Shown: positions 1 to 64,000 of the stretch, piece after piece
Layout: each line of letters starts with the position of its first letter
Position numbering within the stretch: position 1 is the stretch's first letter
Source: Vanrija pseudolonga
Lineage: Eukaryota; Basidiomycota; Tremellomycetes; Trichosporonales; Trichosporonaceae
Direction of reading: 5' to 3'
DNA: 64,000 nucleotides
Assembly: GCF_020906515.1 (NCBI RefSeq)
Contig: NC_085851.1
Location: 434,001-498,000 of the forward strand
The notes under the pieces: generated by a model
Seen by the model: the letters and a program-made list of their open reading frames with translations, nothing else
What the model was told of the DNA's origin: nothing
Databases searched by the model: none
Made by a program: the position numbers and the translations under genes

Positions 1-92
1 CCTTCCCACGGTCGCACCGCCACCACCCAACACCACACCACACCAAGGCTATATATCATCGATGCATTCTGTACATGGTCTCATTATGGTCT

Positions 93-1419
93 CTACTCGG
101 GCGGGGTGTACGGGTGGATGAGGAGCTGGGGGTGTTAGTGGGGTCGTGATGGGTGGGCTGGGCTGCTGCTTCGTGCAACACCTCGCGCCACGGCGCTGCG
201 CGCCATGACGCTCGCTCCGCGCACTCACCTTGCTAAACTCCTTCAACTTGTCCACGCCGCGCACCTCCTCGGTCAACAGCGGCAGCTTGACAATATGGAA
301 CGTGTCCTCGTACAGGTCGTACGCCTCCTTGAGGTACTTTTGCTGCATCTTGTGGCGGACGTCGCACTGCTGGCAGTTGTCCCCCTTCTTGGGGAACAGG
401 AGCTGGTTGACGACAATGTTGTGCGTGTCAATCTCGTACTTTGTGAGCTCCTGGATCAGGCGCTCCGTCTCGTAAAGCGACAGGAACTCGGAGATGCACA
501 CGCAGACAAAGGTGGTAAGGTCCTGCGGCGTCAGCTTGGTTGGACAGGTTCACCCACGGGATCCTTGAACTGCGTGTTGACCTCGGTGATGACCTCGCGC
601 ATCTGCTCGAGCTTGGCGAACATGTCCTCCTGGGGCGCGCCGCCGCCGAACATGGACGACATCTGGGGTCAGCTAGCGTACAAGAGAAGAGAGCTCACCT
701 GCTGAAGCATGGGGCCGAAGCGGCCCGACAGCTGGCTGAGCTTGCCGAGCGCCTTCTCGAGCACCGAGGGGAACGAGAGGAAGCGGAGCGTGTGGCCCGT
801 CGGCGCCGTGTCGAACACGATGACCGAGAACTCCATCGACTTGACGTGCCTAGGCGTCAGCAGCGTCGCTGCCATTCTACCCACTTCATGACCTCGGCAA
901 AGCCCATCGCCTCGTCAACACCGGGGATCGCAAACGCCAGGTCCTGCATCATGCCGCCCATACCGCCGCCCGAGGCATCAGCTGTGCGTGGTGTCAGCGG
1001 CCGCACACGAGCGCCTCAGCTGCGACTTACACGCCTCGACCATCTCCTGGATACTGCTGTTCGGGTCGATCTCCATCGCGTACAGGTTGTCAAACCCGTT
1101 GACCTTGGTCGCGTCCTTGCCGAACTTTTGGGAGAACGCGTCGGACAGGTTGTGCGCGGGGTCGGTGGACTGGGGTCAGCTGCCTGTTACGGACACACAG
1201 CTTACGATGAGGAGGACCGACTCGCGCACGGCCGCGAGCTGGATCGCGAGCGAGCATGAGGTCGTCGTCTTGCCGACACCGCCCTTACCGCCTGCGCCTG
1301 GTCAGTATGCCACAACAAATGCTTGAGGGTTGCGGCTCACCGCAGAAGATCCACTTGAGCGACTTCTGGTCGAGGATGTTCTGCAGTGTCGGGTCGAGAG
1401 CTTCGAGGTCGTCTGCCAT
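93..1419 (-). CDS. GET3: GET3 tail-anchored protein targeting ATPase
   Basis: ATPase of the GET pathway (ArsA/Get3 family), which receives tail-anchored proteins in the cytosol and delivers them to the ER Get1/Get2 receptor. Seen: start at [10 protein letters not shown]; after the first intron the P-loop [12 protein letters not shown] is restored; a later exon has the dimer zinc motif CQQC followed by HKMQQKYL; the C-terminus reads [11 protein letters not shown] after the last intron (126-228). The penultimate intron I could define (523-557) is only 35 nt and joins FKDP to DLTTFVC. Several further introns of about 40-60 nt are needed to join the exons. Length and motif order fit full-length Get3. 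Start chosen because it is the only ATG ahead of the conserved DQKSLKWIF segment. Identification is firm; exact inner splice sites were not all checked. Confidence 0.93.
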
Positions 1420-1828
1420 TGTGTGTTCTGTGCTGTTTTTGCTGCTTGTGTGGTGTGGAAACAAAGTAAAGACTACGAGTGTTGTGACGGCGACGTGGAG
1501 ATGGGTTGTGGAGGGAACATGGGACAGACACTCTGGGTCGTCGGCGTTGAGCACCGCCAGGAAGGCACTGGCACAATATAGGTCACGTGTTCCACCCCGC
1601 GTTTGTTTGTGGGGAAGTGGCCGAGTCTATGCACAAGGCTTTGAGTGAGCACCTCGAGCTAACATTTACTGCATGTCTAATGGCTGCTGAAGCAAGGAGT
1701 GTATGGAGAGGGATATGGGTGCAGCGCGCCAGATGGGGCACACCGAGGGTTGACATGCCCCAGCGCACTGAACGCCAGGTGGCGGAGGGACTCGCTCAGA
1801 CCGGCGTGGCTTACCTACTCCGCGGGCC
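1420..1828. promoter_or_regulatory. GET3 upstream region / DUF7704 gene 3' side
   Basis: No gene seen. It should hold the GET3 promoter and the 3' UTR of the DUF7704 gene. A CACGTG box (1584-1589, in the context ggtCACGTGt) lies about 165 bp upstream of the GET3 start. Confidence 0.5.
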
Positions 1829-2626
1829 TTACTCGTCCTTCTCCGCCGTCACCTTGCGCGGGCGTCCCCGTCCACGCTTGACGGGGGTAGCTGCGGCGGC
1901 CTTCTCAGCCTCCGCCTGCTCAGCAGACTCAGCCTCGGCCTTCTCAGCGCCGGGCACGTATCGGCCGATTCCGAGGAACCACGCGGTGCTGGGGTGAGCG
2001 GGTCAACGTCGTGCGGGTACCCACCGCCAGATGATAAGAAGCACCGTCACGTCGACGTTGCCGTGGATCAGCTGCGTCCACTGCGCGGGCGCCCAGCGCA
2101 GCTCGTTGGGGAGGGGAAGGAGCGTGAGGATGATGCTGGGGGCGTGAGTTCAGTTGGTCACGAGCGATTCGCAACTGACTGGAGGAACTGTGCGCGTTAG
2201 CGGGTAACATCAAGACCACGGTCACCCACATCACCAATGTACAGCGGCACAAGTAGCCCGCGCACCAGCTTCTCCTGGATGGCGGGCTGCGACCCAAGCT
2301 GCCACTTGAAGAGCGGGAAGAGCGAGAAGGAGATCATGGCGAGGAGGAGGAAGACTGCGCGTGAGCTGGGTACAAGCGTCATGATAACTCACGAGAGCCG
2401 AGCTGCCCCACCACCATCTGCCCGCGCACCGTGCGCCCAACAATGTTGGTGATGCGCTCCGTCGTGCTGGGGAGCAGGTCGGCGGCGTAGTCCTCCGGCC
2501 AGAGGACGGCGTAGAACGCGCCGGCGACCGAGAGGCCCTGAGCCGTTAGACGGGAAGCAGGGGCACACGCACCGGCTCGAGGAGCCAAAAGAAGTAGAAG
2601 TAGTGCAGGGGGAGGGTGTCGGGCAT
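1829..2626 (-). CDS. DUF7704-type four-helix membrane protein with AT-hook-like tail
   Basis: Small polytopic membrane protein of the fungal DUF7704 type, function unknown. Joining exons gives MPDTLPLHYFYFFWLLEPV, then GLSVAGAFYAVLWPEDY, a helix around VFLLLAMISFSLFPLFKW, a helix around LLVPLYIGDVGD, and a last hydrophobic stretch ending VTVLLIIW. The opening PLHY-FFxxEP pattern followed by GAFYA is what I associate with DUF7704. The C-terminus is a charged alanine-rich tail ending KRGRGRPRKVTAEKDE, whose GRGRPRK core is an AT-hook-like motif, unusual in a membrane protein. Start taken at 2626, since the upstream in-frame Met codons give no hydrophobic or conserved sequence. Four or five introns of 40-55 nt are implied. 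It shares a 217-bp divergent promoter with POP4. Confidence 0.72.
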
Positions 2627-2843
2627 GGTGGTGATGGTGTGGATGTTGTTGTGGACGAGTAGACGGCTTTGCTTGGCTGCGATGTGACGACAGTGCCGCG
2701 CGCGCCGCACCGCGCCGAGCGCCGCAACCGCATTAACCGCAACCGTGTTGATGAAAGCCACGTGGCATCACGTGAAATGTCTCGAAGTTCATCTGGCTCG
2801 AAGTTGTTGTCGTCGCGATCTTCGCACCACACACCCCACGACC
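2627..2843. promoter_or_regulatory. divergent DUF7704/POP4 promoter with two CACGTG boxes
   Basis: A 217-bp gap between two divergent starts. Two CACGTG hexamers sit 10 bp apart (2759-2764 and 2769-2774), a spacing of one helical turn, as expected for a bHLH-type (Cbf1-like) site used in both directions. Protein binding is inferred. Confidence 0.5.
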
Positions 2844-3958
2844 ATGTCGGCGTCCTCATCGCGCGCAGCGAGCATAGCGCCGAGCGCGGCAGCGGACGCC
2901 GCGACGGACATCTACAGGCCGATAGCGGCGCAGGTGCAGGTGGGTGCGACGCTTGTCTGCTTCCCTCACCCACTAACGCACGCGGTCAGAAACCCCTCGC
3001 GCCCCTCCTCCCCGACTCGTCCTCGTCCAATGCCCCGCCAAACCTCCCCACCCTCCTCGACGTCGACGGGGTCACATACTCGTCCCGCGTATCAGGCAAG
3101 ACGCTCATGCTCACCGACCTCCCGTCGGCCGGGCCCAGCGCGCTCGTGACGGGCAAGAAAAGGAACAGGGGCGACGCCAAGTCGCGCGCTGCGGCGCGCG
3201 CCGAGGCCGAGGGCATTGAGAAGGCTAGGCGGGACGCCGGGGTCGTGGGGCATCGGGGGCGGAAACCCGTCACTGTCCTCTCGCGCTCTTCGCGCATCGA
3301 GTGGGTGATACGCCGCACCGACCTAGCTGACCCATGACGCAGCTACGCCGCGCTCCTCCCGCTACACTACCTCCACAACGCATACCTCGCGCAAACGCTC
3401 TCCCTACCGCCCTACGACGGCAGCAGCACGCCCCGCATCCCCAGTCCAGATGCACTGCAGGGAAAGCTCGCCAAAGCGGATTTCACGGGCGCGCAACTGC
3501 GCGTGCTGGCGGCACGTAACCCGTCGCTCGTCGGGGTCGAGGGCATAGTGGTGGAAGAGACGGCCAACAGCTTCCGCCTGCTGGCGGCTGACGACCGGGT
3601 GCGCGTCGTCCCCAAACCCGGCGCGCAGTTCACAATCACGTTTCCCGCGTGCGCTATGCCCGCCGGCGAGGAGGATGTGGAGGCGTTCGTCGCCAAGTGT
3701 CCCCAGATCGCGGTGGATATCGTCGGCGCAAGCTTTGCGTTCCGGTCTGGCGACCGCGCAGGCCGCAAGTTCCGCCCTGCGCAGGGCGGGGGCGGCGGCA
3801 GCGGCTGGGCTGAGGAGTGGGTCGAGGGCGAGTGGTCGACACTGCTCCGCGGCCTCGAGGGGGACGCGCCGGCCAAGATTCCCAGCGGTAGGAGGAAGAA
3901 GGGCAAGAGCAGGCGAAAGGACCCCCTCGCGCACGGCTCGGTCCAGGTCTTCACATAG
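2844..3958 (+). CDS. POP4: RNase P/MRP subunit Pop4 (Rpp29)
   Basis: Protein subunit of nuclear RNase P and RNase MRP (Pop4/Rpp29, archaeal L7Ae-partner fold), acting in 5' tRNA maturation and rRNA processing. The C-terminal half carries the family pattern: KADFTGAQLRVLAARNPSL, then VGVEGIVVEETANSFRLL, a VPKPGAQFTITFP segment and the basic end SGRRKKGKSRRKDP. The N-terminal part is a basic linker (TGKKRNRGDAKSR). Two introns are clear: one after IAAQVQ, and one of about 42 nt that joins SRI to DYAALLPLHYLHN using donor gtgggt and acceptor gacgcag. Start at 2844 is the first ATG after the CACGTG promoter and opens MSASSSRAAS. Length of roughly 330 aa is normal to slightly long for fungi. Confidence 0.92.
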
Positions 3959-4035
3959 TTGGCTCACGCTCGACCAGTTTCAACTGTATGCATTGTACAT
4001 TAGGTTATACGTGACAGTCGTGGCATCTGCCCGCG

Positions 4036-7000
4036 CTACTTCTCCAGCCCCAGACCGGCCAGACCACCGGCTTCCGCCGTCGACGACCCAGAGTTGCGCG
4101 ACCGCGCACCCTCGCTCACCGCTCGCGTCCCGCCCGTCAGCTGCGGCGTCAAGTCGCCCAGCGGTGGGCTATCCACCTCCGTATCCGCCGTCAACATGCG
4201 CTTGAGCGTCTTCTCGGATCTGCGCGCCCGCACACGCTCCGTCTCTTCCGTGCCACCAGTCTTGCGCAGCTTCTTGCCGGCCACAAACCCGCTCAACTCA
4301 TTCTGGAACTCGTCCGTTTTGTTGGCAAGCTCGCGCTCGCGAACACGCTGCTGCTCCTCGATCGCCTTGAGTCGCGCGTTCGGGTTCGTCTCCTTGGTGC
4401 GAATCTCCAATAAAAGGTTGTTGATCCCGCCCGCGGGGTTGGTCGCCTCGGGCGACGGCGGACGGAACTTGCGGCCGCCAGTCGCCTGCTTGTTGACGAC
4501 GAACGCCTGGACATTGTCCAGCATCTCCGTGGCGTCCTTGATGTCGTTCTTGAGATCGGCAGCGAGCTTGTTCTGGTACGCGAGAAGGCGCTGCTCCTCG
4601 GTAACGCGCTGCAGCTCGGACAACCACGTCGCACGCCACGTCGGCTCGGCCAGCGTGACGTCGTGGGCAAACGTGTCCACCAGCTTGGCGGCGCTCTCAA
4701 GGTCGGCCCGCACCTTCTCCATCTTGGACGAGCTCGGGATAATACCGCGGCGCAAAGCGTCCTCACGCGAGCCATCAATGATGTCGGACACCTCTTCAAC
4801 AGACTGAATAGTGTCCTGGCACTGCTGCTCGAGCTTCGACTTGCTGTTGTCCAGCAGCGCGCGGTTACCGCCCATCTTGGTCTTGACCACCTCACGCATG
4901 GCCAGGTTCTGGGCACGCAGCTGACCGAACGACTCCTTGGTCTGTGACAAGAAGTCGAGGTGCAGCTGGCGCATGACTGCGAGGTCACGACGAAGGTCCT
5001 GAACCTCTTGGTAGTGGGTCTGCAAGTCCGGGTGGGGCGGTCCAAAGGTCGCCGTTGGCGGAGCTCTGGGTGTGACTTGAGGCGGAAGCTCGGGGCTCTT
5101 CTCGATTGCCCGGGATGGCTGGGGCGATGACACGGTGAGGAGCGAGGGGTGCGAGGGAATCTGAGTCGACACTCTCTTTGACTGGTTGAGCGACTGCTTG
5201 AGCTCCTTGATGTCTTGGGCAAGCGAGGCGAATGTAATGTCAAAGTGCTGCTTGACCTGATCAAGGGCTAAACCAGTCAGCTTTGCACCCCCCCTCAGCC
5301 ACCACCGCCACACTCACGCTCAATATCAAGTGTCAACACACATCCCTCCTTGACGTCATCCATGTCCTCCAGCTCGTACTGGACACCAGTTCGGGGATCA
5401 CGAATGTAGACGTCTGGGAAGTCCTCCATTCCTGGGTCGTACTCGAAACGCTCCATGAAGAGGAGACGCAACGCCGACATGGTGAGGGGAAGTTCCACAG
5501 GAGTCTTCTTGACCTGGCGTCCAAGCTGGAGGTAGATCTTGAGCGTCGTGACCGATCCCGCCTGGAGCTGCTGCAGAGCGGCCGCCTGGGAGCCCTTTAG
5601 TGTGTCACCGCCCGAGACCTCGGCAGCCATGGCGTCGGCAACGGGCTGGCCGCCCAGCTCGTTGCTGGCTGTGCGAGCGAGGTCGGACATGGCCGGTGGT
5701 GAGAGATCCGGCTCCGACCTGCTGCCAGGAATCGTGACGGGAAGCGTCTCCGTAGCTGCCGTTGATCCAGGCGTCGGGGAGCCAATGTTGATGTGCGTCT
5801 CGGGGCTCACCGCCACGCCGTTCGCGTCCTCCATGAGCGCAGGCATCGGAGGGAACCTGTCGGACCGCCGTGCCGGGCGTTGTGGGCTGCCGTTCTGCTG
5901 CGCCTTCTTCGACGTCGGTGAGCTCGGTAGCATCTTATTGAACGTGTAGGACGAGAAACGCTTGGATGCTCGACGTTCCAAGGCATCAGACCGCTGGAGT
6001 GCAGCAAACGACGAGCGAGCTGCAGCGTTAGTAACCGTGGTGACAGCTGCACAACCCAACTTACCAGATGCACCCCCTTCATCCAGGTTGATGTTGGTGG
6101 GGAGGTTGAGCGTGGGCAACATGGGCGGTCCGCCGCTCGCCGTCGACTCTTTAGACATGGTAGACGGCGACTTGGCGAGCGACGCCCCGTCTGACGTGGT
6201 CCTCGTCAAGACAGACAGGTCCGAGTCGGCAGAGAACCTGGATCGTAACTGGCTCTCATGGCTGAAGCGGTCTGGGTGAGGCTGAGTCCGCTGTGGGGGG
6301 CGGTTTGTGAACGGGAGAGGCGGTGCCTGCAGTGTGGGGGACGGGGCGGAGGTCGACTGCTGGAGGGCGGGCTGAGAGGGGAGGGGGCGCTTGTCGCTCG
6401 ACGCCGAGCCGGGCGGCTGGAGGGTCGACGGATCAGGCCTGGGGCCCGACGTCGAGCCATTGTCGGTGCGCGATCGTGGGGGGCGGAACGCGTCGGGCGG
6501 TGCTGGACGGTTGGTGGCCGGCGTGCGCTGCTGGTTCCGCTCTGCGAGCGCCGATGCGGTTGGCTGGGAGCGGGACGGCCCGGGCCCTATGGGGAGGTGC
6601 GACGAGCTCGAGGCGGGGCTCGCAGGCGCATCAGAGACAAAGATCCTAGCTGCCGAGTCTGGTCCGGATTCCGAGAGGCGCGGCGGCCGGCTCGGGGTAC
6701 CGGCTTCCAGCGGCGTAAACGTCGTCTCGGGCGTCTGCCGCTCAGTGAGCAAGCGTTTGTAGGCAATCTGCTTGTTCTTGAGCCCGGACAAGAGGCTGAA
6801 GATGATGGCGCGAATGTCGGGCAAGTACAGGTTTAATGTCTCCTGGGACGGGTCCTCGGCCAGAGCGCGCTCGAGGATCTCACGCAGGTCGCGCGGCACA
6901 GAGTCGAGGTCCCTGCGCGTAGTGTCAGCTGCAACTGCGCACAAGACCAGTTTGGTGCAGACTTACGAGGTCGAGATGCCTGCTTTCCTAAACGACGTGA

Positions 7001-7439
7001 CGCACAGCTCAAAGCCGTTGCCCAGGCGCACGTAGATGTCGCTGACCTAGACATTGTGAGCACAGGAGCACAGCCAAGTGAGGCGCTGGGGTTGCTTCTG
7101 ATTCGCGCGCGCGAGACTCACGTCTTCTTCGGATAACGTCCCTTGGCACCACTGTTCCAGCCCTTGCAACAGCTGCTTGGTGACGACCAGTAGGCGCGTG
7201 ATGTACGAGTCGAGCGCCGAGGCCTGAGTGAGAGTGATGGTGAGCGTTGGTCAGGGTGGGGAGGTGATGGGGGCGAGCAGACTCACCGGACCACGCGCGT
7301 GCCCGCTCGCATTGCGCGGCGTAGCGCTGGCAGCCTCGCGCGGGAACGCGCTCGGTTCTAACTGCGGGCGGATGCTCGCCGTGTCGTCGTACTCTGACGT
7401 GCGCGACTGGATCGGGTAGGATATTGGTGGGCGCGACAT
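4036..7439 (-). CDS. BUD6: Bud6/Aip3 actin and formin cofactor
   Basis: Polarity protein that binds actin and stimulates formins at sites of polarised growth. Seen: N-terminal Bud6 module after MSRPPISYPIQS, with a short exon holding the SYITRLLVV-KQLLQGLEQW part (7100-7250), then DLDSVPRDLREILERAL and FSLLSGLKNKQIAYKRLL. A long serine/proline-rich linker follows. The C-terminal AIP3 domain begins with VTTLKIYLQLGRQVKKTP, continues with FDYDPGM-like and DVYIRDPRTGVQYELEDMD sequence, and passes through a long coiled coil (residues decoded from about 4300-5270) that bears the core and flank regions. At least four introns, including one close to 5280-5320. It ends GGLAGLGLEK. Size (about 1,000 aa) fits the family. 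Confidence 0.92.
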
Positions 7440-8317
7440 GGTTGGTGATGGTGCGATGCCCGCGTTATCGCGTCGAGGTTGTTGCAAGTCGAGATGGCGG
7501 TGGTGGGGGTTGTTGGTTGTGGTGGTGGTGCCAGCTGGGCAATGGCGCGCGCGGGAAGGAGCCACTACCTGCAGCCTTTACCTTGGGTGGTTGCTGGTTA
7601 TAGGAGACTGTGAACAAGTATGACTGATGGGGGCAATGGAAGATGGAGTGCGCGTCGAGTGATGTGTTTGAGCGGCGAGAAGCGTGACGAAAGAGACGGG
7701 CAGAGTGAGGAACCGAGGCAGGCAGGTGCAAGGCAGGTGCGACCCAAACGACGCGCGACGAGCCGAGCCCGCCGCCAGCACTGCCCAGTGTGTGAAGTCC
7801 ATCCGCCGCCGCTGCCGCCGCTGCCGTCGTCGTGCCTCTGTCGTGTTCAAAGCACCAAGACAACAGTCACGTGACTGTCCAAAACCCTGAACCTCATTGT
7901 CATGTACTGACGTCGCGCGCCATTCCGCGATCGTAGATGTCGTGAGGCGACGGTCGGCATTTGGGTCACACACTACCCAAAGAGTAACAACAAATAAAGC
8001 CCCCCACACGACAGACAGCTTCGACACCACGATACATGCATCTTGAAAGGAATGACTAGCGTCATGCCGAGAGTGTGGGGGAGAGAGAGAGAGGTGGCGA
8101 CAGATGGAGCAGACGTGAAGGCTGACTCGTGAAAGGGGAAAAGGTAGAAGAGAATGAAGGGGAGAGAACTGAAGTATGGGCAAGACGAGGTAAAGTAAGA
8201 CAACACTGAATGAGATTGAAGTTTGAGATGAAAATGTGGGGTTGGGTTTGGGGGGGAAGTGAGTGACAGACCAAGGCCAGACATGGCACACTTGGACTAC
8301 TACGTCGGCTGTGAGGA
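7440..8317. promoter_or_regulatory. BUD6 upstream region
   Basis: 878 bp without a convincing gene. Open frames here are low-complexity and lack conserved sequence. It holds the BUD6 promoter, with a GCC/CTG-rich tract near 7800-7835, and the 3' UTR of the R3HCC1L-like gene. Confidence 0.45.
7863..7878. promoter_or_regulatory. 16-bp perfect palindrome centred on CACGTG
   Basis: ACAGTCACGTGACTGT is fully self-complementary and about 430 bp upstream of the BUD6 start. The core GTCACGTGAC is the classic extended bHLH site (Cbf1/USF type). Regulatory role is inferred. Confidence 0.5.
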
Positions 8318-9354
8318 TTAGCCCTGAGCCTCCACGCTCTGCAGCGCCTTCTCGACTTCGCGAAGGGCTTTCTCAGCACTAACACTCTCGCGCCTGCCCT
8401 TGTTGACGTTGGAACGGCCACCAAGCGAGGCGTTTATGCTCTTGAGCTGGGCGCTCGAGTCCAACACGACAATGGGGTCATTGTGCGAGCCAGACGACGA
8501 CGTGGAGCGGGATGGAGGACCGGCCGACGATCCTTCAGAGTGGGTAGGAAGCCTTGCAGCACCGAGGGATGGGGGGTTGACCGCGCCACCAAAGCTCAGA
8601 GCACCGTTCATAGACTGCCTCGTCCACGAGGATGACGCCGAGCCGGTACGCTGGTGGCTGAGGGATCCGAGGCGGCTGCCGTGTGAAGGACCGGCGCCGC
8701 GCCCGTTGCCACCAGCACCTGCCGAGCCGCCAAACGAAAAGGACGGGTTGAGGGGCATCTTGAACCCGTTCAGGCCACCAGGGCCAGAGATGGAAGCCGA
8801 GCGCCCAGCGCCGTCGTCGCGCACGAGGTTGGCAAAGTTGCCAGATGTCAGGGCCGAGGACATGGAAGCACGGTGGCCCATGGCACGAGCGGCGAGCGAC
8901 TGGATGACCTGAGCCGCATCCGGTCGGTCATAGGGGCGGATAGTGGCGGGTGCTGGCAGCGTGGGTGGAGGGTTGAGCAGGAGGTTGAGGTATGCGCGCT
9001 TGGCTGTTGCGAGGGGTCAGCGAGGACGATCGCTGCTGGCGTTGTCGTTCGGGGATACCCACCAACGTTGGCGTCGGCAAAGACGACCATTGCGTTGACA
9101 TCGTCAAGCCACTTGATCCTGAAGCCGCCCTTTTCCGACTCCCATTCCTTGAAGATTGTCTGAATGTCGCGAGTCTTGATCCTAGAGGGGGCGTGGTTAG
9201 TGAACAGAGATCTGGGTTGATGGACCACGACCGAGATGACGTACTCTGGGGAGAAGTTTGCAAGGTGGAGGATGCGAGTGACGGCAGCGGACACTTGGGG
9301 CTGCGAGGATGAGGGTGCGGCAAGCATTGTGCCGTTGGGGAGTGAGATGGACAT
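8318..9354 (-). CDS. R3HCC1L-like protein with RRM-like domain
   Basis: The N-terminal 90 residues resemble the C-terminal RRM-like module of R3HCC1/R3HCC1L proteins: RILHLANFSPEI, then KTRDIQTIFKEWESEKGGF, RIKWLDDVNAMVVFADANV and AKRAYLNLLLNPPP. This is the KWVDD-ALxVF pattern known in that family, here without an R3H domain. Two introns are needed, one between SPE and IKTRD (acceptor ccctctag) and one between DANV and AKRAY. The rest (from about residue 130) is a serine/glycine-rich disordered region ending in a short helical segment EKALREVEKALQSVEAQG. Start at 9354 (MSISLPNG) is preferred because upstream in-frame sequence is simple repeat. Function is probably RNA-related, but that is inference. 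Confidence 0.65.
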
Positions 9355-11032
9355 GATGAAGTTGAGTGATGGGGGTGTGTCGTGCGATGCGTGTGAGTCC
9401 AAAGGGGGTAAAATGCCGTCGTTTGTTGGTGTATGGTGATGCGGTCTAGGTGGTAGTTGTTGTGTGTGTGTGTGTGTGTGTGAGTGTGTGTGCCGTTGTG
9501 CGCTGTAGCGCCTTGTAGCGTGGTTGTTGAATGAGGACAGATTGGTGGGGGGGAAGGGGTCGTGGGATGTTGCGCGATAACGGGGACTCTTTGTGGTTCG
9601 AGTCTGGTTGTGCGGGGTTCGACGTGAAGTGATTAGTGTGTGGGGTGTGTTGTTGTGTGCGGTGTGTGTGTGTGCTGATATGGGGATCCAACCGAGTCGA
9701 AAGATGAAGGCGACAGATGTGAAAGGAATGAATGGAGGAGGAGGAAGAGGAGGCAAGAGTGAAGAGTGAAGACGAGGAAGGTGGTTGCAGGGTGTGAGTG
9801 TGTGTCGGGGGGTGGGTAGGTGCGCTGTCTCTCAACGCGGTAGGATGGTAGGTGGTGGTGGTTAGTTGGTGATCTGTGCGCACCGAAGTGACTTGCACAC
9901 AATACGCATCCGTCGCTGGGTGGGCAGGGCACCCAGAGGGGGCGACTGGGCGCACCCAGGCACCGAACGACGGGACGTGAATGTTGGGCACAATAGCCAC
10001 ATACGGGAGCAAAAATGTTGTCGCGTGGAGGGCACGCGACTACCATGCGAAAACCTTCACCGTCACGCTGGGTAACGCTGGGCGGGCACGGTCCGTCATG
10101 GAGCATGATTGGGCGGTTCAAGTACTGGGCAACTGGGTGGGTCGTCGCTATCCGCCGCCGCCGAGGTGCCGCACGGGTTGCTGCCCCATTGCGTCATTGC
10201 TGAGCCAATCCTCGCTTGCAGGCGGCAGTTGCAATCCTTCGGGTCCGGCGCCGTCCGCGCCCCGCTTGCAGATGGCTGGGTGGCAAATGCGTGTCAGGGT
10301 CAGCAGATTGACTCTGATCCGGGGCCGCGTCGTATGCGTCGAGTAGTGGCCACCGCTGCTGCAGTGCGTCAGTCTCATCACCCATCACCCGCCAGCCGCC
10401 GCCGTAATCCATCCACCCACTTCTCTCCTCCCTTGTCACACGCCCGCACTCCGTTGTCGGCTCACCGCCCCATTCCTCCCATCAACCCACTCTCGCAATT
10501 CTTCACTTGCTTTCTTTTTCATACTTAACTGTTCAGTCTCACAACTGTTCTTCCTCTCAACCCAATCATCCCATCCAACAAGGTGAGCACCACTCCAACA
10601 CCCTTCCACCACCACCACTACATCCCTCGCCACCCACCCAGTGGCAACAAACGTGGGAAACGGTCAGCGATAGCCTTGCCACCACCCCAGAACAACGGGG
10701 CTCGTGACACCGCGACAGCGGACCGCACCGCCCCACCACCGTTTCCACACCCTTCTCCGGTCTTCCTCGCCGCCGCTTGCAACACATGCACTACACATCG
10801 AGTCGCGTCCCCGGGCACATCCACATGAGCCCGCGAACGTGCTGTGCTGGATGCAGGCCCGCGCAGAGCGGAGGCGGCGAGGAGGCTGACGCCTTAAATA
10901 ACGCCCCCCAACGGTGATTGATCATGCGCTGACACTCTTCCCCTCTTTGCCCCATCAATTCGTCGTCCGCCCACTTTCCCACTTCTTCAGCCCCCATCAG
11001 AGCATCCTACCTAAGCGAATCCCCTTGCAACC
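9355..11032. promoter_or_regulatory. divergent upstream region of R3HCC1L-like gene and polyubiquitin gene
   Basis: 1.7 kb without a supported gene. Contains GT-rich simple sequence near 9450-9810 and pyrimidine-rich DNA at 10400-11010 just before the polyubiquitin start. A TTAAATAA element at about 10892 is a possible TATA-like site. Open frames here are composition artefacts. Confidence 0.4.
9459..9492. repeat. (GT)n microsatellite
   Basis: An uninterrupted GT dinucleotide run followed by an interrupted extension. It lies about 100-140 bp upstream of the R3HCC1L-like start, in its 5' UTR or promoter. Confidence 0.85.
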
Positions 11033-12392
<1,360 letters not shown>

Positions 12393-12898
12393 AGCGGCGT
12401 CGTTTGTCTGAGTAGTTTGTAGTCTTTTTTATATAGGTCCGCCATCCTGATGAATTGGCATTATGTTCATGCGTGGTTAGATTGAGTGGCAACTGATAAG
12501 AAGCAAGTGACGATGATAACAGGTGCATGCAGGGTTGCAACGCAAGTGATCGGGTGCGAGAAGATGGTGCCCCAGCGACGACATCAGGGATGGTCGAGGG
12601 TGGTCAAACTTTGGCAGCGAGCGAATCACGATGAGCCCATTTAACTAGACGCCCTTTGAAAGCATTTGACATGTAATTGTTGTACAGGTACAAAGCGAGC
12701 TGTGCTAATACGTGCCGAAAGTGTCCATTGTGGTGGTGGTGGTGGGTTGGTGGTGATGTTGTGGGTGCTGGTAGCAGTACAGAGTTACAGTTGTACACAA
12801 GGCCCTGAGATCATAGAAAAGGAAAAAAAGGAAAGGCGTACAGACTGGCCGCCGCGAGGGCGAGCAAGAAAGTGAGATTGAGAGTGAGAGTGTCCGTG
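12393..12898. other. convergent 3' region between polyubiquitin and protease genes
   Basis: 506 bp between two convergent genes. Nothing beyond 3' UTRs is seen. A T-rich stretch at 12424-12435 may help form the polyubiquitin mRNA 3' end. Confidence 0.4.
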
Positions 12899-15758
12899 TT
12901 ATGGCGTTGACATGCGGTGGAGCGAGCTCGTGCTCAGCGGTGTCCGCGTGTGGCCCCCTTGTTCCCTGTCTTCTGGAGTGGGAACGGGCAACATGGAGAA
13001 GTACTCGTAGTCGCTCGACTGCATGCTCGTCGGTCTGGTGGGGAAGGGACCGGACATGGACAGGGTCATTGTCGAGCGCTGCGACGGCGACTTGGGCATG
13101 TTGACAAACGAAGGTCTGGGCGAGGTCTGCCCCAATGGCGGCGGCGGGGAGCTGGGGAGGTCGACGAGTCGGCCAGTGGCCCCTGGAGAGATCTGAACGC
13201 TCATGTGCGAGCTTGCCCGCCGGGGTGTGTTGACACCCGGGGTCATGTCAGACGTTGGCGAGCCAAGAGGCGGTCCGTGGTCCGCCAACAACAGGCTCTG
13301 GTGGATACTCGAGCCACGTGTGTGGTTCGAGAGCCCGTCGGGGAGGTGTTGCTCGCCAAACTCCTCGGTTACGCGAGGCATTGAGAGCCGGATCGAGTCC
13401 TCAGCGCTGTTGTTGGTCGAGCGCCAGCTCTCCATGTCGTAGTCCGAGTATCCTTCGACCATGCTCTTTTGGCGGTGGGTCGCCTCGTGCTTCCGGCTCC
13501 GGACGGTCGAGATGCCCTGGTCCGACGGGCTGCTTCCGCCGTTCATATTGGCCATCTTGTACTCGACGATTCCGGTCGCGCCGAGCTTGCGTCGTAGCCA
13601 GAACCACCACGCGCAGAAGGCAGCCGCGGCGAGTACGAAGAATCCAATGACGGAGCACGCGGCAATGATGGCCGTAGAGACGACACGGTGCTGGGCTGCT
13701 GGGCTACCTGCGCCGGGGCTGGGAGGCGCGCCGCCACCATTGCCGTTTGACACGTCGGAGAGCGACTGGCGGAGGTTACGCACGGCGTAGAAGTCTTTGG
13801 CAGCGGTGCTGGGATTGGTGAGGGACACGAACCCGACCGTGGGCTGCCATGCGCCCTTGCTCGCGTCAGGGTACTGGAAGACCGAGTAGACGTTCTTGAG
13901 GAACGACGAGCCCAGGACAAAGTCGGCATTGTTGGCTAGCGGCGCGACCTGCACCGCGCCGATACATTGGGACTGGGTCGGGTCGCTGGGGTCCACGTAC
14001 GACATGTCCAGCGGGTGGACCGGGTACTCGAATCCGCCAATGGAGACTGTTAATGCGATGGGCGTGTTGCACGACATGCGGTAGAGTCCGTCGCTGCTGG
14101 CCTTGACGCCGAACGGTGCGTAGATGTTGTCTGCGAATGCCTTGTTGCCGACGAGCGTGGCGAGGCCACCTGAGTCGACAATCGCAAGAGGTGTCCGGCG
14201 GGTCGAGTCGACCTGGCTCGGCCCAAGAGTAATGTTCGTCGTCGTAGGGCCAGCACCGTTCTTCTCGTCGGCAAACTTGGTCGCCTTGATGCCATCAATC
14301 TGCACGCGCCAGTGGAGGAAACCAGTTTTCCCGAGGTTGGGGGCCGGGATGACCTGGACATAGTTTGGTGCACACTGTCCGGGGCAGACTCTGGTCGACA
14401 GCGCACCGATGCCAAATGTCGATGCCGTGCGCACATCCTCTCGCCGCTCAAGCGACAGCGAGAAGAAACGCTGCGAGGGCGCTGACGCTCCCGAGCCAAA
14501 CAGGTTGTCGAGGAAGGTCGCGCCGTCAGGCTGGGACGAAGTTCCGGCGGGAATCTTGGACAGGATGATCGAGTTCTGAGGGAATGCCAGACCGATGAGA
14601 CCACCAAAGTTGCCGCCGCCCAGGTCCTCGTTATAGACTGTCGAGGCGGCGACGAACGCCTGCCAGCCAATTGAAAACGAGCCAAACGTGACCTGCTCCC
14701 AGAAGACGTTGCCCGCAACTGAGCCCGTCTGGTAATTGAGGCCAATCGCCGTGTCGGTGTCCATCGATTGGGACGTGTTGTAGAGTGACGAAGCAGATTT
14801 GCAGTTGACCGTGTTGCAGGTATCTGCTGCGACCCACTGGGAAAGGAGTCAGATCTGCATTCAAACCTCCACGCCAACCTACCATATCCGACGAGCCGAG
14901 GTCGATCTGCATGTTGACTACTTGTGGGGAGACGCCGTCCCAATCGGGCCCGCGTTTCCGCGAAGACCCGCCGTTGTGCCCAAACGACATGGGGAGCGAG
15001 TAGACGGCAGACGAGTCGGTGCTGCCGCCGAGGGTGAGGTTGTAGACGTGCCCGGGCACAAAGGTGGTCTGTGATGCGCCCTTGCCCGACGTGGTTTTGG
15101 TGGGCGGCGACGGCGAGTACGTCCACGGCATTGTTCTTGTAAAGGACGAGGTGGACGAGTTGCCAGAGGCCGTAAACACGCTAGAGCCGTTGGCCCCTCC
15201 CGTGACGGGCGTGCTCGCTCCTGGAGGAGGGTTCGAGTTCGAGCCCCCTGCGCCGCCGCCAGCCGGGTCAGAGGGAGACCCGTTAGGCGGCGCGCTGTTG
15301 CCAGCAGCTCCTCCTCCGGTGCTCGGGGCGGCATCGGCAGCGGCACCACCAGGCGCTGATGGGGATGCGCCGGGAGGAGGTGCTGGTGTGTTGGTGTAAG
15401 GCCCGGCGGGGGCCTCCTCAGCAGTGAAGGTAAAGGCTTGGACTCCGGCTCCGCCGGCACCGTTGCCTTCTGGCGAAGGCGCGGGCTGCTGGAGGCCGTG
15501 GACGATGGGCTTTGTCGTCGTTTCTGGTGGGGGCGCACCTGCTGGTGTTGGCGGCACGGGGGTCGGCGCAGGGGAAGGCGGAGGTTGTTGTGGTTGTTGT
15601 TGGTTTTGCCCCTGGTCGTTCTGTTGTCGCTTTGCGCGGGTCGCGCGGGGCGGGGGTGCGTCGGCGGCGGCGGCGAGTGGTCTCCGCCGTGGTCGGCGAG
15701 GATTTGTCGCGGCGTCTGGGGCGCCAGGCGCGGGCCTCCGAGGAGGGAGGATGAGCAT
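12899..15758 (-). CDS. membrane-anchored A1 aspartic protease
   Basis: Pepsin-like (A1) protease with a C-terminal anchor, presumably at the cell surface. After a long proline/glycine/alanine-rich N-terminal region the protease begins near YNLTLGGSTDSS. The first catalytic loop is MQIDLGSSDMWVAA, rebuilt across an intron at about 14834-14881; the second is LAIVDSGGLATLVG. Both keep the Asp but depart from canonical DTGS/DSGT. Between them lie the flap-type and GLIGLAFPQNSI segments. After the enzyme come one transmembrane helix (VIGFFVLAAAAFCAWWFWL, then RRK) and a serine-rich tail of about 230 aa. No classical signal peptide is visible after the chosen start (MLILPPRRPAPG), so a further 5' exon may be missing. 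It sits just downstream of the secreted glucanase on the same strand. Confidence 0.82.
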
Positions 15759-17827
15759 GGCCGGCCAGCGACCTCGTGTTTTGTGTAGGATTCAAGTGTC
15801 CGGCGCCGGCGCCTTCCCACTGTGCTGCTGCTTGGTTTGTGTGCTGCTGCTGATGGTGCTGGTGCGGACTAGGGGCTGTGTGGGGGTGGTCGGGGGAGAG
15901 TCGACAGTGTCATGTAAGGTGGGTAGGGGTTGAGCCGCTCGGCTCGTTGCTGCTTGATGCCTGGATCGTCCGTGTGGGCGGCTGGCTGGGGGGCGTTTGG
16001 GCGCGCGCGCGGGGCTCTGGCGTTTGGTTGATGGGTGGGTGGGTTGGGTGATGGGATATGAGTGATGGGTCGAGTGAGACGAGGGAGGTGGTGGGGGGTG
16101 GGTGGGTGACTGTCACTGTGGAATGCGAGATGCGAGCGATGCGAGCGATGCAGTGTTGGGCATCAGCCGCGGATGTCGAGTAGTTGGTTTGTAGTAGTCG
16201 GAATGAATTAGGACGAGAGCGGAGAGAGGAAGTGCAAGGCGGGCCGGGGCTATGCAGAACGGACGGCGAGCCAAGAAACACTTGGAACGCCGCAGGCAGG
16301 CAGGCAGGACAACCAAAGTGGTGGCTGGTGGGTGGGTCTGGGGTGGGTTTTCGAGCCTGGCTGGGGCTGGGCGGGCGGGTAACGAGAGAGAGAGAGAGAG
16401 TCACTGGCCGTCACTTTCGGCAACAGCCTTTTACCGTCGTCGTCTCGTCGTCGTCAAGAATGAGATTGAAAAGCAGAATGCAGAGCGCAGCAGCGAGTGA
16501 CGGACGAGTGCATGCACCGTCCGCCGTTCTCGGCAGAAACAGGAGCAACTCGGTGCAGAGTGAGAGTTGCGCGCACGCCGACGCCACGGTGAATAGGCGA
16601 CAAACAGCAGCAGTCACGGTACGCCGCAAGCGGCCAGCGATGCACAAAGCGGCAAAGTCGCTACTCACTCTGCCAATGCCAAGCATCGAACAGCAACAAG
16701 GGTCATGCAGCACATGCACAAGCCAGCCAGCACCGCTCGTGCTCTGCTCTTCTCTGCTAATGCAACTTTCCGTTCGAGCCGGTCCCAAGCGGACAGTTGC
16801 TACGGCACAACGGCACGGCACGGACAAACGTCAGCTCACACAAGCATGACCCCGCGCTCCGTCCGTTCCTTGCCCGCCTGCCATCCGCCCCTACTACACC
16901 GCAGCGGCAAAGCGGCCTCGCTCGTCCGTCTGTCCGTCCACCACAAGGCCGCCCGCCCGCTGCATGAAACGCAGCGCAGCGCAACTCAGAGCCACGTGCG
17001 GCCAGCCAGCCCAGTCCACCGCCTTCTAGGTGCATAATGCTTCCTCCCGAAACATGGCGCAGAATGACAGCCGGAGCGGAAGTGGAGGGATCAAGCGGCT
17101 TGCTTGGTTGGCTTGGCTTGCTTGTTCCAAGTTCCAACGACGACAGCGCCGCGTTCCTCTGCGCAGCAAGAACAATGAATAACAGTCTTTTGCGGCTGGC
17201 GACATGGCGCGTACGACGCGCCCTGCCGTCGCGTTGTTGCATGCTGTGCAGAGGAGCTCGCTTGAGGACAACAATGGCAGAGACACTGGAGGCATGACGC
17301 AAAGGGCGTTAGCCTTGCCCGCTGTATCCTTAATCCTGGCGCTGCTAGGTCTGCGCCTGGCTTATTCCTGGGTCTTGGCATCTGGGTGCGCAGCAGCAGT
17401 GAGGTCGTCGTTGTTCGTTTCGGCTTGTCAAGCTCGTAGCGGATCTGCCCCGCCTGCCTACATATGTTATGCCCTGCCCGCCGGGTATGCACAGCTCTTT
17501 CGTGAGTTGTGAGTGTAGCCGATCAATCGAGGGATCACGAGGGGGGAGTGGTGGCCGAGGGTGCCGACACAGACGCCGAGGGTCGGCCTCCGTCGGCTCT
17601 TCCCGACGCCGAGGTGGCTTTGCGGCCAACGACAACCACCCCATTACACCCCACTCATGATTATCCACTGCATATGGTACAAACGGAGAGAGGGTCCGTA
17701 GTGTTCGTAGGTAGGTAGGTAGTAGTGTCCGTTATTCAGATGATGTGTTTGATTTTGGGCTGGGCGCGGGACACGGTCCCGGAAGCCAGCCGGCGCGAGC
17801 GCCACGCAGAACCAGTTCTGCTACAGC
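15759..17827. other. intergenic, protease promoter and glucanase 3' flank
   Basis: 2.07 kb. I see no conserved coding sequence. Features are a (GA)n run at 16386-16402, GGT/TGGG-rich DNA at 16020-16120 and short GGCTT repeats around 17100-17130. It probably holds a missing 5' exon or the promoter of the protease. Confidence 0.35.
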
Positions 17828-20136
17828 TTAATGCCCGCCGAGCCATGGGTGCGGAGGCGGCGCATCGGGGCACAGGTCCTTGAGCTTGTACTTGTGGTAG
17901 TTGAGGTCCTTGGGGACGACGCCGTCCGAGTACCGCAGGTCCTTGAAGGACCAGGCTCCGCCGCCGTCAATCTTCCACGTCCAGAAGGTCCACCCGACGC
18001 CGTACTGCTCAAACAGCTGCGTCTGCGCGTCCCAGAGCATGGTGACGCCCTCGAACCAGTCGATGTCGTTGAACGGGTACTTTGCCGGCGTGGCCAGGCT
18101 CCACTCGCCCGTCACGACGGGCATGTGCCAGGTGTTACGGCCGCCGGTCGCGCCGCAGATCGGGTTGATAATGTCCTTGATCGTCGCGTTCGCCCACTTT
18201 TCCCCGTTGTCAAACACGATCGGGTAGTAGTGGTTGTCGCCCATGAGCTTGGTGTGGTTGCCGTCCAGGAAGCGCGTGCAGCACATGGTGTCGGGTTTCC
18301 ACGAGTCGTGGAGCACGAGCCACGCGTCGCTGCCCGCGTCCTTGCGCAGCGCGGTGTACGTCGCGTCCGTCATGTTGTACAGCGCGGCGGCGAACTCGTC
18401 CTGGTGGCCTTGTGCCGAGTTGTAGTCGGGCTCGTTGAGCATGAACAGGTGGGTAACGACGTCCTTGTCTGCGGGGGGGGGGGTGTCAGTGAGGTCGCGG
18501 GGTGGGGTGGGGTGGGGTGGGGGGAGAGTTCGGAGCGTGGCCTGGCGGCGGTGATGACGCGGGCACGGGTCGGGGTCGGAGCCAGAGCCAAACTCTACGT
18601 CTCCGTCGCCGACGGGACAAGGCTACCACTGCCCAACGCCAGGCCCAGGACCAATTTCCCAAACCTTACACCCTCGGCCCCGCAGACAAGCTCGGCCCGT
18701 GGTGGCGCAGTGGGAACCCGCCACTAACCACAACTCTAAGCCGAGTGCCACACAACCTTGTGCCCTGTGTCCCGCCACACTGGTGCAAACTCTCCAAGCC
18801 CGAAAAACAACTCACACTGGGGCCCGTAGTAAGTCTTTGCAATCTCCGCAATGACCTTGTTCCCGAGGGCGACGTGGTACGGCTTGTTGTACCACGTGAA
18901 GTCGTTGAGGCGGCCCGAGTGGTCCCAGTGGTTCTGGCCTCCGGGGACGCCGTGCAGGTCGACCATGACCTTGAGGTTGTGGTTGCGTGCCCAGCCGATA
19001 GCCTTGTCGAGGTACTCCTTGGCGCCCTGGATGAACGTGTCCTCTGGGCGCAGCTCGAACGCCCAGTATCCGATCGGGATGCGGACGTGCGTGAGCCCCG
19101 CGCCGGCGATCAGCCGGAAGTCGTCCTCGGTCACGAACGTGTCCCAGTGCTCGCGCATCCAGCGCTCGGCGTCGGCGCGCGGCTGGATCTTGCCGAACAT
19201 GTACTCGTCGCGGATGTACGTCGGGTTCGAGTCGTCCCACTTCTCGCCGGGCAGCGTGTCGGCCCAGTGCTGTCCGCGGATCCAGCGCTCAAACACCAGC
19301 CACCCGCCGAGGTTGACGCCGCGCACCAGCTCGGGCTTGGGCGAGCTCTGCACGACGATGGGCGCGGTGGTGGTGCTCGACGGCTCGAGCGACGAGCTGC
19401 TGCTCACCGACGTCGACGTGGACGACGAGGTGATCGTCGACGAGATGTTTGTGGCGGTCGTCGAGGAGACGGTGGTCGAGGAGACAGTGGTAGAAGAGAC
19501 GGTCGTGGTGGTCGAGCTCGTCGTCGTGGTAGTCGACGAGCTAGTCGTCGTCGACGAAATGCTCGTACACGTCGTCGGCGTGACAGTGACAGTGGTGTAG
19601 ACGGTCACGGGGGAAGCGGTCGCACCAGCGCCACCAGTGCCACCCTTGCCACCGGCGCCACCCTTGCCGCCCTTGCCACCTTTGGCACCAGCACCACCGG
19701 CACCGCCAGCGCCTCCAGCACCGCCGGCACCCGGCTGGCCAGCAGCGGCGGCAGCAGCGGGGGCCGCCGCATCCGCGGGGGCAGCGCCGACGTTGGCGTT
19801 GGCGTTGTCGCCGCTGGCACCGTTCGCCCCATCGGCCCCGTTGGCGCCGTCAGCAGCGTCGCCGCCGTCGCGCGGCTTGGGCTGGGGGGGCGCCGCGTTG
19901 AGCGAGAGTGCCTTGGCCGGGGCCGCAGCGTTGGGGTTGTGCGGCGACCCGGGAGGGCCGTTACCGCCAAAGGCGGTGTCGATACCGATGGGGTTGCCCC
20001 CGCCGTTGGCGCCTCCGCCTGGGCCGTTCTGGCGCGGGTGGAGCGCTGGGCTGGTGCGCCCGCGGTAAGGGACGGCGTCGACGCCGCCGGCGGTGAGCGC
20101 CAGCAGGCCGAGGACGGACACGAGACTTGTGCGCAT
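17828..20136 (-). CDS. secreted GH5 exo-beta-1,3-glucanase
   Basis: Glucan 1,3-beta-glucosidase of the Exg1 type (GH5), expected to trim beta-1,3-glucan in the cell wall. Signal peptide MRTSLVSVLGLLALTAGGVDA, then a 150-residue Gly/Ala/Asn-rich region, then a Ser/Thr-rich O-glycosylation-type stalk (residues about 170-260). Catalytic domain starts RGVNLGGWLVFERWI. The acid/base Glu is in LFMLNEP and the nucleophile Glu in VVTGEWSLA; HVRIPIGYWAF and DLHGVPGGQNHWDHSG are also typical. One intron, 18469-18815 (347 nt), joins YYGPQY to KDVVTHLFMLNEP; it is far longer than its neighbours and has a run of Cs before its acceptor. No transmembrane segment is seen at the C-terminus (PHPWLGGH). Confidence 0.92.
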
Positions 20137-22969
20137 GGCGCCGCAGTGAGTGGGTGTTGAGTTGAAGAAAGAAAGTGTGTCGAGCTCAACGAGTGTCGGG
20201 TTATAAAGAGTGGCGCGGGCTATGCCCTGTCGGTCTTGCTTCTGCTGCGAGAGGTGAGTTAGTGATGATGATAATGGGAAAAGAAGAGCGAGGTCTCGCT
20301 CCTTTAACATGATGCCAGCATGTCTCTGCCAGTGTGTGTGTGTGTGCTTGCGTCTCAGCTGTTTCCTGGTTGGCATGGTGGGATCAGTGTGTGTGTCCTG
20401 CCTGTCCCCTCGGATGTGTGTGGTAGTTACTGCCTCGGCACCAGCGCGCGGTCAGCGCCACAGCGTGCCGACATGAGGCCTCTAGGGCTACGCACACATA
20501 GTGCCCGGTGCCGTGGCGCGAGAGATCAGGGCGCGTGTTTGAAGGAGTGTGCCAGACACAAACAGCAACGGAGGTGTGAGGGCTGGACGAGGCGAGGCGA
20601 GGCGAGGCCAAGCAAGCAAAGCCCAGGCTACTGAGCCCGAGGTATGCTATAGTGCATGCACTACTACCTGCTACACACCCCTGGCCCTCGAGGATCGGCA
20701 GAGACCAAACCGCGGGATGGGTCAAGGGGGTCGCCAGGGGGACGCGTAGCAGGTGGCCGCGAGTGTTTGACCCAAGTGCTCGGAGTAATGCCTCGACGGC
20801 ACGACACGTAACTCGCCAGCTCGCCGCCAGCCTAGCCAAGAGTGCATGCACACCACGCTCATCTCGGAGGCAGCGTACTCCTAGGGGTGGGCCAGCATCG
20901 ACGTAAGCAAAGTACATAGGGGCAAGGTCATTGCAGTCATCACTGATCGGGGATGTGATCGCGAAATGTAGCAAGCAGCCACGGCGACTTGTTGCACCTG
21001 CACCTGCACCTGCACACCTTTTACTCGGTGTTTGTTGACACACACAAAGTTTGATCGGTACGCGGTCGCGCGTCGAGGATTGGCTGCGCGTGTAGCAACT
21101 TCGCGACAAGCTTTGGGGCCTGGCCCGGCGTCGCGCCGAGTTGCTGCTGCGCGTCCACTCCACTTTGCCTGCTCGTCCGAGCAAGCGAATGCACCCACAC
21201 CCACGCACCCACGCGACAGACAGTTGCCCGCGCACGTCGCCGACGACAAAAACAAGGTGTGCCATGCATCCGGGACACAGGGATCGGGGGCTTGTCCAGG
21301 GGATTTGTATCAAGCGGGTCATGCGTCGTCGTGGTGTCGAGCGTCGTCTGCATCATTTCCAGTGGCACCAACGCACCCATGTACGCACGCCCAAGCACCC
21401 AGCTGCCCGGTACCTGTTTGGTCGTTCCTCGCCCCACTCACTGCCAGACCAGACAGATCCCCGACCTCCGACCCTCGCCGCACGCTACCACATTGCGCGC
21501 CGACGCCACCCCCTTTTAACATGACCGTTTCCTCAACCTTTCATCTCCCGTGTGTGCGTACTCGCACTCGGCACAGCCGCGGCTGCCCTGTCCCGTGCCG
21601 CGCCGCGCCCCCTCTTCTTCATATTAACTGGTACCAGCTACACACTACACACGACCCCGGGTCACGGCCAACTTTGGGTATGGATAGAGTTTGTGGCGCC
21701 CAGCTGGGACTGGTAAGATGAGTTATTGCCTGCTCGGGCTCGGCACGGCCCTGGGGGAGGGGACGGGGGTGGAGAGGTCCCAGTGTCCCGGGAGTGCGTC
21801 GACGCGGGGCGGTGCGAAGCTGGGAGTTGGGAGTTGGATGGGAGGAGCGGGGGTGTGGCTGGTGGCTGGTGTCGGCGTCGTGGGCGTGGTGTGGCGGGGT
21901 GGGGTGCGACTCGGAGCGGACAGTAGAGGACAAGCGGCAGTAGCGACAGCCGGCTACAGCTCGCCTCGCCTCCGGGACCTGGCTGAGCGAGCCGACGGCT
22001 TGGCCTCCGCAGCTCGGCCACCGCACCGATGAGTGTGAGCGGGCTTGTCCGTGTGCGCGGCCGGCGTCGTCGTGTGCGTTTCATGTGGCTACGGTCTTGT
22101 GCAGCAGCGGCGGCGTGAAGGGGGAGGCATGTGTGGCGTGCGTGGCGAAGCGGCCAACCTTCGCGGGATGTGTGCCAAGGCGTGGAAAGTCAGCTGCTGG
22201 TTGGGGGTCAGAAGTTGTCAGAAGCGCCTCGAGCAGGAGGAGGAGCTAGCTTCTCCTCGCAGAAGCGCTGATCGCCATGCCCTGCCCTCTTCCTGCATCT
22301 AAGAACCATGCACCATGCACCACGCACTCGCAGCCAAAGCCACCCCGCCTCGCACAAGCTTCGCGGCTAGTATCGACGATCATCACCCGCGGTCACACCG
22401 TCACGCCGCCGATGCACACTGGATCACCCGCGGACAGGCGATGCCGAGAGGCGGGGGGCAGTGTGTCTCACTCGTGCGGTGAGCTAAGCAGTAGCTCGGC
22501 GTGGCGTCGGCGTCCACCTTGTCTACTATTCTGCAGCAACGATGGACGCCGATGCGAGGTCCCGAACATTCATTATGGCGACGATTAATCGCCGAGCGTG
22601 TCGTGTCGTGTCCACGAGTAAGCACCACTGACGTCGATGTTGTTTACACCACCACCTTGTTGACGATGCCAAGCCAGCAGCTCCTCCACTCCACGCCCGG
22701 CCAAGTTCCGACAACGTCACGGACAGGGCCGGCCGGCCGCGGGTTTGGATGCGGAGACCCCGCCGGCGTGAAGATCGCGGGATCAAATCTGCCTAGTTTG
22801 GGTGGAGTGGAAATTGGGCGCCTGGGTGTTCGAAATACCAGCAGCGAGCAGCGAATCGACGAGTCGGTAAAAACTGACACTGGCGTTCCGACAACGACGA
22901 CGGCCACATCCATCTCACTCGTCTTGTTCTCGTTCATCAACCACCACTCAGCCACCACTCAACTACACC
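20137..22969. other. large intergenic region, divergent promoters
   Basis: 2.83 kb, the longest gap in the window. Long open frames here (up to 312 codons) are arginine/cysteine/serine-rich and lack any conserved motif. Small direct repeats occur: GAGGC units near 20590-20610 and CACCTG units near 20996-21016. It must hold the promoter of the glucanase and of the small gene at 22970. An unrecognised non-coding RNA is possible. Confidence 0.35.
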
Positions 22970-23353
22970 ATGCTCATCCGCGCCGCATCCACCGCCACCC
23001 GCGCCATCCCCCGCCCCGCCACCCGCGCGCTCTGCTCGTTCCCCCCCGGGCCGCTGTGCCGTCCCAACGCCGACCTGGCGGGCGGCGCGCCCCCCCTCGT
23101 GCCGAGCGTGGAGCAGGAGGCATTCGAGCAGCCGCTCAAGGTGCCCGCCAAGCTGCCGGGCGAGCCCGAGGGCCTTACCCCGGAAGCGGCGCTCAACGAG
23201 CTCGTGCGCAAGTCGAAGAACTGCGAGGGCGTGTTCGAGACCGAGGACGTCAACCCCATCACTGGGCAATGGCAGAACACTGCCCTCCGGGGCAAGCTGC
23301 GCGCGCTGTTCCGCAGCAAGGTCGGCTCGCCTGCCCCTGCTAAGGAGGAGTAA
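22970..23353 (+). CDS. small mitochondrial-type protein, unknown
   Basis: 127-aa single-exon protein. The N-terminus MLIRAASTATRAIPRPATRA is arginine/alanine/serine-rich with no acid, as in mitochondrial presequences. The remainder contains a helical segment LTPEAALNELVRKSKNCEG and the unit FETEDVNPITGQWQNTALRG. I do not recognise the family. Start context (tacaccATGC) is good, and a CA-rich 5' leader precedes it. A candidate 50-nt intron (23371-23420, gtgagt...gagcag) lies just after the stop, in the 3' UTR. Confidence 0.62.
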   Translation: MLIRAASTATRAIPRPATRALCSFPPGPLCRPNADLAGGAPPLVPSVEQEAFEQPLKVPAKLPGEPEGLTPEAALNELVRKSKNCEGVFETEDVNPITGQWQNTALRGKLRALFRSKVGSPAPAKEE

Positions 23354-24343
23354 GGACCACGGAAGACGAGGTGAGTGGTTTGGCTGGTGTCGTGTGACTC
23401 GCGGTGGCTCACACGAGCAGAGCAACTACTCCGCCCGACGCCCAACGCCGACACCGACAACCATAACCACGCCCGGCCCCACCCCCACCCACCCACCACA
23501 CGCATAGCGACGAACCCTTCGCATGAGCGCAACGCATTGTACACACGCCCTCGGCGCCGCAGCCCGAGAGCCATACCAGCCCACGCACGACCGACACAAA
23601 TCCTACGACCCGACCCCCCGTTGTACCCTCTATCATCCTCGCACCACCACCACACCACACCAAAAGACAGCCTACGCGCGTCACTAGTCATTGTCACTGT
23701 CATAGCTGACCATGTATGTTCATTCATTGTGCCGGGCGTTGAGGGGGGGGGGATGTGGCCGAGGGCGGGCGGGCGGCCCGTGCCCACGCCCCCGCTCTGC
23801 TTCGGAACGCTTTGTACGCTTGGACGTGGCCCCACGCGGGGGACGCAGCATTGACTGTACTGTATCGCTATCGCTCCGTCACTCGAGCACGATCGAGCAC
23901 AGGCGGACACACTGGCTGCTCAGCTTCTGAAGTGGATTGATTCTTCGCCAAGGTGGCGGCGAGGTGGAGCGCGCGGGCCAGTGTTTGCTCCCCAGAAAAC
24001 GACGTCACACCGACTCCGGCCGCAGTGCTCTCGCGACCTCTAACCCCGCCTCGATGCTCGTGTACACCTGCACTACATGCTACGATGCACACCGCCGTCG
24101 TCAACGCCCATGTGCACGCCGTGCTCGTTCCGTGACTGACTCGCTCTCTCACGACAACAGGCACACCCCACGGCTCCCCAACTTGGCATCGGTCAACTCC
24201 GCCACGGTTCCGACCCGACCGTCTCCCTCGCCAACAGCCAACACCGAGGCGGCTCCGACCCCGCCACCCGCCACGGACGGCGCCACACACTCACTCTATT
24301 ATGCCATGCTACAACTATGCTGGGTATGCTACTACTACTCCGC
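23354..24343. other. convergent 3' region
   Basis: 990 bp between convergent genes. Nothing is seen except the possible 3' UTR intron at 23371-23420 and a C/A-rich stretch at 23430-23670. Confidence 0.35.
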
Positions 24344-26236
24344 CTACGAGTCGCCCCGAACGACATACGGCTCGAGATGGGCGTTGCGCACCGTCGCCCA
24401 CCAGAACGCGCGCCAGTGGAGGATTGAGCCCTGCGTCGCGTTAGTCTCGGCAATGGGCTTCCAACGCACCTTTTCACGCTTCATGCGCACGAGCGTCTGG
24501 CCTTCTGGCGCGTGCGCGTCGCTTGCGCGCAGATTAAACGTGCCCGTGACGCTCTTCTGGCCTGCAGGCTTGTGGACGCGGATGACGAGGCGCTCGGCGT
24601 TGGCCTGCACGTTGTCCTCGCCCAGCGACGCCGCAAGGAACTGCTGCAGAAGGAGGAAGGCGTCTTGTGGTGTCAGGTTGAGCCAGAAGCGTGTTGTAAT
24701 GTTGTCGTAGTCGCCGCCTTGTGTCTGGGGGTGTGAGGGGTGCTGCTAGCAGAGGACCCGCCACCACTCACGAGGTTACCTGTCCCGCGCATGAACTGCG
24801 ACTCTTGCGGGTTCCACTGGCTGCCCCACTGGCTCTCGCCAAACACGCGTTGCGAGCGACTGGGCGTGGCGTGTCAGCTGAATTCTTCGATCTGCCAGCG
24901 GACTCACGACACGGCATATGCCTGCGCAGAGGGGTCCGCAAACGTCGGGTCCGCGATGGCCATCATGCCCTCCTGCCGCATACCCTGCGTTAGAGCCTCG
25001 GGGATCTGCTCGCGCGTGAGCTGCGACGGGCTGCGGGGTCAGCTATTGTCATCCTTGGTAAGCAAACCACCCACGTCATGCACCACGGGTGCGCCTTGAC
25101 GGCGTGCAGCGAGATACGGCGGTTGGGGTCGACGAGCATGAGCTGCTGGAGTATGTCTGCGGCGTCAGCGGGTGACCGAAGACAAGTTGGGCACCCACTC
25201 TTGGCCTGCCCTGTTATCCTGTTCCACGGCGCCATCTGCCAGATCTCGCCCGAGAGGTAGGCGGTGAATTCGGGCGAGTTGCGGGACGGTTCGTCCCACG
25301 GCGTGTCTGTTGTCAGCTGCATGTTTGAGCTTCACAACTCACTCCCGACGAGCATGGTGAACAGCACGACGCCCATGCCCCAGATATCGACCGGCTCGGC
25401 ATCGTACCCTCCCGGCGCGCCGAGCTGTTGGCGTCAGCTGAGTCCATCAGAAAGGTAGCTCACCTCCGGCGCGACATACGGCAGCGAGCCGCACCGCCCG
25501 CTCAGCTTGCGCTCCTTGCCCTTGTACCTAAACACTGCGCACAGGCCAAAGTCGGTCACTTTGAGGTTTCCGTTGGCGGCGAGGAGCAGGTTCTCGGGCT
25601 TGATGTCGCGGTGGGCGATGCCGCGCGAGTGGATGAATTCCTGCGGGGTGGTTAGCAATGCCTCGCGAGCGGCACCCACGATGCCTTCTGCCAGCTGGGC
25701 AAAGTAGAACTTGGCCAAGTCTTCAGGAATGCCGACGTCCGGGGCTGCGAGGGGGGATGATCAGCGCGACCTCGCTACGCCCACGCTTCCGTGCTCCACG
25801 TACCAATCTTGTCGAACAGATCCCCTCCCACGGCGAGCTCGAGAATCATGTACAACCCCGGGACGTACCCCTCTGCCTCCTTCTCGCGCTCGACAATCTC
25901 GTGGTGGACAAACTCGAGGATGTACGGGTTGCGCAGCGACTTGTGCACCTGCACCTCCTTCTGCAGCTCCTTGACGTTTGGCGTGCCGTACCCGAGCGAC
26001 GGCGAGATGAAGAGGTTGACGACCTTGCACGCGGCCACACGGCCCTCTGCGTCGTCGATTGCGCGGAAGACTCTGGGGGGGGGGGGTCAGCTTGAAGCAC
26101 GCCCGCCCGAGAATGGTGTCGAGGGCCAGCCCGACACCACCACCGCCACCCACTTGGAAAACCCCCCGCCGCCAATCTCCTCGCCGATACGATACCCCGC
26201 CACGAGGGGATACCTCAGCCCGGCCGTCGATTCCAT
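24344..26236 (-). CDS. CHK1: checkpoint kinase Chk1
   Basis: Serine/threonine kinase that halts the cell cycle after DNA damage or replication stress. Exons join to give the Gly loop [16 protein letters not shown], the VAIK-equivalent Lys in [50 protein letters not shown] and [15 protein letters not shown], with DTPWDEP typical of Chk1. The C-terminal region has [18 protein letters not shown] and [13 protein letters not shown] followed by [14 protein letters not shown], matching the Chk1 kinase-associated (KA1-like) domain. Around eight introns of 40-60 nt; the first acceptor follows a run of Cs. About 500 aa. It shares a promoter region with the divergent GNAT gene. Confidence 0.93.
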
Positions 26237-26746
26237 AGTGAGCAGCGCGTGAGTGAGAAGAAAAGCAATGTTGACAACAATAATCGTCAGCCGCGCGAAA
26301 GGGAAGAAACGCGCGCGTAGGGGTCACGTGATGCGGTTGACGCGTCGCGGTGGTGGAGTGGCTGACGGCATTGGGGGGGGGAGTCCAGTCACCCAAGCTG
26401 ATGGCTGGCTGATATGCACAATGACGAGGACGAGGACGCCTCGGCGAGCTCAGTAGCACAAGGGTGAGCAGCTCGGCGTCGGCGGCGTCGGCGCCGAAAG
26501 CAAGAGCAAGAGCGACAACAGCGATCATAGCGACGATAGCAACGGCCCACGCCCACAGACCTCGTAACGAGTTCGGACCTCTCCGACGCGCAGGCGCGAG
26601 ATTAACGAGGGTCGACTCCACATTGCGACTTGGAGAGCAACAGCGAAGCAACTCTTAACTCGCCTTGGTGCGCAGAGCACATAAAAGCAACGACAGCGAG
26701 GGCTCCCAACCCCAACCTCCCGCCCCCGCCCCAGCCCGCACGCACC
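26237..26746. promoter_or_regulatory. divergent CHK1/GNAT promoter with CACGTG and MluI-box
   Basis: 510 bp. Contains gTCACGTGA (CACGTG at 26325-26330), 89 bp from the CHK1 start, and ACGCGT (26340-26345), the MCB element used by MBF for G1/S transcription. Both assignments rest on motif identity only. Confidence 0.5.
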
Positions 26747-27259
26747 ATGCCCCCCCTCGCCGTGCAGATCCGCGAAATACCCCCCTCGGCGATCATCGCC
26801 ATCCGGCACGCGGTGCTGTGGCCCAACGTCGCCCTAGATGCCCAGCTGTACGAGTACGACTTTGCGCCTGGCACGGTCCACATTGGCGCATTCCGGCCAG
26901 ACGCGAGCGAGCCAGTGGCGGTCGGCACGCTCGTGCGCGCGGCGTTCGCGCGGCCCGACGCGCTCGACGCCGATACACGACTGCTCGAGGCAGTGCAGTT
27001 GCGCAAGCTTGCTGTTGTCGCCCAACTGCAGGGCCAGGGGGTCGGCAAGGCCATGATGGCCTACACTGCTGCCTTGCTCACCCCTGCCCATGGCGACAAG
27101 CCGCTCCTCCTCCACTTTGATGCGCGCGCCGCACAGGCCCCGTTCTATGAGAAACTTGGCTACGCTGTCCTCGACCCCACGGTCTTCACCAAGACGTTTG
27201 GCGGCGAGGTCGTGTCGTTCATCCGCATGGGCAAGGTCCTGCGGCCTGCTGGCGCATAG
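26747..27259 (+). CDS. GNAT-family N-acetyltransferase
   Basis: 170-aa intronless protein with GNAT layout: VLWPNVALDAQLYEYDF, then HIGAFRPDASEPVAVGTLVR (beta 2-3), LEAVQLRKLAVVAQLQGQGV (motif A; the acetyl-CoA loop is QLQGQGVGKA) and QAPFYEKLGYAVLD (motif B). The acceptor substrate cannot be told from sequence. Start is the ATG in cgcaccATGC after a C-rich leader. Confidence 0.88.
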   Translation: MPPLAVQIREIPPSAIIAIRHAVLWPNVALDAQLYEYDFAPGTVHIGAFRPDASEPVAVGTLVRAAFARPDALDADTRLLEAVQLRKLAVVAQLQGQGVGKAMMAYTAALLTPAHGDKPLLLHFDARAAQAPFYEKLGYAVLDPTVFTKTFGGEVVSFIRMGKVLRPAGA

Positions 27260-27385
27260 CGCTGTCCACCGCCGAGGATCGCCCCAGCGCCGCGCCGCGC
27301 CGCGACCACCCTAGAGTGATAGAGTACATGCATGAGTGTCTATAGTATTGCCATGGATTGATTCGTGTGCCGCTCATCACCCCCC

Positions 27386-29636
27386 CTACATCTGCCACAC
27401 CTCGACCATCTCCTCCTCGGTTCTCGAGAAACGGTCGTGCTGCACGTCAGCGGGGCCACTAGAACCCACACCCACCGTCATGGTAAGAATCCGCTCGCCG
27501 TCAATGAGCGCAACGTTCGAGTCGCTCGCCGGCTTGCGGACAACGAGGTACGGAAGCTTGGAGCCGCAGTAGAGGTCGTGCCGCACACCATCTGGCGCGG
27601 AGATCCTCGTCTCGGTTAGCACGAGCTCGACGCCGTCGTGCTCGCCCTCGAGCTCGTCGTCGCTGAGCTCGGGGTGCTGGCGCAGGCGGTCGAGCCGCTC
27701 GCGGCGCACGTGGATCGGATCAAAGTCGTACAGTAGGAGCTCGTTGGCGTCCTCGTCTTCATCATCCGCGACCATCATCACGTAGCGGTTCTGGTAAACA
27801 TAACACACCCACGCTGTGGGGTGGTGAGCACTTGTCCCCAGCAGTGCGGTCCAGTCACAACTTACCAGTGGGGTCGACATCTGGGCCGAACACGCGCAGC
27901 TCGGGCGAGATCGCGTCCCACGGCACGACGGTCGGCTGCGTTCCTGCTGGGGGCTGGTGGGCCGGCAGCCGGTTCAGCAGCGACGCCTTCTGCATGACCA
28001 TGACGTAGCGCGCTTCTGATGCTACACCCGTCTGGATCTCGATAATGGCGATACCGCTCTCCGGGTCGGGGCGGAACGGCGGCGGCGCGTGCAGCGGGTA
28101 GCTTGCGTACTGGTGACGTGGGGGCGGGTCGGTGCGGATCGAGGTCATTGGTGGCGCAATCTCGCGGATGAGATCGTAGTCAAAGTCTGGGAGCTTGACC
28201 ATGGTCGCCAGCGTGGGGATGTGCGGGGTCTGTGGGAGCTCCTCGAGCGGCACCTGGGCAAACGACGGGAAGGTGTACAGGTCGAGTGTGTACGTGAAGG
28301 TGATGTCGGACACGTCCTGGAGGTCGGTGATGCGTCCGAGGCTGGCGTCGATGCGCTGCACGATTGTCGGGATGACAAACGACGAAGGGGAAAGCAGCAC
28401 AAACGACGTGAACGACTGCGTCGGCGCCGACTGGAGCGCCATGACGACTCTGCCGCTCGTCCACTGGAACCCGACGAGCGTGTCCCGCACGCCCCGGCTG
28501 CGGCGGGACATGACAAACAGGCCGTCATCGCAGATCTGGAAGTCGAGGTGGATCTGCGTCTGGTACAGGTCCACCGGGACTTCGAGTACCGGCTGCGCCG
28601 CGAGCGGGTGGGGTTCAAACGTGCTCAGCGAGTACAGGTGCAGTGACATGTTGAAGATGGATCTGCCGCCGGTATTGAGGAAGATGTTGGCGCTGGGAGC
28701 CGTCACGCGGCCAGTGTTCCTGCCCCGTCAGCGCAGCCCCACAAATCACACAACCCACTTGAGCTCCACAAGAACCAGCAGGTCCTGGCCCGGGTCGACG
28801 GCCAGTTCGTAAATCGCAAACCCGAACCGGTGCTCACGTCTCACGTCCAGCTCGTTGGCCGCGACGCTCTCGACGTCGGTCCAGCCGTCTGCGTCGGCGA
28901 GCGCGTCTTCATGGTCGACGACCTCGGGCTCCTCCTCCTCCTCTTCTTCCACCTCTGCCACCGCCTCCTTCTCCCCTTCCCCATCCCCACGCCCAGCCTT
29001 CTGCGCCATGCTAGTGTCCGCGTCGCGCAGATCGTAAACCGCCAGCTCGTTGCTCTTGCGCCCGTGCCCGTCCTTGGTGCGCAGGAGCACACCTTCGAGG
29101 TACTCGTACAGGCTTCCCTCGCCCTCTTTGAGGCGCACGACGGCCGTGCTCGCCGGCGAGAGGGTACGGAAGCGTTCGAGCTTGTCGCGCAGCGTCGCGA
29201 GCATCTCGGCCGACGTGAGCGGCCGCTGGGCCAGCAGGTCGGGCCGCGCGCGCACAGCGTTCGGGTTGATCGAGAGCCGGTTGGCAAGCAGCGTAACCTG
29301 CAATGTGATCGCCGCAGAGTCGGTGAGCACCTCGTTGATCTGCTTGCACAGCTGCGGGGGCGTCAGTGGGAAACCAAGGGTGGAGCCGCAGCGCACCCTA
29401 AAGCTCTGGGACAGGTCGGCAAGCGGCAGAGAGGCAAAGACCTGCACGAGCACCTCGTCAGGCAGCTCAAGCAGTGCGCTCCGCCCGTCCGCGGGCGGCG
29501 TGTCGTACGGCGCTGGCGCTGCCTTGCTCGGGGACATGCGGGGCGGCGGGGTCTTGGCTGGTGGTGGGGGGTCCACGGGCTCCATTGACGCTCTGCGCTT
29601 GCGGAAGATGCCGACTCCGAGGATGCTCGGGTCCAT
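27386..29636 (-). CDS. F-box protein
   Basis: Probable substrate receptor of an SCF ubiquitin ligase. The F-box lies at residues about 55-100: LLELPDEVLVQVFASLPLAD, then LSQSFR and, after a 45-nt intron, LCKQINEVLTDSA, which restores the fungal LCKxINxxI pattern. Next come an acidic low-complexity stretch (EVEEEEEEEPEVVDHED) and a long C-terminal region with beta-rich segments such as GLFVMSRRSRGVRDTLVGF and RYVMVMQKASLLNRL that I cannot assign. Two more introns join VLVELK to NTGRVTAPS and DPT to AWVCYVYQNRYV. About 700 aa, ending EEEMVEVWQM. The start at 29636 is the first Met after an uninformative leader. Confidence 0.8.
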
Positions 29637-29902
29637 TGCTGACGCTTGAGGGCCTGGGGTGTCGGGTAGTGTACTGTGCGCAGTGGATGAAGCAGAGCAG
29701 ATGGCAAGAGAAGAGTTGAGTGACGGGGTATTGAAAGAACCGGCGGAAACAATTTGTAACTCGGCTTCTGTGACGTCGATGTCTGTCAGCACAGTGAGTG
29801 GCGTCGAGTTAGGGGTGGTAACTTCGTGGCGCAGAAGTCGATGCAAAGTGTTCATGGACGAATGCCTACAAGATACAATGTGAATGAGGGATACAACAAG
29901 AG

Positions 29903-32474
29903 TTACCACTGCGTGGGTCAGTAGGTGACAAGCCGGTAACACCCACATAAGTCTCATCTCGGTAGTCGACAACAACGCTCAGGCCACGTTCCTTACGCCT
30001 CGCCTTCTCCGCCGCCCACTTCTCGATCCTGCAATGTCAGGTGGCATTCTCACAACAACGAGGTGACACCTACCACTTCTTCATCTTTAACCGACTGAGT
30101 GGGTTAGCGTTATCAGTCGACTCTCACCCACCTCTTCTCGTTGTGAACATTGACCGTGGCGATGACGCGGAGGTCTGGCCCAGGCAGCGACAGGGCAAAG
30201 CACGTCAGTTCGAAGAAGCTCGAGTGTTCAGAGTATGGAACGCCTGGGAGGGTCAGCGAGTCTATGTCTATGCGACTCACCAAACATCATGAACTGGCGA
30301 GAGCTCCCGCGGATAGGCTTGAGCGACACGTCGCTGAACCCGCGTCCCTGGTCGCGTTTGATAACAAAGTTGATGTCCGGGAGGGTGTCGGCTCCTGCTG
30401 GTGGTGTGTATGTCCATCCAGTTGGGCGGAACGCCAGAACACGATCAAAGTGGGGCTTCAGCGCTTGTAGGTATGGCTGCAGCCGTTCCAGCGAGATGTT
30501 CATGAGTGGAACTAGATGAACCTGGCACTGGCGGGTAAGCGTAGCCTGAAGAGAAACCCACCTTGACGGGGTCGTTATCGAGCATATCGTGAAGCTCAGC
30601 ATCTTTTACACAGTCAAGGATAGAGCGTTTTCGCTGGTCACAATAGATTTTGGACCCAAGGGCCTGAGCAATGCCTGGTTGTGTGAGCTTGTGGGCAGTC
30701 GGGACACATCAAACTCACCTTTCACGATGCGTTCCTTGCCAATATTGTACGTGCCGATCAGCACGAGCGTCTTGCCCTGCCGCTCCGTAGCGGGCTTTAT
30801 GTCACCATTGGCCTCCTTCTTGACCAGCCAGCCCTCCATCATAGCCACAGAGCGCTCCTGCAGTTCGAAGGCTTGGGCAGCGGGGTGGAGCTTGACGTCA
30901 GGCTTGATATCTGGCTTGACATCGATGTCAGGTTTGACGTCCTCGGCGTCGTAATTTGGGTCCTCCCCAATGCCGTCCAAGGTGTCGCCGAGATCTTCCG
31001 CGCCATCACTGACGTCCGGCTTGATGTCCTCGGACGAGCCTCCGACGCTCTCCCCCAGCACAACCTTCTTGGCCAAAGCGGCGCACGCCTCGATGACCAG
31101 TGGCTGCGGTGGGAAGCAGTACTGTGGGTTGAGGTATGTCGTGTCTAGGTAGACTGTATCGACTTTGGCCCTCGCCACAGCAGGATGAAGAACATGCTTT
31201 GGGCACCTGGGAAGTGAGTTGGCGCATCGTCTGAGCACAACTCACGCCCTAAAGTCGCCGCAGTGGAGATACCTGAACGTCCTCTTGCTCCCGACATAAG
31301 GGCTCTTGAACGTCGAGTCGCCCGAGTGGATGGTCTGCGGTCCTTCGAAGAGAAACACGGACGATCCAGGGCCTGGTAGTGTCAGTTGATACCCATCAAA
31401 CGGTCAACTGACAGTGGTTCGCCTCGATGGTGGTCACCTTGACACCGCCCGTATTAGGAATCTCGTACTCTTCGTCATCAGGCAAGGCATGCTAACGTGA
31501 GCGCAGATCACAACGCTTACTCACCACCCACTGCCGCTCGACGCCCAGCATGTGAATGACGAGGTTGGCCGTCGTCTGGGAGCAGTATATCGGGCCGTGA
31601 CGCCACCGTCCAGTGAGGTTGGTGTAGTGGTCTGAGTGCGCATGACTGGAGTGAGCTTGTTTTGCCTCTAACTCAGCTCACGTGAGGAAGTACGCCGTGA
31701 CGCCTGGGATGGCGCCATAGCAGAACGCGTCGACGGCGATAGGCATACCCGTGAGGACCTGGCTGTCAGCTATGGTCATTGACACCTTAGCTGACCTTGT
31801 AGAACGGCGCCTTCCTCGGGCCGTTTCGCCGTCCATTGGCATCGCGCAGCTCGGCGCTCTCGCCCTCCTTCCACTGCTCCTTCTCTTTATGACTGTTCAT
31901 GAGCACCGAGAACGCGTTGGGCTTGCCGTCTGGCGGTGCAGGAGAAGGCGAGGGGCGTGGCGAGAGGGTGAGCCCGTGGCTCATGGCGGTGATGGGGCGG
32001 GGGGTACGTTCTGGGGCTGGGGCTGGGGCCTTTGGCTTTGGTTTGGGCTGTGGTGCGTCAAGGCACGCGTTGACGTGCTGCTCGGCGACCTGGTGTCAGC
32101 TCAGCAGATGGCAGCCAGCTCACCTCCCTCGACATGGAGCGTAGCGACTCGCTGCAGATCGGACAGGCGTCGAACCCGCCCATTGTTTCCAGCTCGACGA
32201 CCTCCTCGTCCGTGTCCATGCCCATGCCCTCGGTCGTGTCTTCCTCCCATACATCGGGCTTGGGAGCCGACCCGGGGGAAGCTGATGCCGTCCGTGGGCG
32301 CTTGGACGAGCTCGCTTGTTGCTGAGGAGGTGGCCACGCCTCGAGGACCTGGATCTCGTCGTCGTCGTCGTCTTCGTCCACGGCCGGGCTCGCGGTGTGC
32401 TGCTTTGACGGCGTGCTCCAGCTCCATGATGACAGCTTTGGGCGGTCCGTCTTTGGGCGCTTCTTTGGCCCCAT
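29903..32474 (-). CDS. PSO2: Pso2/Snm1 interstrand cross-link repair nuclease
   Basis: Beta-CASP metallo-beta-lactamase nuclease of the SNM1/Pso2 family, which processes DNA interstrand cross-links in the nucleus. Seen: N-terminal acidic region, a UBZ4-type ubiquitin-binding finger (CPICSESLRSMS across an intron to HVNACLD), MBL motif 2 in FLTHAHSDHYTNL, GSSVFLFEGP, DTTYLNPQYCFP, GKTLVLIGTYNIGKER and the DRMBL C-terminal part (NISLERLQPYL, VPYSEHSSFFEL). A repeat-like insert holds IKPDV/VKPDI units (30880-31040). About ten short introns. The exact end is uncertain: a 38-nt intron gives DETYW-stop at 29903, while read-through would extend 12 codons more, to 29866. Confidence 0.9.
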
Positions 32475-32907
32475 CGTGCGTGTCGTTGTGTCGTCGTCGT
32501 GATGCTGAAATGTTCAAAGGCGAGGAAGGACAGACAATCGCGCCGACGACAAGATGACGGTGTTTTTGGAGACCCCACCTCCACTCAGCGGTGTAGACCG
32601 GCGGAACCAAATACACGTGTCTACCACGCGACATGACGCACCGCCCACCAGGATCGCCATAGTACAGGGTCCCGGTTCCACCGGGAGGGTTAGTGCTACC
32701 TTTGGTGTGCTCGTCGTCGTGGTCCCGGTCTTTTTGTCGCCGCCCTCACCGCCGCGGCACAAAGCTGACGACAGCAATACAAGGGGTACAGGGCCTCATC
32801 CATGACCCTCAACAGTGGGCAACTATCTTGGGCGCGATCAACCCAGGGATAAACTTCCCAACAGCAAAGGATCCGGTGGCTCAGTGACCTTGAATCATGG
32901 CGGCACT

Positions 32908-32938
<31 letters not shown>

Positions 32939-34275
32939 CTCTTGTGCTGTCATGGTGCAACACCAAGCAGACGCTTGCAGACACTTGTTTGGCCTGGCCT
33001 GGCCTTGGCTGACCAACTTTTTTCATCTCCTTCCTGATCCAGAGAGAGCCGAGCAGCAACTCGTTTCACGCAAGGCCGTCGCCCCGTTGTCGCGTTTCGC
33101 ACGCACGTTTTGGCCATTCTGGCATGTGCCGTACAGCATCATGGGTACTGCCAGACCCGTGAGCCAAACCGGGCGCAATAAACGGCGCAAACAGCGCACG
33201 CCCTGCCGCACATTCAAAACATTCAACGGGTTGCCGCCTCCTCCCTTGCTCCCCTGCCGGCAGCCACCAAGCCACCAGCACCGGCTCATGCCTTCGGTCC
33301 CTCAGTTGGGCTGTTTCCAGCCTAGTCCTCGCGCGCCGCACCCACGCGCTCCCGGCGGCAGGGAGCAGCGCACTAGTGGCACATGCTTAAGTCGCGCACC
33401 TCGGCGCCCGCACCGTACCCCCGACAGCTGCTACTGCTGCACATCTACCGTCCGTCGGATGATATGAAGGGGTAAAGAAGGGGGGCTTGCTTACTCGTGC
33501 GTGGTGGTGCATGCGTGGTGACTGTGCCCAAGGCAAAGGACAGCACAGCACGGCCGGTATGCCCGCCGAAAACTGACATTACACACCCCAACTTCCCCTT
33601 GTACCTCTCTCTGCCTCCCCCTCGCGGCCCCTCCGTCTCACACGCCATGCCGTTGATTGCAACCCCTATGCCTGGACTATTATGATGCCAACTTGGCCCC
33701 AACGCTGCCAACAGGTGTCACCACTGGGTGTGTCACCATGCGCTTGCTCCCTTGCCATACGCAAATGTGACGAGGCGGTGGCTAGCAGCCCCCCATTAAC
33801 GATGAGTTGTGGCAAGGCGCAGGAGCACAGGGGAACGCGAGGTGCAAAAAGACTATCTTTGTGGTGGTGTGGCCTTCGCGCCTTCGCTGTGCTGCTGCTG
33901 CTTCGCGCCGATCTCTGTCTGCACTTGTCGTGCTGGCTGTGGGCGTTAAGCCTAAGCATTCTGCGTCTCCTCGCGTCCCCAGCTTTTTTGCCCTGGAGAC
34001 AGAGATAGATCGATCTCAAGCCAGTGTGGTTGCGGGGTGAGAGCGGTGCCTTCAAGTGTGCCCCATTTCTGCCCGTGCCGTGCCAGCTGTGTGCCTCTCC
34101 CGCTCTTGCCAGACGACGACGCGCGCACAGAGATAACACACACACACACTCGCAGTCTTGACATTTCTTCATCCATATCACCGTCGCCGTCGTTGTTGTT
34201 GTTGTCACTGCTGCGGCGAACAGTCGACACTCGCTCGCCTCGACACCCTAGACACCACCACCACAGCCCGCCGCC
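32475..34275. promoter_or_regulatory. divergent PSO2 / GT18-like promoter region
   Basis: 1.8 kb without a supported gene. Holds CACGTG at 32614-32619 (about 140 bp from the PSO2 start), a (GGCT)n run at 32904-32932 and an (AC)n run at 34137-34150 before the glycosyltransferase start. Other open frames are not convincing. Confidence 0.4.
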
Positions 34276-36371
34276 ATGACTCGAGGCTCCTCAGTCTTCC
34301 GGCTCGTGTCCCGCCCCAGGCTGGCACACATGCTCGCCGTGGGGGCAGTGTTCGCCGTGCTCTCGCTGCTTCACCTGGGCCTGCTGGCCGACGGCTCGTC
34401 CGTCATCGGCGGGGTCGAGGCGCCCGCCAGCCGGTGGTGGCGCCAAGACTACTTCTCCACCACACCGCAAAAGGCGCCGACGCACGGCAAGTTTGAGGCC
34501 CACGGCCAGGAGTGGGACTGGAAGGGCGCCGCGAGCGACATGTACTCGGGGTACAATGGCGACGGGCGCAACTATGCGTACTGGAACGCGCACGACGATG
34601 CGCCGTGTGCCGGCTGGGACCGGCACGGCCTGCGCAAGGACGACCCGCCAGGCTGTCTCCGCGCAAAGCAGTGGCGCGAGATACAGGACTTCCGCGCCAT
34701 GATCGGGAGCGGGGCCATGCAGAAGGGGTGAGGGAGGCGGCGCTGTATGGGTATCGCTGACATCCCAGGCTCCTCCACGATACGAACAACTTTGCTATGG
34801 ACCGCGTCGAGCGCTGCGTGCTCGGGTTCCTCGACTGCCCCGAGCGCCCGCTCATCGTCTCGAACTTTGGGTACATGAACATCCGACTCGTGACATCTGG
34901 CGAAGCCATCTGGCTGCATCCTGTGGTGGGTCACGGTGCCGCCGTGGCGATGTCGCCGTCTGTCAGGGTTGTCACTGACGTTGTCGGCGCAGATGAAATC
35001 GGCCGAGGAGATGGGTTTCAGCTTTATCACGACGCAGCACGAGGACCGCGAGCACGCATGGAACATTACAAGGTTGTTGCCGAGCCTCGTGTACGTGCCG
35101 CCGCCGTTAGATTAGCATGCGCACCGCTGACAGCTGCGTAGCCACTCACTCTGGCAGTCGCCAGAGGACACGTTCCTCTGCCAAACCAACCCGCTCTGCG
35201 TCCGGCAGGAGGACTACATCCCGGCCGAGGAGGACAAGTACCGCCACGACATGAGCATCATCCCCAAGGAGCGCCTGGGTAGCCTCGCGCCGTGGCGCAT
35301 GATCAGTGTCAGCTATGTGAGTTGGGCGAGCGGGGTGGGCAGGGCGGAGCAGCAGCTTACGCGACGCACAGTGGGGCGACAGGCCGCCTGGGTTCGGCGC
35401 GCCGGGCATCAACTCGGACCCGCAATGGGGCATCAAGAAGGGCAACTTTAGCACGCATATCCTGGGGAACAAGTTCCACTTCACGTGAGTGTCGGTGGCG
35501 CCTGTGCCGTGCCCCTCCCGCTGACATCCGCTCCAGTCCCTTCGCATACCCGGGCCACACGCACATCCCATTATCAGTCGAGCAGCGCTGCCTGCGGGCC
35601 GAGTACGTGCCGTACGAGGAACGCAACGCGTCTGCGCTGGTGCTGGCGAAGCGCAACCGCCTCTTCCACGACGAGCACAACACGCCCATCCACCACGAGT
35701 GGGGCAACATTGTCAACGGGCTCAAGGACATCAACTACGACCTGCTCGCGGTCGCCAATATGGGGGACAAGGAGCCTGCCGACCAGGAGAAGTACCCCAT
35801 CCCGCCCGAGCTGCACAACCTGCGCGAGCTGAGCAGCGAGGGCTACTCTAGACTCGTGGCGGGCCAGCGCGCGCTGCTGGGCATCGGCAAGCCCGAGATC
35901 TCGCCGAGCCCGTACATCGCCGTGTGTCTCGGCGTGCCCGTCGTCATGCCGTACTACACCGACCTCGGGCCGACGCCAGACGGGCCAGCAAAGTGGGAGC
36001 TGTTTTCGTTCGACCACGTCCAGCATGGCCCGTTCAACACGCTCGGGGAGCCATACGTGTACGCGTACAACATGAGCGACCCGGCCGACCTGATCGCCAA
36101 GCTACGCAAGGCGGTCCAGACGCCCATCAAGCCCTTCATCCCCGAGGACATGCGCATGGAGTCCTTGCGGCGAAGGGTACACGCCGCGCTCTTCGAGACG
36201 GACTGGGAGGCAGAGTACAATGCGCGTGTGGCCGAAAACGGCGGCGTGCCGCCCAAGTTCCCCGCGTACATGATGGACCATTGTCATCGGACGGGCTTCT
36301 GCCAGAACGCACCGATTATCGGAAAGAACAAGGGCGCGTTCAACTTGTTCCCCGCGGCAAAGGAGGAGTAG
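34276..36371 (+). CDS. GT18-like (MGAT5-type) glycosyltransferase
   Basis: Type II Golgi-type membrane protein: short basic N-terminus, then a helix MLAVGAVFAVLSLLHLGLLA (about residues 19-38), then a lumenal domain. The C-terminal half resembles the GT18 family of alpha-1,6-mannoside beta-1,6-GlcNAc transferases: RALLGIGKPEISPSPYIAVC followed by LGVPVVMPYYTD, then GPFNTLGEPYVYAYNMSDPA, corresponding to the GxGxPxxxPxPLEAIxxG and GxPxxxxVDxxxxxxV region. Several cysteine pairs and N-glycosylation sites (NASA, NITR, NMSD) fit a lumenal enzyme. Four or five introns; the first splits MQKG/LLHDTNN. Substrate in this yeast is unknown. It ends KGAFNLFPAAKEE. Confidence 0.75.
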
Positions 36372-36559
36372 ACAGGGCAACGACGTGTATAGATGGGCTT
36401 GTGTAGGACGTTACTGTAGCTTACCCCATAGAAATAGACAGCATGTAAGACCTGTCGGTGAGCAGAGCTTGCCGTACCGCCCCCTCGTGCCAGTGCTCCG
36501 ACGCCCGCCTGCCCGTATATTACTACCATGCCTATGCGTACACTTAAACTGAATAGACC

Positions 36560-38087
36560 CTATCTCCTGCGCTTGCTCGCGCGGTCGTCGTCGACGCGCC
36601 GCGCGCCTGCCCCAGTCCCATTGCTAGCCCCTCCGTTCTCCCCCGGTGCGTTGGCGCGGCCCAGAATCGCCAGGCTGGCGGGTACGGGCTTGTCCTCGTG
36701 GCCCCTGCGCTCTCCGCCGCCCCGGTCGCCGCCACCACCGCCACCTCCTCCACTGCGGTGCCCTTCACCACTGCGCCCGTCGCCGCGCCCGTCACCACCA
36801 CCGCGCCGATCACGCCCGTCCCGGCCGTCCCGACTGTCGCGCCCATGCTCCGGCCGATACCTGTCGTCCCGGCCGCCACCACCGCCTCCTCCTCCCCCTC
36901 CACCGCCGCCGCCGCCATTCCGCCGCCTGTCGTTGCGCGGCTGGTTCCGGTCGCGGTCGCGGTTATCCCGGCTCTTGTCCTGCGACTGCGGTGACGACAC
37001 CGCGGCGGCCTTGGGCGCGTCGACACTCCCAAAGCGGGTCTTGTACGACTCTAGCTCGGAACGCAGCCCGTCGATCACGGTGAGATTGTACTGCAGGTCC
37101 GAGTCGAGGGACGCGATGACCTGCTTCGAGTCTAGACAATGTCAGCGGGCGTACCCTGGCTCCTCACCCACCCTCCAATGTCTTGAGCCACTCGCTTGCG
37201 TCGGCGCGCCCAGCCTCAGCGACCATCTCGCCCAGCTCCTCGTTCTCGAGCGTGAGCACCCTGACGCGGTCGACGACCGCGGCCAGATCGACGCCGGGCG
37301 CACCAGCAGCAGCGGCGGGCCCCACTTCCGTGATCTCAATGGTCGGCGCGGGCGGGGACGCGAGCGCGGCAAGCGGCATGGGCGACATGCCCGCCACGCT
37401 CGGCAGGGGCGAGGTGACGGGCAGCGGGGTCGTCGCCATCGAGCTGGCGGGCGAGACGGCATCGGGGCGCGAGCTCGACGGCCCGAGGAACGTGTACCGC
37501 AGCGCCATGTTATCGCGGGTCAGCTCGGCAATGTGCTGGCGCAGCAGGGCGAGCACGGGGATCAGGTCGTGCGGGATCGTGATGGGCTGCTGTGGGGCCG
37601 GCGCGACGTCGGGTTCACCACCAGCAGAGGGCACGGGTATCCTTGTGCTGTGGGCTGGATATCTCGCGCGTAGCGTCTTGACCTCGGCCTGGGGTGAGTT
37701 AGCAAAGGCCGGGGAGGAGCAACTCACAGCTAGCGCATCGCGCTCGCGCTCGAGGTCGAGCACCCGACGCGTCAGGCGCAGCTCCGTGTCGGTAGGCAGG
37801 GCGTCTGTCGCGGCCGACGTGCGCGACTCGTCGGCGTCGACCTCCTCGGCCTTGACGCTCACGCTCGCCTAACGTCAGCTTGGTTATGTCGAGCAGCTTA
37901 CCATCTCGTGGTCCGGCACCTCGTCGTCTGGGGCAGTGTGAGCAAGTGAGAGAGAGGCGACTGGACGCAGTGTTCACACGCCCGTGCACTGGACTCGACG
38001 CCCGGCGGAATGCGACAGCGGTGGGGACAGGGGGTTATACGCACCAATACCGTAGTCTACCAGGTCGTCGTCGTGTTCCGTGTTCAT
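36560..38087 (-). CDS. coiled-coil protein with Arg/Gly-rich tail, unknown
   Basis: Not recognised. Rebuilt order: acidic start MNTEHDDDLVDYGIDDEVPD (one small exon spliced in), a coiled coil LRLTRRVLDLERERDALA joined to AEVKTLRARY, a conserved-looking helix DLIPVLALLRQHIAELTRDN, an Ala/Pro-rich linker, a second helix VRVLTLENEELGEMVAEAGR, the segment IDGLRSELESYKTRFG, and a C-terminal tail rich in Arg, Gly and Asp (RGG-like, with a run of more than ten Gly) that ends RASKRRR. The layout suggests a nuclear RNA-binding or scaffold protein, which is inference. Four introns, at about 37130, 37700, 37870 and 37930-38040. Confidence 0.7.
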
Positions 38088-39118
38088 GGTCGCAGTGGTG
38101 GCAGGGACATGGGCGGGACGTGTAGGATGTGTAAGGTGGTATGGGTGTTGGTTAGGTCGTGATCAAGGTGCTGTGCCAATCGCTGCTGCTGTGTCCAGTG
38201 TGTCCGTCGAGCCCGTTGTCGTTGCTATTGTTGAGAGATACAACAAGATGGTAGTTATAAGGTCTAGATGGTTACTCGTCGTCGTCGTCGTCGTTTTGCA
38301 GTGCTGCTGCTCGTCGTCTCGTCGTCTCTCAGCGTCACACTGCATCCAGAGCCAAGCAACGAACGCACTGGCTATCGGCGGGATCAAATCTCAGGTGTGT
38401 CCCAACCGCGCGCCGCCGCCCCGCGGCCCGCCACCCTTTTTAGTCTGGACCTCACGCCCCCTCGTTTCAGAAAGGACAAGTGACTCGAGGCCGAGGACGT
38501 CAACAGCAGCAGCGAGGTCATGACAGCGAAGGTCATCGTAACCTTCCATAAATGCATACAGAGTAAACTATTCTGTCATCGTCATGGCGCTGTGGACCGC
38601 AGTGGATGGACAGAGTAGACAGACCCCTTGAACACCGCAGGAACAGCAGCGCCCTGCTTGGGTGCCAGATCTGGCCGCTGACCGCTGGCTGCCCTTGGCA
38701 CCCTCGTGACTGGGACATTCCTTGTGGCATGGGAGGAAATACGGGAGGGGACAAGCACCGCCAGGCATGTGGGAGACTCGGGGGTGTATGGGTCGTCCTG
38801 CTCCACTTTATGCTGCAATGCTTGTGTCCGTTCTGTTGAACTTGAGTCGTCTAGCCGTCTGCGTTGCACTCTGTTGCTGTTAGCGAATCTCGTTTGTTGT
38901 ATTTCACTTGTATTTCCTAATCCGCCGTCGATCATTCAACGAAATCCAACTGCCTGCTGAGGTATCGACGTCATTGTCACTTGCTCTTCTCGGCACATGC
39001 CAGCCCCTCCCTTTGCTCTTTTAGCTCTCATAGCCGATCAATCGTTGCCATCCTCTCTTGCTTCGACCCACTCTTCCACTTGCATCCCATCCCCCATCCA
39101 ACCACCACCACACCAACA
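38088..39118. promoter_or_regulatory. divergent upstream region
   Basis: 1.03 kb. No conserved coding sequence seen. Contains a GTC/CGT trinucleotide run near 38276-38300. Should hold promoters of the coiled-coil gene and of the DUF1757 gene; a CT/CA-rich leader precedes the latter. Confidence 0.4.
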
Positions 39119-39767
39119 ATGGCGACCTCGGCAAACCCATCATTCGCAAAGCTCGACCCGTTCACCCAGATCGTCCTGCACTCGGCCCTCAAGGTGGCCC
39201 AGGCGGGGAGCATGGTGATCCCGCCCGCGTGGATCGTGTGGACCGCCGCCCGGCGCAACCCGTTCAGTATCCGCCGTCTCATGCGCGTGTCGACCGGTTC
39301 AGTCGTGCTTGGCGGCGCAGCGGGCGGAGGGCTCGCGTACATGCGCTTGCAGATCGAGCCGAGGGACAAGATCGAGGACAGGTGTTATCGCTTGGTGAGT
39401 GCGCCCGCCCCGTTGTCTAGTGGGTCGCCGCTGACGCTCGCGCAAGGCCCGTAACCGCTCCCAAGTCCGCGCCGACGACTACTCGGTCATCGGGTCCGTC
39501 CTCGGCGCAATTATCTCGCCGACCATCTTCCTCAACCGCGCCTCGCTGCCCCTGCTCATTGTCGGCGGCGCGAGTCTCGGCCTCGGCGCGGGTGTCTGGA
39601 CGCACCTCATCCAGTCGTTTACTTCTGGTGACGAGGTAGCCCCAGAGGCCATGGTGCGTTGCTGGCCATAGAATAGCTGGATGTCCATTGCTAACACCAC
39701 CCAGGTGCCAGAGATTGTCGAGGTCACTAACATTGTTGTGCCGCCTGGAGGTGACAAGAAGGCGTGA
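39119..39767 (+). CDS. DUF1757-like small membrane protein
   Basis: About 180-aa protein. Hydrophobic segments: VAQAGSMVIPPAWIVWTAA, VVLGGAAGGGLAYM and, after the first intron, VIGSVLGAIISPTIFL plus LPLLIVGGASLGLGAGVW. The conserved-looking string YRLARNRSQVRADDYSVIG (restored across the intron) is what I recall from DUF1757 fungal proteins. Second intron lies between PEAM and VPEIVEV. Function unknown. Start is the ATG at 39119, in caacaATGG, after a pyrimidine-rich leader. Confidence 0.68.
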
Positions 39768-39892
39768 TGTACGAGACAAGGCCATGTATTCTGTCAGACG
39801 TGTGCTCCATGGGCGCGAGCTATATACTGAGGGGTACAGATCGTTCTGACGTGGGGGGTGGACCGGTGAATGGCGCCCTTCGGCTGGCGCGG

Positions 39893-40263
39893 CTAGTCCT
39901 GGTCCTGGTCCTGGTCCTGGTTCTGACCCTGCCAGCTCAGCAACAGCTCTCATGCTCAACTCACGACGATGATGCCAGCGCCAGTGAGGACCGAGGTCGC
40001 CGCACCGCCGATAGTCGTCCCAGCGAGGCCGGCAGCGCCGATGGACTGCGCGACGGCGAACAGCCCGCCCGTAGCGCCGCCGTACACGGCCGACTGGATC
40101 CCCGCGGCCACCGAGCCAGCGGGGGTCAGCTCTCGTCACCCCCACAGTACTTACCGGCCACGACGCCGCCGGCGGAAAATCCGACCACGGGGAGGGCAAA
40201 CGGGATCGTGAGCACCGCGACACCGGTCGAGATGAGCGCAATCGAGAGTGTGGTGGAGTTCAT
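39893..40263 (-). CDS. Ifi-6-16/ISG12-like small hydrophobic protein, copy 1
   Basis: Homologue of the interferon-inducible IFI6/IFI27 (ISG12) family, small membrane proteins linked to mitochondria and cell death in animals; role in fungi unknown. Exons 40263-40155, 40116-39965 and 39928-39893 give 98 aa: LPVVGFSAGGVVAG, then SVAAGIQSAVYGG and LFAVAQSIGAAGLAG, the family's glycine-rich pattern. The last exon encodes GQNQDQDQDQD. The first intron (40117-40154, 38 nt, gtaagt) would have to end in TG instead of AG to keep frame; the homologous intron of copy 2 has the same length and ends AG. So this copy either uses a rare GT-TG intron or is mis-spliced. Confidence 0.66.
39897..39926. repeat. 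hexanucleotide (CAGGAC) repeat encoding Gln-Asp
   Basis: Four tandem CAGGAC units on the minus strand plus a diverged one, read as (QD)4 at the C-terminus of copy 1. Confidence 0.7.
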
Positions 40264-40352
40264 GGTGTGAGGTGTGTGTTGTTGTTGCGACGTGCGGAGT
40301 GGTTGGCACGAGAGAGAGGGGGATTGTGTGAGGTTGAGCGCTGGCTTTAGTA

Positions 40353-40967
40353 CTACCTGCCTTGGCTGATGGGATCGGCGGCCACGACTGACAATAGCCC
40401 CTCGCGATCAGCACACCCCCGCACATTGTCCCAGCGCGGCCCCGCCCTGCAACTGACAGAGACTGCATACTGTTGCCTAACATTCACTTGGACGAAGACA
40501 AAGACGGGTGCAACGACCTCTGGGGCACAGCTGCAGCAGTCAAGCATGCGACCGTCGTAGACGAGGCACATCGCGCCACAGATGCAGTAGTAGTCGTCGT
40601 AGTCGTCGGCCACGAACCTGCGGGCACGCTTGCAGTCCTAAACGCCGTCAGCCATTGTGGGTTGCGCCACAACAAACCGTCACGACGTGGCCCGCAGAGC
40701 CAAGCTGGCGCGTGAAGCACCCCCTAATGCCCTCCGCGCTGGCAGGGGCCGTGAAGGAGAAATCACGCTCCCCCTCGCCCCAGAAGGTGTAGTTACTGAT
40801 GGCGGCCGCGGCCGAGCCTGTGGTCGGTCGTCAGCGAACCGCAGGGAGAACGTACCAGAGATGATGTCTGCCGCGGTGAAGCCGAGGAGGGAGAGGATGT
40901 CCCCTGGGCCGGTGATGACGCCGGCGAGGGTGAGGAGGGTCGAGACGGTCGGGATGCAGATTAACAT
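40353..40967 (-). CDS. Ifi-6-16/ISG12-like protein with Cys-rich C-terminal exon, copy 2
   Basis: Same three-exon plan as copy 1: exon 1 40967-40856 (MLICIPTVSTLLTLAGV, ending LLGFTAADIISG), intron 38 nt, exon 2 40817-40678 (SAAAAISNYTFWGEGE...QLGSAGHVVT), intron 40 nt (gtttgt...tttag), exon 3 40637-40353. Total 178 aa in frame. The third exon is cysteine-rich: YYCICGAMCLVYDGRMLDCC, then SCAPEVVAPVFVF, and extends to ISQGR. If exon 2 were read through, the protein would stop at ATHNG after a few codons. The glycine-rich core is less well kept than in copy 1. Only 89 bp separate its end from the start of copy 1. Confidence 0.55.
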
Positions 40968-41101
40968 TGTCAAGGGTGGGGAGGTGAGGAAGAGTCTAGG
41001 GCGCTGACGCACTGGTGATATATGCGTGCAACGACGCCGATCACCACACCGCCACCCTCGCACTCGTGCACACAACAAAAGGTGGCATATGACATAGCCA
41101 C

Positions 41102-41574
41102 CTAGGGGGTGTAGAAGTAGAGCGTGGGCACGAGGCCCTCGCCGTCACACACGGAGTAGGACAGCATGCCGCCAGCGAACAGGCAAGTCGCATTACAGAG
41201 ACAGCGGAGGCCCGAGGTGTCGACGCGCGCGAGCTCCATGGTGCCGCAGCCCTGCCGTCAGCCCTTGTGATACTTGCCCGCGACGAACAGTGGCAGCACC
41301 AACCGCAGAGCCAAGCATGCCCATGAACCAGCCGCTGATGCCCGCCGCGCCGGCAGACTGTGCAAAGGCGCGCGGCCCCGCCGTAGAAGTAGGCCTGGAT
41401 AGCGGCGGCGATGGAGCCTGCAGCCAGCGTCAGCGACTACGGTGAAAACGGAAACGTGCCGGCCTTGACGCCCGCCGCGGTGAAGCCGAGGAGGGTGAGC
41501 ACAGCCTGGGGGGCGGCAGCTGCGTTGGGGACGATGAGGACGGATGTGAGGGACAGGGGGGTGCAAACTAGCAT
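41102..41574 (-). pseudogene. Ifi-6-16/ISG12-like gene, copy 3, probably disrupted
   Basis: Exon 1 41574-41460 (MLVCTPLSLTSVLIV, ending LLGFTAAGVKAG), intron 41418-41459 with a GC donor (gcacgt...ctgcag), exon 2 41417-41289, intron 41252-41288, exon 3 41251-41102. Exon 2 starts as SIAAAIQAYFYGG, then loses frame by one base; the other frame reads FAQSAGAAGISGWFMGMLGS, clearly the continuation of the family. Its length is 129 nt where 2 mod 3 is needed. Exon 3 (LRCLCNATCLFAGGML, then VPTLYFYTP) aligns with the Cys-rich exon of copy 2. Either a pseudogene or a sequence error. Confidence 0.6.
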
Positions 41575-41975
41575 TGTGGTGAGTGGGGTCGATTGGATGG
41601 GGGAGTTAGAGAAGGACAAGGATGTTGACACTCAGGCTCATGTTATATGTTACAGCGACAACGATCGCCAGCAGCGATCAGCGTGCTAACCAGCAGGGCA
41701 CAGCCCGCCCGGCCTCGAACTCGTCTATAGGATATAAAACTTGCATACGACGCGCGTGACCCCCCAGGGGGTGCAGAACGAGCAGACTGGGCCACAGTAT
41801 CGGCTCGAGGAAAGATGCAGCGACGTGCAACGGCTTGCGTTGTGCCGCCACATCGCTTGGGGGTGGCATCCACATCACCACCCAATCACAAGCGCCATAA
41901 CCACCACAACACCACCACCGATCCTCCCCTCTCCCCAGTCCACCTCAACAAAATACAACACCCACAAAACGTATC
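41575..41975. other. region between IFI-like array and tRNA genes
   Basis: 400 bp, mainly the upstream flank of copy 3 and the downstream flank of tRNA-Thr. T-runs of four just after the tRNA (around 41953-41970 on the opposite strand) can end Pol III transcription. A weak resemblance to the third exon of the array (LWPSLLVLHP, about 41765-41795, minus strand) could be a fourth, worn copy. Confidence 0.35.
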
Positions 41976-42057
41976 TGCCTTCTACCCGAATCGAACGGGT
42001 GACCTTTCCATAGCAGTCCATACTAGTGGAAAATTCTAGCCACTGAACTAAGAAGGC
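41976..42057 (-). tRNA. tRNA-Thr (AGU) with 9-nt intron
   Basis: Cloverleaf folds by eye: acceptor GCCTTCT/AGAAGGC (7 bp), D stem GTTC/GAAT, anticodon stem TTCCA/TGGAA with loop CTAGTA-A, T arm ACCCG-TTCGATT-CGGGT, discriminator A. The anticodon AGT is followed after position 37 by the intron TGGACTGCT, the standard eukaryotic place. B box is TTCGATTC. No CCA is encoded. Confidence 0.92.
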
Positions 42058-42079
42058 GAGAGAGATGTCGAATGTAGAC

Positions 42080-42165
42080 CTGCCCCACACGGGCTCGAAC
42101 CGTGGACCTCGGAGTTGTTGCAAGTAGTAACAGCTCCACGCGCTAGCCAACTGAGCCATAGGGCA
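42080..42165 (-). tRNA. tRNA-Asn (GUU) with 12-nt intron
   Basis: Acceptor TGCCCTA/TGGGGCA, T8, anticodon stem TGGAG/CTCCG, loop CTGTTA-A with anticodon GTT, intron CTACTTGCAACA after position 37, T arm CACGG-TTCGAGC-CCGTG, discriminator G73 as in yeast tRNA-Asn. It lies 22 nt upstream of tRNA-Thr on the same strand with no T4 run between, so the two are probably made as one Pol III transcript. Confidence 0.92.
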
Positions 42166-42316
42166 AGTTTCGACGGATTTGGGTTGCGGAGATCGGTGAA
42201 AGGCTGGGAGGAGGCGGAAGGGGGTGGTGGCACCTGCGTACGAATGTGGCCAAGTCTTCCTGCCCCAATGCCCATCGCCTCCAGCCACACCTATGCATAT
42301 GCCATGCTCTGCCTTT

Positions 42317-44453
42317 CTACTGGTTCTTGCGCTTCTCCGTCCTCTGCTCCTGTGGCTTCTCGCACCCTACCCCGTCGGGCCCGATACACTCCCTCCCATC
42401 CTTGCGCTGGGAGACGTCGTCGTCGTCCTCCTCCTTGCGCTTGTAGCGGGCGACAAAGTACATGATGACCTGGGTGGTCGTCAGTATGTCTAAAGCGTGC
42501 CAAAGCGAGCCAAAGCGTGCCACTTACCGGCGTCATGAGAGTGAGGATAGAGTACACGACAAAGATGACAACCAACGCGCAGTGGACGTCGACGAGGCGG
42601 TACAGCGCATTATGGTACACTGGCTTGAGCGTGTCGCCGTCGGCGAGCAGCGTGACGCTTTTGGACCCGAGGTCGAGGAGTCCTAGCAGCGCAACGGCGA
42701 TACCGACCACAAAGAGGGCCCAGTGGAGGAGCACCTCTGCGATCCCCGCGAAACGGTACCGCAGCATGCTGCGGATGGCGCAGAAGATGAGCACGAGCCC
42801 AGCGGCAGGGAAGAGCCAGAGGACGCTACGCAGCGCGTCGCTGAACACGCCCTCGAGTGCGTCCTGCGCCATGGCGCGCACGGTGTCGTCGGAGGCAGTC
42901 GCGTTGATGGGGTTGAGGTCGAGGATGGCGTCGAGGTGCCCGTTGGTCGCGGAGCTCAGCGACACGTCTGACGAGAGGGACGCCTCGCGCAGCACACGCG
43001 CAAAGTACTGGTATGTGAGGACGGTCGCGCGCCCGACGTCGGTGACGTTGGCCGCCGCGAGCATCTGGTACTGCACCTCAAACTCATCCTGCAGGTCGAG
43101 CTTGGTGAGGCTGTACGTCAGTTGGCGCTGCACCTCGGGCGGGACGGGCGTCTCCTGGAAAATGCGGTGGAAGACGCTCAGCAGGGTGATGGCGGTCTCT
43201 TTCAGGCCGTGGATGAACGAGTTTGTCACGACAACGTTCTGGGGCAGTGGAGTTAGCCGGGAAGGAAGGAAGAAGCAGCGAAAAACTCACCGCGAGGGCG
43301 AAGAGGAGCAGGAGCATGACGAAGTGTAGTGGGATATGCACCACCTCCCATGCCCAGATGGCCTTCGAGTCGACCGCGTCGTCGATGGCGAAGTGCGCGA
43401 AGAGGAACACCCAGATATTGTACATGATGCCAATGCCTAAGGTGTCAGCTGGCCCGGGCCCGCGTGGCGGACTTACAGAGGAAGACCAGCGCGTAAGTCG
43501 ACGACGACTCGGCGAGCCCGCCAAGCGCAGTCTGGAACGACGTAGCGAGGTTGGTGAACCCCGCGCCGAGGATGATGAGGCTCAGCGAGCCGTACTCTGA
43601 CGCGAGCGCGCTGCCCGAGATGGGCAACAGCACATGGCACACGATCTGGGTGCCAAAGTTGACGAGCTCGACAAAGGTGCCGAGGAAGAGGAGCACGATC
43701 TTGGCGATGCCTTGGCCGCGGGTATGTGCAGGGATCGCGGCGGCCGCGATGCCCAGGCCGCACGAGATGGCCATGACACAGCTCGTGATGGCCGGTGAGG
43801 TGATGCGGCGGCGTGCCTTGCGCCCGATGATGACCACAATCAAGTACTGGATCGCCATGAGCCCGCGGTGGACGGCGATCGTGATGGCCACCGAGATGAA
43901 CGAGCGCGCGGCCTCGTCTACGTCGTCGTCAGCAAGCCAGTCACCCCAAAGCCTATGTACTCACCGTGCGCCACCTCCTCCTCGATCGACGGGCCGCGGT
44001 CGCTCGCCAGCACGCTCAGGTCCCACCCGCCGCTCGTGGCCCCGACGTACACGTACAGCAGGATATGTCCGGCTTTAATGACGCGATGGAGGTCGTCGTT
44101 CGCCTCGAACCGGAGAGCGTAGTGCAGCTGCATGCACCACATGGTGGAGATGAGGATGAAGTAGCTGCGCGTCAGGGGTGTCATACATGTGGCTACCCAC
44201 GCGAGGTAGTCTGGGATCTCGCCGGGCGCCTTGATGCCGCTGCCAGAGAAGGACGCGAGCGCCGCACCGACAGCCAAATCTGGGGTCAGTCATGGGCGAG
44301 GGAGGTAGGCTCCTCACTGTACAGTAGCCCGAGGTACTTGGTCGACTTGTCGCTGTTGTGCAGCCACTGCCCGTCGTCTCCTTTGGCGGGCCGCTTGATC
44401 AGCGGCAAGCGGCAGTACTTCTTCCTCCGGCGCAGCGACTTGTCAGAGTCTTC

Positions 44454-44484
<31 letters not shown>

Positions 44485-44870
44485 CCCTGGTTGCTGGGGG
44501 TTAGGTGGGTTACTGGCATGTACAGTACGCACTAGACACAGTCCTCGTTCTCCTCTTCCTCCTCCTCGGCAGTGACGGACGCCGGGGCCGAGTTGCCGTC
44601 CTCCGAGTTCTGTGTCTCGACTGTCGCGTTCGAGTCGCTTTGGTCGAGTCAGCGGACGCGCGGGGGTGCTTCCTACTTTGAATCCTGGCGCTTCTTGGCT
44701 GGCCTTTTGGCGTCGTGGTTGTTGTCGTCGTCGTGGTCGTGTGCGGCCGTGTGGCTGCTCGCCGAGGACGGGCGGTGCTGGTGCTGCCTCACAGGCGAAG
44801 GTCCACCAGCATCGCTGTGCTCGCTGCCGCCATCGCCACGCTCCGCGCTGCTGTGCTTATCGTCGGCCAT
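42317..44870 (-). CDS. LtrA-like polytopic membrane protein
   Basis: Large membrane protein with an acidic, His/Asp-rich cytosolic N-terminus (MADDKHSSAERGDGG onward, with a run of nine Asp) and at least ten hydrophobic helices. The first membrane part reads YNLAVGAALASFSGSGIK, ILISTMWCMQLHYALRFEAN, DDLHRVIKAGHILLYVYVGA, the pattern I associate with fungal low-temperature-requirement A (LtrA) proteins. Further helices: MAIQYLIVVIIG, AKIVLLFLGTFVELVNFGTQ, MYNIWVFLFAHFAIDDAVDS, VPLHFVMLL-type, LFPAAGLVLIFCAI, HWALFVVGIAVALLGLLDLG. The end is a charged tail EKRKNQ after an intron joining LTLMTP to VIMYFVARYKRK. About eight introns. Transport role is unproven. Confidence 0.66.
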
Positions 44871-45386
44871 GGTGGACTATCAGTTGCTATCAGTTCCACA
44901 GTCCAGCATCACTCTCTTCTTTGCGCAGCACCGTTATGTATCCCATGGTGATGATGGATGCTGGTGCTGGTGGGCAGATTGAGTAATTGTGGAGCAGCAA
45001 TAGGGTCGTGTGGTAAGAATGCCTTGGAGCCGCGCGACGACGACGTCATGGCCACAACCGACTGCCAAGAGACCCAACGCCAAGCGGGAACCCGCTCACC
45101 TCATCGCTCAGGATGCACGGCGATCTGCATGCTGCGGAGTCGACGGGTCGACGCGGTCCAGATGCGCCAGATGCACTTGGCGTCATGTGCTAGTGCTGCA
45201 GAGCCTGCAGAGGTCTTCTTGTGAATTGTATCCCGGCCGCCTCGTCAATGCCAGTCGTCCAGTCGCGTGCCGGCTCACACGCCCCACACAAGTCACGCGC
45301 TCATGAACAATGCAATGGAATGTAACAACAGTAAACGCCTATGCTATAGGTCTCTATGCCCTCACGTCGCCCGCCCGCGGCGCGCG
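44871..45386. other. LtrA-like promoter and 3' flank of Cpl1-like gene
   Basis: 516 bp, no gene seen. Confidence 0.35.
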
Positions 45387-46354
45387 CTACAAGGGGCCGA
45401 GGTAGACACACTCGTCGCCCGCGAGCTCCCACCCGTCGAGGCAGCTCAGCGCGCGGCACTGGCCCGCGGCGCACTCGGTGTCCAGCACGCCCTCGATGCC
45501 GGTGCAGTCGACGCCGTCGACCTCGGGACAGCCGCCGCACGCGCCCACGTCGGACGAGGTATCGACGCAGCCGATGTCGAGTGTGCGGAGGGTGCACACC
45601 TTGTGGCCGCGGGGGCAGGCGTCGAGCCCGCTCTTGCGCCCACGCTTCGGGGCAGGCACGAGCATGTCGGCCTCTAGCTCGCAGCTCGTCACTGTTGGGT
45701 CGATACACAGCGCCCCGCATCCCTCCAGGCCCGCCTCGCACACCCGTTGCCTTCTTGGCGCGGGGCGCGAGGGCGACATACACTCGTTGAGCGTGATCGG
45801 CTGAGAGGGCGAAGTTAGTTCAGTTGTGATGTGCCTCGCGCTGCTGACAGGGGCGGTCGCGAGGCGGCTGCGCACATCCGCGCGCGTGTTTCGCCACACC
45901 GCGCAAGCACACAACGACTGCGGACACCCCGCCCCCTTGCGTGCGATGGGTACTCACGTTCCCAGTCAACAGTGCCAGCAGGCTACCGGCGCATGCGCGC
46001 GCGCGACCCCACTGGACGTTGCCGTCGGTGGAGGCGGCGTGTGGAGCGGCAGGTTGTGGTGGTGGTGGTGGTGGTGCCGAGTGGCCGGTGGCCTGGGGAG
46101 CGCGTCGCCGCGTTGGTGTTGGCTTTGGGGTATCAGCAACTGCCAAGTGGTACGTCGCGGGCGGCGCGACTTACGTAGCGAAGACCGAGTCCAAAGTCGT
46201 TCCCCTCGTCCCAGATGCCGAGCCCGGCAGCTGCTGGCTCGCGCAACTGAGCGTGGTGCCGGCCTCCACCAGCAGCGGGGTAGGCGTTGTCGCCGAACGC
46301 GTCATAGGCCGAGGCGGAGGCGACCAGCGCGAGGATGAAGGTTGCTTTGAGCAT
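45387..46354 (-). CDS. secreted Cpl1-like cysteine-rich protein
   Basis: Signal peptide MLKATFILALVASASA. Exon 2, from about 46112 to 45959, is Pro/Ala-rich (GHSAPPPPPQPAAPH) and ends RACAGSLLALLTGN. Exon 3 (PITLNECMSPSRPAPRRQ onward) holds the CPL1-like domain: CPRGHKVCTLRTLDIGCVDT, SSDVGACGGCPEVDGVDCTG, IEGVLDTECAAGQCRALSC, LDGWELAGDECVYLGPL. This spacing (GCVDTxxDxxxCGGC, GVDCxxIxGxxxxxC, GxCxxxxCxxGW) matches Cryptococcus neoformans Cpl1 and mushroom PriA. Cpl1 is a secreted virulence effector in Cryptococcus; a role here is not implied. Exon 2 boundaries are my best fit to the reading frame. Confidence 0.85.
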
Positions 46355-47163
46355 GGCGAAGGCGGTGAATGACAGAGTGAATGAGCAATTGTGTAGTGTT
46401 GTGTTTGTACTTGCTTGCATGTCGCGGTGTGCGCGCAGAGTTGCAAGCAAGCAAGCAAGGAGGTTGCCCAGGGACGCGTTTGACAAAGGCAAAGGGGCAC
46501 AAAGTGCCACAGGGAAGTCACTGCTGCGTAGTGACTGCGCAATAAGTCTTGGCATTTCAAGGCGCACCCAGCACTCGACTATGCTTGTCATTGTCCTCAC
46601 TCTCCTTGGGCTCCATCGGAGGAGGGCCGTCAATACTGCAGTTAAAGGAGGATCTGCGCCAGCCAAGAACTTGCCGGTCAGCCAAGCCCGGTATCGGGTT
46701 GTCATCTGTCTGAGGCCGCTCAACCACCACCGCTGCCCACTGGCGCGCCATGGCGACCTTCGGCTGGTTCCAACGGCAGGCATCCCGCGCTCTCTACACT
46801 CCAATTTCGTGGAGCCTACTTGTCCGTCTGGCCCTCCTTGTGCCGTCGTCTTGCTTGGCCGCGTCCAAAGTCGTGGACTGGCTTGCTCAAAGTTTACCCA
46901 GCCAGGCCCAAGCAAGCGCCAAGCGCCACCACGTCCAACGCCTCTTTGTCAGGCGGCAGCGGGAACTGCGACGCCCATTTCTACCCTCTACCCTTAAGCT
47001 CTAACTCTGTTTAGCGAGATCGCAGCACCCGATCTTTTACTTCTGGTGAGGCCAAGAGTCAAGAGCAGTTGCATTCCCGCTCAACTAGCTAGCATCCATA
47101 CAAACTTAAAACGCTGTAACATCGACCTGTCGTCACTCGCATAACGTCGTCGTCGTGCCTCGA
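46355..47163. other. Cpl1-like upstream region
   Basis: 809 bp with no recognised gene. Contains CAAG-type short repeats at 46444-46460. Serves as promoter of the Cpl1-like gene and 3' flank of paralogue E. Confidence 0.35.
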
Positions 47164-49346
47164 CTAGTTCTTCTCATTCGAAGAAGGTGCGAAGGCGCCG
47201 GGTGGGAGGGTGCCCGCGCCCGAACCAGACGACTGCTCGTGGACGACATGGCCGTGCTGCTCCTCGACAGCGGCAGCGGCGGCGGACGAGCCTGCAGCAG
47301 TAGCAATCTCGGCTGGCTCCTCGGTCAACGGAGCAGCGGCACCACCGGCAGGGGCGCCGGCGGGCGGCTGTGCCCAGCTGGGGTCGTACGTGGGCGGGAG
47401 GGTCTCGATGACGGGCGCGGCGGGAGCGGGGGCCGAGCCGGTGTCGCGCTCGACAACGACCTGCGACTGCGGAAGCTCGGGCAGGCGGCGGCTCTTGCCG
47501 CTCGCGGCGGCCGCGGCGCTCGACGAGCCGCCGATGGACGTGATGTCGTCGTCGCTGAAGACTGAGCCGCCAGACTGCGACCGCGTGGGGTTGGACGGGT
47601 CGGGCGAGAGGTAGTTGGTGACGCCGGACACGGAGCTCTGGCGGCGGTCGTCGTATGCGGACGAGTATCCCGCCTGCGAGGACGACGACGAGAACTGGCG
47701 CTCGTAGCCCTGGTGCCCGAGCAGCGGCTGCGCGACGTCGCGGTCCGAGAAGCCCGACTGGGACGCCATGCGCTGCTTCTCGCTCAGGATGGGCGCCGCC
47801 GAGCCGCCCGTCTCGGACGTCGCGGCGCCCGCGTTGCTCGAGTAGTTGTCGTACGTCGCGTGCGTGCCCGACTCGGACGTGCGGCCCGTGTGGTGCATCG
47901 CGGCGGCGGCACCGGCTCCAGCGGCAGCAGCGCCGAGGGCCGCACCCGAGGCCACGAGGGCAGGGTTGTGCGTGTTGCCCGCTCCCGAGCCGGGGCTGAT
48001 GAACGGCGTCGCGGTGACGGCCTGGCCGTCCTCGATCTCAAACTTGTCGTTGTCAAAGTCGTTGCTGTGGGGTTGGTTAGTGGGACCCAGGGGCAGGGGG
48101 TGCGCATGCTGCTCACGTGTGGCGCTTCCTGCGGCGGAGGAAGAAGATGGCCGCGACGACGGCGGCGATGGCAGCGAGGCCGCCCACAACGCCGCCTACA
48201 ATGGCGCCAACGGGCGTCTTGGAGCCGCCACTGCTGGGCGTGTAGTTGATGGACGACGATGAGGGGGCGCCGGGGTGGGCGCCGCTGGCCGAGATGGCGG
48301 ACCAGAAGGACGTCGACGCGAGGCCGATCTTGTTGACGGGCGCGGTCCCGTCTGCGTCGGCCGAGATGGCGACGCTGTACGAGACGGCGGGGTCGAGCGC
48401 GCCCATGTACAGCACCGAGGGGGCCTGCCACGCGTTGTTGGTCACGGCGAGGTTGTAGTTGACGTCCTGGTACGGCGGGGGCGGCGTCCACACAATGTGC
48501 ACGACGCCCTGGTCGGGCCCGACGGTGCCGTTGAGCATGATGAACGACGTGTTGGCCGGCACGTTGAACGTGAGTCCGCTGCCGTTGCCGCCACGCAGGG
48601 TGGGGTACTGCGTTGGCTGCTGGCCGTTGGCGCCGCCGATAGACTGCGACACGTTCCAGGCTTGCGTGGTACCATCGACAGTGTAGAATGTGTTGCGGAG
48701 GCCGTTCTGGGAGACGAACGACTCGGTGCGGACGTTGACGTTTGATATGCTCTGGCTGTGGGCCATGTCAGCGGGGTGAGGTGGGTCCGGGGGTACATGA
48801 CCGCTGGCCGGAGCGCCACACTTACGCCTGGGAGTAGAAGCCATACTCGACCGTGAGGCCAGTGACGGATATGGACGGCCTCGCGTTCGCCTGGTTGGCC
48901 GTGTCGACGAGCGCCACCTGGATCTTGTGGTACCTGTAGTCGCCGGTCCCCATCGAGAGGATGGTGTTGGAGACTGCGTTGGCCGACTGCTGCTGCCCGT
49001 CCTGCGTGACGGCCAGGGCGCCATTGGAGGGGAGCGAGATCTGGCCCAGCAGGCCGTATCCCGTGCCGAGGAAGTTGAACGCCACGCCCGGGTTGTTGGT
49101 GTTGGTCGCGACGGCAGAGTGCTGGCTCATGCCGGCGCCCGTCTGGCCGGGCGCGTAGTTTGCCCAGTTGCTGTTGGCGTAGGACGTGTTCCACAGCGGC
49201 GTGCCCGTCCCGGCATTGTCGGGCGTGTACGTGATCACCGCGTCCATGTCGGTGAAGGTCCAGTTGAAGAAGAGGTTGGGCGAGGGCATGGCGCGGGCTG
49301 CGGGCGCGAGCGCCGCGAGCGCGATCAGCACAGACTGGAGCGCCAT
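47164..49346 (-). CDS. type I membrane protein, surface family paralogue E
   Basis: Signal peptide MALQSVLIALAALAPAARA. Extracellular lobe 1: LFFNWTFTDMDAVITYTPD, WNTSYANSNWANYAPGQTGAG, FNFLGTGYGLLGQISL. Lobe 2, after an intron near 48755-48825: NTSFIMLNGTVGPDQGVVHI and SVLYMGALDPAVSY. Transmembrane helix around VGAIVGGVVGGLAAIAAVVA followed by FFLRRRKR. The cytoplasmic tail (about 300 aa) has KFEIEDGQ then ATPFISP, a class I SH3-type ligand RRLPELP and a PPxY motif in ETLPPTYDPSW. The lobes show the sequence rhythm of a galactose-binding-like beta sandwich (I-Y...W...G...F-F-GTG); fold is inferred. Paralogue of A-D at 55.7-63.9 kb. Confidence 0.82.
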
Positions 49347-50785
49347 CGTCGTCGTCGGAGTCGTTATCGCAGTGTCGAAGCGGTCAGTGATGGCGAGGAG
49401 GAACAAAGATCTGTTGGGGAAGAGCACACATGTGCTGCCGCGGGGAGTAGGTCATATTGCTCCATTGCTCACTGGGCACGCACGTACGAGCCGCTGCATG
49501 CAGGAAAGCAGGAATGGCACGGGCGATGCAGCCCGAACACCTTGTCTTTCGGTTCAGCGCCGGAACCGCTGGTCGCTCCTGCCCACTGTCATGCCACTGG
49601 ATGCCGCTGGCTGGATCCAGCCAGCCTGAGCCGTAGCCAGACCGCACCCACTCAGTTCTCATCACTGCCCAGTGCCCAGTGCCCAGCAGTGCCTAGCTAG
49701 CGCTGCCGCGATCAGCGCCTTGCAGCGCATCGCGAGAGCGGCAAGGGGGTTGGGTGTTTGAGCATACAACGGAACGACAGGTGACCGCAATTGCAAGGCA
49801 GGCAGGTCAGAGGCCCCGCGGCCAACAAGGGCAAGTGACCCCACCGATCTCAGGGCGCGACTCACCGCCCGCGGCTCTGGTCCGCCGCCGTCAGCTCCCA
49901 TTTCAGACCACGGCTGGCCACGCTAGTTTCAGATAGGCTGCAGGTTAATTGTGGTCGGGCGGGTCCTGCAGGACTTGGCGGGCATGCATGCCCGTGAGAT
50001 CAGGTCAGCGGGGTGGGCTTGCTGGGTGTGGTGGGACTGCAGCCATCATTCAACAGCGCTGGCACGTTGTTTCTGCTGGCTTGGCACGGACACATGGGCA
50101 TTTCAGTCATGTTCACATCGTGTCAGGCTGGCTTCGGACACCGAGAGACACACTGGTGCAAATGCTGGTGTGCCGAAACGGCCGTTCGTCATGTTGTCTG
50201 CCTGGAGCTGTCGGGGCAGACATCGCTGCGGATGTGGGGAAGGGTGGGTTGGCGGCGGCGTACGACGCTAGTAATAGCACAACCCTAACGGCATTCCTCA
50301 ATCGAGTGCCGGACGGCTGCCCAGCCTCTGCCAGCTTGACGCACAGCCGCTCCCACCGCCATCCAATGTATACGGTGCACACGGCGGTGCGGTGCAGTCG
50401 CCGTCTACAGCCACCCCTGGCATATGCTTAGTGGCAGATGAGATGTGCCTCGAGTCGACCGACACACTTCCTTTCTATTCTTGTCGATCTGGTGCATAGG
50501 CACTCGTCTTGGAGCAAACGACGTACGATTCGAGGTGACTGCCTGGGCCTCATCCGCTGGCCACAGCTGGCCGCCTTTCAGCGGTGAACGGCGACCTGTG
50601 TCAGTGGGCAGTGTTCCACAATTACCTCGGTTCCCCACATCACTAGCGTTCCAGTGCGTCGTCCGACGTGCGTTATTCGCGCCTAGACACAGCCAAGCCG
50701 AAGGCTGCCGGTCTTGCCGAATGACGTCTTGCCCACACCGTTGGTCAAACTGCAATGACCTGCATACAAAACTTCATTTATGGTC
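49347..50785. other. intergenic region
   Basis: 1.44 kb with no convincing gene. Contains direct CAGTGCC-type repeats at 49668-49690. Paralogue E promoter lies at its left end; the transhydrogenase 3' end lies at its right. Confidence 0.35.
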
Positions 50786-53700
50786 TCAATGGGACGAACT
50801 TGAGATGGCTCTGTTGAGACCCTCGCACGTTGACCGCGCATCACCAAAGAGCATCTTGGTGTTGGGGTAGTAGAAGAGCGGATTGGGTACTTCAGCGTAC
50901 CCAGCCGCCATGCCGCGCTTCATCACCACCACGTTCTTTGCGTTCCATACTGACAGAACGGGCATGCCCGCGATTGGCGAGCCTGGCTCGAGGGCGATGG
51001 GGTTCACAGTGTCGTTGGCGCCAATGACGAGCACCACGTCCGTGGTCTTGAAGTCGTCGTTGATCTCGTCCATCTCGAGAACGACTAAGTGTCAGTGCTG
51101 TACCCGCGGCGGTTGACTCACGATCATAGGGCACACCAGCTTCGGCCAGGAGGACATTGCACTGGCCAGGCATGCGGCCAGCCACTGGGTGGATGCCGAA
51201 CCGCACCTGAACACCCTTTGCTCGCAGCGCGGCGACGATCTCGCCGATGGAGTACTGAGCCTTCGCGACGGCCATTCCGTAGCCTGGAACGATGACCACC
51301 GTCTCGGCGTTCTGCAGCATGTCCACCACTTCATCGACGCTCGTCTTGGTGACTTCGAGGCCCTTGGTCGAGTCTGCGGGCGTGTCAGTCGGCGTCTACC
51401 CACGCTACTCACCGCCAGTCGTAGTCGTCGTCGGGGCGATACCACCGAAGATAACATTCGCGAGGGACCGGTTCATGGCTTTGCACTGAGGATCAGCTTG
51501 GTCACGGCCTAGGACCCACCATGATGTAACTCAGAATGCTGCCACTGGCACCAATCAAGCTTCCCACACTGGTGAGCAGCATGTTATCCAGCATGAATCC
51601 TTCAGCGACCAGCGCGAAGCCCGAGTACGCGTTCAACACGGTGACAAGCACGGGCATGTCGGCACCGCCGATGGCTGCGCTGGTCGTGTAGCCACCGATG
51701 AAGGACAGAAGCGTGTTCCCAGCCAGACAAGCGGCTGCTATGGCAGGCGACGCTGGGCCGAGGGTCAGGAAAGCGCCAAACGTAGCCGTGTTCGCCGCGA
51801 GGAGCGAGGTGTTGATGAGATGGCGGCCTGGAAGGCGGAGCGGCTTCGATGACAATCTACCAGCGAGTTTGCCATAGGCGACCAGCGAGCCTGAATGTCA
51901 GTGCCCAAGACGTGCAGCAAACTCACCAGTGAAGGTAACGCCTCCAATGAGGACACCGAGGAACGCCGTGGTGAGGTACAGAGTGTTGACATCGCCGTGG
52001 GCGTGAGGGTCGAGCACACACGCAACGGACGTGAGGACAGCCGCGAGGCCGACGACACTATGCAGTGCAGCCACAGTCTGGGGCAGCGCCATGGGAGACA
52101 CACGGCGGCCGATCAGGAGCCCGGCACCACCACCAATCACCGTCAGCGCCGCGAGCTGGCCCAGCTGCTCCTTGGTGAAGTGCACTGATAGCACGGCGGT
52201 GAGCAAGCCGATGAAGACACCGAGAATGCCGAGGGTGTTGCCGAAGCGGGCGGTGGTCTGGGGTGAGCATGGACCAGAAGGACGCACGTACCTGTGAGCT
52301 CAGGCCAGTCAGTGCGCCAATGCTGAGGAACGTGGCGACCGTGTACCCGGCCGTGGTCAAGCCTGCCTCTCCAGTGGAGTAGGCCCACACGAGACCGGCC
52401 GCGAACAGAGCGGCGGGGGCGGCCCACAGCCAGCCATAGTCGGGAGGATCACCCGGGCGGCGGAAGAGGTCGAGCATGCGCTTGGTGATCAAGAAGCCGC
52501 CGAACACATCTGTGCGTGTGAGCCCTAGTTCCTTCGGGTGAACGTACTGAGATTGGCGAGGAGGACACTGGCGGCACCAAGCCACTGCGGCAACGTCTCG
52601 GGCATGAATCCGCCGCCGATGGCAAAGAGGCCGCCCACTCCGACAAGGCCCGAGAGTGCGTTCGTCACGGCTGGAAGGTGAGCGGTAGTAAGTGTATTGT
52701 CACCTACACATCAAAGGACTGTGAAGGGCGGGCGTGACGCGCCAGACGGCAGTGAAACCGGCAAGGCCAGCGAGACCCATGGTGCCGATGAGCGACATGA
52801 ACGCCGGGCTGGTGACCTTGCCGAGGGCGAGGGTCGAGCCGACGGCGACGGACGTGCCGGTGACCTGGCGGACGGCCTTCTGCCACGGGTTGATGGAGGC
52901 AATCTCCTCGGGCTTCGGGAGGGGCTTCTACATTGTCAGCTGGGACAGGCGGAGAGCACGCACGGGTGGAGCAGGCTTGGCGGGAGCGAGGGCGGGCTGG
53001 CGGATGATGGGCGGAGCAGGCCACATCAGTTTGCCTTGGTACGTGACGATGGAGCCGCGGACGACCTCATCCTCCAGGTCAATCTTGTACTCGCCCTTCC
53101 CTCCAATCGACAGGAAGAACTAACGTCAGCGAAGCTACCGGCAGGGCTCTCACCTTTGTGATGTTGTTCGAGTAGAGAGTGGAGCTTTGGGCAGGCAGAC
53201 GAGACGGGAGGTCCTGGGGTGGTTAGGTTGGGCTCCGTAGTGCGTCGTGTACCTACCGTGTAGCCAAGGATGGTGACACCATTCGGTGTGACGATCTTCT
53301 CGCCGGGCTTGGTCAGCTCGCAGTTGCCGCCCGCCTCGCCAGCGAGGTCGACGACAACGGAGCCAGCTGGGTGGGTTAGCAGCTGTCGGGATTGCCGACC
53401 CACGCTTCATGGCCGCAATGTGCTCCTTGGTAATCAGCTTGGGGGCAGGCTTTCCGGCTGTAATGGTTAGCAAGGGCGCCAGTGCCGTCAGCCTCACGGA
53501 TCAAGGCCGTCGTGACGATAATGTCGACATCAGCAGCCTGCTGGGCGAACAGTGCCATCTCTGCGTCGAGGAAAGCCTAGCGTCAGATCGTGCCCTATGC
53601 CCATCACCCACCTTGCTCATCTCCTTGGCGTATCCTCCCTGTCCGCTACCGTCCTCCTCAATGTCGACCGTGAGGAACTCGGCGCCGAGACTTTCGATTT

Positions 53701-54561
53701 GCTCCTTGACAACTGGACGCGTGTCGAAACCGCGCACAATCGCACCCATACGCTTAGCGGTGGTGATAGCCGAAAGACCAGCAACACCAGCTCCGATAAC
53801 CTCGGCATCAGCTCTACGCTAGGTCGCGATCAACTCACCAGAACCTTTGCCGGCGGGATCCGCCCCGCGGCCGTGGTTTGCCCGGTGAAGAAACGGCCAA
53901 ACTCGTTTGCGGCCTCGAGGACGGCCTTGTAGCCGGCCGTGTTGGCCATGCTGCTCAGCGCGTCAAACATCTGGGCACGCGAGATACGGGGTACGGCGTC
54001 CATTGCAAAGCTGGTGATATTGTGGTAGCGGAGTTCTTCAGTGAGGCCAGTGTTGACGCCAGGGTGGAGGAACGAGATGAGCGTCTGGCCAGAGTGCATC
54101 GCCTGCACTTGCGCCGACGTGGGAGGTCTGACCTTGAGGACGACATCCGAGTCGAACGCAGAGCCCTTGCCGATGCCCTCCTCTGACAAGGTGGCTCCAG
54201 CATCAACGTAGGCGGCGTCCGGAAAGTTGGCCGCCGCGCCAGTTCCGGGCTCGATGAGGACCTTCTTGAACCCGGCCTTGATGAGGGTCGCGACGCCCGC
54301 AGGGGTGAGCGCCGCGCGTGCTTCCTTGTCTGATGTCTCGCGCGGGACACCGACAGTGAGCGTGTCGTAGGGTACGCCTGGGCCCGGGGTTGGGAGTTGG
54401 GGTGCAGGTTGAGTTGGGGGGTCGACAATGGACGAGTTGAACCGAGCAATGACGTAACGCGCCTTCACGGCCGTTGTCCTTGTCGTTTTGGTCAAGAGGC
54501 CACCATGGTGATGGCGACCACTGCACGCCACGAGAGCGTTCAGCGATAGACGTAGCGACAT
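50786..54561 (-). CDS. NNT: mitochondrial NAD(P) transhydrogenase, proton-translocating
   Basis: Single-chain enzyme of the mitochondrial inner membrane that couples proton entry to NADPH formation from NADH. Order is standard: N-terminal mitochondrial presequence ([19 protein letters not shown]), dI NAD(H) domain ([38 protein letters not shown], and [32 protein letters not shown]), the [13 protein letters not shown] segment, a membrane part dII with about 13 helices ([20 protein letters not shown]-type, [18 protein letters not shown]), and a C-terminal dIII NADP(H) domain ([68 protein letters not shown]). A dozen short introns. Absent from S. cerevisiae, so a notable metabolic feature. Confidence 0.96.
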
Positions 54562-55678
54562 GGCCTGGGTGCTACTCCATCAGCTGTGCGAGATGTTTGA
54601 TGAAAGAATGGACAAAGGGAGGGAGAGGCGACAACGTTGAGTGATGATGCTGGGTGCGGCACGCGCCATGGGGACGGGGCAGGAGAGTGGGGTAACGATG
54701 CGGCGCCCAAAGGGACCCCACCCCACTCGCTGTTATCGGCTCAAGGTCCGACTCGACGGACGAGGTCAGATGATCACAAACGCGCAACTTGGCTCGACGC
54801 GCAACTCCCAAGCTGCATACGTCGACATGGAGCCAAGAATGCCATGGCGGCGCGCGGCGCAGCCATGCGGCGGTGCTTGGAACCGCGTGCAACACGGCAC
54901 GGCCGAAGTAAGTCGCGCACCCACGGCTGAAGCACGAGCACTCGAGCCCGCCGCCGTGCTCATTCATATGCTCATCGATAGACCGAGCGTTCAAGCCAGG
55001 TCCTACGAGGTATGAAAGGCCCACCTACCATGGTCATCGGGTTCCGCCGAAGTCGCTCATGACACGGACATCGACTTGGTGAAAGCACACACCGACACTG
55101 CGACTTCGCGGATGTCCCTCCATCCTCGGCGCCCCGCTCCGCATCACACTCCACTACAACCACACTGAACACGGTGCCGTTGGGTACGAGACGGCGACCC
55201 GCCGATCCGCAAGCGCGCGCGTTGCTCTCCTCCATCGCGGACTGATATCCGGGATGGCGGCCTCGGCGCCGAGCGATCGGAGTCGTTGCTGGGCCCCGCG
55301 TCGAGACCCTGCCGAAGCGCATCCAGCTCCATTCGGGCCTGTGATGAGCGAGGCATTAGTGTTAGGCGCTTGGGAGAACTGGAGGGCGAGCCGCTTGGTA
55401 CTACATATCTTCCTGTGGGTACACGGCGAGGCTGTTGACCACCGAAGCGGCTCAGGCGAACACGATCCGGGAATAGGCGCGCACCACAGGGCATGCTGTA
55501 GATAGTGATGAGGCCTACCTCGGTGCAAACGCACCGCCGACAGTCCGGAGCGTGGACGCTGCTCCATTAGCGTACTCGGCCGAGGACGACAAGCCTGCTG
55601 TACCCAGATGACACGCCAGCATCTCCATTTACATCTATGTTTCTCATCACATGGCTCCTATAACATACAGACCGCGTT
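54562..55678. promoter_or_regulatory. transhydrogenase upstream region
   Basis: 1.1 kb. No conserved coding sequence. Promoter of the transhydrogenase gene and 3' flank of paralogue A. Confidence 0.35.
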
Positions 55679-57264
55679 CTATCGTTGCGACGCGCCAGGT
55701 GGTAAGCTTGGACGCGCATTGCGAGAGCCAGAGCTTGATGATGCGGTGTCGAAATCTCGGCTCGGTCCGCCACTCGAACTGGGTCCAGACGACGAGCCAG
55801 CCACATCGAGGTAGCCGTTGTTCTGACGAACGGTGTCGTATGGGTGCCGAAGAGCCGCCTTCTCCTGCGATGCGGACGCGAAGGCCGTGGTCGTGCCGTG
55901 GCTCTGGGTGGCAGGGGCGGCGATGAAGGGCGTGGCCTGCATGTCTTCTGCCCTCTCAAAGCGGAGCGGGGAGGTGTGTTTCCTTGTCAATGTCAGCGGC
56001 TTCACTGGCAACTGCGCGGTACTTACCTGCGATGCGTGCGGATGGCCCAGAACCCAAGAATGGCCAGGAGGAGCACGCCAAGCACGCCACCGACGACGCC
56101 GCCGATGATCGCACCCTTGTTGACGTGCTTCTTCGGCGGCGTAATCTTGGCACCCTGGTGGTCAGTGGTGCCGAGGCCGCCAAATGCCTTGGTTGTGTCG
56201 TTGCCGATCCCGACACCAGAGTACAACGTCAGGCTGTGGAGCGAGACGGAGCTGTTGATGGCGGGCGCGAGAGTGAGGGTGTAGTTGAAGGTTGGGTCCA
56301 GCGGGGTGAAGTACAGGATTGACTTGGAGACCCACTTGTCCCGTGTCGTGATGTACGTGTACGACTTTGGCGTGAGTGGCGGCGGAGGCTGGATGTCGAC
56401 ATAGAGCTTGTCGTAGTCTGGACCTGTCGTACCGTTGAGGATGAGGAAGGTGGTGCTCGGCGGGAGCTTGGCCTTGAGGACTGCGTCGGTACCGCTGCTG
56501 ACAGCGTGGTCGTACGCGATCCGGTCCTGCCCTCCGACACCGCCAATGTGGTCCTCTACCTTCCATTCACCAGTCTTCTCGAACAGGGGATTGATGTTGC
56601 CGTTGGACACGAACGGCTCGACGCGGAGTGGCACTTGGTCCAAAGTCGCTCTTTGCAAGTCAGCGTGGCTTTCACCTCAACCCGGGTCGACCCACGCCTC
56701 GGCAATCATCCCAGTCATGACAGTGGCAGTGGTCAATGCCAACAACCCTCGCCTGGGTTCGAACATGATCGAATTGTAAGCGAATGACATGTTGTCGGTG
56801 CGGAACAGTGTGTCGTCGGCATACCGCGTAACGGCCTCGCGCTCGTGGTTGATGTACCACCCGATCGGAGCATCGAGCGCGGGGTCGGCGCCGGAAATGC
56901 CCGCGGAGTCCGGTGCCCACGTCGCATTCTGCCTACCGTGGACAGTTACGCCTCGGCCAACAAAGCTGAGAGTGGAGGCTTCAACGACGATGCGTGGGCC
57001 GCTGTCGGGCACCTCGACATAGTGCGCCGCTGCGCCAGGCCCCACCATCCCTGGGACGTAGGTGGCTGGAGCGTCTTGGAACGTTGTCGCCCACCACGAG
57101 TTTCCAGGCTCGGGGTTCGGCCGCCAGTTATCGGGGAAGTAGGTGAACATGGTCGAGGTGTCGCCCAGATCGAGGTCGAAGAGCACGTTGGGTCGATATG
57201 GTCGTGCCACGCCAGTCTGGGCCACTGACAGTAGTGCCACGCAGAGGACGTATAGCCGTGACAT
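55679..57264 (-). CDS. type I membrane protein, surface family paralogue A
   Basis: Signal peptide MSRLYVLCVALLSVAQTGVA. Lobe 1: VLFDLDLGDTSTMFTYFPD, YVPGMVGPGAAAHYVEV. Lobe 2, after one intron: EDHIGGVGGQDRIAYDHAV, TTFLILNGTTGPDYDKLYV, ILYFTPLDPTFNYTLTL, SLHSLTLYSGVG. Transmembrane helix GAIIGGVVGGVLGVLLLAIL, then FWAIRTHRR. A second intron (gtaagt...gacaag) leads to the tail: SPLRFERAED, then MQATPFIAAP, a Ser/Gly-rich stretch and the end SLPPGASQR. Closest to D, with which it shares nearly the whole VGGQDRIAYDHAV block. It is divergent from B across 425 bp. Function unknown; surface sensor or adhesin is inference. Confidence 0.85.
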
Positions 57265-57689
57265 GTTGCGTTGGAGTCTGGCTGCGCTGTTCGGTGGGTG
57301 GTTATGATTCCAACAAGTGTCGAGTGGAGCGCAATGAATGTTCTGTTCGCGTAGAGACTAACATACGAAGCCAACAATGCATGTTGCCTGCTGCGCGTGA
57401 CAATTAGGGTGCCAAGACTTCGGATGGCCTGGAGTCAGTCATACTGTAAGGTACCCGTCTCCGTCAAACCCAAGGGGACGGACATCTGACATGCCCTGAT
57501 GAAGTGGTGCATGATTGACCACCTGCAATATGCACATCCGCTCTGCTACGCTCCTCACCCTCACACAACGCGTGATTCATGTTGTGACTGAACTGTGTTC
57601 GCAATAATCCAAATCATATCAGGCGCAACGCAGCGCCTCGCCATCGACATCCCTCCAGCTCCTTTGAGCTCGTCGACATCCTCGACAAG
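57265..57689. promoter_or_regulatory. shared divergent promoter of paralogues A and B
   Basis: 425 bp between two divergent starts; the two paralogues could be co-regulated from here. No familiar box stands out. Confidence 0.45.
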
Positions 57690-59525
57690 ATGCTGTTCAC
57701 CTCTCTTGCTATATCCGGCGCACTTCTCAGCGGAGCGACAGCCCAGATCATCCCCGACGTCTTCTTCAACTTGACACTGCTGCCCGACTCTCCATATCTG
57801 AAATACGATCTGGACAATGGGAGGTCGAACGCCACTGGGTGGCACCTCGAGTACCTTGATGCCACGACCAGCAACGGCACTGGAACGGCCGCCGCGGCCC
57901 AGCCGCGAGTGTCCGCCTTCTACGACGACTCGAAGTATGTGATTGGAAACAGATCGAACCCCACAAACCCCTCACTTTTGATCGAGTATCCCGGCTATGG
58001 GTTCTACGCTCATGGGTCGTTCGACGGCGACAACTCCGGGAAAGGGCGGTTGAACTCGCAGTCTCCGCCCCTTGGCTCGCGGTTGACTGTGGGTGGTATC
58101 CTCAAGGAGCCAGACCCGTTATCAGGAGACGTGGTAGCGGGCACCGGTGTGTCGGGCTTCTTCTCCGATCAATCGGCTCGCCTCACTGTCGCGAACGGGA
58201 CGCTGATCCTGACTTCTGTCTCCGTGGTGGTAGGAATGGCGACCGACGCGTGAGTGCTTGGAGGTGTGCTCGCTGGGACTGATCTGAGCCCATAGGCCAA
58301 CATTCGACGACGTCGAGGTTTCTACAGTCCCCTTCATCATGGACGACAACACGCGCAATCCCGCTTTCACGTACTTCGAGACTAATTCCAGCTGGATCGT
58401 GTCGCAAACGATCCGCGGTGTAGGTGAGTGGCACCAGCGTCTTCTGTTCTGACCTTGAAATGTAGATGGCCGACCAGATATCCCGTACAAGACGCTCGAC
58501 TCTGGACCCCCCACGAATGGCGGCATTCTAGCCGACGTTCCAACTGTGCGGGTACCCATTCCTGCCAACACATCCTTTGTGCTCGTCAACGGTACCATTG
58601 GACCCACCCGCGGCCAACTATACAGGTCGCTTACTTCTGGTTTAGCCTACTCTGCGTCCGCAACCATCTACCCAATCAGGCTCAACCTCAGTTCGACTTA
58701 CGAGGCGCCAGCGATGATCTTCTATGCGCCGCTGGACCCGACACGTCTATACAACCTGACCTTAAGCCCCGATAGTCTGAGGAGCAGCTCGATCGCACTC
58801 CACAGTCTCACATTTTACTCTGGTCTCTGGTCAGTGCCCACCGCTGTTGAAATTTTCAGCGTCGCTGATGGCTATAGGAGTGGCACCTCAAAGGCGACGA
58901 GCAACGGCACAGATTCTGATCAAAACATTGCCCAATCAACTAAAGTTGGTGCTGGAGCCATCGCCGGAGGAGTAGTGGGAGGCGTTGTTGGCTTGCTCCT
59001 GCTAGGTGGCTTGGCGTTCTGGCTGTTCAGGACAAGGTGAGGGAGGGTATTAGAGGTGGCATACCGTGCGTCGCTAACATCGGTGAAGATCGACAGAGAG
59101 TAAGGAGGATAGGCAGTGGGCAGTTGATCCTGCCTTGGAGGAGTACCAGAAGCCTCCGTCCGCAAGCCAGACATCCGTCGGCCAAGGAAAGCCTCGTAAT
59201 CTAAGTGGCTCACCTCGCGCCGTGCTGACTGAATGCAGGGCATCCCGGCGCTGATCCAGTGCCTGTGGGCAACCAGACCTCTCTGTCGCAAGGTGCCGGC
59301 CCACAAACAACCGAGAGTGGAACGGCGGTTTCACCCACCAGGTCAGTCTTCCATTTGCTCTCGCGACAAAACGTGCTAACATGCCACAGCGAAACCGCCA
59401 CTAGCACGACCAAGGCGCCACGGGAGCTACCACCCATTCCTCATGCCACACCTGCGGGGGCACCGAATAACGACGTTGAGCTCCTGCCACCGACCTACAA
59501 GCCGGAATGGAGTGGGGGTCGATAG
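57690..59525 (+). CDS. type I membrane protein, surface family paralogue B
   Basis: Signal peptide MLFTSLAISGALLSGATA. Lobe 1: IIPDVFFNLTLLPDSPYLKY. Exons then join at DAPTFDDVEVSTVPFI and IRGVDGRPDIPYKTLD. Lobe 2: NTSFVLVNGTIGPTRGQLYR, MIFYAPLDPTRLYNLTL, ALHSLTFYSG. Transmembrane helix AGAIAGGVVGGVVGLLLLGG, then FWLFRTR. The tail runs over three more introns (one, 59205-59238, is only 34 nt) and ends with a class I SH3-type ligand RELPPIP and a PPxY motif in ELLPPTYKPEW. At least eleven NxS/T sequons outside. The joined frames were checked at each intron and agree with paralogues E and C. Confidence 0.85.
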
Positions 59526-60026
59526 ATTGCGAGTGGTGGACCTATTAGATTAGATGTGTGCAGCAGAGTGATGTACCTGTCCTCACCGGCCTTCAGTCAG
59601 GGGTCACAGCTCTATGAGCAACCATTGTACAACTATAGTATCTCTGCATGATCATCCATTACAACGATGCAAGAAGCTTCAGTGTTCCGGCCTCAGACGT
59701 CGCATGCACTGGTACTGGAACAACAGTGTTGCGGGCATGTAAAGCCGCAAACAACGCCAAGCAGGTACCGCCCTGAATGGAAATGCCCGTGTTTTGCGTC
59801 ATCTCTTCCGCTCAGTGTCAGGCGACGACCCACAAAACGCGGTCTCACTATCCTCAGCACCTCTACCCAGGACGTGACAGGTTTTGGATCCCGCGGAAAC
59901 AGGATGTGGAGAGAGAGCGGGCTCAAGGAGAGTCAGACGTGATACTCGCGTTCAATGTTGCTCCTCATCTTCGTTTTGCTACACCGATTGTCATCTTACA
60001 CGTCCCTCGGCTTTCTTCGAAACGAC
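59526..60026. promoter_or_regulatory. region between paralogues B and C
   Basis: 501 bp, 3' UTR of B and promoter of C. No further gene seen. Confidence 0.4.
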
Positions 60027-62117
60027 ATGACTCCCCTGTCAGCGTTGCTCAGGCTGCTGGTAGCCTGGGCCATGGCGCAGGTCGCTGCCGCCAGAACCGG
60101 GGCATCATTCACGCCGACGCTCTTCTTCAACTTCTCCGTGTCACCGCTGTCCCCATCACTGTCGTTCATCCCCGACCTGCAAACGAACACCTACGCAAAC
60201 ATCAGATCCTTGGCACCGTGGAATACGACGTTCTCAGACTCGCCGTGGTCAAGCTACGTCCCTGGTCAAGTCGGGGTTGGCAGACCCCAAACCTTTATCC
60301 GCGGTCCTGTCAATGGCGGACCGCTCGAGGTCGACTACACCGGCACTGGCTTGTATTTTGAGGGAGAGTTCGAGTTGTTCAACCGAACAGCGACAGAAAT
60401 TATGGTATCAATCTACGGCGACAGGCCCAACGACGACGTTGCAATAGGCGCCGAGGGGTTAACTACCTTCCACAAGGGGGTCGGAAGCCTCCCGTTCGCC
60501 AACCAGGTTGGTGGTATCGTCGTCTCAGGCGTCTACAACGCCTCACAGACAACATACCTCGCGCTAGATACGGTCACATTTGGCACAGGTATACGAACGA
60601 ACGCGTGAGTGCAGAGCGGAGTTGGGCGGAGCTCACTTCATCTAGTACGACACTGGCAGATGTGCAAACAAAAGTCGAGTATGCCATCGTTGACAGCGAT
60701 TCTGGCCCTGGCCTGAACAAGAACCTCTTGTGGCAGCAGGGAGGTGAACCGCCAAACCAATGGCAGGTCTCGACGGAACTGAACGGTGGTACGTCCAAGA
60801 GCATTACCACTCAGACGACAGAACTAACCTTCTACCAGTTGACCAGGCGTCCACCCCGTACTCTGGCCGACGTACTGCTGTCACCACGGATATTACGGAC
60901 AAGTTTGGGATGTACATCCCTCGTGGCACCGCCTTCATCGTCGTCAACGGAACCACTGGTCCAACCAAGGGCGTGGCGCAGGTCGTCCTTAAGCCGGACA
61001 ACAGCGTGGCGACGTTTAGGGAGGCAGTGCTCACCAACCCGTGGATCTCTGTCGAGACCATCTTTTGGGCACCCCTCGACCCATCTGTGCAGTACAACAT
61101 GAGCATTGTTCCTCTAGTTGGGCTGTCGAACAAAACGAGTGGAACGTATTCCAATGGTGTCGGCCTCCATAGTGTGACGCTATACGCCGCAGGGTGAGTG
61201 CTACCGGCGTTCGGCGATCTGACGTTCCAGCGATGTTCCAGATTCTAAAGCCTCAGATGGCAGCACGCCTGGTGCTCAAGGCGGACACGGCAAGTCCAAC
61301 AACACGGGAGCAATCGCTGGCGGTGTCGTCGGCGGCGTGGTCGCCCTGGCGGTCATTGCAGGTCTCGTCTGGTTCCTCCGCAGGAGGAAGCAGAACGATA
61401 GCAAGGACAAGTTCCACATCGAGGAGCCTCCGCCCGAGTATAAGAATGGTGCGTGTTCACGATTCGCATGCTGACTGAATAGTGAACGATGGTGGATACA
61501 CCAACGCGGTTCTGTCGACCTCTGCACCAGCGACTACCCCACTGATTCCTACAACCAACTCGGACGGCTCCTCCACTCCGACCTCTCAAGTGCCGCAGGT
61601 CACACATGCCGTCGACAGTCATGACGCTCCCCTCCAACCTGCCGTAATGCACGCCGTTGACAGCGAGGACGTCCAGGCCATTCACGCGCTCGACAGCGAG
61701 GACGTCCAAGCCGTGCATGCCCTCGACAGCGAAGACATTCCAGCAGGGAGCGTCCGACCACTTCCGTCTGTTCCTGGCTCTTCGAGCTCTCCCACCGACT
61801 CTTCCAAGGTCGTGACAATGCCGCAATACAAGCTTGACGCTCTGCTTGGTATTCGGCCGGGTGATCGCAGTGGCAAGGCCGCGAGCAGCATGGTCCGAGT
61901 CCCACAAGAGAAGCTTGACCTGCTGTCCAACATTCGCGCGCCTGAACCTGGACCTTCCGACGGTGTGGTCTCGATGCCGCAACACAAGCTTGAGGCTCTT
62001 CTGGGGATGATGCCGTCGGCCAACGAGGCCGACACTGTTCTGTCTCTCCCTCAGTATAAGCTTGACGCTCTGATGGCCATTTCCGCAGAGAGACCGCCCC
62101 CAAGTTATTACGGTTAG
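60027..62117 (+). CDS. type I membrane protein, surface family paralogue C, repeat-bearing tail
   Basis: Signal peptide MTPLSALLRLLVAWAMAQVA (an earlier in-frame ATG at 59955 would only add a longer leader). Lobe 1: FFNFSVSPLSPSLSFIPD, WSSYVPGQVGVGR. Introns join ATTLADVQTKVEYA and GVDQASTPYSG. Lobe 2: TAFIVVNGTTGPTKGVAQVV, IFWAPLDPSVQYNMSI, GLHSVTLYAAG. Transmembrane helix AIAGGVVGGVVALAVIAGL, then WFLRRRKQ. Juxtamembrane FHIEEPPPEYKN, and a 34-nt intron (61449-61482). The tail has four HA[VL]DS[EH]D units, a class I SH3-type ligand RPLPSVP, four units of the form [VL]xxPQxKLxxLxxI and a final PPPSYYG. It has PPxY-type sequence at two places (PPEY, PPSY). Confidence 0.86.
61605..62082 (+). 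repeat. two sets of short tandem peptide repeats in the tail of paralogue C
   Basis: Set 1 (from 61605): HAVDSHD, HAVDSED, HALDSED, HALDSED, the last three in 11-12 aa spacing. Set 2 (from 61813): VVTMPQYKLDALLGI, VRVPQEKLDLLSNI, VSMPQHKLEALLGM, LSLPQYKLDALMAI. Each set-2 unit keeps the sequence AAGCTTGA in DNA. Confidence 0.9.
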
Positions 62118-62202
62118 CGGTCGTGGCCGAATTACTGTACGGCCCCAGTGTCAATCGTGTGTTTTTGTACACATTTTACATGAATGTATCTCGTAAGGAC
62201 AG

Positions 62203-63853
62203 CTATCTCGGTGCAGCTCCCGGTGGCAAGACAGATGCGCCAGCACTACTCTTCGACGACGCACCGGGCGACTGACGTAGAACTGGCCGCCCTAGAATGG
62301 CGGCTTTGTGCTCTGACAACGCCGAGTGATTTGCTGGAGGGTCTGGTGTCGCAACCGGTGTCGCAACCACAGCTGCTCGATTCAAGCCACGGGTGGAGCT
62401 AGCTTCTGATGCTGATGGCGTCTCACCTGCCGCGAGGCTGGTCTCTGCGTACCCATGCCCAGCGCGCCCGTGATTGTCAGGCGAATCATAGAGCGCAGCC
62501 TTTTCTGTCCCCGGCGATATGCGTAGCGGATAGCTGCCTGCTGGCGTGATGAAGGGAGTCGCGGCTGCGTCGTCTGCACGATCGAAGCGCAGGGGCGCGC
62601 GTTTGTTCCTATCGATGGTCAACACACAATGCCGACTGCACGTCATATGCAGCTGCGTACCTTATGTGCGGGGGACCAAAATCCGCCGACGAGCAGCAGG
62701 GCCAAACCGAGTACACCACCAACCACGCCTCCTGCAATGGCGCCAGTGTTGGTTGAATGGTGCTGCTCACCAGTGCCGAAGCCATCGAATGCAGTCGCGT
62801 TGTTCTTCCCGATACCGACACCCGAGTACAGTGTGATGCTATGCAGGGCGACTGAGCTGTTGAGGGCCGGTGCCATGCTGAGATTGTACACCACCCTGGG
62901 GTCCAATGGCATCGCGTACACGATCGAGTCTGACACCCACTTGTTCCTCGTCGTAACCCAGGCGAACGAAGCCGGGTTCAATGGTGGCGCCGGTGAAATG
63001 TTGATGTACAGTTTGTCGTATGTCGGGCCAGTCGTTCCGTTGATGATGATGTAGGATGTCCTGGGAGGCAGAGTGACGGAGAGCTCGGCGCCAGTGTTGG
63101 AGGAGCCAACGGCGTGGTCGTAGGCGATTCTGTCTTGCCCCCCAACTCCACCAATGTGATCGGAGACTGTCCACTTGCCCTTGTGGGTGAAGAAGGGGTT
63201 GATCTTGCCTTTGGAGGCGACGGACTCGACGCGTGTAGGCACGTTGTCGATGCTTGTTCTGAGGGAGTCAGGGTCATAATCTCGATACTTTTGCAAGCAA
63301 GTCAGACTTACGCCTCGGCGACCATGCCAGTCATTATCGTAACCGCACCCAGTGACCAGCTTCCAAATTCAAGGGCCATCCATATCTTCTGATATCCGAA
63401 TGGAAGTGTGGAGTTCTGCACAAGGATATCATTGGTCGGTGGAGTGAGCCGCAAAACGTAGTTGTTGACGGTGCAAACCCATGGAAGGAGGGGGTTCACG
63501 TCGGAAGATGCTGGGGTCCAGTCTCCAGTCACACTTCCACGGACAACAAACCCCGATCCGACGAAATTGAAGCGCCCGACCACAGGCGTGAAACGGAACT
63601 TGGATACCATGTACGAGTTGTGGAGAGCGCTTCCTTTGCCAACCATGCCCTCGACGTATGATGAGGGTGTTTCCGAGAAAGTCGTGTTCCACGAGGCCCT
63701 CTCGGGTGGTAGGTTGAAGTCGGGAACATATGTTACCGCAGAGCTCATGTCGCCGAGGTCCAGATTGAATAGGAGGGTCGGCTCAAACACCCTGGCAGCT
63801 GCCGAGGTGACCAGCAGCGTTGCTAGCAGTGAGCGCCACATTCCTGCCATCAT
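62203..63853 (-). CDS. type I membrane protein, surface family paralogue D, possible frame slip
   Basis: Signal peptide MMAGMWRSLLATLLVTSAAA (63853; earlier ATG codons at 63883 and 63925 are alternatives). Lobe 1: LLFNLDLGDMSSAVTYVPD, WNTTFSETPSSYVEGMVGKG. Lobe 2: SDHIGGVGGQDRIAYDHAV, TSYIIINGTTGPTYDKLYI, IVYAMPLDPRVVYNLSM, ALHSITLYSGVG. Transmembrane helix GAIAGGVVGGVLGLALLLVG, then FWSPAHK. The tail exon holds APLRFDRADD then AATPFITPAG and ends VLPPGAAPR, like A. The exon before it ends in phase 0 while the tail exon needs phase 2; one base too many in a run of five Cs right after FWS would explain it. Either a recent frameshift or a sequence error. Confidence 0.78.
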
Positions 63854-64000
63854 CAGGTGCTGGGTCCTCCTGGATGTCGACATGTGATGGGAGAGAGAGT
63901 TCGCAGAAAGCTGCACTCGGCTCACTTATGGGTGGGGGCATGCACGTATGTACATATGGGTTCTTGACCGGAGGTTGAATTCCCGTGTTGCTGTGTTCAA

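What the first reader, a model, noticed from the sequence alone, without database searches (positions are those of the whole stretch)
47164..63853. Five-member family of two-lobed surface receptors, four in one cluster
E, A, B, C and D all have a signal peptide, an extracellular region ending in shared motifs (NGTxGP, LDPxxxY, LHS-TLY/FY in four of five), a GAI-GGVVGG helix and different tails. A-D lie side by side in a head-to-head, tandem and tail-to-tail order with no other gene between. The outer regions have diverged much more than the motifs, as seen in adhesin or receptor families under diversifying selection. I know no name for this family.
Basis: partly seen in the sequence, partly recalled or inferred. 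Interest (0 to 1): 0.85.

Follow-up and report, generated by a model that had tools for sequence, protein, structure and literature searches.

The report
Large two-lobed fungal surface-receptor family
These genes belong to a family of about fifty proteins, probably on the surface of a soil yeast, with outer parts shaped like sugar-binding domains; many share a tail tag that in other organisms calls the cell's protein-recycling machinery.

Summary
The five genes are real and related, but "five" is a large undercount. The window lies in Vanrija pseudolonga (Trichosporonales). A-D are the first four genes of a nine-gene array made of three tandem copies of a three-gene module: A-B-C, D-B2-C2, D2-B3-C3. 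At least 49 loci in the genome match the second lobe. The modelled proteins have a hydrophobic N-terminus, two predicted CBM/galactose-binding-like jelly-roll lobes, a glycine-zipper membrane helix and a tail. New here: an extended PY motif, PPxYxPxW, lies 0.7-1.4 kb downstream of lobe 2 at 29 of 49 loci, against 0.10 expected. The genome encodes a WWx3-HECT (Rsp5/Nedd4-type) ubiquitin ligase, the usual reader of PPxY. Most likely these are surface receptors whose tails engage Rsp5; Rsp5 binding, glycan binding and surface location are inferred. No Pfam family covers the ectodomains. Diversifying selection is not shown: synonymous sites between paralogues are saturated. I found no name for the family in the searches listed.

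The parts
47164..49346 (-). Gene E (public LOC62_03G003731, P0015): exons 49346-48826, 48755-48117, 48064-47164; 686 aa; single gene outside the array
   Evidence: Splice model with given start and stop; public protein is the same but starts at residue 20; AF2 two lobes, TM helix and disordered tail
48134..48208 (-). E transmembrane segment GAIVGGVVGG...
47374..47397 (-). E tail motif PPTYDPSW (PPxYxPxW)
55679..57264 (-). Gene A (module 1, A/D type): exons 57264-56696, 56650-56027, 55982-55679; 498 aa; tail without PPxY, ends SLPPGASQR
   Evidence: V. albida relative P0003 74% identical
56041..56115 (-). A transmembrane segment GAIIGGVVGG...
57690..59525 (+). Gene B (module 1, B type): exons 57690-58249, 58296-58423, 58466-59036, 59089-59195, 59239-59525; 550 aa
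58954..58982 (+). B glycine-zipper start of the TM helix (GAIAGGVVGG)
59487..59510 (+). B tail motif PPTYKPEW
60027..62117 (+). Gene C (module 1, C type): exons 60027-60604, 60646-60788, 60839-61193, 61231-61448, 61531-62117 (last intron uncertain); 626 aa
61307..61335 (+). C glycine-zipper start of the TM helix
62097..62108 (+). C C-terminal PPxY (PPSY in PPPSYYG-stop)
62203..63850 (-). Gene D (module 2, A/D type; public LOC62_03G003734, P0016, starts upstream at MSTSRR and ends before the TM): exons 63850-63312, 63258-62677, 62608-62203; the second donor is non-consensus (GTCCCC), so the TM-tail junction is uncertain
   Evidence: AF2 model
62716..62744 (-). D glycine-zipper start of the TM helix
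64000..64000 (.). Marker only: the array continues beyond the window as B2 (+, 64207-65912), C2 (+, 66252-68391), D2 (-, 70162-68515, LOC62_03G003735), B3 (+, 70670-72486), C3 (+, 72906-75054), in window-extended coordinates (C3 contig minus 434000)
   Evidence: L009, L010

Best explanation
A lineage-expanded family of type I single-pass surface proteins. Shown by sequence: hydrophobic N-terminus, glycine-zipper TM and a tail that in E, B and C types carries PPxY, often extended to PPxYxPxW. Shown by prediction for D and E: two CBM/galactose-binding-like jelly-roll lobes outside. Inferred: the lobes bind a carbohydrate or glycoprotein ligand at the cell surface; the TM glycine zipper allows pairing; the PY motif docks a WW domain, most likely of the Rsp5-type ligase at C3:1.2025-1.2042 Mb, so that ligand state controls ubiquitination, endocytosis and vacuolar sorting of the receptor. 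A/D-type proteins lack PPxY and may act as non-internalised partners of the B and C proteins encoded beside them. The window's cluster arose by two tandem duplications of a three-gene A-B-C module.
For: Two-lobed fold. Family-wide tail motif: 29 of 49 loci, 0.10 expected, 29 of the genome's 42 sites; reversed-pattern control 7 sites. Seven of those 29 had been seen before the pattern was written, leaving 22 of 42 independent loci. PPxY in 11 of 16 tails against 0.77 expected in shuffles. Motif kept in Cutaneotrichosporon relatives P0005/P0006 and in V. albida P0017. Three WW domains and a HECT domain in one 720-aa frame. Rsp5 WW domains read PPXY or LPXY (PMC2810449, passages). Three clades matching the three module positions: A/D/D2 100/99, B 98/97, C 100/99 (the tool warns of long branches, among them B and B3).
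Against: No experiment shows surface location, ligand or WW binding. 20 of 49 loci lack the motif, among them all 7 in the C6 cluster, all 3 A/D types and all 3 C types of the array; the C types have plain PPxY, the rest are not resolved. A galactose-binding-like fold does not imply sugar binding. Tails have few lysines (2-9). Models of B2, C2, B3, C3 and D2 were steered by homology anchors.
Confidence: 0.5

Rival explanations
1. They are transmembrane Rsp5 adaptors, like Rcr1/Rcr2 in yeast or Commissureless/PRRG4 in animals: the ectodomain or TM picks a cargo membrane protein and the PY tail brings the ligase to it. The family's diversity then mirrors diverse cargoes, not diverse outside ligands.
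For: Same layout of a single-pass protein with a cytosolic PY motif as Comm, Rcr1/2 and PRRG4 (PMC5578492, passages; PMC2810449, passages); extended PY motif conserved among tails that otherwise differ.
Against: Large two-lobed ectodomain with 6-13 N-glycosylation sequons is unlike the short outer parts of those adaptors; tandem-cluster expansion to about 50 is more typical of recognition repertoires (general knowledge).
Confidence: 0.25
2. They are cell-wall sensors or adhesins of the Wsc/Mid2 working type: the lobes hold wall glucans or mannans and the tail signals wall stress; the PY motif only sets turnover.
For: CBM-like lobes, low-confidence linker before the TM in E, automatic database names 'Mid2 domain' and 'Dystroglycan-type cadherin' on relatives.
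Against: No Mid2 or WSC Pfam hit at E up to 10 in 14 of 14 members; no long Ser/Thr-rich rod of the Mid2 kind (inspection); family size is far beyond the few sensors known in yeasts (recalled).
Confidence: 0.17
3. They are a self/non-self or microbe-recognition repertoire, expanded in tandem and diverging fast in the outer lobe.
For: At least 49 loci, mostly in clusters on C1, C2, C3, C4, C6; lobe 1 diverges faster than lobe 2 in 9 of 9 pairs.
Against: No population data; the A-type gene is 74% identical in V. albida, so that copy is not turning over fast; dN below dS wherever dS is defined.
Confidence: 0.08

Closest known systems
Tandem CBM / galactose-binding-like modules (CBM22-CBM22, CBM51-CBM51, CBM35, CBM36, CE2 N-terminal domain PF17996)
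   Same: Fold of each lobe and two-in-tandem layout
   Different: 4-15% identity in the VIA rows, no Pfam match to the ectodomain, no catalytic partner, membrane-anchored with a long tail
Kwoniella two-lobed membrane protein IAT40_007887 (P0009) and its kind
   Same: Two lobes by inspection, CE2_N match (E 5e-7, best stretch 190-266), same GAIAGGVVGG TM, tail with PPxY (SPPPDYH)
   Different: Ectodomain relation only hinted: ectodomain-only profile E 0.0085, probability 4.7%, against E 0.15 or more in 9 controls; the 98.5% is mostly the TM. V. pseudolonga has one weak match to its ectodomain (E 0.013, C2:1561837), with a TM-like match just downstream (C2:1562089, E 9e-4), so perhaps a single gene of that kind
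Rcr1/Rcr2, Commissureless, PRRG4 (PY-motif single-pass proteins)
   Same: Single TM and cytosolic PY motif (PMC5578492, passages)
   Different: Short outer parts; no sequence relation tested
Plant malectin-like receptor kinases
   Same: Tandem carbohydrate-binding-like lobes outside and one TM (tandem malectin-like domain: PMC7783096, start of abstract in a listing; the rest recalled)
   Different: No kinase seen in the tails; no malectin Pfam match

Membership tests
Galactose-binding-like / CBM superfamily (fold level) | Beta jelly-roll domain with significant structural similarity | tested here: met
Carbohydrate-binding module (function) | Binds a carbohydrate | not testable with these tools
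   needs glycan arrays
CE2_N (PF17996) | Sequence match to the Pfam profile above its cut-off | tested here: not met
   0 of 14 members at E up to 10; P0009 of Kwoniella does match
Mid2 / WSC cell-wall sensors | Mid2 or WSC profile match | tested here: not met
   0 of 14 members at E up to 10; HMMER filters drop most weak matches
Malectin / malectin-like | Malectin profile match | tested here: not met
   0 of 14 members; a fold-level relation is not excluded
Peptidase A1 (name given to P0001 and P0011 by UniRef) | Aspartic-protease profile match | tested here: not met
   No such hit in 14 of 14 members
PY-motif membrane proteins acting through Rsp5/Nedd4 | Single TM with a cytosolic PPxY | tested here: met
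   11 of 16 proteins (E, B and C types, relatives); not met by A, D, D2, P0003, P0004. Cytosolic side is inferred from topology
PY-motif membrane proteins acting through Rsp5/Nedd4 | Physical binding to a WW domain of the ligase | not testable with these tools
   ligase gene present; binding unmeasured

The most novel reading that the evidence does not exclude
A fungal recognition repertoire of about 50 two-lobed lectin-fold receptors, diversified outside and wired inside to one common output, the Rsp5 ubiquitin ligase, through a family-wide PPxYxPxW docking peptide: many eyes, one endocytic switch. The three-gene modules would encode matched sets, a PY-less A type with two PY-bearing partners.
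Probability: 0.25. Interest if true: 0.75.

Novelty: new variant of a known kind. Interest (0 to 1): 0.52.

Why it matters
Few large receptor-like families other than GPCRs and histidine kinases are described in yeasts (recalled). Here is one of at least 49 loci with no Pfam match apart from generic membrane-helix models, at least partly truncated in the public annotation, and with a tail signature that makes a direct, cheap prediction (binding to Rsp5 WW domains). If borne out, it gives a way to find such families in other basidiomycetes by tail motif when the outer parts have diverged beyond recognition.

Tried and rejected
Pfam and NCBIfam scans gave only membrane-helix look-alikes, chiefly TM_ErbB1 in 12 of 14 members, best E 2e-5. 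PDB sequence profile: the best 48 rows match the TM stretch, such as APP and EphA2. The high profile score to P0009 was set aside as mostly TM-driven after an ectodomain-only test: P0009 E 0.0085, against 0.15 and 0.30 for two unrelated ectodomains, 0.23-0.93 for six shuffles and 0.15 for the reversed sequence. 'Peptidase A1' names rejected. Shared promoter element in the three divergent intergenic stretches or the three B-to-C ones: one shared 8-mer each and no 9-mer; the two-sequence alignment was uninformative and one stretch was cut by the window's end. dN/dS: saturated, and run before the retained introns in the B2 and C3 models were taken out (corrections). Protein searches: relatives matching well beyond the TM came only from Vanrija, a Vanrija-like metagenome contig and Cutaneotrichosporon; other rows (Aspergillus, Kwoniella, Ceratobasidium, Phialophora, Rhexocercosporidium, Colletotrichum, two metagenome records) had E from 3.6e-4 to 0.37 and, where an alignment was given, covered 3-13% of the query. 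Each search scored only about 8,000 candidates; one search missed E, and one search missed proteins that were in its own alignment (P0005, P0006), so absence elsewhere is not shown. Literature: searches for Vanrija pseudolonga, PPxY/Rsp5/WW, Trichosporonales/Vanrija surface proteins, basidiomycete galactose-binding PPxY, PY adaptors, malectin fungal, Vanrija gene families and the locus tags showed no paper on this family among the rows listed (6 to 15 of up to 2,056 per search; titles and starts of abstracts only). PMC12820176 was searched for six terms and names the genome only under data availability. Only the open-licence PMC library was searched.
Full report
WHAT THE WINDOW IS. The window is contig C3 434001-498000 of a 24.87-Mb, nine-contig genome. 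Public proteins on a contig of the same length (4,264,791) identify it as Vanrija pseudolonga, Trichosporonales. E is LOC62_03G003731, D is LOC62_03G003734 and the next A/D-type gene beyond the window, here D2, is LOC62_03G003735.

GENE MODELS. A simple splice search between given start and stop codons, without homology guidance, gave E, A, B and C; C's intron before the TM was then moved by anchors. D needed a hand choice: the best-scoring model skips the TM, while the one that keeps TM and tail in frame uses a GTCCCC donor. B2, C2, D2, B3 and C3 beyond the window were modelled with anchors at conserved motifs. The intron between the two lobes is in phase 2 in 10 of 10 models; B and C types have a further phase-1 intron inside lobe 2 in 6 of 6, and A, D, D2 and E in 0 of 4. 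For the anchored models this is partly by construction.

THE ARRAY. Three genes recur in fixed order and orientation: A-type (-), B-type (+), C-type (+). From the window's 55.7 kb to the equivalent of 75.1 kb the order is A, B, C, D, B2, C2, D2, B3, C3. A maximum-likelihood tree of 17 ectodomain rows groups A/D/D2 (with Vanrija albida P0003 and metagenome P0002, P0004) at 100/99, B/B2/B3 at 98/97 and C/C2/C3 at 100/99; the tool warns that E, B and B3 sit on long branches, so the order among the groups should not be leaned on. The 'head-to-head, tandem, tail-to-tail' order is thus one and a third copies of a triplicated three-gene module. The duplications are old: A-type copies share 38-41% identity in lobe 1 and 53-60% in lobe 2, while A and its V. 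albida relative share 74%. P0002 (close to D2) and P0004 (close to A) are both listed with a longest contig of 18,975 bases, probably the same one, so the array seems to exist in a second Vanrija.

FAMILY SIZE. Searches of the own genome with the E, C, B3 and P0007 ectodomains give 48 places matching E's second lobe at E up to 1 (47 at 0.01, 42 at 0.001), plus one at C5:2.34 Mb (E 6.5e-4): 49 loci, a lower bound by the tool's own warning. The weakest (C1:170901, E 0.60) has the tail motif 1.3 kb downstream. They lie on C1 (13), C2 (5), C3 (12), C4 (9), C5 (2), C6 (7) and C7 (1), mostly in clusters.

THE TAIL MOTIF. E, B and C types carry PPxY: 11 of 16 tails against 0.77 expected in 2,000 shuffles each. 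In E, B, B2, B3, P0005, P0006, P0007 and P0017 it is PPxYxPxW. The corresponding degenerate codon pattern has 42 sites in the genome, against 7 for the reversed pattern. Of 49 lobe-2 loci, 29 have a site 703-1,424 bases downstream on the same strand; random placement gives 0.10. Seven of the 29 were known when I wrote the pattern, so the independent count is 22 of 42. Of 30 fetched loci (L015-L044, overlapping for several genes) 25 contain the motif in a frame; 11 of the 30, from 8 different genes, also match my TM expression upstream, so the motif is kept where the TM has changed. A, D, D2, P0003 and P0004 lack PPxY and end LPPGA(S/A)xR.

THE LIKELY READER. One 720-aa frame at C3:1202489-1204192 holds three WW domains (E 1.4e-13, 7.9e-12, 1.3e-9) and a HECT domain (E 1.3e-97): the Rsp5/Nedd4 layout. 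Six further WW places pass the cut-off elsewhere, so other readers are possible. In yeast Rsp5's three WW domains recognise PPXY or LPXY, and membrane proteins such as Bsd2, Tre1/2, Ear1, Ssh4 and possibly Rcr1/2 act as its adaptors (PMC2810449, passages). Rcr1/2, Commissureless and PRRG4 are single-pass proteins with cytosolic PY motifs that change the surface level of other proteins; Comm's extended PY motif matters for function while conservation outside the motifs is low (PMC5578492, passages). That pattern resembles the Vanrija tails. The same paper notes that Nedd4 or Rsp5 binding is not needed for every function of Comm and Rcr1, which is a caution here.

SELECTION. In 9 of 9 within-type pairs dN is higher in lobe 1 than in lobe 2, but dS is undefined in 8 of 36 cells and above 1.5 in 21 of the other 28; all 28 have dN below dS (on models in which B2 and C3 still kept one intron).

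KNOWN OR NOT. No Pfam or NCBIfam family covers the ectodomain. Outside Vanrija, relatives matching over half or more of the query were found in Cutaneotrichosporon only (P0005, P0006; 56% of the query), by searches with poor recall. A Kwoniella protein, P0009, shares the plan and has a CE2_N match; ectodomain homology to it is only hinted, and V. pseudolonga has one weak match to it with a TM-like match just downstream. Eight literature searches listed no paper on this family among the rows shown.

ANNOTATION. The public E lacks the first 19 residues, hence the likely signal peptide, and the public D stops before the TM. Tags 003731 (E), 003734 (D) and 003735 (D2) leave two numbers for the transhydrogenase, A, B and C, and none for B2 and C2, so several + strand members appear to be unannotated or merged; this is an inference from numbering, not checked in the record.

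Noticed in passing
window 50786-54579 (-): An NAD(P) transhydrogenase gene (AlaDh_PNT_N and PNTB matches in 4 of 4 frames scanned) lies between E and the array.
   Followed up: yes
C, C2, C3 tails (window 61531-62117 and L009/L010): C-type tails carry 3, 3 and 4 imperfect copies of a VSMPQYKLDALL-like segment; C and C3 also have two and three HALDSED-like copies, C2 none by the same expression. Function unknown.
   Followed up: partly
A, D, D2 and V. albida P0003, metagenome P0004: A-type tails share a juxtamembrane PLRFxRAxxxxATPFI segment and the C-terminus LPPGA(S/A)xR in 5 of 5.
   Followed up: partly
G000 C6:267-295 kb: A cluster of 7 lobe-2 loci without any PPxYxPxW site within 2.5 kb: a PY-less branch or a different tail.
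   Followed up: no
G000 C2:4306132, C3:1027917, C3:2705475, C3:4122022, C5:912196 among 13 sites: 13 of 42 PPxYxPxW sites have no lobe-2 match nearby; some, such as C3:4122022 and C2:4306132, sit beside family members and may mark further, more diverged ones.
   Followed up: no
G000 C3:1202489-1204192 (-): Rsp5/Nedd4-type ORF with three WW domains and HECT.
   Followed up: yes
G000 C2:1561837-1562277 (+): Weak match to the Kwoniella P0009 ectodomain (E 0.013) followed by a TM-like match (E 9e-4): perhaps one Kwoniella-type two-lobed gene.
   Followed up: no
P0015, P0016, P0003: Public protein models appear truncated: E and V. albida P0003 start after the likely signal peptide, D ends before the TM.
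   Followed up: partly
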